From Zoogloea sp. (GTDB taxonomy: Bacteria; Pseudomonadota; Gammaproteobacteria; Burkholderiales; Rhodocyclaceae): a stretch of 64,000 bases of DNA. This document shows positions 1 through 64,000 of this stretch, one piece after another (the first letter of the stretch is position 1; the number at the start of each line of letters is the position of its first letter). The notes beneath the pieces were generated by a model that saw only the letters and a list, made by a program, of their open reading frames with translations, searched no databases and was not told the DNA's origin. Both the position numbers and the translations under genes were made by a program. The stretch is taken from NCBI RefSeq assembly GCF_028689785.1, contig NZ_JAQVCN010000010.1:28993-92992 (forward strand), in the 5' to 3' direction.

Positions 1-374
1 CCCTCCCCTGGCCGCGATGCCGGCAGGCAGAAGGCTCCAATGCGCACGGGAATTCGAGTCGAGATGTTAGGGGAAGCACAGAGCCTAAAACGGGCACTGA
101 CAAATGATTGCAATTGCGGGCCTCACCCCGCCCTGCCCTCCCTCTCAAGCCCCGCTGCGAAGCGCAGAAAGCGCAACGCCAGCGATGCGGGCGGACGGGC
201 ATGGGCAGACAGCCGCTGACAGCGCGGCAGCGGGCTGGAGGGGCTCCTGTAACAGGCAAAAAAGGCCCGCCGCCCCTTGCGCTCCGGCTAACTTGGCTCC
301 AAGCTATATGCTCTGAGCAGCCGGAGCCTGCAGGCCCTCCGGCGCATCGAAACCAACAATAAGGAGGGTAGACA
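1..374. other. Intergenic stretch upstream of the CBS gene
   Basis: No gene is supported here. The two small overlapping forward ORFs in the track (starts 104 and 108) look like chance open frames in GC-rich sequence: they have no recognisable domain, no good ribosome-binding site and compete for the same bases. I see no tRNA and no convincing sigma-70 promoter. The only clear signal is the Shine-Dalgarno AAGGAGG at 361-367 serving the next gene. Confidence 0.5.
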
Positions 375-818
375 ATGGCAGCAACGGTTCAGCAGATTCT
401 TCAGAACAAAGGCGGCTCCACCCATTCGGTCACTCCCGCCACGACCGTGCTCGAAGCGCTCAAACTGATGGCCGAGCGCAACGTCAGTGCAGTGCTGGTC
501 ACCGAGGGTCAGCGCCTCGTGGGGATCTTCACCGAGCGCGATTACGCCCGCAAGGTCGTACTCAAGGGCCTGGCTTCCAAGGACACGTTGGTCGGCGACC
601 TGATGACCCAGAACGTCCTCACGGTTTCCCCCAGCCACACCATTGATGACTGTATGGCCATCATGACCAACAACCACATCCGCCACCTGCCGGTCGTTGC
701 CCAGGGTCAGCTGGCGGGTATCGTCAGTATCGGTGATGCAGTCAAATCGGTGATGGAGCAGCAACAGGCGACCATCGACCAGCTCTCAGGCTACATTGCG
801 GGTGGCATGACCACCTGA
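375..818 (+). CDS. Tandem CBS-domain protein
   Basis: This 147-aa soluble protein is made of two CBS motifs, roughly residues 10-65 and 75-130. Each shows the typical pattern of a hydrophobic strand, a helix such as ALKLMAERNVSAVLV and a GIFTERDYARKV or GIVSIGDAVK segment. CBS pairs bind adenosyl nucleotides (AMP, ATP, SAM or NADH) and usually regulate a partner; there is no enzymatic domain here, so it belongs to the stand-alone CBS-pair proteins. The start is secure: AAGGAGG lies 7 nt upstream of the ATG. It is transcribed alone and converges on the sensor kinase gene. The ligand and partner cannot be read from the sequence. Confidence 0.9.
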   Translation: MAATVQQILQNKGGSTHSVTPATTVLEALKLMAERNVSAVLVTEGQRLVGIFTERDYARKVVLKGLASKDTLVGDLMTQNVLTVSPSHTIDDCMAIMTNNHIRHLPVVAQGQLAGIVSIGDAVKSVMEQQQATIDQLSGYIAGGMTT

Positions 819-846
819 TATCCCGGCGAACACAGTGCTTCCCCGC

Positions 847-862
847 GCCACGCTGCCGTGGC
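847..862. terminator. Hairpin between convergent genes
   Basis: GCCACG-CTGC-CGTGGC forms a 6-bp stem with a 4-nt loop in the 49-bp gap between the convergent CBS and kinase genes. There is no T-run on either side, so a role as an intrinsic terminator is only possible. Confidence 0.25.
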
Positions 863-867
863 CGGGC

Positions 868-2295
868 TCACGTAGACGCATCACCAGGCTCCTGTTGCGG
901 CTCCCGCCCTTCGCCTGACGACTCGGCAGCGGCGGGAAACACCACCACTATTGCCAACCCCTCACCGCCGTCCTTGCGCACCAGGCCTGGCCCAAAGCTC
1001 AGGCGCGCACCAAGAATGCGCACAATGCGGGCAACGATGGACAGGCCCAGACCGCAGCCCTCCGCATCCTCGTCACTGCCCCTGGCAAAGCGCGTCAGCA
1101 TCTTGTCCCGCAGGGCCGGCTCAATGCCCGGTCCGTCGTCCGCTACCTTCAGGCGGCGACCCTCGACATCCACCGTCACATGCACTGCCCCGCCTTCAGG
1201 GGTATAGCGCAACGCGTTATCCACCAGATTGCGCAGCAAGACCTCCAGCCACCAACGGTTGCCAAGCACCTGCAGCATCCCCTGGGCATCCAGCGACAGG
1301 CTCTGCTGACGACGCAAGGCCTGAGGTGCCAGGGCGGAACAGATGCTGCGTGAAAGTTCAACCATATCCACCCTTGGCCCGTCCGCAAGAGCCGCGTCGG
1401 GATCCAGGCGGGCCAGGGTGAGCAGCTGCTCGACAAGATGCGTCATCCGGTCGACCCCGGAGAGCACCTGCGCCAACGCATGCCCGCGCACGCCTGCATC
1501 GGCGGCCCGATGCGCCACCTGGGCCTGAACCTTGAGGGCGGCCAGGGGCGTGCGCAGTTCGTGGGCAGCATCCGCAGTGAAGCGGCGCTCATTGTCGAGG
1601 GCCTCTCCGAGGCGCTGCACCAGCGCATCCAGGGAACTCACCAGCGGCGCGATCTCGGCCGGAACGGGGCCCTTGATCTGCACCGGAGTCAGATGGCTGG
1701 GGCTCAGCCCCCCTAGCGCGGCGGCCACCGCATCCACCGGACGCAGCGCCCGCCCCACCACCACCCAGATCCCCAGGGCAATGAGGGGCAGACCAATCAG
1801 GATGGGAGCAAGCAGGTGCAGCGCAATCTCACCAGCCAGCCGGTAGCGGGCCCCATGGTTCTGGCCGACGATCACCCGGTAACGGCTGTGGTCATGATCC
1901 ACGGTATAGAAGCGCCACAGCTCCCCCTGCTGATCGTGCTCGTCAAAGCCCGGCCCCCGCGTTGCCGGCACATCCGGCATTTCCGCCGAGCGCACCAGCA
2001 GGCGCCAGCCCTCGCCCGTTTCCTCGCGCTGCCAGGCCTGGAAAGCCACCGGCAACTGGTAGTCATGCTGGTGCTCGGCCATTTCATGAGCCACGTGCTC
2101 GGGCTCCCCCGCCGCAACAATAGCCAGCAGGGTTTCCGCCACCTGTACAAGTTGAGCATCGAAAAGCTCATCCGCCTCACCGTGGGCGGTACGGAAGGCC
2201 ACCATGGCCGACAGGCTCCACAACACGGCGACCACCGCAATCAACAGGCCCACCAAGCGGCGACGCAGGGAATAGACTTGCCGCACCCCACTCAT
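868..2295 (-). CDS. Sensor histidine kinase (QseC/TctE-like)
   Basis: This 475-aa inner-membrane kinase is the sensor of a two-component system. It has an N-terminal membrane helix (about residues 14-36), a periplasmic loop of about 115 residues, a second helix (about 156-180), a HAMP-like linker and a dimerisation domain with the phospho-acceptor His at 245 in FTADAAHELRTPL. The ATPase domain shows the N-box NLVDNALRY, the G1 box VADDGPGI and the G2 box GCGLGLSIV. Its start overlaps the end of the response-regulator gene by 4 nt, so the two are co-translated. Divergence from a metal-efflux operon suggests it senses periplasmic metal; that is inference, since QseC, PmrB and TctE relatives sense different signals. 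Confidence 0.93.
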   Translation of the reverse strand: MSGVRQVYSLRRRLVGLLIAVVAVLWSLSAMVAFRTAHGEADELFDAQLVQVAETLLAIVAAGEPEHVAHEMAEHQHDYQLPVAFQAWQREETGEGWRLLVRSAEMPDVPATRGPGFDEHDQQGELWRFYTVDHDHSRYRVIVGQNHGARYRLAGEIALHLLAPILIGLPLIALGIWVVVGRALRPVDAVAAALGGLSPSHLTPVQIKGPVPAEIAPLVSSLDALVQRLGEALDNERRFTADAAHELRTPLAALKVQAQVAHRAADAGVRGHALAQVLSGVDRMTHLVEQLLTLARLDPDAALADGPRVDMVELSRSICSALAPQALRRQQSLSLDAQGMLQVLGNRWWLEVLLRNLVDNALRYTPEGGAVHVTVDVEGRRLKVADDGPGIEPALRDKMLTRFARGSDEDAEGCGLGLSIVARIVRILGARLSFGPGLVRKDGGEGLAIVVVFPAAAESSGEGREPQQEPGDAST

Positions 2296-2957
2296 CGTGC
2301 CGCCTCATCGATCAGGTAACCAACCCCGCGCACCGTCCGGATCAGATCGCTCCCCAGCTTGCGGCGCAGATGGTGGATGTGGACCTCCAGCGCATTGCTT
2401 TCCACGGCATCGCCCCACGCATACAGCTGCTCCTCCAGCACCCGCCGCGTCAGCACCCGTCCGGCAGCATCGAGCAATACCCGCAACAGGTCGAACTCCC
2501 GACTGGTCAGGCTCACCGCCTCACCGCGCAGCATCACGGTGCGGGCCGCCGGATCGATGACCAGCTCACCGTGACGCAAGCAGGCGTCGGCTCGCCCGCT
2601 GGCACGGCGCACCAGGGCACGCAGGCGCGCCGCCAGCTCGTCAAGATCGAAGGGTTTAACCATGTAGTCGTCAGCGCCCAGATCAAGACCCCGCACCTTG
2701 TCGGATATCTGGTCCCGGGCAGTAAGGATCATCACCGGTACGGCGTTGCCGGCACTGCGCAGGCTGCCCAGCACCGACAAGCCATCCCGCCGGGGCAGCC
2801 CAAGGTCGAGAAGGACAGCGGCAAAGCCCTCCCCCGCCAGCGCAGCCAGTGCTGCCTCGCCATCGCGCACCCAGTCGACGACGAAACCCGCGGCAGCCAG
2901 CCCCGCCTGCACACCGTCGCCCAGCATTCGGTCATCCTCCACCAGCAAAACCCGCAT
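2292..2957 (-). CDS. OmpR/PhoB-family response regulator
   Basis: This 221-aa DNA-binding regulator is the partner of the adjacent kinase. The receiver domain (about 1-115) has the acidic pair D8/D9, the phosphorylation site D51 (LLDLGLP), T79 and K101 in MVKPF. The C-terminal winged helix (about 125-218) ends with the typical HIHHLRRKL...IRTVRGVGYLI recognition region. It is closest in pattern to the QseB/PmrA/TctD branch, whose members bind direct repeats of CTTAA-like half-sites. Exactly such repeats lie 60-110 bp upstream of this gene, so it probably controls both itself and the divergent efflux operon. It is the first gene of a two-gene operon. Confidence 0.95.
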   Translation of the reverse strand: MRVLLVEDDRMLGDGVQAGLAAAGFVVDWVRDGEAALAALAGEGFAAVLLDLGLPRRDGLSVLGSLRSAGNAVPVMILTARDQISDKVRGLDLGADDYMVKPFDLDELAARLRALVRRASGRADACLRHGELVIDPAARTVMLRGEAVSLTSREFDLLRVLLDAAGRVLTRRVLEEQLYAWGDAVESNALEVHIHHLRRKLGSDLIRTVRGVGYLIDEAAR

Positions 2958-3017
2958 TCAGTCCTTCCTCCGCTGATATCCCCCCGACAAGCGGGCAGAG
3001 CATGCTCCTCCCGGCGT

Positions 3018-3066
3018 CTTAATCAAAGCTTAAGACTGCCCGCAACCAGGCTTAAGCTTGCCTTAA
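3018..3066. promoter_or_regulatory. Phased CTTAA array (response-regulator operator)
   Basis: The divergent promoter region contains CTTAA at 3018, 3029, 3051 and 3062. The two pairs CTTAA-N6-CTTAA are each spaced 11 bp start to start and are 33 bp apart, so all four half-sites lie on one 11-bp phase; the missing position at 3040 holds a degenerate CCGCAA. PmrA- and QseB-type OmpR regulators are known to bind CTTAA-N6-type direct repeats. The array sits between the regulator start (2957) and the efflux adaptor start (3117), suggesting cooperative binding by the adjacent regulator. Confidence 0.7.
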
Positions 3067-3116
3067 GGCCGCCGCCGCAAAATGAGGCTATCCCAATCTC
3101 CGTCCTGCCTACCCCA

Positions 3117-4211
3117 ATGCTTGCCGGCCTACCCACCCTCTCGCTCCTCGCCGCTCTGATCACCGCTGGCGTCCGCCCGGTCGCCGCCGAATCCGGCGCA
3201 AATTTCATTGCCCTGACACCGGCCCAAAGCGCGGCGCTGGGCATCACCACCCGTCCGCTGGAAGCCGCCGGCAGCGCTGCGGCAACCGGCCTGCCTGCCA
3301 CAATAAGCATTCCCAACGCCCAGCAAAGAGTGATTGCCGCACCACTGGCCGGCGTCATCGAGCAGCTCGAAACCGCCCCCGGCCTCAATGTGGGCAAGGG
3401 CCAGGTGCTGGTGCGCATCAGCAGCCCGCAGGCTCTCGAACTACAACGCGACCGCCTCCAGGCCGACGCCCAGGCAACCCTCGCCCGCCAGAGCCTGCAG
3501 CGGGACGAACAGCTCTATCGGGAGGGCTTGATCGCCGAATCCCGCCTCCAGGCCAGCCGGGCCAACGCCGCCCAGGCCGCAGCCCAGGCCGCCGAACGCC
3601 GCCAGGAGCTGACCCTGGCCCAACACAGCGGCGGCCACACCCTCAGCCTGGTAGCCCCCATCGCCGGCAACGTGCTTGAGCAGCATGTCAGTGTCGGCCA
3701 GCGGGTCGAACAGTCCGCCCCCCTTTATCGCATCGCCCGACTCGATCCGCTGTCCGTGGAAATCCAGGCTCCCCTCTCTGTGGCCAGCCAGGCACGGGTC
3801 GGCACGGCACTGCGCATTCCTGCAGCGGGTGCCAGTGGCGAGCTGGTGGCCGTCGGCCGGGCGGTGGACCCAGCCAACCAGAGTGTGCTGTTGCGTGGTC
3901 TGATCACCCGGGGGGCCCAGAACCTGCGCCCCGGGCAGGCTGCCACCGTAGACCTGGAATTGCCCGCCGCAGCATCGGGCACCGGCAGCGCCCGCGTGCC
4001 CATGGCCGCAGTACTGCGTCGCCTGGACCGGCAATGGGTTTTCGTGGTCAGCCGGGACGGCAACGCCACCGGCTATCGGGCCATGCCAATACTCGTCGAG
4101 GGCCGGGTAGGCGACTCAGCCATCGTCACCGGGCTCCCCGGCAACGCGGTGATCGTGACCGGCGGGGTGGCCGCGCTGAAAGCCAACTGGCTGGGCATCG
4201 GAAAGGAGTAA
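3117..4211 (+). CDS. Heavy-metal RND efflux periplasmic adaptor
   Basis: This 364-aa membrane-fusion protein links the inner-membrane RND pump to the outer-membrane channel. The long ORF in the track begins far upstream, inside the divergent regulator, and is not credible. The ATG at 3117 gives a proper signal peptide (MLAGLPTLSLLAALITAGVRP, cleaved near VAAES). It is followed by a lipoyl/barrel-sandwich half (VIAAPLAGVIEQL), an alpha-helical hairpin rich in A, Q and R (about residues 108-165), the second lipoyl half (SLVAPIAGNVLEQHVSVGQRV) and a beta-barrel domain. It is the first gene of a four-gene efflux operon, with a 4-nt gap to the pump gene. No metal-binding extension is visible, so metal specificity is undetermined. 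Confidence 0.9.
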   Translation: MLAGLPTLSLLAALITAGVRPVAAESGANFIALTPAQSAALGITTRPLEAAGSAAATGLPATISIPNAQQRVIAAPLAGVIEQLETAPGLNVGKGQVLVRISSPQALELQRDRLQADAQATLARQSLQRDEQLYREGLIAESRLQASRANAAQAAAQAAERRQELTLAQHSGGHTLSLVAPIAGNVLEQHVSVGQRVEQSAPLYRIARLDPLSVEIQAPLSVASQARVGTALRIPAAGASGELVAVGRAVDPANQSVLLRGLITRGAQNLRPGQAATVDLELPAAASGTGSARVPMAAVLRRLDRQWVFVVSRDGNATGYRAMPILVEGRVGDSAIVTGLPGNAVIVTGGVAALKANWLGIGKE

Positions 4212-4215
4212 GCCC

Positions 4216-7200
4216 GTGCTCTCCCGCCTCATCGAATTCTCCCTCACCCAGCGCCTGCTGGTCGCCGTCGCCACCCTGCTGCTGATCGGCGCGGGTGTCG
4301 TCGCCTGGAACGGCCTCCCGGTGGACGCCTTTCCTGACGTCTCCACCACCCAGGTCAAGCTCATCATCAAGGCGCCCGGCATGACGCCGGAGGAAGTCGA
4401 AGCACGCATCACCGTGCCCATCGAACAGGAGATGCTGGGCATTCCGCATCAGCGCCTTCTGCGCTCCACCTCCAAGTACGCACTGGCTGACGTGACCCTC
4501 GACTTTGACGACGGCACCGACATCTACTGGGCACGCCAGCAAGTCGGCGAGCGCCTCGCCGGCGTCATGGACAAACTGCCTCCTGGCGCCACTGGCGGAC
4601 TCGCCCCGATCACCACACCGCTGGGCGAGATGTTCATGTTCACCATCGAAGGCCCCCTGTCCCTGGAAGAGAAACGCAGCCTGCTCGACTGGACGATCCG
4701 GCCGGCCCTGCGCACGGTGGCCGGCGTTGCCGACGTAAATAGCCTGGGCGGAGAAGTACGCAGCTTCGAGATTGTCCCCGACCCTGCGGCCCTGGCAGCC
4801 CGCGGCCTGAGCCTGGCTCAGCTGCAGGCCGCTCTGGAGAGCAACAACCGCAATGACGGCGCGGGGCGCCTCAACGAGGGCGAAGAGACCCTGCTGGTAC
4901 GCGCCGAAGGTGCGATTCTGACTCTCGACGACGTGCGCGCCATCGTGCTGGGGAAGAGTGCGGGCGGCGTGGTCCGCGTCGGCGATGTGGCCGAGGTCCG
5001 GACCGGCGGACTGACCCGCTACGGCGCCGTCACCCGCGACGGCGCCGGGGAGGCGGTGCAGGGCCTGGTCCTCGGCCTGCGGGGTGCCAACGCCGGCAAG
5101 GTCGTGAACGGCGTCAAGGCGCGCCTCGCAGAACTCACCTCGGCACTGCCCCAGGGGGTCAGGATCGAGGTCTTCTACGATCGCAGCGAACTGGTCGGGC
5201 GGGCTATCCATACCGTTTCCAAGGCCCTGGTCGAGGCCATCGTGCTGGTGCTGGTACTGCTCCTGGCCTTCCTGGGCAATCTGCGGGCCGCCGTGGTTGT
5301 GGCGCTGATGCTGCCCCTCGCCGCCCTGGCCACCTTCATCGCCATGCGTGGCGTGGGACTGTCGGCCAACCTGATGAGCCTGGGCGGCCTGGCCATCGCC
5401 ATCGGCATGCTGGTGGATGCTGCCGTGGTGGTGGTCGAGAACATCGAGACCCAGCTATCGGCCAACGGTGCAGCCGCCCGCCAGCCATTGCTCCACCTGA
5501 TCTTCCGGACCACCCGGGAGGTCGCTGCGCCGGTCGCGTCGGGCATTCTCATCATCATCATCGTCTTCCTGCCTCTGCTGACCCTGGAAGGGCTGGAGGG
5601 CAAGCTCTTTGGCCCGGTGGCCCTGACCATCGTGTTCGCCCTGTCGGCCTCGCTGATCCTGTCCCTCACCGTGGTGCCGGTGCTGGCCTCTTTCCTGCTG
5701 AAGCGGGGCGAGGCCCACGAGCCCTGGCTGGTACGCAAGCTGCAGGCTGGCTACATGCCCCTGCTCCACATGGCCCTGGCCCGGGGGCGTCTGGTGGGCG
5801 CCTTCGCCGGGGCTTCACTGGTGGCCGCGGCCGTCGCCTACCTGGCTCTGGGCAAGACCTTCATGCCCACTATGGACGAGGGCGACATCATCATGCAGTT
5901 GGAGAAGCTCCCCTCCATCAGTCTGGCCCAGGCCATCGCCACCGATCTGAAAGTGCAGCAGGCAATCCTGAAGGCTGTGCCCGAGGTGCGGTCCATCGTG
6001 GCCCGCGGCGGCTCCGACGAGCTTGGTCTCGACCCCATGGGTCTCAACCAGACCGACACCTTCATGGTTCTCAAGCCCCGGGACGAATGGCGCCAACCCG
6101 ACAAGGAGTGGCTGGCGGATCAGCTGCGCGGGGTCATGGAGAACTTCCCCGGCATCGCCCTCACCTTCACCCAACCCATCGACATGCGGGTCTCGGAGAT
6201 GCTCACCGGGGTGCGCGGAGACCTGGCGATCAAGCTCTACGGGCCAGACCTCCCCACCCTGAACCGTCTGGCCAGCGAGATCGAAGCCGTGGTGAAGGGC
6301 GTTCCCGGCGCCGAAGACACCCTCACCATCCGCAACGAAGGCGTGCAGTACCTGAAGATTCGAGTCGACCGCCTGGCTGCCGGCCGCTTCGGGCTCAATG
6401 TGGAAGACATCCAGAACACTCTGCGCAGCCTCCTCGAAGGCCGTCTGGCTGGCACCGTCATCGAGGCCAGCCGCCGGGTTCCCCTGCTGATCCGCGGCCC
6501 GACCAGCCTGCACCAGGATCCGGAGGCCTTCGCCGCAGTGCGTATCACGGCACCCGATGGGCAAAGCCTGCCCTTGGGCAGCGTAGCGAGCATCGAACGG
6601 GTGGATGGCCCGGTGAAGGTGGACCGGGAGAACGCCCAGCGTTACTCGGTGATCCAGTCCAACGTGCGTGGCCGTGATCTGGTCGGCTTCGTCGATGAAG
6701 CCCGCGCCGCGGTAGCTGCCAAGGTGCCGCTGCCGCCCGGCTACCGGCTCGCCTGGGGTGGCCAGTTTGAAAACCAGCAGCGTGCCGCGGCCCGCCTCGG
6801 CATTGTGGTGCCGATCGCCCTCGGCCTGATCTTCGTGTTGCTCTTCTCCACCTTCGGCTCGGTACGCCAGGCTCTGCTGGTCCTGGCCATGGTGCCCTTC
6901 GCCATGGTCGGCGGCATCTTCGCGCTGGCCCTGTCTGGTGAATACCTGTCGGTACCGGCGTCGGTAGGCTTCATCGCCCTGCTGGGCATCGCGGTACTGA
7001 ATGGCGTAGTCATGCTGACCTACTTCAACCAGCTTCTGGCCCGAGGCATGCCCATCGACGAGGTGGTGGTGGAAGGCGCCCGACGACGCTTGCGTCCGGT
7101 GCTGATGACCGCCAGCATCGCCGCCCTCGGCCTGGTGCCGCTGCTCTTCGCCACCGGCCCGGGCTCCGAAGTGCAACGCCCACTGGCCATCGTGGTGATC

Positions 7201-7302
7201 GGCGGTCTGGTCAGCGCCACCGCCCTGACCCTGCTCCTGCTGCCGCTCCTCTACCGGCGCTTCGGCGTCACCCCCACAGCTCCCGAGGTGCATGCACCAT
7301 GA
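4216..7302 (+). CDS. CzcA/CusA-family heavy-metal RND pump
   Basis: This 1028-aa proton-driven inner-membrane pump (HME-RND family) exports metal ions across the envelope. The N-terminal helix is followed by DAFPDVSTTQVKL, the family's signature periplasmic entry. Twelve membrane helices are arranged as 1 + 5 + 1 + 5 around two large periplasmic loops. The TM4 proton-relay motif reads AIAIGMLVDAAVVVVENIE with Asp near residue 401. This AIG...VDAA form resembles the monovalent (Cu/Ag, CusA-like) and related subgroups rather than the DFG...DGA form of Co/Zn/Cd CzcA pumps; that assignment is tentative. The start is GTG with GGAG about 6 nt upstream. The 3' end overlaps the DUF3240 gene by 4 nt. 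Confidence 0.95.
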   Translation: MLSRLIEFSLTQRLLVAVATLLLIGAGVVAWNGLPVDAFPDVSTTQVKLIIKAPGMTPEEVEARITVPIEQEMLGIPHQRLLRSTSKYALADVTLDFDDGTDIYWARQQVGERLAGVMDKLPPGATGGLAPITTPLGEMFMFTIEGPLSLEEKRSLLDWTIRPALRTVAGVADVNSLGGEVRSFEIVPDPAALAARGLSLAQLQAALESNNRNDGAGRLNEGEETLLVRAEGAILTLDDVRAIVLGKSAGGVVRVGDVAEVRTGGLTRYGAVTRDGAGEAVQGLVLGLRGANAGKVVNGVKARLAELTSALPQGVRIEVFYDRSELVGRAIHTVSKALVEAIVLVLVLLLAFLGNLRAAVVVALMLPLAALATFIAMRGVGLSANLMSLGGLAIAIGMLVDAAVVVVENIETQLSANGAAARQPLLHLIFRTTREVAAPVASGILIIIIVFLPLLTLEGLEGKLFGPVALTIVFALSASLILSLTVVPVLASFLLKRGEAHEPWLVRKLQAGYMPLLHMALARGRLVGAFAGASLVAAAVAYLALGKTFMPTMDEGDIIMQLEKLPSISLAQAIATDLKVQQAILKAVPEVRSIVARGGSDELGLDPMGLNQTDTFMVLKPRDEWRQPDKEWLADQLRGVMENFPGIALTFTQPIDMRVSEMLTGVRGDLAIKLYGPDLPTLNRLASEIEAVVKGVPGAEDTLTIRNEGVQYLKIRVDRLAAGRFGLNVEDIQNTLRSLLEGRLAGTVIEASRRVPLLIRGPTSLHQDPEAFAAVRITAPDGQSLPLGSVASIERVDGPVKVDRENAQRYSVIQSNVRGRDLVGFVDEARAAVAAKVPLPPGYRLAWGGQFENQQRAAARLGIVVPIALGLIFVLLFSTFGSVRQALLVLAMVPFAMVGGIFALALSGEYLSVPASVGFIALLGIAVLNGVVMLTYFNQLLARGMPIDEVVVEGARRRLRPVLMTASIAALGLVPLLFATGPGSEVQRPLAIVVIGGLVSATALTLLLLPLLYRRFGVTPTAPEVHAP

Positions 7303-7619
7303 ACCCTGCCACCGACGCCGGCATCGTGCTGACCCTGGTGTTCCCCATAGAAGTGGAAGACGCCCTGCTCGAAACCCTGCTCGAACACCCGGAGCTGGCC
7401 CCCGGCTTCACCTCCCAGCGGGTCGAGGGCCAGGGCCAGCGGGTCACCTTCATCGGCACAGCCGAACATGTCCGTGGCCGCGCCGCCTGCTGCCGGGTGC
7501 AGCTGGTGGTGCCCCAGGCAAGTGCCGACCAGCTACTGGACATCCTGCGCCGAGAATTCGCTTCGAGCCGGGTGTTCTTCTGGATGGTGCCGGCCCTCGC
7601 CAGCGGGAGACTTTCCTGA
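7299..7619 (+). CDS. DUF3240 family protein
   Basis: This 106-aa soluble protein resembles DUF3240, a small family repeatedly found in heavy-metal RND operons. It begins with a beta strand, VLTLVFPIEVEDALLETLL, continues through GFTSQRVEGQGQ and ends with an FFWMVPALASGRL tail, suggesting a ferredoxin-like (PII or ACT-like) fold. There is no signal peptide, so it should be cytoplasmic. Both ends are translationally coupled: ATGA overlap with the pump gene, and the stop TGA shares a base with the next ATG. A regulatory or metal-sensing role for the pump is plausible but not established. Confidence 0.8.
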   Translation: MNPATDAGIVLTLVFPIEVEDALLETLLEHPELAPGFTSQRVEGQGQRVTFIGTAEHVRGRAACCRVQLVVPQASADQLLDILRREFASSRVFFWMVPALASGRLS

Positions 7620-8887
7620 TGCGCCGCCTCCTTGCCCTGTTCGCCCTCAGCCTGCCCGCCCTCGCCCAGGCTGGCGCGGCCGCCTCAGCCCCCGACCTGC
7701 CGCCTGAATCCCAGGCCCTGGCAGCCCTGCGCGGCAGCCCTCTGGTGGACGCCGCTGGCGAAAACATCGAAGCCCAGGAAGCCCGCGCCCGACGCCTGGC
7801 AGCGGGCGCCCACGAATGGACCCTGAGCCTCGGCGAGCAGAGCCGCCGCGTCCGCACCACACCTCAAGGGCGTTACACCGAATGGGATGTAGGCCTGGAG
7901 CGGGCTCTGCGCCTGCCCGGCAAGCGCGATCTGGATGTCCAGCTGGGCGCTGCCGGCGTCAACGTGGCACGGATCGGTCGCGGGGATGCCCTCCATGAGG
8001 CAGGCCGTGGCCTGCTGGCAAGCTGGTTTGAATGGCTGCGGGAACAAGCCGCCGCTACCCAATGGCAGCAGCAGCGAGACAGCCTGACGCGCCAGGCCCA
8101 GGTGGTCAGGCGCCGCGTCGAACTTGGCGACGCGCCGCGCCTGGAGCGCCTGCAGGCCGACGCTGCCCTCGCCCAGGCCAGCGCCCAGCTGGCCCAGGCC
8201 GAAGGCCGGGCGCGGGTTGCCGCAGAGCGCCTGCGCCGCCACTACCCGGCCCTGAGCCTGCCCGGCGCTGTGCCGGAGATTGCTCCGGCCGCGCTGGATG
8301 GCGGCACCGACGCGTGGGTGGAGGCCATACTCCAGCACAATCATGAACTCGGCCTGGCCCGGGCGGAGAGTGCCCGGGTCCGCATCGGTGCCAGCCGCAG
8401 CGAGGCAGAGCGCCGCCCCGACCCGAGCATTGGCGTGCGCATGGCCCGCGAAAGAAGCGGCGAGGAGCGCCTGCTGGGGGTGAGCCTGAGCATTCCCCTG
8501 CCGGGCGAAGGCCGCCGTGCCGACAGCGACGCAGCCCTCGCCGACGCCCGAGCCAGCGCCCACCGGGAAGCCGCCGTGCGCCGCCGGGTGGAAGCCGAAG
8601 CCGCGGCCCAGTATCAACGCGCCGTATCGGCCCGCGCCGGCTGGCACAGTCAACAGTCCGCTGCCGAAGCCCTGGCAGGCAGCGCGGACCTGATGGAGCG
8701 CGCCTGGCAACTGGGTGAAGGCACGCTGGCAGATACCCTGGCCGCCCGCCGGCTTGCCCATGAGGCACGCCTGGCCGCCCAGCTCGCCAGACTGGAAGCC
8801 AGCGAGGCCCGCTACCGGCTCCTGCTCGACGCTCACCAGCTGTGGGCGGTGGACGAGGACGAGCACCCCGGGCATGGGGAACCCTGA
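7619..8887 (+). CDS. TolC-family outer-membrane efflux channel
   Basis: This 422-aa protein is the outer-membrane component of the tripartite metal exporter. The track's longer ORF starts inside the upstream gene; the ATG at 7619 is coupled to the preceding stop and gives a signal peptide (MRRLLALFALSLPALAQAG). The mature part contains two OEP repeats with long Ala/Arg/Gln-rich amphipathic helices, typical of the TolC tunnel, and VSLSIPLPGEGRRADSDAAL in the second repeat. It belongs to the CzcC/CusC-like branch by context. It is the last gene of the efflux operon. At 422 aa it matches CzcC-type channels. Confidence 0.9.
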   Translation: MRRLLALFALSLPALAQAGAAASAPDLPPESQALAALRGSPLVDAAGENIEAQEARARRLAAGAHEWTLSLGEQSRRVRTTPQGRYTEWDVGLERALRLPGKRDLDVQLGAAGVNVARIGRGDALHEAGRGLLASWFEWLREQAAATQWQQQRDSLTRQAQVVRRRVELGDAPRLERLQADAALAQASAQLAQAEGRARVAAERLRRHYPALSLPGAVPEIAPAALDGGTDAWVEAILQHNHELGLARAESARVRIGASRSEAERRPDPSIGVRMARERSGEERLLGVSLSIPLPGEGRRADSDAALADARASAHREAAVRRRVEAEAAAQYQRAVSARAGWHSQQSAAEALAGSADLMERAWQLGEGTLADTLAARRLAHEARLAAQLARLEASEARYRLLLDAHQLWAVDEDEHPGHGEP

Positions 8888-8928
8888 AGCGGAACGCGGA
8901 TGCGGCGGCGCAGCACGGACACGCTAGA

Positions 8929-9498
8929 ATGTCGTTCGTCATAAGCGTCGAACGCCCCGTGCCCGCCTCCCTGCCCCCCATCATCGACGTAGAGGCCTCG
9001 GGCTTCGGCGCCGCCAGCTATCCGATAGAGGTCGGCCTGGTGTTATCCGACGGCAGCAGTTACTGCACCCTGATCCGCCCCGAAGCCCGCTGGACCCACT
9101 GGGACACCAGCGCCGAAGAGGTGCATCTGGTGAGCCGGGAGACCCTGCTGAGAAATGGCCGGACGGCCGCCGAGGCGGCCCGCGAGCTCAACGCACGGCT
9201 GCGGGGGATGACGGTTTACTGCGACTCCTGGTACCACGACTTCACCTGGCTGAGCCGGCTCTTCGATGCCGCCGAGTGCCCCCAGGCCTTCCGCCTGGAA
9301 GACATCCGCACCCTGCTCAACGAAGCCCAGGCCGAACACTGGCATGCCACCCGGCTGCAGGTGCAGGCCGATCTGTGCCTGCCCCGGCACCGGGCCAGCA
9401 ACGACGCCCGGATCCTGCAAGCCACCCTGGGCCGGGTGCGGGCCGCCTGGGGCAGCCCTGCCCCGGCCCGGAGCGAGGCTCAGAAGGCCACGCGATAA
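8929..9498 (+). CDS. DEDDh-type 3'-5' exonuclease-like protein
   Basis: This 189-aa protein has the motifs of the DEDDh (RNase T/DnaQ) nuclease fold: IIDVEASGFG (D20, E22), YHDFTWLSRL as motif II and HRASND as the HxAxxD motif III, all consistent with two-metal catalysis. It is a stand-alone exonuclease with no other domain, so substrate (DNA or RNA) is not determined. The start used is the ATG at 8929, which lies inside a TAGAAT hexamer (8925-8930); if that is a -10 element, a downstream start such as the GTG at codon 11 would be needed. The 3' end overlaps the convergent YfiM-like gene by 19 nt. Confidence 0.8.
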   Translation: MSFVISVERPVPASLPPIIDVEASGFGAASYPIEVGLVLSDGSSYCTLIRPEARWTHWDTSAEEVHLVSRETLLRNGRTAAEAARELNARLRGMTVYCDSWYHDFTWLSRLFDAAECPQAFRLEDIRTLLNEAQAEHWHATRLQVQADLCLPRHRASNDARILQATLGRVRAAWGSPAPARSEAQKATR

Positions 9499-9833
9499 CT
9501 CACCCCGGACGGGCCGAGGAGCCAATTGCCGGTGCGCACACCCACGTAGGCACCGGCGGCATTCCAGGCCATGTCCTTCCACGAGAACCGGTTGCAGTCC
9601 CGCGTACTGTCATAGAACTCCTTGGCCACGCCAGGCACCAGGGCCAGGCCGACCGCCGTCCAGGTATCGTCGGACAGGCGCGAGGCCCCGACACCGAGCG
9701 CCAGGGACACCCCGAAGTGGGCAGCCTTGTCGCTGCCGGTCCAGTCGTCGTGGTGAGGTCCGCAAGCCGCGGCAGCAGTACTCAGGATGGTCAACAGCGC
9801 AAAGGCGGAGAGCCGGATTGGCAGGGTTTTCAA
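9480..9833 (-). CDS. YfiM-like small exported protein
   Basis: This 117-aa protein begins with a signal sequence (LPIRLSAFALLTILSTAAAAC) whose Cys could be a weak lipobox. It carries WTGSDKAAHFGVSLALGVGAS followed by two hydrophobic segments, a pattern I associate with YfiM/DUF2279-like proteins of unknown function. The start is an unusual TTG: the codon at 9831-9833 reads TTG on the minus strand and is preceded by AGGTGATTC; no in-frame ATG serves. It is a single gene, convergent with and overlapping the exonuclease gene by 19 nt and divergent from the cytochrome b gene. Family assignment is moderate and function unknown. Confidence 0.65.
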   Translation of the reverse strand: MKTLPIRLSAFALLTILSTAAAACGPHHDDWTGSDKAAHFGVSLALGVGASRLSDDTWTAVGLALVPGVAKEFYDSTRDCNRFSWKDMAWNAAGAYVGVRTGNWLLGPSGVSYRVAF

Positions 9834-9952
9834 GAATCACCTCATCATCAAATAATGTGTCGTCAGCATGATACGGAAGTGTGTGACGTCCTGAATGCTT
9901 TTGCCTGGCGCACATGTCAGAATCCGGCGCACTATCGTTCAAGGAGCACGTG

Positions 9953-10642
9953 ATGCATGAAATCCGGATCTGGGATCTGCCCCTGCGACTATTTCACTGG
10001 ATGCTTGCGCTGGCCGTGACCGGAGCAATGATCAGTGGACAGATCGGTGGCAATCTGATGATCTGGCACGGCCGGCTGGGCATCCTGATCGCCGGCCTGC
10101 TCGGTTTTCGTCTGGCCTGGGGCCTGGTGGGGTCCACCCACGCCCGCTTTGCGAGCTTCGTACGCGGCCCCGGAGCGATCCTCGCCTACCTGCGCGGCGA
10201 ATGGCGCGGGCTGGGGCACAACCCGCTGGGCGCCCTGTCTGTGCTCGGCATGCTGACAGCCCTGGGGCTACAGACTGCGGGCGGGCTCTTCGGCAACGAC
10301 GACATCGCCTTTCAGGGGCCCCTGTACGCCCTGGTTTCCAAGGACACCAGCGACTGGCTGAGTGGCCTGCACCGCAAGGGCTTCTGGCTGATCCTGTTGC
10401 TGGTGCTCACCCACCTGGGCGCCATTGTGTTCTATCTGCGGGTGCACCGGGACAACCTGGTGCGCCCCATGATCACCGGTCGCAAGGCTGTCGCAAATCC
10501 TGACGGCCTGGCGCAGGCCCAAGGGGGTGGCATCGCGGCGCTGATCCTTGCCATCGGCATCGGGGTAGGCACGGGCTTTGCGGCCAGCGGTGCCTGGCAG
10601 CCCCCACCGCCCCCCGAGCCGGCTGCAGCACCGGCCTGGTAG
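9953..10642 (+). CDS. Cytochrome b561-type dihaem membrane protein
   Basis: This 229-aa integral membrane protein belongs to the bacterial cytochrome b561/Ni-hydrogenase b-subunit family. It begins IWDLPLRLFHW, the family hallmark with haem-ligand His15, followed by His39 in WHGRLG and later His in LHRKG and LTHLG. Four core membrane helices carry electrons between quinone and a periplasmic haem protein. A fifth hydrophobic segment and a proline-rich tail (QPPPPPEPAAAPAW) follow. The start at 9953 is chosen because AAGGAG lies 6-7 nt upstream; the track's earlier ATG has no such site. The convergent cytochrome c' gene next door is a candidate partner. Confidence 0.9.
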   Translation: MHEIRIWDLPLRLFHWMLALAVTGAMISGQIGGNLMIWHGRLGILIAGLLGFRLAWGLVGSTHARFASFVRGPGAILAYLRGEWRGLGHNPLGALSVLGMLTALGLQTAGGLFGNDDIAFQGPLYALVSKDTSDWLSGLHRKGFWLILLLVLTHLGAIVFYLRVHRDNLVRPMITGRKAVANPDGLAQAQGGGIAALILAIGIGVGTGFAASGAWQPPPPPEPAAAPAW

Positions 10643-10724
10643 GGCAGACCACTGCGGGCCCGCGAGCAGGCTGCGGTGCGAGCAGCGGGACTCGGGCAGC
10701 AGGAGAGAGGCTGCGCCGTATTGC

Positions 10725-11192
10725 TTATTCGTCCTTGCGGAACTTGTCGTGACAGGCCTTGCAAGATTCTCCCGTCTTGCCGAACTGCACCTTGATCGCT
10801 GCCACGTCCCCGGTGGCTGCCACCTTCTGCAGCTCGTTGGCTTCCTTCACGAACGAGACGGCCAACTTGCGGACCTCGTCCTGCTGCTGGAAGAACTCGG
10901 GCTTGACCCGGGTCTTCTGGCTGCCGACATCCTTATCGGTAGCTGCGCCAAAGAGGGCGCCCATGCCAGAGTTGGCAGTGGCGGCGATCAGGTTAGCTGC
11001 AGCCAGCACCTGGTCCTTGTTGAAACTGGAGGGGTTGTCGATGGTCTGGGCCTTGATCTTGCCCATGTTCCACGACATGAAGGAATAACCCGCCTTGCGG
11101 AACTTGATCTGATCTTCCGGCTTGACCTGGGCGCTGGCCCCGGTACCAAGGCCCAAAATCAGGGCGGCAAAAAGCGCTTGTTTGATCTGCAT
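10725..11192 (-). CDS. Cytochrome c' (class II c-type cytochrome)
   Basis: This 155-aa periplasmic haem protein has a signal peptide (MQIKQALFAALILGLGTGASAQ), a four-helix-bundle length and a single C-terminal haem site CKACH. Arg/Phe-rich helix 1 (IKFRKAGYSFMSWNMG) matches cytochrome c', whose five-coordinate haem binds NO and protects against nitrosative stress or shuttles electrons. A GGAG sits 8 nt before the ATG. The DUF3365 haem protein gene lies 124 bp upstream on the same strand, so the two could share a transcript. Confidence 0.92.
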   Translation of the reverse strand: MQIKQALFAALILGLGTGASAQVKPEDQIKFRKAGYSFMSWNMGKIKAQTIDNPSSFNKDQVLAAANLIAATANSGMGALFGAATDKDVGSQKTRVKPEFFQQQDEVRKLAVSFVKEANELQKVAATGDVAAIKVQFGKTGESCKACHDKFRKDE

Positions 11193-11316
11193 GAATTCAC
11201 TCCGGTGTGATTGAAATCGAGAAACGGCCTGGCCGGTGCTCTAGCAGAGCCGGGCGCAGCCGCCGGGCGGATTATTCCATAACGCTGGGAAAAACCGCCC
11301 CCACAACAGGGTGAAA

Positions 11317-11883
11317 TCAGAGCGGGCGCCAGACCGTCAGGGCACCGCGGATCTGACCTTTTTCATAGCCGAAGGCCCGGTCGAGGGGATAATTACGGGC
11401 CAGTTCGCTCTTCAGCCCGGCCTCGATCTGCTCTGCCGCACCATGACACTTGAGGCACACGTCACCAACGGGGATGGCACGCATGTAGCGGAACATCGGC
11501 TTGCCGTTCTCGGTGACGATCTCACCCGTTTCCAGGCTCTCGATCTTCTCTCCGGCGGCGGCGCGAATATTGAAATCGGCAAGCTGACGTGCTTCCCAGG
11601 TGTCGGGCGTGCCCCGCTCGGGATTACGGGTCTTCAAGCTGACCCGGGACATCTTCCAGCCAGTTTTTTCCGACTGCTCCTTGAGCAGCTGCGGCGCCTT
11701 TTCCTTGCACACCGGGATGGCTTTGACCACGCCCTGGCTGGCGACCGTCTCCTGCATCATCGCAACCACCTTCGGCAACACCGGCAGGGCATTCTTGCGG
11801 GTATCCAATTTCAGGGTTTCCACGTCCTGGGCGTGGGCTGAGCCGGCCACCAGCGCAGCAGTCACAAGAGCAATACGTAGCAT
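11317..11883 (-). CDS. DUF3365 (Tll0287-like) periplasmic c-type haem protein
   Basis: This 188-aa protein has a short signal peptide (MLRIALVTAALVAGSAHA) and one haem motif CLKCHG near residue 143, after IPVCKEKAPQLL. The DUF3365 fold is a PAS-like sensor domain with covalent haem, seen alone or at the periplasmic end of sensor proteins. Here it stands alone, so it may act as a soluble redox or gas-binding protein. AAAGGA lies 6-7 nt before the ATG. The upstream region has a TATATT hexamer and a 16-bp interrupted palindrome. It precedes cytochrome c' on the same strand. Confidence 0.85.
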   Translation of the reverse strand: MLRIALVTAALVAGSAHAQDVETLKLDTRKNALPVLPKVVAMMQETVASQGVVKAIPVCKEKAPQLLKEQSEKTGWKMSRVSLKTRNPERGTPDTWEARQLADFNIRAAAGEKIESLETGEIVTENGKPMFRYMRAIPVGDVCLKCHGAAEQIEAGLKSELARNYPLDRAFGYEKGQIRGALTVWRPL

Positions 11884-11897
11884 GAGCGCGTCCTTTA

Positions 11898-11913
11898 ATT
11901 AGAAAACTCTAAT
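11898..11913. promoter_or_regulatory. Interrupted palindrome ATTAGA-AAAC-TCTAAT
   Basis: A 6-bp inverted repeat with a 4-bp spacer lies between a TATATT -10-like hexamer (11911-11916, minus strand) and the ribosome-binding site of the DUF3365 gene. Its overlap with the probable transcription start would suit a repressor, but the factor is unknown and no -35 element is clear. Confidence 0.35.
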
Positions 11914-12020
11914 ATACAGGATATCCGCTCAAGCTTGCCATTCAGATTTCAGACGGGACACCGTGCAACCAAATCACTGGCAGAAAGACCAATAGGAACC
12001 CCAACCGCGAGGAGCACACC

Positions 12021-12260
12021 ATGGAATCCCAGACCCACAGCATCGCCAACTTGTTCGCCCAGCTCGGCCTGCCCAGCGAAACAGCCGCCATCGACGCCTT
12101 CATCGACACCCACTCGCCCCTGCCCCCTGAGCTCCGGCTGGCCGATGCGCCATTCTGGACACCCGCCCAGGCCCACTTTCTGAAAACCGAACTCGACGAG
12201 GACGCTGACTGGAGCGCCGTCATCGATACTCTCGACGCCCGCCTGCGCCACCGGGCCTGA
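12021..12260 (+). CDS. DUF2789 family protein
   Basis: This 79-aa acidic cytoplasmic protein matches the small DUF2789 family of proteobacteria: HSIANLFAQLGLPS, a central PLPPELRLADAPFW segment and the tail ELDEDADWSAVIDTLDARLR. The family has no known function. GAGGAG lies about 7 nt before the ATG. It is a single gene, divergent from the DUF3365 gene and convergent with the HD-GYP gene. Confidence 0.8.
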   Translation: MESQTHSIANLFAQLGLPSETAAIDAFIDTHSPLPPELRLADAPFWTPAQAHFLKTELDEDADWSAVIDTLDARLRHRA

Positions 12261-12292
12261 ACGGCCACCCGGCAGGCGAAGGGAACGGATGT

Positions 12293-13561
12293 TCAGTCTG
12301 CAAGCAGGAAGCGCTGGGGGTCGACGCCCCACTTGTCCGGGGCTTCGGCAGAGACAATGCGATCTCCCCCGCCGTTTCCGAGCTTGCGGCCCAGATCAAG
12401 GAGTTCGGGCTTGATGTAGCCATTGGATTTGGTGCTGAAGAACACCCGCAGCTTCGGAGTCAGCAGACTGCCTTCGTTCTGCTCTATCACCACCCCCAGG
12501 CGGCCGGACTCCAGCCGCACCAGGCTGCCCACGGGGTAGATACCTACACAGCGCATGAAGGCCTGGAGCAGCTTCTGGTCAAAGTGATTGGTGCTCCACT
12601 CCCACATCTTGCGCAGGGCCTCCGCGGCCGGCATGCCTTTGTGATAGCAGCGGTCGGCAGTGATCGCGTCATAGACATCCACGATAGCCGCCATGCGCGC
12701 CATAGTGGAGATAGCATCGCCCGCCAGCCTGTCCGGGTAGCCAGTGCCGTCCAGCCGTTCGTGGTGATGGCGGGTGATATCAAGGGGAATGGCACCGATA
12801 CCAGGGGTTTCCAGCAGCACCGCATGCCCATCGCCGGGGTGCTGCTTGATCAATTCAAACTCCGCGTCGGTGAGACGCCCGGGCTTGTTGAGCACCTCAT
12901 CCGGCACCTTCATTTTGCCGATATCGTGGAGCAGACCGCCGATACCCCCCTGGCGCAGCTCGTCCCCATCGATGCCGAGGGAGCGCCCGAAGGCGATCAT
13001 CAGGGTGCACACGCTGACGGAGTGCAGAAACGTGTAGTCGTCCTTGTTCTTGATGCCGATCAGGCCCATCAGCGCCCCGCCATTGCGCAGCACCGACCCG
13101 GTGATTGCCTCCACCACGGGCTCGGCGTCATCAAGAGACACGGCCTTGCCCAGGCGTACGTCACTCATCATGGTGCGCACCACCTTGTGGGCCTGCTCAT
13201 GGACGCGCTTCGCCCTGGCCAGTTCTTCCCGCACAGAGACGCGGACGATCTGCTCCTGGGGCGCAGACATGGCCTTGACGATCTCCTGCTCGACCGCGGC
13301 TTGAACCTGGTCTGCCGCCACAGCCTCCACATCATCGAGGCCACGCTTTGTGTCGATATAAACGTGCTGGATACCCGCCTCGACAATGCGGCGCAAGTCG
13401 CCGTCACCCTTCAGCACAAACTGGGCGCGCCAGAATGGATGAGACATCCAGTCGCCACAAAGCTCCTGGATAAACATGCCGGGCCGAAGCCGGGTCACTG
13501 GAATTTTCTTAAGCATGGAACGGGACACTGTGGGGAGAGAAGCGGCACGGCTCAAGGCCAC
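12293..13561 (-). CDS. HD-GYP c-di-GMP phosphodiesterase (DUF3391)
   Basis: This 422-aa cytoplasmic protein has an N-terminal DUF3391 domain (IPVTRLRPGMFIQELCGDWMSHPF) and an HD-GYP domain from about residue 170. The signatures are GLLHDIGKMKVPDEVLNKPG, HHERLDGTGYPDRLAGD and an intact GYP loop, so it probably hydrolyses cyclic di-GMP. The start is taken as the GTG at 13561 because AAGGA precedes it by 6-7 nt; the ATG at 13516, 15 codons on, lacks a site. It is a single gene. Together with the GGDEF protein 9 kb away it adds to c-di-GMP turnover. Confidence 0.92.
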   Translation of the reverse strand: MALSRAASLPTVSRSMLKKIPVTRLRPGMFIQELCGDWMSHPFWRAQFVLKGDGDLRRIVEAGIQHVYIDTKRGLDDVEAVAADQVQAAVEQEIVKAMSAPQEQIVRVSVREELARAKRVHEQAHKVVRTMMSDVRLGKAVSLDDAEPVVEAITGSVLRNGGALMGLIGIKNKDDYTFLHSVSVCTLMIAFGRSLGIDGDELRQGGIGGLLHDIGKMKVPDEVLNKPGRLTDAEFELIKQHPGDGHAVLLETPGIGAIPLDITRHHHERLDGTGYPDRLAGDAISTMARMAAIVDVYDAITADRCYHKGMPAAEALRKMWEWSTNHFDQKLLQAFMRCVGIYPVGSLVRLESGRLGVVIEQNEGSLLTPKLRVFFSTKSNGYIKPELLDLGRKLGNGGGDRIVSAEAPDKWGVDPQRFLLAD

Positions 13562-13665
13562 CTGTTTTCCTTAACGGGTCTGTAACGGCCCTCAGCCGCC
13601 GGGCTTGAGCCCGTTTCGGTGCGGAGTGTGTCATACCCGTGCAAAAGTACACGATACGCAACCGC

Positions 13666-13671
13666 TATAAT
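13666..13671 (+). promoter_or_regulatory. -10 element TATAAT upstream of uppP
   Basis: A perfect TATAAT lies 34 nt before the uppP ATG, in the divergent gap with the HD-GYP gene. No good -35 hexamer is found at 16-18 bp, so the promoter is plausible but incomplete. No Shine-Dalgarno is apparent before the uppP start. Confidence 0.4.
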
Positions 13672-13705
13672 GCGAACTCTTTCCGCACTGCACATTCAAT
13701 AGTTC

Positions 13706-14530
13706 ATGGACATTATCCTGCTTCTGAAAGCGCTGATTCTCGGCGTGGTCGAAGGCCTGACCGAATTTCTGCCGATTTCCAGCACCGGACACCTGATCCT
13801 GGCCGGCGACCTGCTCAACTTCAACGATGACCGGGGCAAGCTGTTCGAGATCGTGATTCAATCAGGGGCCATTCTCGCCGTGGTGTGGGAATACCGTGAG
13901 CGAGTGATCCGGACCTTCTCCGGCCTGGGCCGACAACCGGAGGCCAACCGCCTGGTGCTCAACCTGTTCATCGCCTTCCTGCCCCTGGCCATCCTGGGGC
14001 TGATCTTCGGCAAGGCCATCAAGGCTTCGCTGTTTGCCCCCATCCCGGTGGCCACGGCCTTCATCCTCGGCGCCTTCGTGATCTTGTGGGCCGAACGCCG
14101 GCAGCACAGCATCCGCATCCACAGCGTGGACGAGATGAGCCCGCTGGACGCCCTCAAGATGGGCATCGCCCAGGCGGTGGCGCTGATCCCCGGCACCTCG
14201 CGTTCCGGCTCGACCATCATCGGCGGCATGCTTTTCGGCTTCTCGCGCCACGCCGCCACCGAGTTCTCCTTCTTCCTGGCCATCCCCACCCTCGGCATGG
14301 CGACCGTTTATCAGCTCTACAAAGAACGCGCCTTGCTGAGCATGGACGATCTGGGCATGTGGGTGGTGGGCTTCCTCTCGGCCTTTGCCTCCGCTTTCCT
14401 GTGCGTGCGCTGGCTGCTGCGCTACATCTCCAACCACGACTTCGTGCCCTTCGCCTGGTACCGCATCGCCTTCGGTATCGTGGTGCTGGTCACCTGGCAC
14501 TTCGGCCTGGTGGAATGGACGGCCCACTGA
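13706..14530 (+). CDS. uppP: Undecaprenyl-diphosphatase
   Basis: This 274-aa integral membrane enzyme (UppP/BacA) dephosphorylates undecaprenyl pyrophosphate to recycle the lipid carrier for peptidoglycan and other envelope polymers; overexpression of this family gives bacitracin resistance. The two catalytic signatures are present: [18 protein letters not shown] near the N-terminus and [14 protein letters not shown] in the middle. About eight membrane helices and the normal length support an intact gene. Its last 16 nt overlap the possible start of the following hydrolase gene. Confidence 0.97.
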
Positions 14531-15471
14531 GTCCTGCGCCCGTGACGGCCCGGACCGGCTCCGGGCCGTCGTCCCCGACGCCCTACCGCGTCCGGTTCAC
14601 CAACCTCCATGACAGCCGGCGGGCCCGCAGCCTGCCCCTCAAGCTCTACCTGCCCGACACTGCCCCAGCCGGCCTGATCCTCTTCTCCCACGGACTCGGT
14701 GGCTGTCGCGAGAGCGGCAGCGCATGGTTGTCCCATTGGGCCGGACGCCGCTTTGCCGCAATCGCCGTACAGCACCCCGGCAGTGACATCAGCCTGCTCC
14801 GCAACAACTCCCCCCTGGCCCTGCGCCAGGCATTCCGCCTGGCCATGAACCCCGATGAGCTGAGTTGCCGCGCTGACGACCTGCGCTTCGTGCTCAAGCG
14901 CATCGGCCGGGAGAGGAGCTTCCCCGACGCCCTCAACGCAGTACAGAGAATAGGTCTGTGCGGGCACTCCTTCGGTGCAGTCACCGTCCAACTGCTGGCG
15001 GGCGAACGCCGTCCCGAACAACCGGCGCACCCCCTCGACCCCCGCGTAACCGCAGTCCTGGCCCTGAGCCCATCGGCCCGCCATGCCGACAAAGGCCCGG
15101 GGCTGGCCCACCGCTTCGGGCAGATCCACCTGCCCTTCCTGAGCATCACCGGCAGCCGCGACGATGGCATGGGCCTGTCCGACATCACTGCCGCCAATCG
15201 CGAACTGCCCTTCCGCCACATGCCGCCTGGCGACAAGACCTTGCTGGTCTTTGCCCATGGCACCCACCTGGACTTTGCCGGGCAGGCCAGCCAGGCCGAA
15301 GGCACGGTCTTCCCTGTCCGCCGCGAAGCACCGGCTTTCAAAGACAATCTGCTGGCCGCCAGCAGCGCCTTCTGGCGCGCCCACCTGGCCGGCGACGTCG
15401 ATGCCCGCCACTGGCTGAGCACCACCTTTCCCGGCCAACTGAGGCCTGAAGACCGCTTCGAGACCAAATGA
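14515..15471 (+). CDS. Alpha/beta hydrolase (PAF-acetylhydrolase/dienelactone-hydrolase-like)
   Basis: This is an about 318-aa hydrolase of unknown substrate. It shows the oxyanion loop [12 protein letters not shown], the nucleophile elbow [11 protein letters not shown], an acidic region [10 protein letters not shown] and a late FAHGTHLDF that may supply the catalytic His. The pattern resembles the PAF-acetylhydrolase/dienelactone-hydrolase group. No signal peptide is seen. The track's ORF starts inside uppP in another frame; I favour the ATG at 14515 or the GTG at 14542, and neither has a strong ribosome-binding site. The stop overlaps the next gene by 4 nt. Confidence 0.8.
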
Positions 15472-16040
15472 TCATCTACCTCCACGGCTTTCGTTCCGGC
15501 CCCGAATCCTGGAAAGCCCGCAGTCTGGGGGCACGCATGGCCGCCCACGGCCTGGGCGAAGCCCTGTGGTGCGGCCAGCTCCCCGTCTCTGCCCGGGACG
15601 CCATCGCCCTTGCGGAAGCCCAAATCGCCCGCTGCCACACCCCGCCCACCGTGGTCGGCAGCTCACTCGGCGGCTATTACGCCACCCATCTGGCCGAAAA
15701 GCATGGGCTCAGGGCGGTACTGGTCAATCCGGCGGTGATCGCGCCCCTGTCCCTGTCGGCCTACCTGGGCACCCAGACCCATATGTACACCGGGGAGGCC
15801 TTCGAATTCACCCCCACCCACATCGCCGAGCTACAGGCCATCGAAGTCCCGGCCATCACCCTGCCCGAACGCTACTGGCTGATGGTCGAGACCGGTGACG
15901 AGGTGCTCGACTACCGCCACGCGGTAGCCCGTTATGCAGGCTGCCGGCAAAGTGTGCTGGATGGCGGTGACCACAGTTTCACCCGCTGGGACGACTACCT
16001 CGACCCCCTCCTTCAGTTCGCTGGACTTCTGCCCGAATGA
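15468..16040 (+). CDS. YqiA/YcfP-family alpha/beta hydrolase
   Basis: This 190-aa small esterase-like protein starts directly with the first strand and oxyanion motif [14 protein letters not shown], typical of the YqiA/YcfP family. The nucleophile elbow is VVGSSLGGYYATHLA, the acid lies near METGDEVLDY and the catalytic His in LDGGDHSFTRW, so the triad is complete. YqiA of E. coli has weak esterase activity and no settled role. ATGA overlaps couple it to the genes on both sides, giving a uppP-hydrolase-yqiA-methyltransferase unit. Confidence 0.85.
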   Translation: MIIYLHGFRSGPESWKARSLGARMAAHGLGEALWCGQLPVSARDAIALAEAQIARCHTPPTVVGSSLGGYYATHLAEKHGLRAVLVNPAVIAPLSLSAYLGTQTHMYTGEAFEFTPTHIAELQAIEVPAITLPERYWLMVETGDEVLDYRHAVARYAGCRQSVLDGGDHSFTRWDDYLDPLLQFAGLLPE

Positions 16041-16888
16041 CGACCCAGACTCCCTCGGGCTTCGACGCCCGTCGCTTCAAGGCCCTGGAGCGCAGCGGCT
16101 TCAACCGTATCGCCTCCCGCTATGCCGATGGCGCGCCCCTGCGGGCCACCCTGCAAGCCGCGCTCCTCGACGCTGCCATGCTGGCCCCCGGTGAGCATGT
16201 CCTGGATCTGGCTGCAGGCCCCGGCCTGCTGGCCCGTGACGCAGCCCACCGGGTATTGCCCGACGGTTGGGTGCTGGCCAGCGACATCGCCGAAACCATG
16301 CTCGCAGAGGGGCTGCGGCGTGCCACCCTGGAAGGCTTGCCCGATCTCCTTGCCACCGCGTGTGACGCAGAACACCTGGCCTTTGCCGACGGCAGCTTCG
16401 ATGTCGCCCTGCTCGGCCTGGGCCTGTTCATCTTTCCCGATCCGGGCAAAGCCCTGACCGAGCTGCACCGGGTGCTCCGGCCGGGCGGGCGCATCGCCCT
16501 TTCGGTGTGGAGCCCCAGAGATGACGTGCCACTGATCGCCCGCGCCCAGGACTGCATCGCCCGGCTGCTGCCGGCCCCCAAGGTACCGCGCCCGTCGGTG
16601 TTCCGCCTGGGCACGACCGAGGCTCTGGAGCCCCTGCTTCAGGCAGCAGGCTTCAGCCGGATTGAGTTCGCGCCCCACGCCTTCACCTGCCGGTTTGCCT
16701 GCGCCGACGACTACTGGCAGGCCTTCCTGGACCTGGCCGGGGGTGCGGCGGAAGCCCTGTCGCGGCTCCCCGAGGCAATCCAGACCCGGCTGCGTGACGA
16801 GGTAGCCACGGAACTCGCCCCCCACCGGGACGGGGACAGCTACGCCGTGGCCGGCAGCGTGCTGATCGCCACCGGGCAGCGCGCCTGA
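16037..16888 (+). CDS. Class I SAM-dependent methyltransferase
   Basis: This 283-aa methyltransferase has the Rossmann motif I VLDLAAGPGLLARDAA, motif II with the acidic SDIAETML, and motif IV around FDVALLGLGLFIFPDP, followed by LRPGGRIALSVWSP. It resembles the UbiE/Methyltransf_11 group acting on small molecules or lipids, but no substrate motif is recognisable. The start overlaps the yqiA stop by 4 nt. The 3' end is 1 nt from the convergent photolyase stop codon. Confidence 0.85.
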   Translation: MTTQTPSGFDARRFKALERSGFNRIASRYADGAPLRATLQAALLDAAMLAPGEHVLDLAAGPGLLARDAAHRVLPDGWVLASDIAETMLAEGLRRATLEGLPDLLATACDAEHLAFADGSFDVALLGLGLFIFPDPGKALTELHRVLRPGGRIALSVWSPRDDVPLIARAQDCIARLLPAPKVPRPSVFRLGTTEALEPLLQAAGFSRIEFAPHAFTCRFACADDYWQAFLDLAGGAAEALSRLPEAIQTRLRDEVATELAPHRDGDSYAVAGSVLIATGQRA

Positions 16889-16889
16889 A

Positions 16890-18335
16890 TCAGGCCTCCT
16901 CGGCCGACTCCGCCGCGGCCCCCTTGACCACGCCAAACCGGGCCAGGGTGCGCTCCCGCGCCTTGGCGTGATCAACAACCGGTGCGGGATAGTCGGTGCC
17001 GATCACGCAGCCGGCGAGCTTCTGGTCGATGGGCGGCAGGGTCCACGGGGCGTGGATGTACTTGTCGGGTACCCGCGCCAGCTCCGGCAGATAGCGCCGG
17101 ATGAAGCTGCCGTCAGGATCGAATTTTTCTGACTGGGTCACCGGATTGAAGATGCGGAAGTAGGGTTGCGCATCACAGCCCGTGGAGGCCGCCCACTGCC
17201 AGCCGCCATTGTTGGCTGCCAGATCGAAGTCATTCAGATGCTCGGCGAAATAAGCCTCACCGGCCCGCCAGTCGATGCCCAGATCCTTGGTCAGGAAGGA
17301 CGCCACAATCATGCGCAGACGGTTGTGCATGTAGCCGCTATGGTTGATCTGGCGCATCGCCGCATCCACGATGGGGTAACCCGTGCGCCCCTCGCACCAG
17401 GCGGCAAACAGCGCAGGATCGGCGTCCCAGGCCACCCGGTCGTACTCGGGCCGAAAGCTCGCCCCCACCACCCGGGGGTGATGCCACAGGATCTGGAAAT
17501 AGAAATCCCGCCACACCAGTTCCGACAGCCAGGTGTCCGCCCCTTCGCCGCCAGCATCCCGGGCTGCCCGGGCCAGCTCACGGATCGACACGGTACCGAA
17601 ACGCAGGTGCACCGACAGGTAGGACACCCCCTTCACCGCCGGAAAGTCCCGCCGGGCCTTGTAGCGCCCGATGCGTTTGAGGAAATCCTCGAACAGCCGG
17701 CGCCCACCGGCCATGCCCGGAACGATGCCCAGCTCGCCCAGGTTGGTCGCCTCGAAACCCAGCCTGGCCAGATCCGGCAGGCACTCTCCCTCCGGGAGGG
17801 GCGCCAGTCGGGCAGCATACTTGTCTACCGGGTAGGCCTTGAGATGAAAGTCGGTCAGCGTCTTGAGCCAGGCGCGCTTGTAAGGAGTGAACACCGAGAA
17901 CGGCGCGCCACCCTGGGTCAACACCTCGGCCTTCTCAAAGATCACCTGATCCTTGAAGTCGGCAAAGCTGATTCCCAGCAGGCGCAGACGCTCGGCCACA
18001 TCACCGTCCCGGGCAATGGCAGCAGGCTCGTAGTCCCGGTTGGCCAACACTACCTCTACACCAAGGTGCTGGGCCAGAGCAGGAATGGCGTCCCGCGCCC
18101 CGGCATGGCGCACGATGAGGCCGCCGCCTCGGGCCCGCAGAGCGGAGTCCAGCTCGGCCACGCAGCCAAGAATGAACTCCACCCGCCGGTCGCAGCGACT
18201 CGGCAGGGCATCGAGAATTTCCCGATCGAAAACAAAGGCACAAAATACCCGCTGGTAATTTTTGAGGGCGTGATACAGCGCGGCATGATCAAAGTCGCGC
18301 AGGTCGCGACGAAACCAGACAAGGGCAGCAGACAT
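16890..18335 (-). CDS. phrB: Deoxyribodipyrimidine photo-lyase (class I)
   Basis: This 481-aa light-driven repair enzyme splits cyclobutane pyrimidine dimers. The N-terminal antenna domain begins [16 protein letters not shown] and the C-terminal FAD domain contains the conserved block [15 protein letters not shown], the [13 protein letters not shown] helix and [24 protein letters not shown]. The start at 18335 is preferred over the track's 18407 because class I photolyases begin just before the VWFRRDLR strand. It is a single gene divergent from yqgE. Confidence 0.95.
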
Positions 18336-18427
18336 GGGCGGCAGGTCAATCGGCAGGGAAGCAATGGACGCAAGCATGCCCCAAAAGTTGCCGCTACAAT
18401 CGGGCACCTCGGCTTAAAATAGCACCC

Positions 18428-18994
18428 GTGATTACGACGACCATCAACCTTACCGATCATTTCCTGATCGCCATGCCTGCCATGGCTGATCCGAACTTTT
18501 CGCGCACCCTCACCTACATTGCCGAACACAACGAGAACGGCGCCATGGGGGTGATCGTCAATCGCCCCACCGACATGCGCCTGGCAAGCCTGTTCGAGCG
18601 CATCGACATGCCTCTGGAGCACCACGAGTTTGCGGATCTGCCCGTGTATTTCGGTGGCCCGGTTCAGTCCGACCGGGGCTTCGTGCTGCACCGCCCGGCG
18701 GGCAGCTGGCACTCGACCCTCAAGGTCAGTGACACCGTCGGCTTGACCAGCTCTCGCGATGTGCTCCAGTCCCTGGCCACCGAAGGCGAGCCCGGCGAGG
18801 TGCTGGTGGCTCTCGGCTATGCCGGCTGGTCTGCCGGCCAGCTTGAGCACGAACTGGCCCAGAACGCCTGGCTCACCGTGCCGGCCGACCTGTCCATCGT
18901 TTTCGACCTGCCGTCCGAAGAACGCCTGGCCGCCGCCATGCAGCTCCTTGGCATTGATTTCGCCAAGCTCTCCGACGTGGCCGGACACGCCTGA
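18428..18994 (+). CDS. yqgE: YqgE/AlgH family protein
   Basis: This 188-aa cytoplasmic protein matches YqgE/AlgH (DUF179): [32 protein letters not shown], the [16 protein letters not shown] segment and [14 protein letters not shown]. The biochemical role is unresolved. The start codon is GTG at 18428 with no Shine-Dalgarno; a TAAAAT hexamer ends only 7 nt upstream, which would fit a leaderless message. It is followed without a gap by ruvX, the usual yqgE-ruvX pairing, and heads a pyrimidine gene run. Confidence 0.93.
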
Positions 18995-19423
18995 GTGGGA
19001 ACCGTCCTCGGCTTCGACTTCGGCCTGGCCCGCATCGGCGTGGCCGTGGGTGAAACGGAAACAGGCCACGCGCACCCCCTTGTGGTGATATCCGAAGAAG
19101 CCAATGCAGCACGCTTCGCGGCCATCGAGGCGCTCCTTGCTGAATGGAAGCCGACCGCCCTGGTAGTGGGCCTGCCCACCCACCTGGACGGTAGCGAACA
19201 CGCCATGACCGTGCGTTGCCGCCGCTTCGCCAACCAGCTCCACGGCCGCTACGGGCTGCCGGTCACGCTGGTGGACGAGCGGCTGTCATCGGCCGAAGCG
19301 GAAGAACGCCTCAGTGAGGCCGGCCACCAAGGCTGGCGCAAGCAAAAGCCCCGACTCGACTCGGCCGCCGCCCAGATCATCCTGCTCCAGTACTTTGAAA
19401 GTGCCCGCCATGCAACTCCCTGA
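18995..19423 (+). CDS. ruvX: Putative pre-16S rRNA nuclease / Holliday-junction resolvase RuvX (YqgF)
   Basis: This 142-aa RNase H-fold protein has the first catalytic Asp in [29 protein letters not shown], the catalytic Glu region [17 protein letters not shown] and a late Asp in [12 protein letters not shown]. The family processes the 5' end of 16S rRNA in E. coli and has been proposed as a resolvase. The GTG start immediately follows the yqgE stop. Its 3' end overlaps pyrR by 14 nt. Confidence 0.94.
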
Positions 19424-19910
19424 AGCCGAACATCTCATCGCCACCCTCGCCGAGACGATGCGCCCCCGGGTCACCGCCGACACCTGCCTGGTCGGCATCC
19501 ACACTGGCGGGGTATGGCTGGCTGAGCGCCTGCATGCGCTGCTGGGCCTGTCCCAACCCCTTGGCAGCATCGACGTCAGCTTCTACCGGGACGACTACGC
19601 CGCCAAGGGCCTGCACCCCCAGCCCCAGGGCTCCAGGATCCCCTTCGACGTGGAAGATGCCCACATCGTCATCGTCGATGACGTGCTGTACACCGGCCGC
19701 ACCACCCGTGCCGCCCTCAACGAGCTCTTCGACTACGGCCGCCCCTCCCGGGTCGACCTGGCAGTGCTCATCGACCGGGGCGGCCGCGAGCTGCCCATCG
19801 CCCCCAGTTTCTGTGCCCTCACCCTGCCCGCACCCCTCCCAGCCGGGCAAAACCTCCAACTTGAGCGTGACGCCACCGGCGCCCTCACCATGAGGCTGAT
19901 CCATGCGTAA
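19410..19910 (+). CDS. pyrR: PyrR-like bifunctional regulator/uracil phosphoribosyltransferase
   Basis: This 166-aa protein has the phosphoribosyltransferase PRPP loop [19 protein letters not shown] and the PyrR-like segments [16 protein letters not shown] and [17 protein letters not shown]. Gram-positive PyrR binds pyr mRNA to attenuate transcription; proteobacterial homologues may act mainly as phosphoribosyltransferases, and I see no attenuator ahead of pyrB. The ATG at 19410 gives the normal N-terminus; the track's longer form reads back through ruvX. It overlaps pyrB by 8 nt. Confidence 0.9.
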
Positions 19911-20865
19911 TCCCCAACTCAACAAGCACGGCGAGCTGCAGCACCTGCTGACCCTCGACGGCCTGCCCCGTGCCATCATCAACCAGATCCTCGACACCGC
20001 CGCGCCCTTCACCGAAGTTGCCGAGCGCGAGGTCAAGAAGCTGCCTCTCTTGCGTGGCAAGAGCGTGTTCAACCTGTTCTTCGAGAACAGCACCCGCACC
20101 CGCACCACCTTCGAGATCGCCGCCAAGCGCCTGTCGGCCGACGTGATCAACCTCAACGTGGCCACCTCCTCCACCAAGAAGGGCGAGACCCTGCTCGACA
20201 CCGTGGACAACCTGTGTGCCATGCACGCCGACATGTTCGTGGTGCGCCACGAATCCAGCGGCGCCCCGCACCTGATCGCCCAGCACCTGGAAAACACCGG
20301 CCGTGACCACATCCACGTGGTCAATGCCGGCGACGGACGTCATGCTCACCCCACCCAGGGGCTGCTGGACATGTACACCATCCGGCATTACAAAAAAGAG
20401 TTCCACAACCTCACCGTGGCCATCGTTGGCGACGTACTCCACTCCCGCGTGGCGCGCTCCCAGATCGCCGCGCTGACCACGCTGGGTGTGCCTGAAGTAC
20501 GCGTGATCGGCCCCCGCACCCTGCTCCCCACTGATGTGGAAAAAATGGGCGTGCGTTACTGCGCCACCATGGAGGAAGGCCTGAAGGGCGTGGACGTGGT
20601 GATGATGCTGCGCCTTCAGAACGAACGCATGAACGGCGCCCTGCTCCCCAGCCCCCAGGAGTTCTTCAAGGTGTGGGGCCTCACCGCTGAAAAGCTGGCC
20701 CTGGCCAAGCCCGACGCCATAGTGATGCACCCGGGCCCCATGAACCGGGGCGTCGAGATCGACTCCGCCGTGGCCGACGGCGGCCAGGCCGTGATCCTGC
20801 CCCAGGTCACCTTCGGTATCGCGGTCCGCATGGCCGTGATGAGCATGCTGGGCGGCAGCCACTGA
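19903..20865 (+). CDS. pyrB: Aspartate carbamoyltransferase catalytic subunit
   Basis: This 320-aa enzyme makes N-carbamoyl-aspartate from carbamoyl phosphate and aspartate, the committed step of pyrimidine synthesis. The carbamoyl-phosphate loop [13 protein letters not shown] is intact, as are [31 protein letters not shown] and [12 protein letters not shown]. There is no pyrI regulatory gene nearby; instead an inactive dihydroorotase homologue follows 20 nt downstream, the layout of class A ATCases in pseudomonads. It overlaps pyrR upstream. Confidence 0.97.
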
Positions 20866-20885
20866 GCACACACAGGTTTCTGACG

Positions 20886-22163
20886 ATGAACATCCATATC
20901 CAGAACGGCCGACTCATCGACCCGGCCAACAAGATCGACGCCCAGCACGACCTTTTCATCGCCGACGGCAAGATCGTCGGCGTTGGCAGCGCGCCCGCCG
21001 GCTTCAGCGCCAACAGAATGATCGACGCCAGCGGCCTCGTCGTCGCCCCCGGCCTGATCGACCTCGCCGCCCGGCTCCGTGAGCCCGGCTTTGAGTACAA
21101 GGCCACCCTCGAATCCGAAATGGACGCCGCCATGGCCGGTGGCATCACCAGTCTGGCCATCCCCCCCGACACCGACCCGGTGCTGGACGAACCCGGCCTG
21201 GTCGAGATGCTGTGCTACCGTGCCAAGAAGCTCAACCGGGCCCACGTCTACCCGGTCGGCGCGCTGACCATCGGCCTCAAGGGCGAACAGCTCTCCGAGA
21301 TGGCCGAGCTGGTGGAAGCCGGCTGCGTGGCCTTCAGCCAGGCCAACACGCCCATCCTCGACACCCGGGTGCTGTCCCGCGCGATGCTCTACGCCGCCAC
21401 CTTCGGGTTCCGCATCTGGCTGCAACCCATCGACCCCTACCTCGCCCGGGGCGGCGTGGCCCACGACGGAGAGGTCGCGTCCCGCCTCGGTCTGCCGGGC
21501 CTCCCGGCCAGCGCCGAGATCATCGCCCTGTACACCTATCTGCGCCTTGCCCGCCAGACCGGCGCCCGCCTGCACATCACCCGCGTGTCCTGTGCCGAGA
21601 GCCTCGATCTGATCGAACAAGCCCGCAAGGACGGCGTGGACGTGAGCTGTGATGTAGCCGCCCACCATCTGCACCTGTGCGACATGGACATCGGCTACTT
21701 CAACCCCCACTGTCACGTCATCCCGCCGCTGCGCAGCCAGCGTGACCGTATCGCCCTATCGAAGGCCCTGGCCGATGGGCGCATCAACGCCATCTGCTCC
21801 GATCACACCCCGGTGGATGACGACGCCAAGCAGGCCCCATTCAGTGAATCGGAGCCCGGCACCACCGGTCTGGAACTACTCTTGCCCCTGACCCTCAAGT
21901 GGGCCAACGAACACCAGCTGCCGTTGATTGATGCCCTTGCCCGGGTCACGTCGGAAGCGGCAAAAATTGCCGGCATTGCCAAGGGGGGGCACCTTTCTGT
22001 TGGAGCCCGTGCCGACATCTGCATCTTCGATCCGAACTGTCACCAGCAGATCACCCGCAGCATGCTCAAGAGCCAGGGCAAGAACACGCCTTTCCTGGGC
22101 CTGGAGTTGCCTGGGCGGGTGCGCTGCACGCTGGTCGAAGGCACGGTGATGTACGAAGTCTGA
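20886..22163 (+). CDS. pyrX: Dihydroorotase-like ATCase partner (PyrX/PyrC')
   Basis: This 425-aa protein has the length and fold of type I dihydroorotase but lacks most zinc-site residues. The HxH of GLIDLHVHLREPG reads LAARLREPG; the FSDDG aspartate region reads AFSQANTP; the HCEDP His reads LQPIDP; the later His reads ITRVSCAES. Only the aspartate in ICSDHTPV remains. Such inactive homologues are known as PyrX or PyrC', needed for assembly of class A aspartate carbamoyltransferase. The true dihydroorotase should be elsewhere in the genome. It is co-transcribed with pyrB and is probably the last gene of the yqgE-pyrX run. Confidence 0.92.
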   Translation: MNIHIQNGRLIDPANKIDAQHDLFIADGKIVGVGSAPAGFSANRMIDASGLVVAPGLIDLAARLREPGFEYKATLESEMDAAMAGGITSLAIPPDTDPVLDEPGLVEMLCYRAKKLNRAHVYPVGALTIGLKGEQLSEMAELVEAGCVAFSQANTPILDTRVLSRAMLYAATFGFRIWLQPIDPYLARGGVAHDGEVASRLGLPGLPASAEIIALYTYLRLARQTGARLHITRVSCAESLDLIEQARKDGVDVSCDVAAHHLHLCDMDIGYFNPHCHVIPPLRSQRDRIALSKALADGRINAICSDHTPVDDDAKQAPFSESEPGTTGLELLLPLTLKWANEHQLPLIDALARVTSEAAKIAGIAKGGHLSVGARADICIFDPNCHQQITRSMLKSQGKNTPFLGLELPGRVRCTLVEGTVMYEV

Positions 22164-22200
22164 CTTCGTCCCCCGGAAGGTCTTCTTCCGCACCCGGCAC

Positions 22201-22223
22201 AAGCGGCGCCCCATGGCGCCGTT
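22201..22223 (+). terminator. Possible intrinsic terminator after pyrX
   Basis: AAGCGGCGCC-CCAT-GGCGCCGTTT folds into a 10-bp stem with one G-U pair and a tight CCAT loop, 37 nt after the pyrX stop. Only three T residues follow directly, so termination may be partial. Confidence 0.45.
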
Positions 22224-22272
22224 TGCGCTTCTCTCTTCGACACAACAATTTAACAAAGTCCGCCGAATTTTC

Positions 22273-22288
22273 ATCGGCATATGCCGAT
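22273..22288. promoter_or_regulatory. 16-bp perfect palindrome ahead of the GGDEF gene
   Basis: ATCGGCATATGCCGAT is a perfect, uninterrupted 16-bp palindrome 95 nt upstream of the diguanylate cyclase start. Its size and position suit an operator for a dimeric regulator. A looser TCGGC...GCCGA repeat follows at about 22299-22319. Confidence 0.4.
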
Positions 22289-22382
22289 AACACCCACTCG
22301 GCACACGTCGCTGGCCGACACGATGATCAGGTCAGCCCACTGGGGATGACATCTGCAGCTTGGCGATTCAGGGAGAGGATTT

Positions 22383-23417
22383 GTGATCAGCGGTTCTGTC
22401 GAACAGGCTGCCGAGCGTTTACGCAAGGCTGTCCCTATCATGGTGAAGCACGGAATCCCCGTGACACCCCTCAATTACGCTCTCTGGTACACCTACGTCG
22501 CCAACGAAGACCCGAGCCTGAACCAGCGGATAGACGACATCGTCGCGGCCTACGGCACCATTCCCGTCAGCACGGCAGAAGACCTCTTCAAGGCGCACAT
22601 TTCCCCGACGGGCGCCCACGAGACAGCCCTTGGACGGATGAAGGATGACCTGGAGAAAATGGTCCAGGGCATCGGCAAGGACCTGAACGCCACCATCGCC
22701 GGCACCCAATCCTTCAACTCTCTGCTCGACGAATGCAGCCGCGACCTGCGAGGGCCGACCTCTGTAAGCGCCACCATCGACGACGTGTTCGGCACAGTCG
22801 AAAAGCTCCTGCAGGGCTCCACCGCGATGCAGGAGAGCACCTCCCGTTTCGAGCAGCGCCTGAGCGCAGCCAACGCAGAGATCCGGCGTCTGCGCAGCGA
22901 GATGGAAGCCCTGCGCCAGAACGCCATGCATGACGAACTGACCGGGGTCTATAACCGCCGGGCCTTCGACACCGAGCTCGGACAGTTCTTGGGGCAAGGC
23001 GAGCGGGCGCCCCTCATCCACCTGGCGATGCTCGATATCGACCATTTCAAAGAGTTCAACGACCGCTTCGGCCACCCCGTGGGCGACCGTGTATTGAGCC
23101 TGGTCGGCGCCCAGCTCAACAACGTGGCCCGGGTGGGCGTGTCGGTGTACCGCTACGGCGGCGAGGAGTTCGCCCTCATTTTCTGCGGCGGCACCCTTGC
23201 CCAGGCCGCCGAACTGGCCGAAACCCTGCGCCTTTCCATTGAGCGCCTGGTACTCAAGGACAGCCGCAGCGGCGAACGCCTGGCTTATATCACCGCCTCC
23301 ATCGGCCTCGCCAGCCGCCACCCTGGAGAGTCGGCGGGCGATCTGATCACCCGTAGCGACAAGGCCCTCTATGAGGCCAAGGCCCGTGGCCGCAACCGGC
23401 TCTGCCAGGCTTCCTGA
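22383..23417 (+). CDS. GGDEF-domain diguanylate cyclase
   Basis: This 344-aa cytoplasmic protein has a C-terminal GGDEF domain (about 185-340) with an intact active site, YRYGGEEFALIF, and the substrate-binding DIDHFKEFNDRFGHPVGDRVL, so it should synthesise cyclic di-GMP. The RxxD inhibitory site normally five residues before GGEEF is absent (RVGV instead), suggesting no product inhibition there. The N-terminal 180 residues are a mostly helical region with a coiled-coil linker (RFEQRLSAANAEIRRLRSEMEALRQ) and no membrane helix. The start is GTG with a GGGAGAGG site about 6 nt upstream. Confidence 0.93.
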   Translation: MISGSVEQAAERLRKAVPIMVKHGIPVTPLNYALWYTYVANEDPSLNQRIDDIVAAYGTIPVSTAEDLFKAHISPTGAHETALGRMKDDLEKMVQGIGKDLNATIAGTQSFNSLLDECSRDLRGPTSVSATIDDVFGTVEKLLQGSTAMQESTSRFEQRLSAANAEIRRLRSEMEALRQNAMHDELTGVYNRRAFDTELGQFLGQGERAPLIHLAMLDIDHFKEFNDRFGHPVGDRVLSLVGAQLNNVARVGVSVYRYGGEEFALIFCGGTLAQAAELAETLRLSIERLVLKDSRSGERLAYITASIGLASRHPGESAGDLITRSDKALYEAKARGRNRLCQAS

Positions 23418-23431
23418 GAGCGCGCGCCAAC

Positions 23432-24475
23432 TCAGAGCCCCCGCAGGTAACGGATACGCTCTTCCGTGAGGGGATGGGTGGAGAAGTAGTCGGATGGTGT
23501 CCGACGTGGCTTGGCTGCCTCCGAGCCTCCCTCCTGCCCCACGCTGGCCGGCATCTCCATCCGCTCCAGAATGTTGGCGAGAGCGGCGGGGGAAATCCCG
23601 TTGGCCCCCATCAGCCGGGCGGCAAACGTATCGGCCTCCCGCTCGAAGCGACGGGAATAACGCGCTTGGGACAAGGCTGCCGGAACCCCCGCCATCAGGG
23701 CGCTGACATCGCCGATGTACCAGGCGGCAAATAAGCCGATCGCAGAGCTCTCGATGGCCAAACGCAGGCCGTGACGCCGGCTGACATGACCAAGCTCGTG
23801 GGCCAGCACGCCGAGGATCTCTTCGTCGTTGCGAGCCAGCATCACCAGTTCATCCGTCACCACAATCAGGCCCGACGGGAGAGCCAGCGCATTAGCTCCC
23901 ATACGCCCGCCTCTGCGGAAAGCAAGCTGCGGACGTACCGCTGGCGCGTCGGGCTGTGCCAGGGCCAACACACGTTTCGTCAGGGCCTGCTGGCGGGCAG
24001 CAGGCAGACTGCTCGGACTGAAGACATTGACGTCCAGCATCTCCAGGGTTTCATCGCTGAGCCGCTCCGTCAGCGCCTCTGGAACCCCCTCCGCCAGCCG
24101 CCGGGCAAGCTGCGGCAACAGCCATTCGTGGACTGCCCAAAGGCCGGCGACCAGCACGAGGAGGGACACCAGCACCGCCGTCCGCGAAAACTGCCAGCGC
24201 ACCACTGCGGCATTCCGCTGACCACTCTCTAGTAGCAAGCCCCGGAACACGTCGTCGTCGGGCAGCTCGCAGTGGGCACCATCCGGAAAAGTGATCAAGC
24301 GAGGCGCACGGCCAAGGGGCTCGGAGAGACGCAGCACCGCCAGCGCCACGTGCCGCTCGACGTCTTCACCGCGCAACACCAACTCGCCATCGGCGAGCGA
24401 CAGCTTTACCGCACGCGCACGGGACGAGCGTCCATCGAAGTAAAGCGCATCCACCCCCTGGTCGGGCGAAGTCAT
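23432..24475 (-). CDS. M48-family membrane metallopeptidase
   Basis: This 347-aa zinc protease has the catalytic HELGHVSRRHGLRLA helix, a transmembrane segment near residues 97-118 (VLVSLLVLVAGLWAVHEWLL) and the downstream Glu in FEREADTFAARLMGA. The first 90 residues form a small strand-rich domain (VKLSLADGELVLRGEDVERH). The C-terminal DYFSTHPLTEERIRYL is typical of M48 proteases such as HtpX and BepA. It starts 3 nt after the DUF898 gene stop, so the two are co-translated. The pairing suggests membrane-protein quality control, but that is inference. Confidence 0.9.
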   Translation of the reverse strand: MTSPDQGVDALYFDGRSSRARAVKLSLADGELVLRGEDVERHVALAVLRLSEPLGRAPRLITFPDGAHCELPDDDVFRGLLLESGQRNAAVVRWQFSRTAVLVSLLVLVAGLWAVHEWLLPQLARRLAEGVPEALTERLSDETLEMLDVNVFSPSSLPAARQQALTKRVLALAQPDAPAVRPQLAFRRGGRMGANALALPSGLIVVTDELVMLARNDEEILGVLAHELGHVSRRHGLRLAIESSAIGLFAAWYIGDVSALMAGVPAALSQARYSRRFEREADTFAARLMGANGISPAALANILERMEMPASVGQEGGSEAAKPRRTPSDYFSTHPLTEERIRYLRGL

Positions 24476-24478
24476 GGC

Positions 24479-25525
24479 TTACAGGCCCACATCCACGTCG
24501 AACATCTCCGCAGCTTCTTCACCGAGCGCGGCAAGATCAGCTTCCGTACGTGCCATAAAGTCGTCAAGATTGCCGTCCGGCAGCATCGAAATGCTCTCCA
24601 GACGGTATTTCATCAATCGCAGCTCCGCAAAGGGGCGATACAGGCCAAGGCTGAAAACGACCCCCAGCAGGTTGGTGAGCGTGATGAAGGCCAGCCGGCG
24701 GCCAGACACTGCACTGACAAACCGGTGCGGCCCGAGACTCAGCCCCCCCCAAACGGCGTTCTGCACCCGCGCAGCCACAAAGGGCGCCACGCACAACATC
24801 ATCGCAAAGACGACGAACAGGGCCGCGCTTCCCACTATCGTCAGCGCCTGGCGCCTGGCTTCCTCATCCAGGGACAAACCCTCTGCAACACCGAGGCCAA
24901 GCAAGAGGATGATCACGCCAGCACCAACGACCGTCACGATACCGGCGGCAAGATAAACACGATAGATCTCTCCCCGAGACAGGGCACACTGAAACTCGCT
25001 GCGCCCGAAGCCGCTGCTGCCGTACTGATACACCTTCAGAGCGTGAATCCACAGGGGAAAGGCCAAACCGAGAGACACGACGATCAGCAAGGGCAGCCCC
25101 AGGAACACCACGTAGGCCTGCTTCACGCTGCCCCGAAAAACAAAGCGCAGGCCCCGGAAACTGCTGTTGTGCATCCGGAAACACAGGGAACGGTGCAGCA
25201 GCCAGGGCATTACCGCCAGCAGGATCACGAGGACCAGCACGGCGAGCAGGGGCTCGGCCTCGGCCGAGAGCTGGTGGCCCATGAACATCAGGAAGGCCAG
25301 CGTCCGGCCCTTGAGGATCGATAGCGGCTCACCGTGGTAATCGAAGGCCGCTCCGGCCAGCCGGGTATGCCGATAGAAGAAGTGCATCCGCCGGACCTTG
25401 GCCCAGGCAGAGTAGATTCCAAGGGTCAGCACGGTGAGCAGCAGATTCACCGCCCATATACCGAAATAATCCCGCCCTTGCCCGGTGAAGGTGACGGGTA
25501 GCGTGGTGGTGTGTTTATCCATCAT
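24479..25525 (-). CDS. YjgN/DUF898 family membrane protein
   Basis: This 348-aa inner-membrane protein matches the DUF898/YjgN family: FTGQGRDYFGIWAVNLLLTVLTLGIYSAWAKVRR, followed by FYRHTRLAGAAFDYHGEP and a repeated GLRFVFRGSVKQAY unit. About seven membrane helices are visible and the soluble C-terminal tail is acidic (MARTEADLAALGEEAAEMFDVDVGL). Function is unknown. DUF898 and M48 genes are often paired, as here. No clear ribosome-binding site precedes the ATG. Confidence 0.88.
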   Translation of the reverse strand: MMDKHTTTLPVTFTGQGRDYFGIWAVNLLLTVLTLGIYSAWAKVRRMHFFYRHTRLAGAAFDYHGEPLSILKGRTLAFLMFMGHQLSAEAEPLLAVLVLVILLAVMPWLLHRSLCFRMHNSSFRGLRFVFRGSVKQAYVVFLGLPLLIVVSLGLAFPLWIHALKVYQYGSSGFGRSEFQCALSRGEIYRVYLAAGIVTVVGAGVIILLLGLGVAEGLSLDEEARRQALTIVGSAALFVVFAMMLCVAPFVAARVQNAVWGGLSLGPHRFVSAVSGRRLAFITLTNLLGVVFSLGLYRPFAELRLMKYRLESISMLPDGNLDDFMARTEADLAALGEEAAEMFDVDVGL

Positions 25526-25589
25526 TCAGAAAAAGGTGAGCAATATGCGCATTGTATTTGCTCACGCTGCAACATCCTGCCCCTGAATG

Positions 25590-25615
25590 AAAAAACCCGG
25601 GGTGTGCACCCCGGG
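25590..25615 (-). terminator. Rho-independent terminator of the TRAP operon
   Basis: On the minus strand CCCGGGGTG-CA-CACCCCGGG forms a 9-bp GC stem followed by TTTTTT. It lies 27 nt beyond the dctM stop codon. The A-run on the other side means it serves only the minus strand. Confidence 0.85.
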
Positions 25616-25641
25616 CTCTCGCACATCACCACATCTGGCAG

Positions 25642-27171
25642 CTACTTCTTGTCGCTCTGCAAGGCCCTTTCAAGCGCCTTGGCGGCATCGTCCTCGGCGT
25701 TCGCGCCGCCTGCATCCTTCCCTTCACCTTCGGCCGGTACCGCATCCGGAGGAGTCTCATTGTCGAACTGGACCGGCGAATCGTCCTGACTGGCGCCGTC
25801 CGGAACGACGATCTCCACCTGGTCCGTATCCACCTTGATCTGATCATCGAGACCCATGGTGACAAGCTGCGGGAAGGCGATCAGCACGGCGACCATGATG
25901 ATCTGGATGACCACGAAGGGCACCGCCCCCCAGTAGATCTGGGTGGTCTTGATCGAGGGCGGCGCCACCGAGCGCAGATAAAACAGGGCGAAGCCGAAGG
26001 GCGGGTGCATGAAGGAAGTCTGCATGTTGACCCCCAGCAGCACGCCGAACCAGATCAGGTCGATACCCAGCTTCTCCGCCACCGGAGCCAGCAGCGGCAC
26101 CACGATGAAGGCCAACTCGAAGAAGTCGAGGAAGAAGGCCAGCAGGAAGATCAGGATATTGACGACGATCAGGAAACCGACCTGGCCACCGGGCAGATCA
26201 TCCAGCAGATGCTCGACCCACAAGTGGCCTTCAACGCCGTAGAAGGTGAGGGAGAATACTCGGGCGCCGATCAGGATGAAGATGACGAAAGTGGTCAGTT
26301 TGGCCGTGCTTTCCATGGCTTGCTTGAGCAGGGGGATGCTCAGGCGCTTGCGCATCACGGCCATCACCAGTGCGCCGAAGGCTCCCATGGCACCACCTTC
26401 GGTCGGCGTGGCAATGCCCAGAAAGATAGTTCCAAGCACCAGAAAGATCAGCATCAGCGGCGGGACCAGGGAGGTCAGCACCCGCAGCAGCAGCTTAGCA
26501 CCACGCAAAGTCCGGGCCTCGGGCGGCAGGGCCGGCGCGGCCCCCGGCCTGAAGATGGCGATCAAGGCCACGTAGACAAAGTAAAAAGCGGTCAGTACCA
26601 GACCGGGGATCAGCGCGCCCTGGTACATGTCACCGACGGAACGCCCCAGCTGGTCGGCCATGATGATCAGCACCAAGGATGGCGGAATGATCTGCGCCAG
26701 GGTGCCCGAAGCCGCGATCACCCCGGAGGCAAGCCGCTGATCATAGCCATAGCGCATCATGATCGGCAGGGAGATCAAGCCCATGGAGATCACCGAGGCT
26801 GCCACCACACCGGTGGTCGCCGCGAGGATGGCACCGACGAAGATCACAGCGAAGGCCAGGCCTCCGCGCACCGGCCCAAAGAGCTGGCCGATGGTGTCGA
26901 GGAGATCCTCCGCCATGCCTGAGCGCTCAAGGATCAGGCCCATGAAGGTGAAGAAGGGAATGGCCAGCAGGGTGTCATTGGACATGACACCGAAGATGCG
27001 GTCAGGCAGGGCCTGAAACAGGGCCGGGGTGAGCATGCCCAGCTCGATGCCGATCAGGCCGAAGACGATGCCGTTGGCGGCCAGGGCAAACGCCACTGGG
27101 TAGCCGAACAGCATGAACAGAACCAGCGACCCGAACATCAGGGGCGCCATGTTGGCAGCGATGAACTCCAT
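25642..27171 (-). CDS. dctM: TRAP transporter large permease (DctM-like)
   Basis: This 509-aa inner-membrane protein is the transport subunit of a tripartite ATP-independent periplasmic transporter, which imports organic acids with sodium. About 12 membrane helices are visible, with GIVFGLIGIELGM near the start and the family segment GIATPTEGGAMGAFGALVMAV. The last 75 residues form an unusual acidic soluble tail (DGASQDDSPVQFDNETPPDA... ending ALERALQSDKK) beyond the last helix. The start directly follows the small-permease stop codon. No solute-binding DctP gene is adjacent, so substrate is unknown. A strong terminator follows. Confidence 0.93.
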   Translation of the reverse strand: MEFIAANMAPLMFGSLVLFMLFGYPVAFALAANGIVFGLIGIELGMLTPALFQALPDRIFGVMSNDTLLAIPFFTFMGLILERSGMAEDLLDTIGQLFGPVRGGLAFAVIFVGAILAATTGVVAASVISMGLISLPIMMRYGYDQRLASGVIAASGTLAQIIPPSLVLIIMADQLGRSVGDMYQGALIPGLVLTAFYFVYVALIAIFRPGAAPALPPEARTLRGAKLLLRVLTSLVPPLMLIFLVLGTIFLGIATPTEGGAMGAFGALVMAVMRKRLSIPLLKQAMESTAKLTTFVIFILIGARVFSLTFYGVEGHLWVEHLLDDLPGGQVGFLIVVNILIFLLAFFLDFFELAFIVVPLLAPVAEKLGIDLIWFGVLLGVNMQTSFMHPPFGFALFYLRSVAPPSIKTTQIYWGAVPFVVIQIIMVAVLIAFPQLVTMGLDDQIKVDTDQVEIVVPDGASQDDSPVQFDNETPPDAVPAEGEGKDAGGANAEDDAAKALERALQSDKK

Positions 27172-27762
27172 TTAGACGGCCTCCCCGCGTTGCTGCTTGA
27201 TGGCCTCGGCCAGTTCTTCTTCGGCAGAAGGCGTCTTCGGCTTGGCGTTGGGATCGGGGATAAGCCCCTTGAGGAAGGCAAAGCGCTTGATGAGCTCGGA
27301 TACGCCTTGCAGGATCAACAGCGAGAACCCCAGGGGGACGAGGGCCCGCACCGGCCAGATGATCAACCCACCCGCATTTGAGGAATACTCGTTCTTGAGG
27401 TAGGCATTGATGAAGGTCGGCCACGAAAGGTAAAGCACCGCCACCGCCATCGGGGCCAGGAAGAAGAGCGTGCCGATGATGTCGATCCAGGCATGTACCC
27501 GGGGCGAGAAGTGACCTGAGATCACATCGATGCGCACGTGTTCATTGCGCATCAGGGTATAACCAGCACATAGCAGGAAAATGGCCGAAAACAGATACCA
27601 CTGGATCTCAAGCAAACCATTGGAACTGTAATTGAAGGCATAACGCACGAAGGCGTTGACGGCGCTGATGATGGTCACGACCAAGACGAGCCAGATTGCC
27701 GCCTTGCCGACCCCTGTGGAAAGCGCGTCGATAGCGCGTGATAATTTGAGCAGGGCCTGCAC
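27172..27762 (-). CDS. dctQ: TRAP transporter small permease (DctQ-like)
   Basis: This 196-aa four-helix membrane protein is the small TRAP subunit: AIWLVLVVTIISAVNAFVRYAF, WYLFSAIFLLCAGYTLMRNEHVRIDV and GFSLLILQGVSELIKRFAFL are typical. The track start at 27771 is a GTG buried in the Shine-Dalgarno itself. The GTG at 27762 lies 8 nt after AAAGGAGG and is the better start. It is longer than classical DctQ and belongs to the subgroup with large DctQ/DctM. It is first in the two-gene operon; the gene upstream is divergent, so no dctP is linked here. Confidence 0.9.
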   Translation of the reverse strand: MQALLKLSRAIDALSTGVGKAAIWLVLVVTIISAVNAFVRYAFNYSSNGLLEIQWYLFSAIFLLCAGYTLMRNEHVRIDVISGHFSPRVHAWIDIIGTLFFLAPMAVAVLYLSWPTFINAYLKNEYSSNAGGLIIWPVRALVPLGFSLLILQGVSELIKRFAFLKGLIPDPNAKPKTPSAEEELAEAIKQQRGEAV

Positions 27763-28008
27763 GTCCCGCACCTCCTTTAATGTGAAGATCTTCTGATCGG
27801 GGCTTTGAAAACCCAGTTTACTGGGCTGGAATTATCGGCGAGATAGATCCCGCAACAATCAGGGATTACGCCTACCGTAGCGCAAACAGGCCCCAAAACC
27901 AGTACTGGAGCGGATTCCAGCCCTCTGGCAGACCGTTTTCGACACCCCGGCGGGCCATGCGATACTTCCGTCGCCTCTCTTTTCCATTATTTCTTACCGC
28001 AGCCAATC

Positions 28009-28647
28009 ATGAGCACCCGCATCTGTCTGGTCCGTCACGGCGAAACAGCCTGGAATGCCGAACGGCGCCTCCAGGGCCATACCGACATCCCCCTCAATGA
28101 CACTGGTCTGGCCCAGGCCAAGGCCACCGCAGCCAGCCTGGCCGGCAGGCAGTTCGCCGCAGCCTACGCCTCTGACTTGCTGCGCGCCCGCCAGACCGCC
28201 GACGCGATCACCGCCCACGGCAACCTGCAAGCAGTCATTGATGCCCGCCTGCGCGAGCGACACTACGGTGCCTTCCAGGCTCTCACGTATGACGAAGCCC
28301 GGGCGCGCTTTCCCGACGCTTACCATCACTTCGAACGCCGCGACCCCGAATTCGTCTTCCCGGGCGGCGGTGAGAGCCTGCGGCAATTTGCTGCCCGCAT
28401 CCACGAAGCCCTCCAGGACATTGCGACACGACACCGGGACAGCACGGTACTAGTGGTTACCCATGGCGGCGTCCTCGATGTGGCCCACCGCCTGGCAACG
28501 GGCTCCCCCCTTGAAACACCGCGCGATTTCACCATTCCTAACGCCGCTCTGAACTGGATCGACTGGGACGGTGCCAACTGGCGACTGATCGCCTGGGCCG
28601 AGCAAACGCACCTGAACAGCACACTGGACGAGTTGCCCAACGCCTGA
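28009..28647 (+). CDS. Histidine phosphatase family protein (phosphoglycerate-mutase-like)
   Basis: This 212-aa enzyme has the catalytic RHGETAWNAERRLQGHTDIPLN loop with the phospho-His, RARQTADAI, LRERHYGAFQALTYDEAR with the acid, and the second catalytic His in VVTHGGVLDVAHR. The pattern is the cofactor-dependent phosphoglycerate-mutase/CobC superfamily; the substrate could be phosphoglycerate or another phosphoester. It is a single gene divergent from the TRAP operon across about 245 bp. Confidence 0.9.
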   Translation: MSTRICLVRHGETAWNAERRLQGHTDIPLNDTGLAQAKATAASLAGRQFAAAYASDLLRARQTADAITAHGNLQAVIDARLRERHYGAFQALTYDEARARFPDAYHHFERRDPEFVFPGGGESLRQFAARIHEALQDIATRHRDSTVLVVTHGGVLDVAHRLATGSPLETPRDFTIPNAALNWIDWDGANWRLIAWAEQTHLNSTLDELPNA

Positions 28648-28747
28648 CTCGGGCCGCAAGCGCTAAGCCCTCCTAAAGTTATACCGACTCCGGCCGTTTC
28701 CAGCGGGCATCCAGCTGCCATGCTGGCAAACCCGGTCGGAGTCCTCC

Positions 28748-30784
28748 ATGTTCAAGCTCAACCGTCTGTCCCTCGTCCATCAGATTGCTCTCGCGGCCAC
28801 CGCGGTCAGCATCCTGATTTTTTCCGGGCTTATCCTCTTCACCACCTACTTCGCCGAGCGAGCCGCCCTGGCGAAGACCGAGGAAGAACTCAACAATCAG
28901 ATTCAGGGCATCGTACGGATGCTGGAGCTCAACCACGGCAACGCCGTCTCCCAGGCCAACAAGGGCCTGGCTCGCATGAAGGACAGCACGGGCAAGCTCC
29001 GCTTCGGGCCTGACACGATGGCCTCCGGGAGCTACCAGGTGCCTGTGGTGCGCAGCGGCGAGCGCATTCTCAACGGCAACACCGCCCTGCTGGAGAGCAT
29101 CAAACGCCAGATCGACGCGGACCCTGCGCTACTGATCCGGGTCGGCGACGAGTTCGTGCGCGGCGCGACCTTGCTCAAGACCAAGGACGGAAAAAGCACC
29201 GAGGGCACCCCCATCCCCGCAAATGCCCCCGAAACCCGGGCCATTCTGAGCGGCAAGCGCTACGCAGGTGTGGTCAGGCGCTCGGGCAAGTACTACATCT
29301 CTGCCCTCGAACCAGTGCTCGATGAGGACGGCAAGGTGATCGGCGCCCTGGCAGCCCGGGTGGACATCCAGGGCGACATGGAACGCCTCTTCAGCGCCTT
29401 GGGCGAGATAAAGTCCGGAGCCACCGGCTACGCCTATGTTCTTGCACCCCAGGACGATGTGGCCAAAACCGAGCTCATCCACCACCCCAGCTTTGCCGGA
29501 AAGACCCTGAGCGAAATCGGCAACCCCCGCCTGAGCGAGATCGTGGCCGAGCAGGTGCGGCGTAAGCAGGGCCTCATGACCTATGCCTGGACCCGCCCGG
29601 ACAGCAGCGAAACGGCACAGAAGATGGTCGTCTTCAACAGCTCCCCCTCCTGGGGCTGGATCGTCGCCACCGGCAGCTTCATCGACGAATTCACCGTGGA
29701 AGCCCGCCAGCTTCGCAACAACCTCGTCGCCCTGTGCATCGGCGGCGCGCTGCTGCTCGCCCTGGTGCTTTATCTCATCACCCGCAACCGTCTGTCGCCC
29801 ATCAAGGGCCTGCTCGATGCGACCCGCCGAATCGGTGATGGCGACCTGAGCGTGCACTTCCCCGAAACCGCCACCGACAGCGCCAACGAACTGGACCAGA
29901 TCACCCGCTCCCTGGACAGCACAACCCGCAAGATCGGCAGCCTGATCGGTGACGTGATCCACACCGCCAATACGGTCAAGGATTCAGCACGCACCGTACG
30001 GCTGGGCTCCGATCAAGTGGTCAATGGCACCGCCTCCCAGAGCGAAGCGGCGGCCGGGCTGGCATCTGCCATCGAAGAGCTGTCGGTCAGCATCACCCAT
30101 GTCTCGGACAGCGCCGCCATGGCCAGGGACATCACCCAACAGGCCCAGGTCCACGCCGACGATGGCGGCCTGAAGGTGCGAAACATGATCGGTGGCATGG
30201 ACCGCATCGCCGACGAGATCAACAAGGCCGGCGAAGCGGTGAACCTGCTGTCCGAACGCTCTGCGCGCATCTCGAATATTGGCAAGATCATCAACGAGAT
30301 CGCTGACCAGACCAACCTGCTCGCCCTCAACGCCGCCATCGAGGCGGCCCGGGCAGGCGAGAGCGGCCGAGGATTTGCGGTGGTGGCCGACGAAGTTCGC
30401 AAGCTGGCCGAGCGCACCGCCAGCTCCACCAGAGAGATCTCAGCCACAGTATCGGAGGTCCAGGGTGAAGCCGACCGGGTCGTGGCGATGATCAAAGGCG
30501 TCACCGGTGACGTCCATCAAGGAGTCCAGCTCGCCACCGACTCCGGCGCCATGCTCGACACAATCCGTAAGGAAAGCAGCCGCACCACCAGCACCGTCAA
30601 TGACATCGCCGATGCCACCCGAGAACAGAGCGCCGCCAGCCAGGAGGTCGCACGCGGTGTCGAGCGGATCGCCCAGATGGCGGAGCAGAACAACCAGATC
30701 ACCCGCCACACCCACGAGCAGACAGCCCTGCTCGAAAATCTGGCAGCGGACCTGGAGGCCAAGGTCAGCCACTTCCGGGTCTGA
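28748..30784 (+). CDS. Methyl-accepting chemotaxis protein (Cache sensor)
   Basis: This 678-aa chemoreceptor has a first membrane helix (about 10-31), a periplasmic region of about 290 residues with a Cache-like fold ([31 protein letters not shown]), a second helix (about 326-344, [19 protein letters not shown]), a HAMP domain and a cytoplasmic signalling coiled coil. The CheA/CheW-binding hairpin [22 protein letters not shown] lies near residue 517. It lacks a CheR-tethering pentapeptide at the end (VSHFRV). The ligand is not predictable, though Cache receptors often bind organic acids or amino acids. It is a single gene with its own terminator. Confidence 0.95.
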
Positions 30785-30799
30785 ACCCCTCCCTCGGAC

Positions 30800-30839
30800 G
30801 GCCCCGCCCCAGATCACGGGGGCGGGGCCGCACTGTTTT
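30800..30839 (+). terminator. Intrinsic terminator after the chemoreceptor gene
   Basis: GGCCCCGCCCC and GGGGGCGGGGCC pair across a short AGATCAC loop to give a very stable 11-bp stem, followed after GCACTG by a TTTT run. The T-tract is weak but the stem is strong. Confidence 0.6.
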
Positions 30840-30912
30840 GGAACACCGGCTTTCGGCAAGCGTGAAGGGCCGTGTTAAACTCCCCTTTTGACTCAAACCC
30901 ACCCGGATCGTC

Positions 30913-32163
30913 ATGTTTTCCAAGCAAAATACCCTCGCCAAGGTCGACCCCGAACTCTGGCAAGCCATTGAGGCCGAAAACCGCCGTCAGGAAGATCACA
31001 TCGAACTGATCGCGTCCGAGAACTATGTCAGTGCAGCCGTCATGGAAGCCCAGGGCTCCCAGCTCACCAACAAGTACGCGGAGGGTTATCCGGGCAAGCG
31101 GTATTACGGTGGTTGCGAGTTCGTCGACCTGGCCGAGCAGCTGGCCATCGACCGCCTCAAGACCCTGTTCGGCGCAGAAGCCGCCAACGTCCAGCCCAAT
31201 TCCGGCTCCCAGGCCAACCAGGCCGTGCTGATGGCTTTCGCCAAGCCTGGCGACACCATCATGGGCATGAGCCTCGCTGAAGGTGGCCACCTCACCCACG
31301 GCATGCCGCTCAACATGTCCGGCAAGTGGTTCAACGTCGTCGCTTACGGCCTCGACCAGAACGAAGAGATCGACTACGACAAGATGGAAGCGCTGGCCCG
31401 CGAGCACAAGCCGCGCATCATCATCGCCGGCGCCTCGGCCTACGCCCTGCGCATCGACTTCGAGCGCTTCGCCAAGATCGCCAAGGAAATCGGCGCCATC
31501 TTCTGGGTGGACATGGCCCACTACGCCGGCCTCATCGCCGCCGGCTACTACCCCAACCCGGTGCCCCACGCCGACGTGGTCACCTCCACCACCCACAAGA
31601 CCCTGCGCGGCCCCCGCGGCGGCATCATCCTGATGAAGGCCGAGCATGAGAAGGCTCTCAACTCCGCCATCTTCCCGGGTCTTCAGGGTGGCCCGCTGAT
31701 GCACGTCATCGCCGCCAAGGCCGTGGCCTTCAAGGAAGCCGCCGAACCCCAGTTCAAGCGCTACCAGGAACAAGTCATTGCCAACGCACGCGTGATGGCA
31801 CGCGTGCTGGGCGAAGAGCGTGGCCTGCGCATCGTCTCCGGCCGCACCGAAAGCCATGTTTTCCTGGTCGACCTCCAGTCCAAGAACATCACTGGCAAGG
31901 AAGCCGAAGCTGCCCTCGGCCGCGCCCACATCACCGTCAACAAGAACTCCATCCCCAACGATCCGCAGAAGCCCTTCGTCACCTCCGGCATCCGTATCGG
32001 CTCCCCGGCGATGACCACCCGCGGTTTCACCGAGATCGAAGCCGAGCGCATCGCGCATCTCATTGCCGACGTGCTCGACAATCCCAATGACGAAGCCACC
32101 ACCGAGAACGTGCGCGCCAAGGTTGCCGAGCTTTGTCGCAAGTTCCCGGTGTACGGTGCCTGA
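30913..32163 (+). CDS. glyA: Serine hydroxymethyltransferase
   Basis: This 416-aa PLP enzyme interconverts serine and glycine with transfer of a one-carbon unit to tetrahydrofolate. The PLP-lysine motif [12 protein letters not shown] lies near residue 229, and [21 protein letters not shown] and the [14 protein letters not shown] cofactor loop are intact. Length is standard. NrdR and RibD follow closely on the same strand. The upstream 128 bp holds the chemoreceptor terminator and no recognisable glycine riboswitch. Confidence 0.98.
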
Positions 32164-32194
32164 CAGCCGTACCGGCAGGCAGGCCCGCTAGCCC

Positions 32195-32674
32195 ATGCAT
32201 TGCCCCTTCTGCGGCGCCGACAACACGCAGGTCACCGACACCCGTGAAAACGAGGACGGTGACATCGTGCGGCGCCGCCGTCGCTGCCTTTCCTGTGACA
32301 AGCGCTTCACCACCTACGAACGCATCGACCTCAAGATGCCCCAGGTGGTCAAAAAAAACGGCAGCCGTGCTGAGTTCAGTCGCGACAAGCTGCTCGGAAG
32401 CCTGAGCCTGGCCCTGCGCAAGCGGCCGGTCACGGCCGAGAGTGTCGATGCCGCAGTAGACCGCATCGAAGCCAAGCTGCTTTCCTCCGGCGAGCGGGAG
32501 ATTCCTTCCGAACGCATCGGCGAGTTGGTGATGCGCGAGCTGAAAAAGCTCGACAAAGTTGCATACATCCGCTTCGCCTCCGTTTACCGTGCCTTTGAAG
32601 ACGTGGACGAATTCTCGGAAGTCATCCGTGAAGTCAGCACCCGTCCCCGTGGCCGCCCCCCCAAGACCTCCTGA
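32195..32674 (+). CDS. nrdR: Transcriptional repressor NrdR
   Basis: This 159-aa regulator represses ribonucleotide reductase genes. The N-terminal zinc ribbon has CPFC...CLSC with the DNA-binding [18 protein letters not shown], followed by an ATP-cone domain ([27 protein letters not shown]) that senses ATP/dATP. It sits 31 nt after glyA and 13 nt before ribD, the common glyA-nrdR-ribD arrangement in proteobacteria. Length and motifs are complete. Confidence 0.98.
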
Positions 32675-32687
32675 AGGTTTCCGCCCC

Positions 32688-33776
32688 ATGACTGCCACCG
32701 CCGACGACTACCGGTGGATGGCCCGCGCCCTTGAACTGGCGGCGCGCGGGCTGCTCACAACGACACCCAATCCCCGCGTGGGCTGCGTCATCGTGCAGCA
32801 CGGCGAGAGGGTCGGTGAAGGCTGGCATGTGCGTGCTGGGGAGCCCCACGCCGAAGTGCACGCGCTGGCTATGGCCGGCGCACGGGCCAGGGGAGCCACA
32901 GCTTACGTTACCCTCGAACCCTGCTCCCACCACGGACGCACGCCGCCCTGCGCCGACGCACTGGTCCAGGCCGGCGTAAGCCGGGTGGTGGTGGCCATGG
33001 AAGACCCCAACCCCCTGGTGGCCGGACGCGGCCTTGCCCGCCTGCGGGACGCCGGTATCGTCACCCACTCCGGCATCCAGGAGTCCGAGGCCCGCGACCT
33101 CAACATCGGTTTCATCTCGCGCATGACCCGTGGCCGCCCGTGGCTGCGCCTGAAGGTGGCTGCCACCCTCGACGGCAAGACGGCGCTCGAGAACGGCATC
33201 TCCCAGTGGATCACCGGCGAAGATGCCCGCCGTGACGCCCACCGCTGGCGTGCCCGCTCCTGCGCCGTCCTGACGGGCATCGGCACCGTGCGCGATGACG
33301 ACCCACAACTCAATGTCCGGGCGATTCCCACCGAACGCCAACCCCTGCGCGTCGTCGTCGACGCCCGCCTCGAAACGCCCCTCAACGCCCGCCTGCTCGA
33401 TGGCGGGCCCGTTCTCATCGCCGCTGCGCTCAACGACGCCGACCGCATCTCCGCACTACAGCGACGGGGCGCCGACGTCGTCATCCTGCCCAACGACGGC
33501 GGCAAGGTGGACCTGCCAGCCCTGATGCGTGAGCTGGGCCGCCGTGGTCTGAACGAGGTTCTTGCCGAGAGCGGCTTCAAACTCAACGGATCTCTGCTGC
33601 GGGAAGGCTGTGTGGACGAGCTTGTCCTCTATCTGGCCCCGGCACTGGTCGGCGATGCCGCCCGTGGGCTGTTCAACCTGCCGGCCCTCGGCAGCCTCGC
33701 CAACAAGCGCCCCCTCGCCTTCCACGACGTGCGCATGGTCGGCCGGGATCTGCGCATCATTGCGCGACCGGAGTGA
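32688..33776 (+). CDS. ribD: Bifunctional riboflavin deaminase/reductase RibD
   Basis: This 362-aa enzyme carries out the second and third steps of riboflavin synthesis. The N-terminal deaminase domain has the zinc site HAEVHAL and PCSHHGRTPPC; the C-terminal reductase begins near residue 150 (LRLKVAATLDGKTAL, WITGEDARRDAHRWRARSCAVLTGIGTV). The ATG at 32688 follows nrdR by 13 nt; the track's earlier start runs through nrdR. No FMN riboswitch is visible here. Later riboflavin genes are not in the window's immediate downstream region. Confidence 0.96.
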   Translation: MTATADDYRWMARALELAARGLLTTTPNPRVGCVIVQHGERVGEGWHVRAGEPHAEVHALAMAGARARGATAYVTLEPCSHHGRTPPCADALVQAGVSRVVVAMEDPNPLVAGRGLARLRDAGIVTHSGIQESEARDLNIGFISRMTRGRPWLRLKVAATLDGKTALENGISQWITGEDARRDAHRWRARSCAVLTGIGTVRDDDPQLNVRAIPTERQPLRVVVDARLETPLNARLLDGGPVLIAAALNDADRISALQRRGADVVILPNDGGKVDLPALMRELGRRGLNEVLAESGFKLNGSLLREGCVDELVLYLAPALVGDAARGLFNLPALGSLANKRPLAFHDVRMVGRDLRIIARPE

Positions 33777-33828
33777 CACACCGCACAGGGGAAAGCACAT
33801 CTCCGGCTAAATCTGCAAACCTTTGACA

Positions 33829-33847
33829 GACGCATGAAAGATGCGTC
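33829..33847. other. Hairpin between ribD and the beta-propeller gene
   Basis: GACGCAT-GAAAG-ATGCGTC forms a 7-bp perfect stem with a 5-nt loop. No T-run follows, so it may be a weak terminator, an mRNA end-protecting structure or a protein site. It is preceded by a TTGACA hexamer that lacks a matching -10 element. Confidence 0.35.
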
Positions 33848-33907
33848 ATCGCCAGAGGCTGCGTGGCGTTAAGGTAGGCCTGCTACCGCAACCCGCCCGC
33901 CCCGACG

Positions 33908-34864
33908 ATGCGCCTCCGCCTCACCGCCCTTCTTGCTCTTGCCCTCCTCACCCCGGCACTTCACGCCGAAACAGCCATTGTTCTCAACTCGGTGGATGAG
34001 AGCGTCAGCTTCATCGACACCCGTAGCTACCAGGAGACCGGCCGTGCACCAGCCTGCAAGGAACCTCACCACCTGATGGCCATGCCCGACGATAGTGCGG
34101 TCATCGTCGCCTGTGCAGTCTCCAATGAACTGGTGTTCTTTGACCCACACACGGGCAGGGAACAGAAGCGCATCAAGAACATTTCCGACCCCTACCAGCT
34201 CGGCTTCTCGCCCGACAAGACGTGGTTCGTCGCCAACTCACTGCGCCTCGACCGGGTGGATCTGTATCGTGCCTCCGATTTCAGCCTGATCGCCCGCATC
34301 CCGGCCGAAAAAACGCCGTCCCATATGGCTTTTGACAAGGCCAGCCAGGTCGTTTTCATCACCCTGCAGGACTCCAACGAAGTCCTCGCCATCGACCTGA
34401 AGACCCGGCAGCCTGCCTGGAAGCACCCGGTGGGCCCGACCCCGGCCGGCATCCACATGACCCCCGACGACCGCTACCTGCTGGTCGGCATCATGGGTGC
34501 CGACTATGTTGAAGTTATCGACTGGCGAGCCCGCCGCACCATCAAGCGCATCACCACCGCAAAGGGGGCACACAACTTCCTGCCCCGGGGTGATGGGCGC
34601 CATGTCTTCGTGTCGAACCGCACCATCAAAGGCAGCATATCCCTCGTGGACATGCAGACCCTGAGCCTCGTCGAGAGCTACGACGTTCCCGGCGGGCCCG
34701 ACGACATGGAGATTCGTGCCGACGGAAAGGAGCTGTGGGCTACAGCCCGCTTTGCCCGCAAAGTGCAGGTGGTCAACCTGGAACAGAAAAAAATCTCCCA
34801 CTCAATCCGGGTGGGACGTTCCCCTCACGGGGTATCGTTCATCAACCACGCCCCACGGCAATGA
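33908..34864 (+). CDS. Secreted YncE-like beta-propeller protein
   Basis: This 318-aa protein has a signal peptide (MRLRLTALLALALLTPALHA) and about seven blades of the YncE/YVTN type. Repeated units read roughly ...VDESVSFIDTRSYQETGR, SNELVFFDPHTGREQKRI, SNEVLAIDLKTRQPAWKH and DYVEVIDWRARRTIKRI. Such propellers bind partners or ligands in the periplasm; no catalytic residues are evident. The stop overlaps the deacetylase start (ATGA). It is the first gene of a three-gene unit with a deacetylase-like and a fatty-acid-hydroxylase-like gene, suggesting an envelope or lipid modification role. Confidence 0.85.
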   Translation: MRLRLTALLALALLTPALHAETAIVLNSVDESVSFIDTRSYQETGRAPACKEPHHLMAMPDDSAVIVACAVSNELVFFDPHTGREQKRIKNISDPYQLGFSPDKTWFVANSLRLDRVDLYRASDFSLIARIPAEKTPSHMAFDKASQVVFITLQDSNEVLAIDLKTRQPAWKHPVGPTPAGIHMTPDDRYLLVGIMGADYVEVIDWRARRTIKRITTAKGAHNFLPRGDGRHVFVSNRTIKGSISLVDMQTLSLVESYDVPGGPDDMEIRADGKELWATARFARKVQVVNLEQKKISHSIRVGRSPHGVSFINHAPRQ

Positions 34865-35601
34865 GTCGCGTCCGCCCATACCTGCCCGCCTTACTGCTCG
34901 CCATTGCCGGTCTCGCCCACGGCGCCAGCCCCGAGACTTGCCGAGGCACGGTATACCTGACCCTCGATACCGGCAACATGCGCCATGCCGACGAGATCGC
35001 AGCAATCCTCAACAAACATCAGGTAAAGGCAACCTTCTTCGTAGCCCAGGAGAAGACTCTGCGCGGCGACCATGCCCTCGACCCAAGTTGGGCAGAATAC
35101 TGGAAGGCCCGGGTCGCCGAGGGCCACGCCTTCGGCAGCCACACCTGGCGACACGGCAGCTTTCAACAAGATGGAGCCGATGGCCGGGTCATCTATCGAC
35201 TGATGGACGGCACCCGAACGCAACTCGATGCAGCCCAGGTCTGTGCCGAACTGAAAGCCCCCGACACCCGCTTCCAGGCCCTCACGGGGCACCCTCTCGA
35301 CCCCCTTTGGCGTGCCCCCGGAGGCCGGACCACCCCACTCACCCTCAAGGCGGCCCAGGCTTGCGGCTATCGCCACGTGCACTGGGCAGTCGCCGGTTTT
35401 CTCGGCGACGAACTCCCGTCCCACACCCACCCCAACACCATGCTGCTGGAGCGAGCGCTGGCACACATTCGCGACGGTGACATCCTGATGGCCCACCTGG
35501 GCATCTGGTCCCGCAAGGACCCTTTCGCGCCCATGCTTGATCCCCTGATCGCCGGCCTGAAGGCCCGCGGTTTCTGCTTTGCCCGCGTGCCGACGCCATG
35601 A
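34861..35601 (+). CDS. NodB-like polysaccharide deacetylase with altered metal site
   Basis: This 246-aa exported protein (signal peptide RPYLPALLLAIAGLAHGAS) has the NodB fold. Motif 1, normally TFDDG, reads YLTLDTGNM: the first Asp is kept but the metal-binding second Asp is Thr. Motif 2 GSHTWRHGS keeps the HxxxH pair, motif 3 LWRAPGG keeps the RxPxG, and motif 5 ILMAHLG is present. It may be a divergent, possibly still active, deacetylase whose substrate is unknown. The ATG is coupled to the propeller stop and its own stop overlaps the next ATG. Confidence 0.85.
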   Translation: MSRVRPYLPALLLAIAGLAHGASPETCRGTVYLTLDTGNMRHADEIAAILNKHQVKATFFVAQEKTLRGDHALDPSWAEYWKARVAEGHAFGSHTWRHGSFQQDGADGRVIYRLMDGTRTQLDAAQVCAELKAPDTRFQALTGHPLDPLWRAPGGRTTPLTLKAAQACGYRHVHWAVAGFLGDELPSHTHPNTMLLERALAHIRDGDILMAHLGIWSRKDPFAPMLDPLIAGLKARGFCFARVPTP

Positions 35602-36575
35602 TCACCTTTCTCACAGACCTCTTCGTCGCCACCCAGGGCTGGTTGTTTGACCGCCTGGTCCAACCCGTCCTGTTTGCGCTGGGCCTGGCCAGTTACGTGG
35701 AAATGGGATTCGAAGGCATCGAGTTCGTCCTCATCGGCATTCTCGAACTGGCAATCGCCTATTCGATCATGCGGCCACTGGAGGCTCTCTGGCCCGCCGA
35801 ACGTTGGAACGGCCGCAAAGCCGTGAGAGTGGATGTGCTGTACACCCTGCTCAACCGCCTGGGCATCATCCCCCTGGCCGTCTTTGCCCTGCTGGCCCCG
35901 GCTTTCATGGCCCTGGACGGCTGGCTGCGCTTCCACGACATGATCCCGCGGCAACTCGAAGACTGGCTGCCCGGCCTAGACACGCACCCGCTGCTCAGTT
36001 TTGTAATCTACCTGCTGATCCTGGACTTTGCCGAGTACTGGCGTCACCGCCTGTCCCACACCTTCCGCTGGTGGTGGGCATTACACGGCATCCATCATTC
36101 CCAGCGCCAGATGTCTTTCTGGACGGACTCCCGCAATCACCTGCTCGACGACCTGATTGCCGGTGTATGGTTTGCCGGGCTGTCCCTGCTGATCGGCGTA
36201 CCGCCCGGTCACTTCATCGGCCTGCTGGTCACCCTGCGTCTGGTAGAAAACCTGTCCCACACCAACACGCGACTGAGTTTCGGTCGCCTGGGCGATTACC
36301 TCATCGTCGGGCCCCGCTACCACCGCTGGCACCATGCCCTGGACTTGCCACCCGGAAAACGCTATCGCCACGGCTGCAACTTCGCGATCCTGTTTCCGTT
36401 CTGGGACGCGATCTTTGGCACCCTGCACCTTGAGCAGCAGCTTCCCCCCACCGGCATCCACGAAGACAGCGCCGAAGCACTCGCCGCACGGGATGACTTC
36501 TGGCTTCAGCAGAGGCTCGGGCTGGTACTGCTGTGGCGGGCACTCAACGCCCGCCGCCGATCAGGAGCGCTGTGA
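35598..36575 (+). CDS. Fatty-acid-hydroxylase/sterol-desaturase-family membrane enzyme
   Basis: This 325-aa integral membrane protein has the three His clusters that hold a di-iron centre: HRLSHTF, HGIHHSQ and HRWHHA, plus His in SHTNTRLSF. Family members hydroxylate or desaturate sterols, fatty acids, carotenoids or ether lipids. About five membrane helices precede the His boxes. The substrate is not identifiable. The ATG overlaps the deacetylase stop, so it is the third gene of the unit. Its last 15 nt overlap the convergent MoeB-like gene. Confidence 0.9.
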   Translation: MITFLTDLFVATQGWLFDRLVQPVLFALGLASYVEMGFEGIEFVLIGILELAIAYSIMRPLEALWPAERWNGRKAVRVDVLYTLLNRLGIIPLAVFALLAPAFMALDGWLRFHDMIPRQLEDWLPGLDTHPLLSFVIYLLILDFAEYWRHRLSHTFRWWWALHGIHHSQRQMSFWTDSRNHLLDDLIAGVWFAGLSLLIGVPPGHFIGLLVTLRLVENLSHTNTRLSFGRLGDYLIVGPRYHRWHHALDLPPGKRYRHGCNFAILFPFWDAIFGTLHLEQQLPPTGIHEDSAEALAARDDFWLQQRLGLVLLWRALNARRRSGAL

Positions 36576-37316
36576 TGCACATACCAGACAGCCCGGATCG
36601 CGCCCCAGGCGGATCGTTCGCCAGTCCATGGCCAGCGCATCGAGGAGGAGCAGCCGTCCGGTCAAGGTCTCGCCACAGCCGGCAAGGAGCTTGAGCGCCT
36701 CAGCCGCCTGAACGGCACCGACGATGCCGGTGATCGGTGCAAACACGCCCATCACGGCACAGCGCACCTCCTCCACGTCCTCCCCCTCCGGAAAAAGGCA
36801 GTGGTAGCAGGGGCTGCTCTCCTGACGCAGGTCGAAGACCGAGACCTGCCCATCGAACCGGACCGCCGCCCCGGAGACCAGGGGCTTGCCGGCCTCCACA
36901 CAGGCCCGGTTGATGGCGTGACGGGTGGCAAAATTGTCGGAGCAATCCAGCACCACATCAGCCAGGGCGACCTCACCTGCCAGTGCTTCGCCTTCCAGCC
37001 GGCAGGCCAGGGGCACGACATTCACCTCCGGATTGAGCCGCGCCAGGCTGTCTCGCCCCGATTCCACCTTCAAGCGCCCAACACCCTCCTGACTGTGCAG
37101 GATCTGCCGTTGCAGGTTGGTCAGGTCCACCGTGTCGCCATCCGCCAGCACCAGCGTGCCAACACCAGCCGCCGCCAGGTACATGGCCGCCGGAGATCCG
37201 AGACCACCGGCACCCACCACCAGCACCCGGGCAGCAACAATGGCGCCCTGCCCCTCAATGCCGATCTGGGGCAGAAGAATGTGTCTTGAATAGCGCAGCA
37301 GCTGGTCGTCGTTCAT
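36561..37316 (-). CDS. ThiF/MoeB/HesA-family adenylyltransferase
   Basis: This 251-aa enzyme adenylates the C-terminus of a small ubiquitin-like sulfur carrier (MoaD or ThiS). It has RYSRHILLPQIG at the start, the ATP-binding VLVVGAGGLGSPAAMYLAAAGVG, the DGDTVDLTNLQRQILH motif and zinc Cys pairs CYHC and CLVC. The ATG at 37316 gives the standard N-terminus; the track's longer form is unsupported. MoeB versus ThiF cannot be settled because no thi or moa gene is linked. It is downstream of the ctpA and unknown gene on the minus strand. Confidence 0.9.
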   Translation of the reverse strand: MNDDQLLRYSRHILLPQIGIEGQGAIVAARVLVVGAGGLGSPAAMYLAAAGVGTLVLADGDTVDLTNLQRQILHSQEGVGRLKVESGRDSLARLNPEVNVVPLACRLEGEALAGEVALADVVLDCSDNFATRHAINRACVEAGKPLVSGAAVRFDGQVSVFDLRQESSPCYHCLFPEGEDVEEVRCAVMGVFAPITGIVGAVQAAEALKLLAGCGETLTGRLLLLDALAMDWRTIRLGRDPGCLVCASQRS

Positions 37317-37377
37317 GGGATGGCAAAAAAAGAAATGGCGCCACATCGGCGCCCGGGAAGCACAAGAAAACAGGCCC

Positions 37378-37839
37378 CTACTTGAACTCGCGCAGATCCG
37401 GCGGCGTATCGTCGCGATCACCGTGGGGATGGGCGGCGTAGGCGTTGATGTAGACCTCGTGAGACTGCTTGATGAGCCGCTCAGGCGAACGCAGATTATG
37501 CACCTGCGTGTCCTCCACATAGTAAATCAGGGCCCGATGGAGGCGCACCAGCAGAGGCCGATCAAGCTGGAAGCCTGCATTGACCAAAGCCTCTTCCAGA
37601 AGCTCCAGGGTGTAATCGAGGACACTGTAGCGAACAACCAGGGCCAACTCATGCCGCCCCGGCTCCACCTGGACCCCCCTCAGCGCAGCCAGGGATCGGC
37701 GCGCCTGGTAGATCTGCCCCTCTGGATAGGCCTTGAAACAGATCTCCCGGGTTTTGGCGATTCCGGCTCCGGCGTGGTTGAGATGCGCCCCGTGCTTGCG
37801 TCCAGCCAGCTTGTAAGCAGTCTCGCGTCGCATCACCAC
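37378..37839 (-). CDS. Conserved-looking protein of unknown function
   Basis: I do not recognise this 153-aa cytoplasmic protein. It is basic at the start (RRETAYKLAGRKHGAH), has a helical middle (LEEALVNAGFQL, LLVRLHRALIYYVEDTQ) and ends in a polar tail (HPHGDRDDTPPDLREFK). No signal peptide or membrane helix is present. Codon use is like its neighbours. The start could be the GTG at 37839, the adjacent GTG or the ATG at 37833; the ATG is equally good. It lies 15-21 nt after ctpA and 61 nt before the MoeB-like gene, so it is probably in one operon with both. Confidence 0.7.
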   Translation of the reverse strand: MVMRRETAYKLAGRKHGAHLNHAGAGIAKTREICFKAYPEGQIYQARRSLAALRGVQVEPGRHELALVVRYSVLDYTLELLEEALVNAGFQLDRPLLVRLHRALIYYVEDTQVHNLRSPERLIKQSHEVYINAYAAHPHGDRDDTPPDLREFK

Positions 37840-37854
37840 CCCCCGCCGTCGTTG

Positions 37855-39270
37855 TTACTTTCCGCTATTCTGGAGGATCTGCAGACCCTTGAGCAAATTC
37901 ACAGCCTGGGCCAGCTGGTAGTCGTCCTTGCCGGCAATCTCAAAGGGCGGCTTGCTCTCATCCACTTCATCCTTGGGCTTGTCCTTATCCTTGGATTTCG
38001 GTCCGGCTTCCTTCTTCTGGACAGGCACGACTTCAAGCTTCGGCGGTTCCGGGTCACGGCCATTGCCGAGGTGGCGGTCGAGATCCGCCTCGCGCATGCG
38101 CTCCCGGGAGGCACCACTTGGCGTTTCTTCAACGATGATGTCGGGCACGATGCCCTTGGCCTGAATCGACCGGCCGCTGGGCGTGAAGTAGCGTGCCGTG
38201 GTGAGCTTGATCGCCGCGTTGCTGTTGAGGGGAAGGATGGTCTGCACCGAACCCTTGCCGAAACTCTGGGTACCCATCACCACCGCGCGCTTGTGATCCT
38301 GGAGGGCGCCGGCAACGATCTCGGAGGCCGATGCCGAGCCGCCATTTACCAGCACCACCATCGGCACGCTCTTGATGGACGGCGGCACATTGCGGATGAA
38401 GTCCTCCCGCGCGCCGCGCAGATAATCATCCGGAACCGCCAGGTATTTTCGCTTGGCATCTTCGGCACGCCCATCCGTGGATACCACCAAGGCCTTTGCC
38501 GGCAGGAATGCGGCCGAAACCCCTACCGCGCCATGCAGCAACCCCCCCGGATCATTGCGCAGATCAAGTACCAACCCCTTTAGCTCACCCTGTTTTACGA
38601 GCTTTTCGAGGTGCTGAACCAGAGATGCCGCCGTCTGCTCCTGGAACTGCACCACCCGAACATAACCGTAGCCGGGCTCGACCACCTTCGACTTGACGCT
38701 CTGGACCTTGATGACTTCCCGCACCAACGTCACCACGATCGGCTTGGCCTCGCCCTTGCGGGCGATGGTCAACACGATGGAGGTCTTGGGCTTGCCACGC
38801 ATCCGCTTGACCGCATCGTTGAGAGACATGCCCTTCACCGAGGTATCGTCGAGCTTGATGATCAGGTCACCCGCCTTGATACCTGCGCGGAAAGCCGGCG
38901 TATCCTCGATGGGCGAGATCACCTTGACGAAACCATCTTCCGAACCCACCTCGATGCCCAGGCCCCCGAACTCGCCCTGGGTACCCACCTGCAGTTCCTT
39001 GAAGGCTTCCGCATCCAGATAAGCGGAGTGGGGATCGAGGTTGGACAGCATGCCGCTAATGGCGTGGGTGATGAGCTTCTTGTCATCCACCGGTTCCACG
39101 TAGCCTTGCTTAATGGCGTTGAAGACATCCGCCAGGTTGCGCAACTCTTCCACCGGCAAGGGTGCCAGACCAGCGGCCTTGTCCGCGTTGGCCGAGAAAT
39201 TGAGGCTGATCAGAACCCCGGCACAAAGCCCGGTAAACACCAGGCCGGCTTGTTGCAGTCTGCTGCGCAT
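37855..39270 (-). CDS. ctpA: Carboxyl-terminal processing protease (S41)
   Basis: This about 471-aa periplasmic serine protease has an N-terminal signal/anchor (LVFTGLCAGVLISLNFSANA), a PDZ domain (about 95-175, GLGIEVGSEDGFVKVISPIEDTPAFRAGIKAGDLI) and the S41 catalytic core with nucleophile Ser in VNGGSASASE (about residue 313) and Lys in TQSFGKGSVQ. CtpA-type enzymes trim cell-wall hydrolases and other exported proteins. The C-terminal 85 residues are charged and Lys-rich. The start at 39270 gives the signal; the track's 39384 start adds 38 unsupported residues. It is divergent from the arsR gene. Confidence 0.95.
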   Translation of the reverse strand: MRSRLQQAGLVFTGLCAGVLISLNFSANADKAAGLAPLPVEELRNLADVFNAIKQGYVEPVDDKKLITHAISGMLSNLDPHSAYLDAEAFKELQVGTQGEFGGLGIEVGSEDGFVKVISPIEDTPAFRAGIKAGDLIIKLDDTSVKGMSLNDAVKRMRGKPKTSIVLTIARKGEAKPIVVTLVREVIKVQSVKSKVVEPGYGYVRVVQFQEQTAASLVQHLEKLVKQGELKGLVLDLRNDPGGLLHGAVGVSAAFLPAKALVVSTDGRAEDAKRKYLAVPDDYLRGAREDFIRNVPPSIKSVPMVVLVNGGSASASEIVAGALQDHKRAVVMGTQSFGKGSVQTILPLNSNAAIKLTTARYFTPSGRSIQAKGIVPDIIVEETPSGASRERMREADLDRHLGNGRDPEPPKLEVVPVQKKEAGPKSKDKDKPKDEVDESKPPFEIAGKDDYQLAQAVNLLKGLQILQNSGK

Positions 39271-39463
39271 AAAGTCTCCGTCTGGACGCAGGGCCCCAGG
39301 GCCCCGAACGCCATTACATGCCCGCAATGGAGCTATTCTGAGTAGGGAGAGGAGTATAAACCGGAAAGGTTCCCGACTCGGCACGCGCCGGGGGCTCTAC
39401 ACTAGCCTCGTGAAAAAGTGGTATTTTATTGGGTCGCTCAGCCCTTAACCGCCCGTCGCTTTC

Positions 39464-39781
39464 GTGAAAACAGACTTCGTTGATCTCATCGCCAAACAGG
39501 AACACATCGAGACTGCTGCTCGAGCCCTCAAGGCGATTTCTCATCCCCTGCGCCTCAAGATCCTGTGCGTGGTCGGAAGCGAGGAAGTCTGTGTGCAGGA
39601 TATCGTGGAAGCCGTAGGCACCTCGCAAAGCAATATTTCCCAGCACCTCGCCATTCTGCGGGACAAGGGCGTGTTGCTCACCCGCAAGGACGCCAACCGG
39701 GTTTATTACCGTGTCGGCGACACCCGCACACTCCAGCTTATCGTCATGATGCGCGAAGTCTTCTGCAACGACGACGCCTGA
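39464..39781 (+). CDS. ArsR-family repressor of the HlyU/SqrR persulfide-sensor type
   Basis: This 105-aa winged-helix regulator has the ArsR core KAISHPLRLKILC and the recognition helix TSQSNISQHLAILRDKGVL followed by the beta-wing RKDANRVYYRV. Cysteines lie at 35 (LKILC), 43 and 101 (EVFC). The 35/101 pair is 66 residues apart, the same spacing and surroundings as the dithiol in HlyU, BigR and SqrR, which sense persulfides and reactive oxygen. It lacks the ELCVCDL metal site of arsenic-sensing ArsR. It starts with GTG and is followed 27 nt later by a rhodanese gene, consistent with sulfane-sulfur sensing; this is inference. Confidence 0.85.
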   Translation: MKTDFVDLIAKQEHIETAARALKAISHPLRLKILCVVGSEEVCVQDIVEAVGTSQSNISQHLAILRDKGVLLTRKDANRVYYRVGDTRTLQLIVMMREVFCNDDA

Positions 39782-39808
39782 CCCCTTTTTCGACCCGGAG
39801 TTCGTTTA

Positions 39809-40216
39809 GTGGAATTCATCCAGCAAAACTGGTACTGGGCAGCCCTTGCCGCCGTCAGCGGCTCCCTGCTCATCGTCACCTCCCTGAAAGGCGGCCGCGG
39901 TATTTCCCCCGCCCAGGCAACCACGCTCATCAATCGCGAAGACGCCATCGTGGTAGATGTCCGCGAGTCCGCCGAGTACAGCGCCGGCCACCTGCTCAAC
40001 GCACGCCACATCCCCCTGGGCGAGCTTGAGAAGCGCCTCGGCGAACTCGACAAGTTCAAGGACAAGCCGGTCATCCTCAACTGCCAGAGCGGCAGCCGAT
40101 CGGCTTCGGCCTGTGGCGTCCTGCGCAAGGCCGGCTTCAACAACGTGCACAACCTCGAAGGCGGCATCGCGGCCTGGGAGCAGGCCGGCATGCCCATAAG
40201 CCGCAGGAAAAAATGA
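39809..40216 (+). CDS. yibN: Membrane-anchored rhodanese (YibN-like)
   Basis: This 135-aa protein has an N-terminal membrane helix (WYWAALAAVSGSLLIVTSL) and a single rhodanese domain with active Cys92 in LNCQSGSRSASA, plus VVDVRESAEYSAGHLLNARHIPLGEL. It can carry sulfur as a persulfide. Gene order yibN-grxC-secB-gpsA matches E. coli. The start is GTG with CGGAG about 9 nt upstream, and the stop overlaps grxC (ATGA). The preceding HlyU-type regulator gives the domain a likely link to sulfur signalling. Confidence 0.92.
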   Translation: MEFIQQNWYWAALAAVSGSLLIVTSLKGGRGISPAQATTLINREDAIVVDVRESAEYSAGHLLNARHIPLGELEKRLGELDKFKDKPVILNCQSGSRSASACGVLRKAGFNNVHNLEGGIAAWEQAGMPISRRKK

Positions 40217-40488
40217 CCATGCAACCCAAAGTGCTCATGTATACGACCGCTGTATGCCCCTACTGCGTCCGGGCCGAAGGCCTGCTGCGGCGCAAGGGTG
40301 TAGCGGAAATCGACAAGGTGCGCATCGACATCGACGCGGCCCGCCGTGACGAAATGATGGAGCGCACCGGTCGCCGCACCGTGCCGCAAATCTATATCGG
40401 CGACTTTCACGTGGGGGGGTGTGACGACCTGTTCGCCCTTGACCACGAAGGCAAGCTCGATCTGCTGCTGAATGGCGAAGCCGCCTGA
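40213..40488 (+). CDS. grxC: Glutaredoxin 3
   Basis: This 91-aa protein has the dithiol site TTAVCPYCVRAEGLL (C15, C18), the cis-Pro region RRTVPQIYIGDFHVGGCDDL and the glutathione-binding GGCDDLFALD. It reduces protein disulfides with glutathione. The ATG overlaps the yibN stop by 4 nt, and secB follows 37 nt later in the conserved order. Length is normal for GrxC. Confidence 0.96.
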   Translation: MTMQPKVLMYTTAVCPYCVRAEGLLRRKGVAEIDKVRIDIDAARRDEMMERTGRRTVPQIYIGDFHVGGCDDLFALDHEGKLDLLLNGEAA

Positions 40489-40525
40489 GAAGCTGCCCAA
40501 TCCTTTTATCCACGGAAAAACCATC

Positions 40526-40993
40526 ATGTCCGAAACCGCAGAACAGCCCGTTTTCTCCATCGAAAAGCTTTACGTCAAGGATCTGTCTCTGGAAGTGCCG
40601 AACGCACCCCAGATCTACCTAGAGCGCGAAGCCCCCCAAATCGGTGTTCAGTTGCGCACCGAAGGCAACGCCGTTGATGAAGGCGTCTTCGAAGTGAAAC
40701 TGACCGTCACCGTGACGGCCAAGCTCGGTGAAGACAAGACTGTGTTCCTGGTTGAAGTTGCCCAGGCCGGCATCTTCCAGATCCGTAACGTGCCCCAGGA
40801 AGATCTGGAACCGATCATGATGATCGGTTGCGCGAACATCCTCTTCCCCTACGCCCGCGAAGCCGTTTCCGACGCCGTGGCCCGTGCTGGCTTCCAGCCG
40901 GTGATCCTGGCCCCCGTCAACTTCGAAGCGCTGTTCCAGCAGAACCGCCAACAGGCCTCCCAACAGCCCGCGGCCGATACGCCGATCCAATAA
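40526..40993 (+). CDS. secB: Protein-export chaperone SecB
   Basis: This 155-aa tetrameric chaperone holds preproteins unfolded and delivers them to SecA. The family pattern is intact: FSIEKLYVKDLSLEVPNAP, KLTVTVTAKLGEDKTVFLVEVAQAGIF and the SecA-binding C-terminal region LFPYAREAVSDAVARAGFQPVILAPVNFEALF. It is translationally coupled: the TAA stop shares its last A with the ATG of the SH3 protein gene. The ATG at 40526 is used; the track's longer ORF starts in grxC. Confidence 0.97.
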   Translation: MSETAEQPVFSIEKLYVKDLSLEVPNAPQIYLEREAPQIGVQLRTEGNAVDEGVFEVKLTVTVTAKLGEDKTVFLVEVAQAGIFQIRNVPQEDLEPIMMIGCANILFPYAREAVSDAVARAGFQPVILAPVNFEALFQQNRQQASQQPAADTPIQ

Positions 40994-41448
40994 TGACGCA
41001 GCGCCGCCGCCCCATCCTCGCGGCGCTGCTCGGCCTGCCGCTGGCTTTCGCAGCGGCAGGTGCAGCTGCCTCGGACTACCGTTCCCTCACCGAGCCGGCC
41101 ATTCTCTACGACGCCCCGTCGAAGCAAGGCAAACCCCTTTTCGTGATCCAGCGCTACACCCCCGTGGAAACGGTGGTGAACATCGATCGCTGGGTCAAGG
41201 TCCGCGAGCCAGCCGGCAGCCTGCTGTGGCTGGAACGCCGCCAGCTGTCCGACAAGCGCACGGTCATCATCACCGCGGCACGCGCCGACGTCCGTCAGAA
41301 GCCCGAAGCCAGCGCGCCCCTTGCCTTCGAGGCAATCAAGGACGTGGTTCTCGAACTATCGGACAAGCCCGCCGACGGCTGGGTCAAGGTCAAGCACCGG
41401 GACGGCACCAGCGGTTTCATCCGCGTCAATCAGGTCTGGGGACTCTAA
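40993..41448 (+). CDS. Exported SH3-domain protein
   Basis: This 151-aa protein has a signal peptide ([22 protein letters not shown]) and two SH3-like repeats. The first begins [26 protein letters not shown] and the second [25 protein letters not shown], ending [15 protein letters not shown]. Bacterial SH3 domains usually bind cell-wall peptides or proteins. It sits between secB and gpsA, which are adjacent in E. coli, and is coupled to secB by TAATG. The ligand is unknown. Confidence 0.88.
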
Positions 41449-41452
41449 GCAC

Positions 41453-42433
41453 ATGCGTATCGCGGTCTTTGGTGCCGGAGCCTGGGGCACGGCCCTGGCC
41501 ATTGCCTTCAGCCGTGGTCACGACGTCATCCTGTGGAGCCGAGAGTCTTCCGAGATTGCCGCCCTGCGCCAGGATGGCGAAAATCGCCGCTACCTGCCTG
41601 GCATTCCACTGCCCGCCACCCTGAGCTTCAGCGACGACCTGCAGCAGGCCGCCCAGGCCGACCTGCACCTCGTCGTCACCCCCCTGGCAGGCCTGCGCAG
41701 CACCGCCCGCGCCCTCCGCGCTGCCGCACCGGCAACGCCCCTGCTATGGGCCTGCAAGGGCCTGGAGGCCGGCACCGCCAAGCTGCCCCACCAGATCATT
41801 GAAGAAGAGCTCGGCGCCGAGGCCCCGTGTGGCGTGCTCACAGGGCCGAGCTTTGCTGCAGAAGTCGCCCAGGGCCTGCCTGCAGCCGTCACCATCGCCG
41901 CCCGCGACATCGCATTTGCGCGTCACTGGGTCCAGGCCCTGCACAACAACCGGCTGCGCCTCTACGCCAACGACGACCTCATCGGCGCCGAAGTAGGCGG
42001 CGCGGTCAAGAACGTCATGGCCATCGCGGCCGGTGTCGCCGACGGCATGGGCTTCGGGCTCAACGCCCGGGCCGCCCTGATCACCCGGGGGCTGGCCGAG
42101 ATCACACGCTTGGGCATGGCCCTGGGCGGTCGACGCGACACCTTCATGGGCCTGGCCGGGCTGGGCGACCTGGTGCTGACCTGTACCGGCGACCTCTCCC
42201 GCAACCGGCGCGTCGGCCTGCTGCTGGCCGAAGGCAAAACGCTCCCCGACATCCTCCAGACACTCGGCCACGTAGCCGAAGGCGTCAGCACCACCCGGGA
42301 AGTGGCTGCCCTGTCCGCCCATCTGGGTGTGGACATGCCCATCACGCAGGCGGTCGATGGTGTTCTGGCTGGCAAGCTATCAGCACGAGATGCCGTGGAA
42401 CAACTCCTCGCCCGCGACCCCAAGCAGGAATGA
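41453..42433 (+). CDS. gpsA: Glycerol-3-phosphate dehydrogenase [NAD(P)+]
   Basis: This 326-aa enzyme makes sn-glycerol 3-phosphate from dihydroxyacetone phosphate for phospholipid synthesis. The NAD loop is [20 protein letters not shown], the catalytic Lys lies in [16 protein letters not shown], and [26 protein letters not shown] is intact. The ATG at 41453 follows the SH3 gene by 4 nt; the track's longer ORF is spurious. It ends the yibN-gpsA run and converges on trmL. Confidence 0.97.
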
Positions 42434-42472
42434 TCGAGCGGGCCACACGGCCGCAGATCTGCTCAGGCGTTC

Positions 42473-42937
42473 TCAGGCCCCGCCTGCAAAACCACTCTGG
42501 CGCCACGCCTCATAAACCACCACCGCCGCGGCGTTCGACAGATTGAGGCTGCGATTGTCAGGCCGCATCGGAATGCGCAGGCGCTGTTCCCCGGCGAACT
42601 CGGCGTGCAGCTCCGGCGGTAAACCGCGGGACTCTGAACCAAAGACGAATACATCGCCCGGCACGAAGGCCACCTCGGCATAGCAGCGCCCTCCGTGGGA
42701 GGTCAGCGCAAAGATCCGCTGCCCCACAAAGCCGGCCCGGCAGCTGGCCCAGTCCTCATGCACGGTAACCACCGCCATGTCCCGGTAATCGAGGCCGGCG
42801 CGGACCAACTGCTTTTCTTCCAGCGTAAAGCCGAGGGGTTTGACAAGGTGCAGCCGCGCGCCCGAATTGGCACACATGCGCATGATGTTGCCGGTATTCG
42901 GGGGAATTTCCGGCTGATGGAGGACGACATGGAACAT
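42473..42937 (-). CDS. trmL: tRNA (cytidine/uridine-34-2'-O)-methyltransferase
   Basis: This 154-aa SPOUT methyltransferase modifies the wobble ribose of leucine tRNAs. It begins with FHVVLHQPEIPPNTGNIMRMCANSGARLHLVKPLGF, and the trefoil-knot SAM site is in VFGSESRGLP and RIPMRPDNRSLNLSNAAAVVVYEAWRQ. Length is standard. It is 33 nt downstream of comF on the same strand. Confidence 0.96.
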   Translation of the reverse strand: MFHVVLHQPEIPPNTGNIMRMCANSGARLHLVKPLGFTLEEKQLVRAGLDYRDMAVVTVHEDWASCRAGFVGQRIFALTSHGGRCYAEVAFVPGDVFVFGSESRGLPPELHAEFAGEQRLRIPMRPDNRSLNLSNAAAVVVYEAWRQSGFAGGA

Positions 42938-42970
42938 GGGCGCGGATTGTGCCCGCCCCGCCCATCGGGA

Positions 42971-43681
42971 TCAACCCGGCCTTGGCGTACGTGCCAACAC
43001 ACGGTTCTCCACACTCACAGCCCCTGCCCCCTTCAGACTACGTGCCAGTTCGGCAAGGGTCGCACCCGTGGTCATCACGTCATCGACCACCACCACCCGC
43101 AGCCCCTCAACTCCTGCCGTCACCCGAAAGGCCCCACGCACATTGGCGGCCCGGGCTTTCCACGGCAACCCAGCCTGCGGCGCGGTATCCACATCACGCA
43201 CCACGCCATCCAGGACTACGGGCAAGCCCCAGCGCCGCGCCAAAGGCCGCGCCAGCTCAGCCGCCTGATTGAAGCCCCTGGTGCGCAGCCGCGCAGCATG
43301 CAATGGCATCGGAATAACCAGATCCGCCTCGGGCATCGGCTGGGCCGCCAGCAACTCGACAAACAGCCGACTCACCGACAAGCGATGCCCATATTTCAGG
43401 GCCTGGACAAGACGATCGAGGGGAAACCCATAATCAAGCACCGCGAACGTGCGATCAAAAAAAGGGGGATGGCTGAGGCAGGCCCCGCACACGCCCCCCG
43501 CCGGATGAGAGATCCCGCAGCTCGGACAACGTGCCAGCCCGCGCCCAGGCAGGGTCTGCAGGCAGTCCGCGCACAGCACGGCACTGCCGCACCCCGCGCC
43601 GCACGCAAAGCACTGCTGGGGGAAAAAGGCCTCCAGTACCGAGCCCACCCAAGGGCGCAATCCAAGCGCTTGATTTGACAA
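42971..43681 (-). CDS. comF: ComF-family protein
   Basis: This 236-aa protein has an N-terminal Cys-rich zinc region (QQCFACGAGCGSAVLCADCLQTLP and CPSCG), a middle LVIPMPLHAARLRTRGFNQAAELARPLA segment and the PRPP-loop VVVVDDVMTTGATLAELARSL near the C-terminus. ComF homologues take part in DNA uptake or utilisation. The start is TTG (43679-43681 on the plus strand reads CAA), preceded by AAGGGG at 7 nt. It is divergent from bioB, which is a common arrangement. Confidence 0.9.
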   Translation of the reverse strand: MSNQALGLRPWVGSVLEAFFPQQCFACGAGCGSAVLCADCLQTLPGRGLARCPSCGISHPAGGVCGACLSHPPFFDRTFAVLDYGFPLDRLVQALKYGHRLSVSRLFVELLAAQPMPEADLVIPMPLHAARLRTRGFNQAAELARPLARRWGLPVVLDGVVRDVDTAPQAGLPWKARAANVRGAFRVTAGVEGLRVVVVDDVMTTGATLAELARSLKGAGAVSVENRVLARTPRPG

Positions 43682-43714
43682 GTCCAGACCCCTTCAGGGA
43701 AACTTGAGAGCTTC

Positions 43715-43729
43715 GTAATTCAAAATTAC
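43715..43729. promoter_or_regulatory. Inverted repeat GTAATT-CAA-AATTAC in the comF/bioB gap
   Basis: A 6-bp inverted repeat lies in the 72-bp divergent gap, 24 nt before bioB and 33 nt before comF. It could be an operator for biotin control or a promoter-overlapping site, but it does not match the classical E. coli BirA operator. A TATAAA hexamer follows at 43734. Confidence 0.35.
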
Positions 43730-43753
43730 AGCCTATAAAAAGGGTGCATCACC

Positions 43754-44743
43754 ATGACCGTCACCGTCGCCCACGCAGAGAACACGCCCACAGCCACCAA
43801 CGCCCCTGCACGCAAACGCTGGAGCGTGGCCGAAATCGAGGCCTTGTTTGCCCTGCCCTTCAACGATCTGGTGTTCCGTGCGCAACAAGTGCACCGGGCG
43901 CATTTCGACCCCAACGCCGTTCAGCGCTCCACCTTGCTGTCCATCAAGACAGGTGGGTGCTCTGAAGACTGCGGCTACTGCTCCCAGTCATCCCGCTACG
44001 ACACGGGCCTCGAGAAGGAAGCTCTGCTGCCCCTGAGCGAGGTGCTCGACAACGCCCGCGCGGCCAAAGCAAAGGGCGCATCGCGCTTCTGCATGGGCGC
44101 TGCCTGGCGCGGCCCGAAGGAAAAGGATCTCGCCCCGGTGCTCGACATGGTGCGCGAAGTAAAAGCCCTCGGCCTCGAAACCTGCGTTACCCTTGGCATG
44201 CTGAAGGACGGGCAGGCCGAGCAACTCAAAGACGCCGGCCTTGACTACTACAACCACAACATCGATACCTCGCCCGAATTCTACGGCCAGATCATCACCA
44301 CCCACACCCTGAAAGATCGCCTCGACACCCTGGAAAAGGTGCGCGACGCCGGCATCAACGTGTGCTGCGGCGGCATCGTCGGGCTCGGCGAGACCAAGAA
44401 GAGCCGCGCCGCCCTGCTAGCCGAGCTGGCCAACATGAACCCGCCGCCGGATTCCGTGCCCATCAACAACCTGGTGCAGGTGGAAGGCACGCCCCTCGAC
44501 AAAGCCGAGCCCATCGACCCCTTCGACTTCGTTCGCATGATCGCCGCCGCCCGGATCACCATGCCCGAGAGCTACGTGCGTCTGTCGGCCGGCCGCCAGG
44601 AACTCGGTGAAGGCATCCAGGCCCTGTGCTTCATGGCCGGTGCCAACTCCATCTTCTACGGCGAGCGCCTGCTGACCACCGACAACCCGGATGCCGACTC
44701 CGACGACGCGCTGTTCGCCCGTCTCGGACTCAAATCCGTCTGA
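43754..44743 (+). CDS. bioB: Biotin synthase
   Basis: This 329-aa radical-SAM enzyme inserts sulfur into dethiobiotin. The [4Fe-4S] motif [13 protein letters not shown] supplies C69, C73 and C76. The second cluster's features ([31 protein letters not shown] and [12 protein letters not shown]) are also intact. It has a 20-residue polar N-terminal extension before [11 protein letters not shown]. BioC follows 16 nt downstream. Confidence 0.97.
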
Positions 44744-44759
44744 GGCCAGCCGGACCCCG

Positions 44760-45644
44760 ATGACTCTGCCGGACTTCCAGCTCGACCCACGCCTCGTGCG
44801 GCGTCGGGCCGAGCGGGCCGCTGCCGGTTACGCTTCGGTCGACACGCTGGCCCGGGAGATCTCCCGGCGCATGGGCGAGCGCCTCGACTACATCCGCATC
44901 GAGCCCAAGCGCATTCTCGACCTAGGCTGCGGCCCTGGCACCGACCTGGCTGCCTTTGCCGAACGCTACCCGGGCATCCCGCGGATCGCTGTCGACAGTG
45001 CCTCGACCATGCTCACCCAGGCCCGCGGCGAAAAAGGGCTGCTCCAGCGCCTGATGCGCTTCGGCAAACCTGCTGATCCCGAATTCGTCTGCGCAGACGC
45101 CGCCGCCCTGCCCCTAGCCCGCGCGTCAGTGTCGCTGGCTTGGTCCAATCTGATGCTCCAGTGGCTGCACGATCCGCTGCCGGCCCTCAAGGAGATTCAC
45201 CGGGTGCTGGAAGTAGGCGGCATGCTCATGTTCTCCACCCTCGGTCCGGACACCCTCAAGGAGCTCCGCGCCGCCCTGCCACCGTCGAACGCAGAACACC
45301 TGCACCGCTTCATCGACATGCACGATCTGGGCGACGCCCTGGTTGGCGCCGGCTTCTCCGATCCAGTGATGGACATGGAGATGCTCACCGTCACCTACAC
45401 CCGCCTGGACGACCTGTTCCACGACCTGCGCACCAGCGGCTCCACAAATGCCGCCCTTAGCCGCCCTCGTGGCCTCGTCGGCAAAGGCCACTGGGCCGCG
45501 CTCCGGGCCAACTACGAACAGCTGCGCCGGGACGGGCGCCTTCCGGCCACCGTCGAGGTGGTCTATGGCCACGCCTGGAAGGCCGCCCCCAAGGTCATGG
45601 ATGACGGCCGCGCCATCGTCCGCTTCGAACGCAAGCCGGCTTAG
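44760..45644 (+). CDS. bioC: Malonyl-ACP O-methyltransferase BioC
   Basis: This 294-aa SAM methyltransferase primes biotin precursor synthesis by methylating malonyl-ACP. SAM motif I is RILDLGCGPGTDLAAFA, and the BioC-like LQWLHDPLPALKEIHRVLEVGGMLMFSTLGPDTLKELR segment is characteristic. The N-terminal DPRLVRRRAERAAAGYASVDTLAREIS is also typical. The ATG at 44760 follows bioB by 16 nt; the track start lies inside bioB. Adjacent placement with bioB supports the assignment. Confidence 0.93.
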   Translation: MTLPDFQLDPRLVRRRAERAAAGYASVDTLAREISRRMGERLDYIRIEPKRILDLGCGPGTDLAAFAERYPGIPRIAVDSASTMLTQARGEKGLLQRLMRFGKPADPEFVCADAAALPLARASVSLAWSNLMLQWLHDPLPALKEIHRVLEVGGMLMFSTLGPDTLKELRAALPPSNAEHLHRFIDMHDLGDALVGAGFSDPVMDMEMLTVTYTRLDDLFHDLRTSGSTNAALSRPRGLVGKGHWAALRANYEQLRRDGRLPATVEVVYGHAWKAAPKVMDDGRAIVRFERKPA

Positions 45645-45653
45645 TCTTAGCAC

Positions 45654-46301
45654 ATGCCCCCGATCTGGCTCTTCGACCTGGACAACACGCTGCACAACGC
45701 CAGCCCGCACATCTTTCCGCACATCAACCGCAGCATGACCGCCTACCTCATGCGTCATCTGGATCTCGATGAGCGGGACGCCAACCGGCTGCGCGTGGAG
45801 TACTGGAAGCGTTACGGCGCCACCCTAACCGGCCTGATGCGCCACCACGGCACACCGCCGGAGCACTTCCTCCACCATACCCACCAGTTTCCCGATCTGA
45901 CGCGGATGGTGGTATTCGACAGTGCCGTGCGTCACCTCCTGCGCCGCCTCCCGGGCAAGAAGATCGTCTTCTCCAACGGTCCGCTGCGTTACGCCGAGTC
46001 CGTGCTGGACGTAATGGGCATACGCAAACTGTTTGCCGATGTGTATTCAGTCGAACAGATGCGCTTCCACCCCAAGCCCAAGCTTGCTGGCTTCCAGCAC
46101 CTGATCAAGGACCACCGGCTCAACCCCCAGCGCTGCATCCTCGTTGAAGACAGCGCCGAAAACCTGCGCACCGCCAAGCGTTTGGGCATGAAGACGGTGT
46201 GGATCAGCCGCAGCCTGCGCCAGCCCGATTTCGTGGATTGCCAATTGCCCTCCGTACTGGGGCTGGCTCGACACGCAATCAGGAGCATCACTTCGGGGTA
46301 A
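45654..46301 (+). CDS. HAD-family pyrimidine 5'-nucleotidase
   Basis: This 215-aa phosphatase has the HAD nucleophile motif WLFDLDNTLHNASPHIFPHIN, motif II IVFSNGPL, the Lys in HPKPKLAGF and motif III CILVEDSAENL. It resembles the SDT1-like pyrimidine 5'-nucleotidase group that hydrolyses UMP and CMP. It follows bioC by 9 nt, but no biotin role is implied. aroG begins 36 nt downstream with its own TAAAAT element. Confidence 0.9.
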   Translation: MPPIWLFDLDNTLHNASPHIFPHINRSMTAYLMRHLDLDERDANRLRVEYWKRYGATLTGLMRHHGTPPEHFLHHTHQFPDLTRMVVFDSAVRHLLRRLPGKKIVFSNGPLRYAESVLDVMGIRKLFADVYSVEQMRFHPKPKLAGFQHLIKDHRLNPQRCILVEDSAENLRTAKRLGMKTVWISRSLRQPDFVDCQLPSVLGLARHAIRSITSG

Positions 46302-46337
46302 AATGGCGGATTACGCTATCCAGACAGCGAGTCCGCC

Positions 46338-47414
46338 ATGCCCAACTCCAAGACTGAAAACCTGAACATTGCGGCCTTCGACCGCATGCCCTCGCCGGAC
46401 GAGATCACCGCCCGTCTGCCCCTCAGCGACACCGCCGCCAAGGTCGTGACCGAGGGCCGCCAGACCCTGCAGGCCATTCTCGACCACAAGGACCCACGGG
46501 TTTTCGTCGTGGTGGGCCCCTGCTCCATCCACGATCCGGTTGCCGGTATCGACTACGCCCGCCGCCTCAAGAAGCTGGCCGACGAAGTCTCCGATACTCT
46601 TGTTCTGGTGATGCGCGTGTATTTCGAGAAGCCCCGCACCTCCACTGGGTGGAAGGGCTACATCAACGATCCGTACATGGACGACTCCTTCCGCATCGAC
46701 GAAGGCATGGAGAAGGCTCGTCGCTTCCTGCTGGAAGTCAACGAAGTCGGCCTGCCCACCGGCACGGAAGCCCTCGACCCCATTGCACCCCAGTACTACG
46801 GTGACCTGATCGCCTGGACCGCCATCGGCGCCCGCACCTCCGAATCCCAGACCCACCGCGAGATGGCCTCCGGCCTGTCCACTCCGGTCGGGTTCAAGAA
46901 CGGCACCGACGGTTCCCTCGACGCCGCCGTCAATGGCATCCTGTCAGCCTCTCATCCCCATAGCTTCCTGGGTATCAACGGTCAGGGCCAGTCCTCCGTG
47001 ATCCGCACCCGCGGCAACGCCCACGGTCACGTGGTGCTGCGAGGTGGCGGCGGCCGCCCCAACTACGATACCGTCTCCGTCTCCCTGGCCGAAAAGGCGC
47101 TCAACAAGGCCAGGCTGCCGGCCAACATTGTCATCGACTGCTCCCACGCCAATTCATGGAAGAACCCGGAGTACCAGCCCCTGGTCATGCGTGACGTCGC
47201 CCACCAGATCCGCGAAGGCAATCGCTCCATCGTCGGCCTGATGATCGAAAGCAACATCGAGGCCGGCAACCAGCCCATCCCCGCCGACCTCTCCCAGCTG
47301 CGTTACGGCTGCTCCGTGACAGACGCCTGCGTTGACTGGAGCACCACCGAGGAGATGATCCGTAACACCCGCGACATCCTGCGGGACATCCTGCCGAAGC
47401 GGAGCGCGGCCTGA
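46338..47414 (+). CDS. aroG: 3-deoxy-7-phosphoheptulonate synthase (DAHP synthase, class I)
   Basis: This 358-aa enzyme starts the shikimate pathway by condensing phosphoenolpyruvate and erythrose 4-phosphate. The class I alpha pattern is intact: VVVGPCSIHDP, MRVYFEKPRTSTGWKG, IGARTSESQTHREMASGLS and IDCSHANSWK. Which aromatic amino acid inhibits it cannot be read. A TAAAAT hexamer lies at 46299-46304. The stop overlaps the serB start (ATGA). Confidence 0.97.
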   Translation: MPNSKTENLNIAAFDRMPSPDEITARLPLSDTAAKVVTEGRQTLQAILDHKDPRVFVVVGPCSIHDPVAGIDYARRLKKLADEVSDTLVLVMRVYFEKPRTSTGWKGYINDPYMDDSFRIDEGMEKARRFLLEVNEVGLPTGTEALDPIAPQYYGDLIAWTAIGARTSESQTHREMASGLSTPVGFKNGTDGSLDAAVNGILSASHPHSFLGINGQGQSSVIRTRGNAHGHVVLRGGGGRPNYDTVSVSLAEKALNKARLPANIVIDCSHANSWKNPEYQPLVMRDVAHQIREGNRSIVGLMIESNIEAGNQPIPADLSQLRYGCSVTDACVDWSTTEEMIRNTRDILRDILPKRSAA

Positions 47415-48244
47415 TGAATCTGGTAGTTCAGGGGCAGAAGGTCGAAACCCGCGCCCTGAAGGATCTCGCCACTTTGACCAGCTCGGAAGGCCTCGGCCGG
47501 CTCGGCAACAACGCCTTCCGGCTCATCGGCGCCCAACCCCACCCGGATCTCGAAGCCTACTGCGAGGCCCACGAGCTGGATTTCGCCTTCGTTCCCAACA
47601 ACCGCCACCTGAAGGATTTCCGCCTTTTCGTCACCGATATGGATTCGACGCTGATCAGCATCGAATGCATCGACGAGATCGCCGACATGCAGGGTCTCAA
47701 GCGCGAAGTGGCGGCAATCACCGAAGCCGCGATGCGTGGCGAACTGGACTTTCGTGAATCCCTCAGCCGACGAGTGGCCCTGCTTGAAGGCCTGCCCGAG
47801 GAAGCCCTGGCCCGGGTCTTTCAGGAACGCCTGCGCCTCAACCCTGGCGCTGAAACACTGATGGCTGGCCTCAAGCAGGCCGGCATCATAACCGTGCTGG
47901 TCTCCGGCGGCTTCACCTACTTCACCGAACGCCTGCAGAAGCAGCTCGGCTTTGACTATGCCGTCGCCAACCAGCTGGAAATCCGGGGCGGCAAACTCAC
48001 CGGCAAGGTCAAAGGGGATGTCATCGACGGCGAGGCCAAGCGCCATACTCTCCAGCTGGTGCGCAGGCACCACGGCTTTGCGCCTGAGAGCGTAATCGCC
48101 GCCGGCGACGGGGCCAACGACCTGCCGATGCTGTCCGAAGCCGGCATTGGTATCGCATACCACGCCAAGCCAGTGGTGCGCAAACAGGCAACCCATGCCA
48201 TCAGCCACGCCGGGCTGGACGGCATTCTCCGATTGTTCACCTGA
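47414..48244 (+). CDS. serB: Phosphoserine phosphatase
   Basis: This 276-aa HAD enzyme completes serine synthesis. The nucleophile is in FVTDMDSTLISIECIDEIAD, motif II in VLVSGGFTYF and motif III/IV in VIAAGDGANDLPMLSEAGIGIAYHAKP. The first 75 residues form a small extra N-terminal domain as in E. coli SerB. Coupling to aroG by ATGA overlap is consistent with shared amino-acid biosynthetic expression. The 248 bp after it holds no clear terminator. Confidence 0.96.
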   Translation: MNLVVQGQKVETRALKDLATLTSSEGLGRLGNNAFRLIGAQPHPDLEAYCEAHELDFAFVPNNRHLKDFRLFVTDMDSTLISIECIDEIADMQGLKREVAAITEAAMRGELDFRESLSRRVALLEGLPEEALARVFQERLRLNPGAETLMAGLKQAGIITVLVSGGFTYFTERLQKQLGFDYAVANQLEIRGGKLTGKVKGDVIDGEAKRHTLQLVRRHHGFAPESVIAAGDGANDLPMLSEAGIGIAYHAKPVVRKQATHAISHAGLDGILRLFT

Positions 48245-48457
48245 AAGAATCTGGTGCGACCGGCACGAGCGCTTGGCGTGGAAAAACCGAAGGGCCCTTT
48301 TATGGAGACTTGCCGACCGGTTCAGCCCATCTCCCGCGCGGTCTCTCCAACCTTGCTGCTCGCGTCCAGTGCAGTTTCATCCTAGCGACGCCGAAACAGA
48401 TTCACCGTGGCGCAATGCACATGCTGCATGACAGCATGAATAGATTTGTCGAAATTC

Positions 48458-48486
48458 TTTACACCCACTTCGGGCAAAGGTATATT
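48458..48486 (+). promoter_or_regulatory. Sigma-70-like promoter of the NlpC/P60 gene
   Basis: TTTACA (48458-48463) and TATATT (48481-48486) are separated by exactly 17 bp. The -10 ends 6 nt before the ATG, so the transcript would begin at or next to the start codon. An inverted repeat ATGCTG-CATGA-CAGCAT lies just upstream at 48421-48437. Confidence 0.55.
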
Positions 48487-48492
48487 CGCGCG

Positions 48493-49029
48493 ATGCCTAT
48501 CAAGAAGACGATAATCGGCTTTTTTGTAGCGATCGCCTCCACTGGTGCGGTCCTCGCCTCCGAGCCCCAATACCGCGGCAACGACGAAGCGCCGCCCCCA
48601 TCGGTTTTCGAACGTTACACCGACTCCGTGCGCTCGCTGGTTGATCGCAGCCTCAACTTCCTTGGTGTTCCCTATCGCATGGGTGGCACCAGCCCGCTTA
48701 CCGGCTTTGACTGCAGCGGTTTTGTCGGCAAGGTCTTCGCCGACGCCTTGGGTTTCGGCATGCCGCGAACTGCGGCCGAGATGTCCCAGATGGGCGAGCA
48801 GGTCACTCTCAACGAGCTCAAGCCGGGTGATCTGGTGTTCTTCAACACCATGCGCCGCACCTTCTCCCACGTCGGCATCTACCTCGGCAACAACCAGTTT
48901 GTTCATGCCCCGTCCTCCGGCGGAGTAGTCCGTGTCGAAGACATGCGCATCGGCTACTGGGCTGCCCGCTATGACGGTGCCCGTCGCGTTCTGCCTGGCA
49001 CCCAGTCCCGGCAGTCTCAGACCAACTGA
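48493..49029 (+). CDS. NlpC/P60 (C40) peptidoglycan endopeptidase
   Basis: This 178-aa exported protein has a signal peptide (MPIKKTIIGFFVAIASTGAVLA) and a C40 cysteine-peptidase domain with the nucleophile in TGFDCSGFVGKVF and the catalytic His in FSHVGIYLGNN, followed by FVHAPSSGG. It cleaves peptide cross-links in the cell wall. There is no lipobox. The ATG at 48493 is chosen for its signal peptide; the track's 48310 start adds an unsupported 61 residues. No good Shine-Dalgarno is at the usual distance. Confidence 0.9.
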   Translation: MPIKKTIIGFFVAIASTGAVLASEPQYRGNDEAPPPSVFERYTDSVRSLVDRSLNFLGVPYRMGGTSPLTGFDCSGFVGKVFADALGFGMPRTAAEMSQMGEQVTLNELKPGDLVFFNTMRRTFSHVGIYLGNNQFVHAPSSGGVVRVEDMRIGYWAARYDGARRVLPGTQSRQSQTN

Positions 49030-49103
49030 CCCGCTTCGTCGGGTCAGCTCTCCCCGGCATATGCGGCGACCGAACACCAAGATCCCACGCTCCAAGAGAC
49101 GGC

Positions 49104-49808
49104 ATGATTCCCTGGCTGAGTGACCGCCCAGCCTTTCCGCCCCTTTCCCGCGCCCTCCGCGAACCCAACGGACTCCTCGCCGCGGGTGGCTCCCTCAGCC
49201 CCGAATGGCTGCTCGCCGCCTATCATCGCGGCATATTCCCGTGGTTCAACGACGGTGAGCCCATCCTGTGGTGGAGCCCGAACCCCCGCATGGTGGTTTT
49301 TCCCGGCGAGGTACGGATCACCCGCTCCCTGCACAAGACCCTCCGCAAGGGGAGTTACCAGGTCCGCCTCGATCATGACTTCGCTGGCGTCATCCGCGCC
49401 TGCGCAGCCCCCCGCGAGCCCGGAGGACGCACCTGGATCACACCGGATATCCAGTCGGCGTACATCCGCATGCACCAACTCGGCTACGCCCACAGCGTCG
49501 AGACCTACATCGATGACGAATTGGCCGGCGGGCTGTACGGGATGGCCCTGGGTCAGGCCTTTTTTGGCGAATCCATGTTCAGCCGGCGCACGGATGCATC
49601 GAAGATAGCCTTCGCCCACCTCACGCGCTTTCTTGAGCAACGCAATTTCCGCGTGCTAGATTGTCAAATGACCACGCGGCATCTGGCCTCTCTGGGCGGC
49701 CGGGAAATCGCCCGGGACGATTTTGCAAAGCTGCTGGATGCCTTTGCCAACATGGACTCACCGCCAGCACGCTGGCCCGAGGATGGCGCGACTCACCCCT
49801 GGACGTAG
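49104..49808 (+). CDS. aat: Leucyl/phenylalanyl-tRNA-protein transferase
   Basis: This 234-aa enzyme adds Leu or Phe to proteins with N-terminal Arg or Lys, creating N-degrons for ClpAP. Family blocks are complete: GLLAAGGSLSPEWLLAAYHRGIFPWF, EPILWWSPNPRMV, TWITPDIQSAYIRMHQLGYAHSVE and GQAFFGESMFSRRTDASKIAF. It is followed 6 nt later by the second N-degron transferase, bpt. Confidence 0.97.
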   Translation: MIPWLSDRPAFPPLSRALREPNGLLAAGGSLSPEWLLAAYHRGIFPWFNDGEPILWWSPNPRMVVFPGEVRITRSLHKTLRKGSYQVRLDHDFAGVIRACAAPREPGGRTWITPDIQSAYIRMHQLGYAHSVETYIDDELAGGLYGMALGQAFFGESMFSRRTDASKIAFAHLTRFLEQRNFRVLDCQMTTRHLASLGGREIARDDFAKLLDAFANMDSPPARWPEDGATHPWT

Positions 49809-49814
49809 TGCCCG

Positions 49815-50555
49815 ATGCTCAAGGACTATCCCTACTCCCTGCTGCAGTTCTACGCCACAGCGCCTTACGCGTGCTCTTATCTGCCCGACCGCCAGGCGCG
49901 GTCGCAGGTTGCCACCCCCAGCCACCTCATAGATACACCGCTATACAGCGAGTTGGTGCATAGCGGATTCCGGCGCAGCGGCATCTTCTCCTATCGCCCT
50001 TACTGCGATGCCTGCCGCGCCTGCATTCCGGTGCGTATACCGGTCGCCGCCTTCCGCCCCAATCGCAGCCAGCGCCGCGCCTGGACGGCCTGCGGCCACC
50101 TCCAGCCCCGGGAAATGCCCCTCGAATTCATCGAGGAGCACTACCTGCTCTACCAGCGCTACCAGGCAAGCCGCCATGCCGGCGGCGGCATGGACCAAGA
50201 CAACCGGGAGCAGTACGCCCACTTCCTGCTACAGAGCCATGTAGACAGCCGCCTCATCGAGTTTCGCGAGAATGGCATCCTGCGCATGGTCAGCGTCATC
50301 GACTGCCTCACCGACGGGCTATCCAGCGTCTACACCTTTTACGAGCCCGAATCTTCAGGGCCCGGGCTAGGCACCTTTGGTGTGCTGTGGCAGATCGAAG
50401 TCTGCAGGGAGCTCAAGCTCCCCTACCTCTATCTCGGCTACTGGATCCGGGACAGCCGCAAGATGGCCTACAAAGCCCGCTTCAGGCCGCTCCAGGGGCG
50501 CATCGGCGGGCAGTGGCAAACCCTTACCGACACCGATATCGCCCAACTCGAATGA
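49815..50555 (+). CDS. bpt: Aspartate/glutamate leucyltransferase (Bpt; arginyltransferase family)
   Basis: This 246-aa enzyme belongs to the Ate1-like family and in proteobacteria attaches Leu to N-terminal Asp or Glu, feeding the ClpS/ClpAP pathway. The Cys-containing N-terminus ([35 protein letters not shown]) and the [20 protein letters not shown] block are characteristic. It is the usual aat-bpt pairing. The stop overlaps the next gene by 4 nt. Confidence 0.95.
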
Positions 50556-51055
50556 CCCACTCTGCTCGCCCCAGCATCCGACACAGCCCCCTCCTCACCC
50601 TGCCCTGCCTTGCCCTTCTTGCCGCCATCAGCGCCCCGGCCCGGGCGATTTCCCCTGTCGATGAGTTCATCGACGCGCCCGGGCGCCACTGGCTGGTACT
50701 CTCCGGCATTTCCCATCACTTTCAGCCCGACCGCCGCGACTGGCGTGAAAACAACCCGGGTGCAGGCATCGAGAAGGAATTCGCCGGCACGCCATGGGTA
50801 GCAACGGCAGGCTATTTCCGCAACAGCTACGACCGCAACACCTTCTACGCCGGCGCCCGCTGGATGCCCCTGAGCATCGGCCCCGTGCGGCTCGGGGCCT
50901 TCGGCCTTATCGCCAGCGGCTATCCCTCACCGGTTCTAGTCCTGCCCGCCGCATCCATCCAGGCCGGCCGGGTCGGTGCCAACTTGGTCGCCCTTCCCAA
51001 CCTCCCCGGCTACAGCGGCTATCTCGGCCTGCAGGTCCGCTTCGCCGTCGATTGA
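50552..51055 (+). CDS. Secreted protein of unknown function, possibly a beta-barrel
   Basis: This 167-aa protein has a signal peptide ([22 protein letters not shown]) followed by alternating strand-like segments: [40 protein letters not shown] and [14 protein letters not shown]. The final residues [12 protein letters not shown] end on an aromatic/hydrophobic pattern common in outer-membrane barrels. I cannot name the family, though the SHHF...NNPGAGIE stretch resembles small secreted proteins seen in pseudomonads. The ATG is coupled to bpt by overlap; the track's longer ORF is spurious. Confidence 0.7.
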
Positions 51056-51096
51056 GCGTCGAAACATAGCTTTTCCGCACTGCGGTAGAATGGCGG

Positions 51097-52110
51097 ATGC
51101 TCTACGAAATCGCCCGCCCCGTCTTCTTCTCCCTTGATCCGGAGACTGCCCATGAAACCGCCCTGGCTGGCCTGAATGTCGCCGGGCGCCTGCTGCCAGC
51201 CGGCAAGCCGCTTCCGTCCAGATCGGTCGAAGTCATGGGCCTCAGCTTCCCCAACCGCATCGGCATGGCTGCCGGCCTCGACAAGAACGGCGAGGTCATT
51301 GACGGACTAGCCCGAATGGGCTTTGGCTTCATCGAAATCGGCACCATCACCCCCCGCCCTCAGCCCGGCAACCCCAAGCCACGCATGTTCCGGCTACCCG
51401 AAGTCAAGGGCATCATCAACCGCATGGGCTTCAACAACCATGGCATCGACGCCCTGATCGGCAACGTCGAGGCCATGAAGTTCAAGGGCATCCTCGGCAT
51501 CAACATCGGCAAGAACGCCGACACCCCCATCGAACGGGCCGCCGATGACTACCTGATTTGCCTCGACAAGGCCTACCCCCTGGCCAGCTACATCACGGTC
51601 AACATTTCGTCACCCAACACCAAGAACCTGCGCCAGCTTCAGGGTGAGTCAGAGCTCGACTCGCTTCTTGGCCAGCTCAAAGCACGCCAGGCCGAGCTCG
51701 CCGACAGGCACGGCCGCTACGTACCGATCACCCTCAAGATTGCTCCCGACCTGGACGACGCCCAGATCACCAACATCGCCGACGCCCTGCGCCGACACCG
51801 CATCGACGCCGTGATCGCCACCAACACCACCCTGGCCCGCGATAAGGTTCAGGGCATCCCGTTTGGCGATCAGCAGGGTGGCCTATCCGGCGCACCCCTG
51901 TTCGAGGCGTCCACCGCCATCGTGGCCGCCCTTGCCAAGGCGCTTCAAAACGAGCTACCCATCATCGCCGCCGGCGGTGTCTTTGACGGCCGCCAAGCCC
52001 GCGCCAAGCTCGATGCCGGAGCAAAGCTGGTCCAGATCTACAGCGGTCTGATCTACCGCGGCCCTGCACTGGTCCGTGAGGCAGTGGCAGAAACCCGCGA
52101 CTACACCTGA
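51097..52110 (+). CDS. pyrD: Dihydroorotate dehydrogenase (quinone), class 2
   Basis: This 337-aa FMN enzyme oxidises dihydroorotate to orotate and passes electrons to quinone at the inner membrane. The N-terminal helical membrane-docking segment ([24 protein letters not shown]), [33 protein letters not shown] and [35 protein letters not shown] are intact. A TAGAAT hexamer ends only 5 nt before the ATG and no Shine-Dalgarno is present, so a leaderless message is possible. Confidence 0.97.
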
Positions 52111-52145
52111 TGTTCTCCACCAATTTGCCCCTACTCACAGCAGGC

Positions 52146-52175
52146 TTGAGCCCCGGCCAGCCAGCGCGGGATAAT
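52146..52175 (+). promoter_or_regulatory. Sigma-70-like promoter of the rsx operon
   Basis: TTGAGC (52146-52151) and GATAAT (52170-52175) are separated by 18 bp, 31 nt before the rsxA ATG. Each hexamer matches consensus at four or five positions. Confidence 0.5.
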
Positions 52176-52206
52176 CCAGCCCCTGCCCTTCCCCTCTGCG
52201 GCTGAC

Positions 52207-52791
52207 ATGACCAGCTATCTCTTCGTGATCCTCGGCGCGGTTCTGGTGAACAACGTCGTGCTGGTTCGCATTCTCGGACTGTGTCCGTTCATGGGTGTCT
52301 CCAAAAAGCTCGACACGGCCATCGGCATGGGGGCAGCAACCACCTTCGTACTGACCTTGGGCTGCGGCACCAGCTACCTGGTCGATCACTACGTCCTCAT
52401 TCCCGCGGGCGTCGACTACCTGCGCACGCTGGCCTTCATCGTGATCATCGCTGCCATCGTGCAAGTCACCGAGTTGGTCATCCAGAAAACCAGCCCGGTG
52501 CTGCACCAGGTGCTCGGCATCTACTTGCCCCTGATCACCACCAACTGCGCCGTGCTGGGCGTGCCACTGCTCAATGTAGCCCTGCACCACGATCTGCTGG
52601 AATCCCTGCTTTTCGGCTTTGGCAGCTCTGTCGGTTTCTCCCTCGTTCTCATCCTTTTCGCCGGTATCCGCGAGCGCCTCGACGGTGCCGACGTCCCTGC
52701 GCCGTTCAAGGGTACCGCCATCGCCATGGTCACTGCCGGCCTGATGAGCCTGGCCTTCATGGGCTTTGCCGGCCTCGATAAGTATCACTGA
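52207..52791 (+). CDS. rsxA: Electron transport complex subunit RsxA (RnfA)
   Basis: This 194-aa subunit has six membrane helices and is part of the Rnf/Rsx ion-pumping electron transfer complex in the inner membrane. It begins [30 protein letters not shown], and its GCGTSYL and [13 protein letters not shown] Cys segments hold the membrane iron-sulfur centre shared with RsxE. It leads the rsxABCDGE operon. Confidence 0.97.
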
Positions 52792-52805
52792 GCGCCCTCA
52801 CCAAA

Positions 52806-53357
52806 ATGCTCACCGCACTCCTCGTCATGACTGGCATCGCCCTGCTCCTCGGAGCGGGCTTGGGCTTTGCCTCCATCAAGTTCAAGGTCGAAGGCGACCC
52901 GCTGGTCGACAAGATCGACGCCATCCTTCCGCAGACCCAGTGCGGCCAGTGCGGCTTCCCTGGCTGCCGTCCTTACGCCAATGCCATCGCCGGCGGTGAA
53001 GCCGAAATCAACCAGTGCCCACCGGGTGGTGAAGAAGGCATCCGCAAGCTGGCCGATCTGCTCGGGCGCGAGTTCAAGCCGCTCTCCGAAGAACACGGGG
53101 TTGAAAAGCCCAAGTCCGTGGCAGTGATCGACGAAGCCACCTGCATCGGCTGCACTCTGTGCATCCAGGCCTGCCCGGTGGACGCCATCGTCGGCGCCGC
53201 CAAGCAGATGCACACCATCATCGCTGCTGACTGCACAGGCTGCGAGTTATGCCTGGCCCCCTGCCCTGTGGACTGCATTGCCATGGAGCCCATCGCCGAG
53301 ACGGTAGACACGTGGAAATGGCGCTATCCGGTCTTCCAGATCAGGCACGCCGCCTAG
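52806..53357 (+). CDS. rsxB: Electron transport complex subunit RsxB (RnfB ferredoxin)
   Basis: This 183-aa membrane-anchored polyferredoxin has an N-terminal helix ([20 protein letters not shown]), a first cluster domain [16 protein letters not shown]...NQCPPGG and two 4Fe-4S motifs, [14 protein letters not shown] and [14 protein letters not shown]. It delivers electrons to the complex. It follows rsxA by 14 nt. Length is typical of the short form. Confidence 0.97.
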
Positions 53358-53437
53358 CATGAACCGACTCCACGCACACCGCCCCCCTGGCCCTCAGGGT
53401 GCGAATCCAACCCTCCGGGCATCCGGGCAGATCTGAC

Positions 53438-55120
53438 ATGCTGCGCAAACTCTTCAAGTTCCATGGTGGCGTCAAGCCCCAGACCAACAAAGAACAGTCC
53501 ACCACCACCCCCATAGCCCCTGTGCCCCTTCCGGACAGGCTTGTGATTCCCCTGCATCAATCGGTTGGCGGTCACCCCCGCCCGCTGGTGCAGCCCGGCG
53601 ATCGGGTCTTCAAGGGCCAGCGCATCGGTGGTGCCGACGGCAACCTTTCATCGGCCGTGCATGCATCCACTTCCGGCATCGTCCGTGACGTGCTGCCGGC
53701 GGTAATGCCCCACACCTCCGGCCTTACTACCCTGTCGGTCGTCATCGAACCCGACGGCGAAGATCGCTGGGGCGAGCTCGACCGGATCAACGTTCGTGCC
53801 GCCACTCCCGACGAACTACGTGACTACCTGCGTGACGCGGGTGTGGTGGGCCTGGGCGGTGCCGTCTTCCCCAGCCACCTCAAGCTCAAGCCGGGCAAGG
53901 AAGGCAGCCTCGACACCCTGGTGATCAACGGAGCCGAATGCGAGCCCTTCATCACCTGCGACGACATGCTGATGCGCGAGAGGGCCGCCGACATGCTCAA
54001 GGGCATCAGCGCCATGCGCCACATGCTCCAGGCCCGGGAGGTGCTGATCGGCATCGAGGACAACAAGCCCGAAGCCCTTGCCGCCATCCAGGCCGCCCTC
54101 TCTGCCAGCGGCGAGAAAGGTATCGAGGCCATTGCCATCCCCACCCGCTATCCGGCGGGCGGCGCCAAGCAGCTCATCCGGGTGCTCACCGGCATTGAAG
54201 TTCCCCACGGGCGCCGCTCCACTGATTTCGGCGTGCAGTGCTTCAACGTCGGTACGGCCTACAGCATCCACGACGCCCTTGAGCACGGCCGGCCGCTGCT
54301 CTCCCGGGTTGTCACCGTGGCCGGCAACGTGAAGGCCCCGCGCAACTACGAAGTGCTGATCGGCACACCGATGGACCACGTGGTACGCCTCGCCGGCGCC
54401 CGCCACGACACCGACCGCTACATCATGGGCGGCCCAATGATGGGCGTGCGCATGCCAGCTTTCGACGTGCCAGTCGTCAAGGCCACCAACTGCATCCTGG
54501 TCGGCAGCCCGGCGTTGTTTCCGCCCCCGCCACCGGAAATGCCCTGCATCCGCTGCGGCGAGTGCGCCAAGGCATGCCCGGCCGACCTCGCGCCCTTCGA
54601 GATGTACTGGTTCTCCCGCGCCCGGAACTTCGGCAAGACCCAGGAATACCACCTCTTCGACTGCATCGAATGCGGCTGCTGCAGCTTCGTGTGCCCCTCC
54701 CACATTCCGCTGGTGGACTACTTCCGCTTCTCCAAGAGCGAGATCTGGGCCCGGGAGCGGGAAAAGGAAGCCGCCGACACTGCCCGCGAACGCTTCGAGT
54801 TCAAGAACCTCCGGCAAGAGCGGGAGAAACAAGAAAAGGCCGAAAAGCTCGCCGCCAAGGCAGCCGCCACCCGCGAGAAGGTCGCCGGTGAGACCGCGGC
54901 CCCCGGGGCCGCGCCCGCCGCCAAGCCAGGCGGAGACGACGCCAAGCGCGCCCTGATCGAGGCTGCCATGGAAAAGGCCCGCCAACAGAAGGCGCAGGTC
55001 GCCCCAAAGAACACAGATGTCACCAACCCCGGCGTGCAAGCCGAGATGGCCGCCATCGATGCCCGTCGCGCCGCCCTGGAGCCGCCCACCGAAACCCCAC
55101 CCCCGGCCGGCCAGGCCTGA
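53438..55120 (+). CDS. rsxC: Electron transport complex subunit RsxC (RnfC)
   Basis: This 560-aa soluble subunit binds FMN and NADH and two 4Fe-4S clusters. The N-terminal LFKFHGGVKPQTNK, the NADH/FMN region VGLGGAVFPSHLKL and INGAECEPFITCDD, and the cluster motifs CIRCGECAKACP and CIECGCCSFVCPSH are intact. The C-terminal about 100 residues are a charged, Ala/Lys-rich coiled region. The ATG at 53438 is preferred over the track's GTG at 53399. It follows rsxB by 80 nt. Confidence 0.96.
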   Translation: MLRKLFKFHGGVKPQTNKEQSTTTPIAPVPLPDRLVIPLHQSVGGHPRPLVQPGDRVFKGQRIGGADGNLSSAVHASTSGIVRDVLPAVMPHTSGLTTLSVVIEPDGEDRWGELDRINVRAATPDELRDYLRDAGVVGLGGAVFPSHLKLKPGKEGSLDTLVINGAECEPFITCDDMLMRERAADMLKGISAMRHMLQAREVLIGIEDNKPEALAAIQAALSASGEKGIEAIAIPTRYPAGGAKQLIRVLTGIEVPHGRRSTDFGVQCFNVGTAYSIHDALEHGRPLLSRVVTVAGNVKAPRNYEVLIGTPMDHVVRLAGARHDTDRYIMGGPMMGVRMPAFDVPVVKATNCILVGSPALFPPPPPEMPCIRCGECAKACPADLAPFEMYWFSRARNFGKTQEYHLFDCIECGCCSFVCPSHIPLVDYFRFSKSEIWAREREKEAADTARERFEFKNLRQEREKQEKAEKLAAKAAATREKVAGETAAPGAAPAAKPGGDDAKRALIEAAMEKARQQKAQVAPKNTDVTNPGVQAEMAAIDARRAALEPPTETPPPAGQA

Positions 55121-55142
55121 GCGCGCCGCCTGGAACCCGCCC

Positions 55143-56165
55143 ATGATCAACTCGCCCTACATTCGCAAGCCGGCCAGCGTCCAGAGCGTCATGCTCCAGG
55201 TCCTTCTGGCCCTGGTACCCGGCATCGCCGCCTACGTGTGGTTCTTCGGCGCGGGCATCCTTGTCCAGCTGGCCATCGCCAGCCTCGCCGCCGTGGCTGG
55301 CGAGGCCGCCATGCTGGCCATTCGCGGCAAACCGAAGGCGCTCTTTCTCACTGACCTGTCAGCCATCGTCACCGCCTGGCTGATCGCCCTCACCTTCCCG
55401 CCGATCGCCCCCTGGTGGCTCACCGTCACCGGCACCCTGCTGGCAGTAGTCATCGTCAAGCAGCTTTACGGCGGCCTCGGTCAAAACCCGTTCAACCCGG
55501 CCATGGCCGCCTTCTGCCTGATGATCGTGGCCTACCCGGCGCTGATGTCCCAGTGGCCTGCCGCGGGCCAACTCGATTTCAAGGCCCAGCTCGACCTGAT
55601 CTTCGGCGGCGTCCGCCAGGTGGACGCCATCACCGGCGCAACCCCCCTCGATGCCCTGCGCACAGCCCTGCGCAGCGCCGTCAGCGCCGACTCTGAACTC
55701 CACGGCCTGCGCGCCTCCCAGCTCATGGACGGCCCGGCCTTCGGTGCCCTGGGCGGCAAGGGTGGCGAATGGGTCGCTCTGGGCTACCTGCTGGGCGGCC
55801 TGTGGCTGATCCAGCGGCGCATCATCACCTGGCACATCCCGGCAGCCTTCTGTGGCGCCCTCTTCGTCACCGCCGGCCTGCTGTGGGGCCTGCGCCCCGA
55901 GAGCTTCGCCTCTCCGCTCTTCCACCTGGCCTCCGGCGGCGCCATGCTCGGCGCCTTCTTCATCCTGACCGACCCGGTCTCGGGCGCCACCACCGCCCGC
56001 GGCAAGCTGCTCTTTGCGGCCGGTGCAGCCGTGCTCACCTACGTGATCCGCGCCTTTGGCGCCTATCCGGACGGCATCGCGTTTGCGACCCTGCTGATGA
56101 ACATCCTCGTGCCCATCATCGACATGAAGACCCAGGCACCCGTTTTCGGCCACAAGAAGGACTGA
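55143..56165 (+). CDS. rsxD: Electron transport complex subunit RsxD (RnfD)
   Basis: This 340-aa membrane subunit carries a covalently attached FMN; the flavinylation site is the Thr in VDAITGATPLDALRT. About nine membrane helices surround it, with QLYGGLGQNPFNPAMAAFCL and FFILTDPVSGATTARGKLLFAAGAAVLTYVIR typical of the family. The ATG at 55143 lies 22 nt after rsxC; the track start lies within it. rsxG follows 5 nt downstream. Confidence 0.96.
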   Translation: MINSPYIRKPASVQSVMLQVLLALVPGIAAYVWFFGAGILVQLAIASLAAVAGEAAMLAIRGKPKALFLTDLSAIVTAWLIALTFPPIAPWWLTVTGTLLAVVIVKQLYGGLGQNPFNPAMAAFCLMIVAYPALMSQWPAAGQLDFKAQLDLIFGGVRQVDAITGATPLDALRTALRSAVSADSELHGLRASQLMDGPAFGALGGKGGEWVALGYLLGGLWLIQRRIITWHIPAAFCGALFVTAGLLWGLRPESFASPLFHLASGGAMLGAFFILTDPVSGATTARGKLLFAAGAAVLTYVIRAFGAYPDGIAFATLLMNILVPIIDMKTQAPVFGHKKD

Positions 56166-56170
56166 CGGCC

Positions 56171-56824
56171 ATGAGCGAAACCACTGCCCTCGGCCTTTCC
56201 GCCCGTACCGGCGGGGTTATGGTGGCCTTCACCGTGGTGTTCACGGCGGTGATGGCCTTCACCTACGATGCCACCCGCGAGCAGATCCGGGCTTCGGCGA
56301 CCGAGGAGAAGATGAAACTCATCTCCGAAGTGCTGCCCGGCACCACCTACGATAACGCCCTGCTGGACGACTACGTGCAGCTCGGCCCCACCCGCGAACT
56401 TGGGCTCGATGAAGGCGGCCGTGTCTATCGTGCGCGCAAGGCCGGCCAACCTGCCGCCCTGCTGCTGGAGGCCACCGCCCCCGACGGCTACAGTGGCCGC
56501 ATTGACCTGATCGTCGCCATCAATGCCGACGGCAGCGTGTCCGGCGTGCGCGCCGTCAGCCACCGGGAAACCCCGGGCCTGGGCGACTACATCGACCCGA
56601 AGAAGGACAAGAACAAGAAATCCCCCTGGATCACCCAGTTCGCCGACCTGAAGGCTGCAGACATACCGGCCTGCAAGGTGAAGAAGGACGGCGGGCAGAT
56701 CACCTACCATACCGGCGCCACCATCAGCGCCCGCGCCGTCACCGGTGCCGTGGCCCGCGCAGCCCGCTTTGCGGCCGACAACCAGAACCGCCTGTTCGCC
56801 GCCACGAGCGGCGGCCCCCTCTGA
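56171..56824 (+). CDS. rsxG: Electron transport complex subunit RsxG (RnfG)
   Basis: This 217-aa subunit has one N-terminal membrane helix (GGVMVAFTVVFTAVMAFTY) and a periplasmic FMN domain whose flavinylation motif is ITYHTGATISARAVTGAV. The YSGRIDLIVAINADGSVSGVRAVSHRETPGLGDYI block is characteristic. The ATG at 56171 follows rsxD directly. Its presence with rsxD indicates the full complex including a transmembrane electron path. Confidence 0.96.
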   Translation: MSETTALGLSARTGGVMVAFTVVFTAVMAFTYDATREQIRASATEEKMKLISEVLPGTTYDNALLDDYVQLGPTRELGLDEGGRVYRARKAGQPAALLLEATAPDGYSGRIDLIVAINADGSVSGVRAVSHRETPGLGDYIDPKKDKNKKSPWITQFADLKAADIPACKVKKDGGQITYHTGATISARAVTGAVARAARFAADNQNRLFAATSGGPL

Positions 56825-56837
56825 CGGGAGACCCGCC

Positions 56838-57551
56838 ATGGACTTTCAAGCCCACAAGGACATCGCCTGGAACGGCATCTGGAAGCAGAACACCGGCGTC
56901 GTCCAGATCCTCGGCCTGTGCCCCATCCTCGCCATCAGCACCAACGTGGTCAATGCCGTCAGCCTCGGCCTCGCCACCATCCTGGTCATGGCCCTGGCCA
57001 ACCTGGCCATCTCGGCCCTGCGCAACTTCATCCCCTACGAGATCCGCATCCCGGTCTTCATTCTGATCATCGCGGCCCTCGTCACCGTGGTGGACCTGGC
57101 TTTCAATGCCTATCTCCACGAGCTCTATCTGGTGCTCGGCATCTTCATTCCGCTCATCGTCACCAACTGCATCGTGCTCGCCCGGGTCGAAGCATTTGCC
57201 GCCAAGAACGAACCCGCCGGCTCCACGGTGGACGGCATCGCCATGGGGGTCGGCCTGACCCTGGTGCTCGCCATACTCGGCGCCATGCGTGAGATCGTCG
57301 GCAGCGGCACCCTGTTTTCCGGCATTGAGATGATCTTTCCGGGGGTCGAGGGGCTGACGCTCTTCGGTGACCACTACCCAGGCTTCCTGGTTGCCATCCT
57401 GCCGCCGGGCGCCTTCATCGCCCTGGGCTTCCTGATCGCCGGCCGTAACTGGATCGAAGCCCGCAAGCAGGCCCGCGCCCGCGCCAACCCGCCGGCCCCC
57501 GGCGCGCCGGACACCTCCGCCGAATCGCCGTCACCGGCAGAAGCCGCCTGA
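56838..57551 (+). CDS. rsxE: Electron transport complex subunit RsxE (RnfE)
   Basis: This 237-aa membrane subunit is the RsxA homologue with six helices: WKQNTGVVQILGLCPILAISTNVVNAV and IFIPLIVTNCIVLARVEAFAAKNEP carry the Cys that share an iron-sulfur centre with RsxA. The last 35 residues form a Pro/Ala-rich cytoplasmic tail. The stop overlaps the nth start by one base. GGGAG lies 7 nt before the ATG. Confidence 0.96.
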   Translation: MDFQAHKDIAWNGIWKQNTGVVQILGLCPILAISTNVVNAVSLGLATILVMALANLAISALRNFIPYEIRIPVFILIIAALVTVVDLAFNAYLHELYLVLGIFIPLIVTNCIVLARVEAFAAKNEPAGSTVDGIAMGVGLTLVLAILGAMREIVGSGTLFSGIEMIFPGVEGLTLFGDHYPGFLVAILPPGAFIALGFLIAGRNWIEARKQARARANPPAPGAPDTSAESPSPAEAA

Positions 57552-58192
57552 TGGCCGACATGAAGCTGGCCGCGGTTGCCGAAGCCTTCCGGCGCCTGCG
57601 GGACGCCAACCCCACCCCGACCACCGAACTGGAATACGCCTCGCCTTACCAGTTGCTGGTCGCCGTAGTGCTATCTGCCCAGGCTACCGACAAGGGCGTC
57701 AACATCGCCACCCGAAAGCTCTTTGCCGTTGCCCCCACCCCGGAAGCCATGGTGAGCCTGGGCGAGGCCGGCATAGCCGAACACATCAAGACCATCGGTC
57801 TGTTCCGCAACAAGGCAAAAAACACCCTGGCCCTGTCGCATCAGCTGCTCGAACGGCACGGCGGCACAGTCCCCAACGACCGGGAAGCCCTTGAGGCCCT
57901 GCCCGGGGTTGGCCGCAAGACCGCCAACGTGGTGCTCAACACCATCTTCGGCGAACCTACGATGGCCGTGGACACCCACATCTTCCGCCTCGCCAATCGC
58001 ACCGGCCTGGCCCCCGGCAAGGATGTGCTGGAGGTCGAGAAGCGCCTGCTCCGACGTATCCCCAAGGAATACCTGCGTGACGCCCATCACTGGCTGATCC
58101 TGCACGGCCGCTACGTGTGCGTTGCGCGCAAGCCGCACTGCGGTGAATGCATCATCCGCGACCTGTGCCTGTCCCGGGACAAGACCGACTGA
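57551..58192 (+). CDS. nth: Endonuclease III
   Basis: This 213-aa glycosylase/AP-lyase repairs oxidised pyrimidines. It has the helix-hairpin-helix LPGVGRKTANVVLNT with catalytic Lys, the Asp in AVDTHIFRLANR and the 4Fe-4S loop CVARKPHCGECIIRDLC. It is coupled to rsxE, the usual rsx-nth linkage in gammaproteobacteria and betaproteobacteria. Length is typical. Confidence 0.97.
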   Translation: MADMKLAAVAEAFRRLRDANPTPTTELEYASPYQLLVAVVLSAQATDKGVNIATRKLFAVAPTPEAMVSLGEAGIAEHIKTIGLFRNKAKNTLALSHQLLERHGGTVPNDREALEALPGVGRKTANVVLNTIFGEPTMAVDTHIFRLANRTGLAPGKDVLEVEKRLLRRIPKEYLRDAHHWLILHGRYVCVARKPHCGECIIRDLCLSRDKTD

Positions 58193-58290
58193 GCCGCGGC
58201 TCGAACGTCGCCGCTGCAAGCCGTGCCGACGACACGCCGGCACGCCCCATCCCGATACCCCGAAAGAATTACCCCAAGGAAACCCCCGCC

Positions 58291-58719
58291 ATGTTCGATC
58301 CATCCCGAGACCAGGCCCGCCAGTTCTTCGTCAGCGCCTGGGCCAAGCACCGGAACCGCGAGGTTCTGACCCAGCTCGAGATCATCGCTGCCGATCTGGT
58401 TGCCCATCATCCCGAATACCACGCCCTGCTCGAAGACCCCGAAGCGGTGCTGAAGGACTTCAGCCCGGAGGATGGCCAGATCAACCCCTTCCTGCACCTG
58501 TCCCTGCACCTGGCCATAGAGGAGCAACTTTCCATCAACCAGCCGCCAGGCATCCGGGAAGCCTTCGAGGCCTGCCAGGGCCGTCATGGCGACCGCCACG
58601 CAGCCCTTCACGACGTGCTTGAATGCCTTGGCGAAACCATCTGGAAGGCCCAGCGCGACAAGGCCCCCCTGGACGGCCGCGCCTACGTGGACGCGGTGCG
58701 CAAGCGCGCCGGCCACTGA
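58291..58719 (+). CDS. DUF1841 family protein
   Basis: This 142-aa cytoplasmic protein matches DUF1841, a proteobacterial family of unknown function: MFDPSRDQARQFFVSAWAKHR, LVAHHPEYHALLEDPEAVL, INPFLHLSLHLAIEEQLSIN and RHGDRHAALHDVLECLGETIWKAQR. The His and Glu-rich middle is a possible metal site. CCAAGGAAA lies 10-15 nt before the ATG. hflX begins at the base after the stop. Confidence 0.88.
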   Translation: MFDPSRDQARQFFVSAWAKHRNREVLTQLEIIAADLVAHHPEYHALLEDPEAVLKDFSPEDGQINPFLHLSLHLAIEEQLSINQPPGIREAFEACQGRHGDRHAALHDVLECLGETIWKAQRDKAPLDGRAYVDAVRKRAGH

Positions 58720-60084
58720 ATGCCTACACTCAGCCCCTGCCCACCCGATACGGTCATCCTCCGCATGCAAATGGAAGTCAAAGATCAACCCAGGTACGCC
58801 GTTGTGGCGGCCGTGCAATTGCCCAACGTCACAGACCTGGAGTTCGAAGCCTCACTGACGGAGCTTCGGGAACTTGCCAAGACCCTCGGGCTGCAGGTGG
58901 TTCACACCTTCATCCAGAAGCGCACCAGCTTCGATACCAACGCCTACCTGGGCGTGGGCAAACGCCAGGAGATCCAGACCTACGTCAACGGCGAACACGA
59001 AGCCCTGCCGGGAGGCGGCCTGATCGACGCCATCCTGGTGGATCACGAAATTTCCCCCTCCCAGGCACGCAACCTGGAGGTCGAGGTAGGCTGCGAGGTG
59101 ATGGACCGCACCATGGTCATCCTCGAGATCTTCCACCGCAACGCCCGCTCCCGTGCGGCCCGGGCCCAGGTAGAGATCGCCCGCCTGGGCTACATGGCGC
59201 CACGCCTGCGCGAGATGGCCAAGCTGGCCGGCCCCCAGGGGCGCCAGCGCAGCGGTGTCGGCGGCCGGGGTGCCGGTGAATCCCATACCGAACTCGACCG
59301 CCGCAAGATCCGCGACCGCATTGCCGAGCTGCAGCAGGAAATCGACGCCATGGAGGTCGAGCGCAAGACCCAGCGCGCTCGTCGCCAGGAGCGCCAAGGC
59401 CTCGCCACGGTGGCGCTGGTCGGCTACACCAACGCCGGCAAGTCCACCCTGATGCGGGCCCTCACCGGCAGCGAGGTGCTGGTCGCCAACAAGCTCTTCG
59501 CCACGCTGGATACCACCGTGCGGGTGCTGCACCCTGAAGGCGTGCCCCGGGTGCTGGTCAGCGACACGGTGGGCTTCATCAAGAATCTGCCCCACGGCCT
59601 CGTCGCCTCCTTCAAGTCCACCCTCGACGAGGCCCTGGACGCGTCACTGCTGCTCCACGTGATCGATGCCAGTGACCCGGGCTTCGAGCGCCAGCTCGAA
59701 GTGACCGACGTGGTGCTGGCCGAGATCGGCGCCGATACCCTGCCGCGCATCCGCGTCTTCAACAAGATCGACCACGTGGGCGATGCCACCGCCCAGGCCG
59801 AATGCGAGGCCTCGCTGCGGGCCCGATACCCGGACTGCGTCGTCATGAGCGCACGCCGCCCGGAAGAAGTCTCCGCCCTCCGGGACGTCATCCTCGGTTT
59901 CTTCCAACGGGATCTGGTCGAAGCCGAGCTCTCCCTGCCCTGGTCGGCCCAGCAGCTGCGCGGCGAGATTTATTCCAACTGCCAGGTATTGGAAGAACGT
60001 GCCGATGAAGAAGGCGCCTTCTTCAAGGTACGCGGAGCGGCCGATGTGGTGCAGGGTCTGCAGGACCGCCTCGGCCAGCAGTAG
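58720..60084 (+). CDS. hflX: GTPase HflX
   Basis: This 454-aa ribosome-associated GTPase splits stalled ribosomes under stress. The N-terminal HflX domain (LQVVHTFIQKRTSFDTNAYLGVGKRQEI) precedes a coiled coil (RIAELQQEIDAMEVERKTQRARR) and the G domain with GYTNAGKSTLM near residue 235, DTVGFI and FNKIDHV. The start at 58720 directly follows DUF1841; the ATG at 58765 or 58771 is an alternative giving a shorter N-terminus. It converges on the exporter genes. Confidence 0.96.
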   Translation: MPTLSPCPPDTVILRMQMEVKDQPRYAVVAAVQLPNVTDLEFEASLTELRELAKTLGLQVVHTFIQKRTSFDTNAYLGVGKRQEIQTYVNGEHEALPGGGLIDAILVDHEISPSQARNLEVEVGCEVMDRTMVILEIFHRNARSRAARAQVEIARLGYMAPRLREMAKLAGPQGRQRSGVGGRGAGESHTELDRRKIRDRIAELQQEIDAMEVERKTQRARRQERQGLATVALVGYTNAGKSTLMRALTGSEVLVANKLFATLDTTVRVLHPEGVPRVLVSDTVGFIKNLPHGLVASFKSTLDEALDASLLLHVIDASDPGFERQLEVTDVVLAEIGADTLPRIRVFNKIDHVGDATAQAECEASLRARYPDCVVMSARRPEEVSALRDVILGFFQRDLVEAELSLPWSAQQLRGEIYSNCQVLEERADEEGAFFKVRGAADVVQGLQDRLGQQ

Positions 60085-60093
60085 GCCGGCCAC

Positions 60094-61301
60094 TCATTCG
60101 TGCCGGAGGGCCTCGATGGGGTCCAGGCGGGCAGCCCGCCGGGCCGGCACGTAGCCGAAGATCACACCGATGGCCGCCGAAAAGCCGAAGGACAGCAGGT
60201 TGATCACCGGATCGAAGAGATAAGGCACCTTCATCAGCGCCGCCCCGGCGATGGACGCCAGGCTTGCCAGCCCGATGCCGACCACTCCCCCCAGGGACGA
60301 CAGGGCCACCGCCTCGATCAGGAACTGCAGCAGCACCTCGCCCTCACGGGCACCGATGGCCAGGCGGATGCCGATCTCCCGGGTGCGCTCGGTCACCGAC
60401 ACCAGCATGATGTTCATGATGCCGATGCCCCCCACCAGCAGGCTCACCGCCGCCACCGCCCCAAGCAGGCCGGTGAGGACGCGGGTGGTGCCTGACAGGG
60501 TCTCGGCAATCTGGCGGGTATCCATCACCGAGAAGTCATCGTTGTCACCCGGGCTGACGTGACGCCGCTCACGCATCAGCCAGGTCACCTCGTTCTTGGC
60601 CGCATCGATGGAGGCCCCGTCCCGCACCGAGATCATCAGGCTGCCTACATCCACCGAGCCGGTGAGCCGCCGCTGCAGGGTGCGCAGGGGCATCACCACC
60701 AGGTCATCCTGATCGTTGCCCATGGTGGACTGCCCTTTTGAGGCCAGCAGGCCGATCACCTCGCAGGAAAACTGCTTCACCCTGAGCTGCTGGCCGACGA
60801 CATCAAAGCCGCCGAAGAGCTCCTTGCGCACCGTCTCACCGATCACACACACGGCAGCGCCGGCCCTTTCTTCGGCTTCGTTGAAGATGCGGCCGCTGGC
60901 GAGCTGCCATTTGCCTGTGGCAAACCAGTCGGCGCTGCTGCCAGTGACGCTACTCGACCAGTTGCGCGCCATGGCCACCAGGGTGACGCTCTTGCCGCTG
61001 ACCGGTACCACGGCGGCAAGCCCGCTCACCTGGCTGCGCAGGGCATCGGCGTCAGCCACGCGGAAGCTGGCCGCCCCCGCCGAATCCCGGCCAGGGCCCA
61101 GCTGCTGGCCGGGCCGGACAATCAACAGATTGCTGCCCAGGCTGGAGATCTGATCGGATATGGAGCGGGTCGCCCCATTGCCCAGCGTCACCATGGTGAT
61201 CACTGCAGAAACGCCAATGACGATGCCCAGGATGGTCAGGAAGGAGCGCATCAGCTTGCGGCGGATCTCGCGCAGGGCGAGCAGGACTGCGTTCCACAGC
61301 A

Positions 61302-61305
<4 letters not shown>
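60094..61305 (-). CDS. MacB-like ABC transporter permease
   Basis: This 403-aa protein is the membrane half of a MacB-type exporter. Its first helix (LALREIRRKLMRSFLTILGIVIGVSAVITMVTLG) precedes a large periplasmic domain, then three helices (LLGAVAAVSLLVGGIGIMNIMLVSVTERTREIGIRLAIGA and following). In E. coli MacB this region is fused to the ATPase; here the ATPase is a separate gene overlapping by 4 nt. With the adaptor and outer-membrane channel it should form a tripartite exporter of macrolides, peptides or siderophore-like compounds. Confidence 0.93.
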
Positions 61306-62017
<712 letters not shown>

Positions 62018-62021
<4 letters not shown>

Positions 62022-63319
62022 TTCCCGGCCACCAGCGCCTCGACAATCAATTCCGTACCCGGCTGCAGGGCTGCCTCACCTTCCACCGCACGCACTTCAG
62101 AGACCTGACCATTGCTGCCCAGCACTTTCACCCGCAAGGGCTGAGCCTGACCATCGCGCAACTGCCAGACAGTCCGTGTGCCGTCTCTGGCCGCCACCTC
62201 GGAAGCGGCTTTGGGTGGCGGGGCTGGCGGGCGCGGCATCAAGCTGGCAAGCAGACTGCGCCGGGCGGCCACCTGGTTTGCCGGTGGCGAGAAGCGCAGG
62301 GCCGCATTGGGCACCAGCAGCACGCCCTCGCGCCGCGCCGTGGTGATTTCAGCGGTGGCCGTCATGCCCGGGCGCAGCATCAACGCATCGTTCTTCACTT
62401 CAAGGATGGTCAAATAGGAGACCACCTGATCCTTGGTCTGGGAACCCCACCCCACCCGGACGACCCGCGCCGGAAACGTCTCCCCTGGCCAGGCATCCAC
62501 ATGGAAGCGCGCCGCCTGCCCCTCCTTCACCTTACCCACATCAGCCTCGTCCACATCCACCTGCAGCTCCATACGCCGCAGGTCTTCAGCCAGGGTGAAC
62601 AGCACTGGCGCCGTCATGGCTGCCGCCACCGTCTGGCCCGGCTCCACCTTGCGGGTGAGGACAATGCCATCGATGGGGGAATGGATGATGGTCTTGGACA
62701 GGCTGATCTCCTGGGTGCTGAGGGCCGCCGTGGCCGATACTACGGCTGCGCGTGCGGCCCCCTGATCGGCAACGGCCCGCAAGGATGACGCCTCGCCGGC
62801 ATCCAGCTCAGCCCGGGACGGGACCTTGCCACCCGACAGGCGGGCCACCTCCTTCAGGCGCCCCAGGGTGGCAGCCGTCTCCGCCACGGTCGCATCCGCC
62901 TGGTGCAGACGGGCCCGGGCCGAGACCAGATCGGCGCGGGCTTGACGCACCTGATCCTTCAGTCTGGAGGGGTCAAGCCGGGCAATCACCTGGCCCTTGC
63001 GTACCCGGTCATTCACGTCCACCAGCACCGACTCGACAATGCCTGACAGCTCGCTGCCTACATCAACGGAGTTGGTGGGCTGCAGATTGCCATTGGCCGA
63101 CACGCTGATCACCAGATCACCCGTATACGCAGCGGCCGTGCGGTAGCGCGGAGTGTCGCCCGTACCATCACCACCCAGCAGGCTGAAAAGCACCAGGCAC
63201 AACAACACAGTGGCCGCGCCAAGCACCACCAGCCGGGGCCGATGCCCCCAGCGTGGCTTGGTGCCGTCGCCAACGAGTTTGCGGAGCGCCTCCGTCGATG
63301 GGGGCTCAAGAATGCTCAT
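62018..63319 (-). CDS. MacA-like periplasmic adaptor
   Basis: This 433-aa membrane-fusion protein has one N-terminal membrane helix (LVVLGAATVLLCLVLFSLLGG), a lipoyl domain (DLVISVSANGNLQPTNSVDVGSELSGIVESVLVDVNDRVRKGQVIARLD), an alpha-helical hairpin (about 115-200), and beta-barrel domains with AAAMTAPVLFTLAEDLRRMELQVDVDEADVGKV. It links the permease to the outer-membrane channel. Its start overlaps the end of the channel gene by 14 nt. Confidence 0.93.
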
Positions 63320-64000
63320 GGGGCGTCACCAATGAAGTTGAAGCAGCCGCGGCAGCGGTTTCAGGCGACCAGCCACCGCCGAGGGCCTTGTAAAGACGGA
63401 TCAGGGCGGTGAGGCGTTCGGCATCAGCCGTAGCCAGGCTATCCTCGATGGAAAGCAGGCTGCGCTCGGTGCTCAGCACGGTCTGGAAGTCGATCAACCC
63501 GGATCGATAGCGATGGCTCGCCAGCAGGGCTGCATTGCGCGCAGCCTCAGCAGCACTCGACAGAGCTGCCTGGCGCGCACGGCCACTGGCCAGAGCGACC
63601 AAGGCGTTGTGTACGTCCTCCAGGGCCAGCAACACGGCCTTCTCATAGGCGGCCACCGACTGCTCCCTCACAGCCTCGCGGACATCCACCTGGGCACGCA
63701 GACGGCCGCCATCGAATAAGGGGCCGGACACGGAAGCCGCCAGGGAGCGAGCCAACTGCCCGCCACCGGAGAAGGTGGACAGGCCCAGGGCTTGAAGACC
63801 GATGGAGCCCGACAGGCTGAAGCCCGGGTAGCGGGCCGCCTCAGCCTGCCCCACCCGGGCCGTCTCGGCGGCCACCCGGCGCTCGGCAGCCCGCACATCG
63901 GGGCGCTGACGCAGAGCCTCAGCCGGAATGAACAGGCCCACTTGCTCCGGCACCACGGGCAGCACAGCTGCAGCGCCTTCCGGAGCCACTAGCCGCACAT
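63306..64000 (-). CDS. NodT/OprM-family outer-membrane channel, partial
   Basis: Only the C-terminal part of this gene (about 231 residues) lies in the window; it continues past 64000 on the minus strand. The preserved part has the NodT/OprM hallmark IPAEALRQRPDVRAAERRVAAETARVGQAEAARYPGFSLSGSIG, the helical repeats of the second OEP domain and a LIRLYKALGGGW end. It is the outer-membrane component of the MacAB-like exporter and overlaps the adaptor gene by 14 nt. Confidence 0.92.
   Translation of the reverse strand, partial: VRLVAPEGAAAVLPVVPEQVGLFIPAEALRQRPDVRAAERRVAAETARVGQAEAARYPGFSLSGSIGLQALGLSTFSGGGQLARSLAASVSGPLFDGGRLRAQVDVREAVREQSVAAYEKAVLLALEDVHNALVALASGRARQAALSSAAEAARNAALLASHRYRSGLIDFQTVLSTERSLLSIEDSLATADAERLTALIRLYKALGGGWSPETAAAAASTSLVTPHEHS

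Follow-up and report, generated by a model that had tools for sequence, protein, structure and literature searches.

Two back-to-back CTTAA boxes as predicted operators of a QseB/PmrA-type response regulator at a metal-efflux locus of Zoogloea sp.

Two CTTAA-N6-CTTAA boxes, 33 bp apart, are located between a divergently transcribed regulator-kinase gene pair and a metal-efflux operon in the window, i.e. the complete analysed stretch of 64,000 nucleotides of Zoogloea sp. DNA. They are likely to be two back-to-back operators of the neighbouring response regulator, from which the efflux operon and the regulator-kinase operon would both be activated in the class II manner. In the proposed switch each box would take up one head-to-tail regulator dimer on half-sites 11 bp apart and would cover the -35 region of its own promoter, with the -10 element exactly 10 nt downstream. 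Box 2 would serve the efflux operon, czcBA-DUF3240-czcC; the regulator-kinase operon would be served from the minus strand by box 1. Activated by the kinase, the regulator dimer would replace the -35 element and recruit the sigma-70 polymerase (class II), with the outcome that the genes of the pump and of the regulator-kinase pair are both switched on. We infer binding by the regulator, activation and not repression, phosphorylation and a metal signal. The features of the locus are as follows, with window positions and strand.

868..2295, minus strand: sensor histidine kinase, QseC/PmrB-like, with 2CSK_N sensor domain (profile matches)
2292..2957, minus strand: OmpR-family response regulator of the QseB/PmrA group, with recognition helix SNALEVHIHHLR (Pfam Response_reg and Trans_reg_C)
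3007-3002, minus strand: GAGCAT, predicted as the -10 element of the regulator operon, at a distance of 10 nt from box 1
3018..3034, minus strand: box 1, read as CTTAAG-CTTTG-ATTAAG, predicted regulator-facing operator (autoregulation), found with the composite motif
3051..3067, plus strand: box 2, CTTAAG-CTTGC-CTTAAG, predicted core operator of the efflux promoter, kept upstream of czcB
3078-3083, plus strand: CAAAAT, predicted as the -10 element of the efflux operon, at a distance of exactly 10 nt from box 2
3117..4211, plus strand: czcB-like periplasmic adaptor of the efflux pump (RND_mfp, above the NCBIfam cutoff)
4216..7302, plus strand: CzcA/CusA-family heavy-metal RND permease (TIGR00914)
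7299..7619, plus strand: small DUF3240 (P-II-like) protein of the efflux operon (profile match)
7619..8887, plus strand: czcC-like outer-membrane efflux protein (Pfam OEP)

The CTTAA half-sites start at positions 3018, 3029, 3051 and 3062, in steps of 11, 22 and 11 bp, exactly where the initial annotation had placed two CTTAA-N6-CTTAA repeats. Its assignment to the PmrA/QseB-type sites also holds, as both boxes are exact for two direct YTTAAK hexamers with a 5-bp spacer. Because CTTAAG, the hexamer at three of the four half-sites, is a palindrome, box 2 is perfect and box 1 carries one mismatch on the minus strand; on the plus strand box 1 reads as a perfect CTTAAT-N5-CTTAAG. CTTAA has 14 strand-matches in the 64 kb of the window versus 19.5 expected, and seven of these 14 fall inside this 50 bp. 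With up to one mismatch, CTTAA-N6-CTTAA has four strand-matches in the window versus 0.20 expected, all of them at this locus, which also holds three of the five exact strand-matches in the 5.08 Mb genome. A chance cluster or an 11-bp minisatellite deserves next to no credence as the origin of the four half-sites. Most CTTAA arrays among the public-genome matches listed are indeed 11-bp minisatellites (the scan for four-half-site arrays is biased and was used for gap lengths and context only), but in the window the spacers differ from unit to unit, and the box is kept across genera at one promoter position, with a dinucleotide-shuffle expectation near zero; a minisatellite origin was rejected. 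These are genuine sites of a known type, and they are well conserved.

The DNA upstream of czcB orthologues was compared in 55 genomes, with Zoogloea species included where enough upstream sequence was available. CTTAA-N6-CTTAA was present in all 21 Zoogloea species (18 exact, three with one mismatch) and, at up to one mismatch, at 19 of the 34 czcB loci of other genera, for which dinucleotide-shuffled sequences gave a mean of 0.1; at this threshold it was not found at the remaining 15 loci, some of which are probably not true orthologues. The conserved form is CTTAAK-N5-CTTAAK. Among spacers of 0 to 25 none other than 6 came near the conservation of spacer 6 in this set, and within the boxes the relatives always keep the 11-bp spacing. 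The box stays at czcB in genomes where the regulator gene is distant or on another contig (G003, G007, G015, G016 and G019-G021), and therefore belongs to the efflux promoter. Upstream of the orthologous efflux operons one box is kept, and not a strict 11-bp phase over four half-sites.

The predicted -10 element CAAAAT of the efflux promoter lies 33 bp upstream of the czcB start codon. Counted from the promoter-proximal box, an xAxxxT hexamer occurs exactly 10 nt past the second half-site in 37 of 38 orthologous promoters (17 of 17 outside the genus), and any other -10 offset was never seen in more than six of the 38. Both marks of class II promoters, a site overlapping the -35 and a fixed distance to the -10, were found, the distance being these 10 nt. 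As far as promoter elements can be read from sequence, a box over a weak -35 with a fixed 10-nt spacing is the class II activator geometry of PhoB and PmrA. In class II pho-boxes the direct-repeat dimer site of PhoB overlaps the -35 (PMC3348028), the spacing from the site to the core promoter is strict (PMC10294691), and PmrA is thought to activate in the PhoB manner (PMC3973317). The Zoogloea box shares with the pho-box the direct repeat over the -35 and the strict spacing, whereas half-site and regulator differ. A different -35/-10 reading, TTAAGG-17-GGCTAT at 3063/3086, was dropped for CAAAAT at 3078, since the aligned promoters place the -10 at 10 nt.

Box and -10 were combined into the composite motif TTAAK-N6-TTAAK-N11-A-N3-T, with the reversed motif as control. 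It has four matches in the 5.08 Mb genome (control 0), two of which are the pair in the window, at 3052-3083 on the plus strand (czcB side) and 3033-3002 on the minus strand (regulator side); 24 Zoogloea genomes gave 63 matches versus eight for the control.

On the regulator side the predicted -10 element GAGCAT lies 44 nt from the regulator ATG. The 10-nt geometry facing the regulator is identical in G010, G005 and G022. In G009 and G011 one shared box fits this geometry on either strand, with CATGAT at 10 nt. The regulator-side -10 is at 11 nt in G023, and at 10 nt it is absent in G013 and G001. The sequences that back it are fewer, and closer relatives of one another, than those behind the -10 of the efflux side. 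In G017 and G018 the divergent operon apparently consists of cytochrome b561, regulator and kinase and has upstream half-sites of its own, with a -10-like hexamer 10 nt on in a reading by eye. One operator per promoter is the simplest reading of these sequences, and the placement to control both divergent operons, as originally proposed, agrees with the promoter geometry present on both sides. Box 1 might alternatively be an auxiliary high- or low-affinity site of the efflux promoter only, with a regulator operon that is not autoregulated. The perfect plus-strand hexamers of box 1 and the missing regulator-facing geometry in G013 and G001 speak for such a site; it is nevertheless unlikely, given the full composite motif on the minus strand with its -10 spaced at 10 nt, which is kept in four species, and the outward geometry seen by inspection at the box beside the cytochrome b561-regulator-kinase operon of G017 and G018.

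The regulator scores best against the QseB equivalog NF007663 (269.6 bits, cutoff 345), followed by the PmrA equivalog NF007928 (241.5 bits, cutoff 330) and the cztR/silR/copR heavy-metal model TIGR01387 (186.7 bits, cutoff 279.2). As the best scores fall under the cutoffs, it is placed in the QseB/PmrA group but is neither of the two by the curated tests; the best-scoring model of the kinase is QseC, yet also under the equivalog cutoff. The closest solved structure is PmrA/BasR. With the DNA-touching residues of Klebsiella pneumoniae PmrA as reference set (PMC3973317), the regulator is identical at nine contact residues (N188, E191, V192, H193, I194, H195, R198, R171 and R210) and shows the conservative changes T187S and K153R. 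The H193/H195 pair is absent from all 15 closest regulator paralogues in this genome, and the same SN..EVH(I/V)H helix is found in almost all regulators adjoining CTTAA arrays elsewhere. Linkage of the regulator gene with the efflux genes extends to other genera, in one operon in G035 and G045 and nearby in G049. Boxes, geometry, conservation and PmrA-type base-reading residues are all present in the sequences themselves, and the boxes are very probably the operators of the adjacent QseB/PmrA-type response regulator.

That another regulator reads these sites, or that the box represses instead of activating, is quite unlikely. OmpR-family regulators can also repress from other positions, but the box over a weak -35 with its fixed 10-nt spacing has the geometry of an activator. 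An orthologue of the regulator was not found in Zoogloea G004, G006 and G008 (L198, L200, L244), which keep a slightly degenerate czcB box; another reader of the box, or a loss in progress, is possible in these three. Against a different reader in the genome studied here stand the PmrA-type base-reading residues, confined to this regulator among its closest paralogues.

Beyond the single boxes, it had been proposed that all half-sites share one 11-bp helical phase. This phase is exact in the window and the 11-bp spacing within the boxes is kept, but the distance from box to box is not: it is 33 bp in the window genome (G000) and G010, 43 in G005, and about 34 and 22 bp to the upstream boxes, with one mismatch, of G017 and G018, and a single box is all that most Zoogloea relatives have. 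The supposed degenerate fifth half-site at 3040 has to be given up, as CCGCA agrees with CTTAA at two of five positions and there is no conservation there.

These observations bear on the reading of the four half-sites as one phased array, on which two regulator dimers would cooperate on one face of the DNA and switch both promoters together. A search for back-to-back boxes with both -10 elements in 399 genomes from the order and 369 from the class delivered distances of 33, 22, 32, 33, 37, 41, 41, 42, 41, 42, 22, 20 and 48 bp. For the pairs adjoining a related regulator or cytochrome b561 gene, together with G005 and Marinobacter (33, 43, 42, 41, 42, 33, 33, 37, 22 and 32 bp), the Rayleigh R is 0.70 with a simulated p of 0.0046, and the distance of 33 bp recurs at unrelated loci, e.g. 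in Marinobacter. With close lineages merged and the genus of the window left out, p rises to 0.09. The clusters of outward pairs at 20-22, 32-33 and 41-43 bp correspond to about two, three and four turns of 10-10.5 bp, not to multiples of 11, and the best period is broad (9.5-10.5). The tendency of outward pairs across the class towards whole helical turns is suggestive, and a phased contact may exist. A phased array is still doubtful at this locus, considering the range of distances from 22 to 43 bp, the many single boxes, the higher p value for merged lineages, the broad period and the lack of conservation at 3040. A varying distance from box to box, at a fixed distance from box to promoter, separates the idea of independent operators from that of phased cooperation.

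At L044, L056, L057 (Marinobacter), L382-L384 and L387, too, CTTAA boxes lie back to back, with their -10 elements outward, next to a related regulator-kinase pair. The divergent gene is not a pump at these loci: at L382-L384 it belongs to a 162-aa family with a Tat-like signal, and the Marinobacter loci and L387 share a family of 232-239 aa.

Among known systems, the PmrA box of Klebsiella/Salmonella pbgP and others likewise consists of two direct hexamers CTTAAT/CTTAAG with 5 bp between them (PMC3973317), and the base-reading residues of K. pneumoniae PmrA are matched by the Zoogloea regulator. In contrast to the PmrA box, the Zoogloea boxes are two, placed back to back, and adjoin a metal RND pump and the regulator's own operon in a betaproteobacterium, with control being predicted and the regulator under the PmrA cutoff. 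The QseB site, of the type CTTAA-N4-6-CTTAA/CTTAG, is alike in half-site sequence, and QseB/QseC are the best models for regulator and kinase, both under the equivalog cutoffs; the QseB site of Glaesserella capD is CTTAA-N4-CTTAG (PMC10714720), whereas the Zoogloea spacer is strictly 6. CusR, CopR and AgrR are likewise OmpR-family regulators adjoining a metal RND operon. For AgrR a class II position was suggested (PMC7380067), but AgrR reads the inverted repeat ATKACA-N4-TGTMAT and the Zoogloea sites are direct repeats of CTTAAG.

Elsewhere in the window genome a composite box is located 39 nt upstream of a di-haem cytochrome c peroxidase gene (G000:C91:28751-28782, L279) and another 66 nt upstream of a DUF5666 lipoprotein gene (G000:C5:103587-103618, L278), the latter with a similar box sequence in G010. 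The combination of composite box and di-haem cytochrome c peroxidase, translated and checked, was found in G000, G002, G003, G011, G012 and G014. Other genes downstream of the motif encode a cytochrome c with flavocytochrome c sulfide dehydrogenase, a DUF1924 cytochrome and a ferric-reductase-like membrane protein. These downstream genes suggest that the system may answer to periplasmic metal or redox stress and not to one metal. The motif TTAAK-N6-TTAAK-N11-A-N3-T finds likely targets of this QseB/PmrA-like regulator branch in betaproteobacteria, and a single regulator would link the metal-efflux pump with genes for di-haem peroxidase and cytochromes. A literature search of incomplete coverage delivered nothing directly relevant on a CTTAA box with metal-efflux or cytochrome genes.

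The permease scores 1058.5 bits against the CusA/CzcA model TIGR00914 (cutoff 701). Its nearest solved relatives are ZneA and CusA; the membrane motif AIGMLVDAAVVVVEN is CusA-like in look, and the overall score is higher for ZneA. The DUF3240 gene sits between czcA and czcC, and the efflux operons of G035, G045 and G049 keep DUF3240 too. The sensor region of the kinase (window 2292-868, minus strand) contains a His-rich stretch, HVAHEMAEHQHDY, at which several Zoogloea relatives have EMAEHQHxY in a reading of the DNA; this stretch might bind metal. Downstream of the efflux operon, window positions 9480-11883 hold genes for cytochrome b561, cytochrome c' and a Tll0287-like protein, and because some of these genes adjoin the regulator gene in relatives, the locus has been rearranged.
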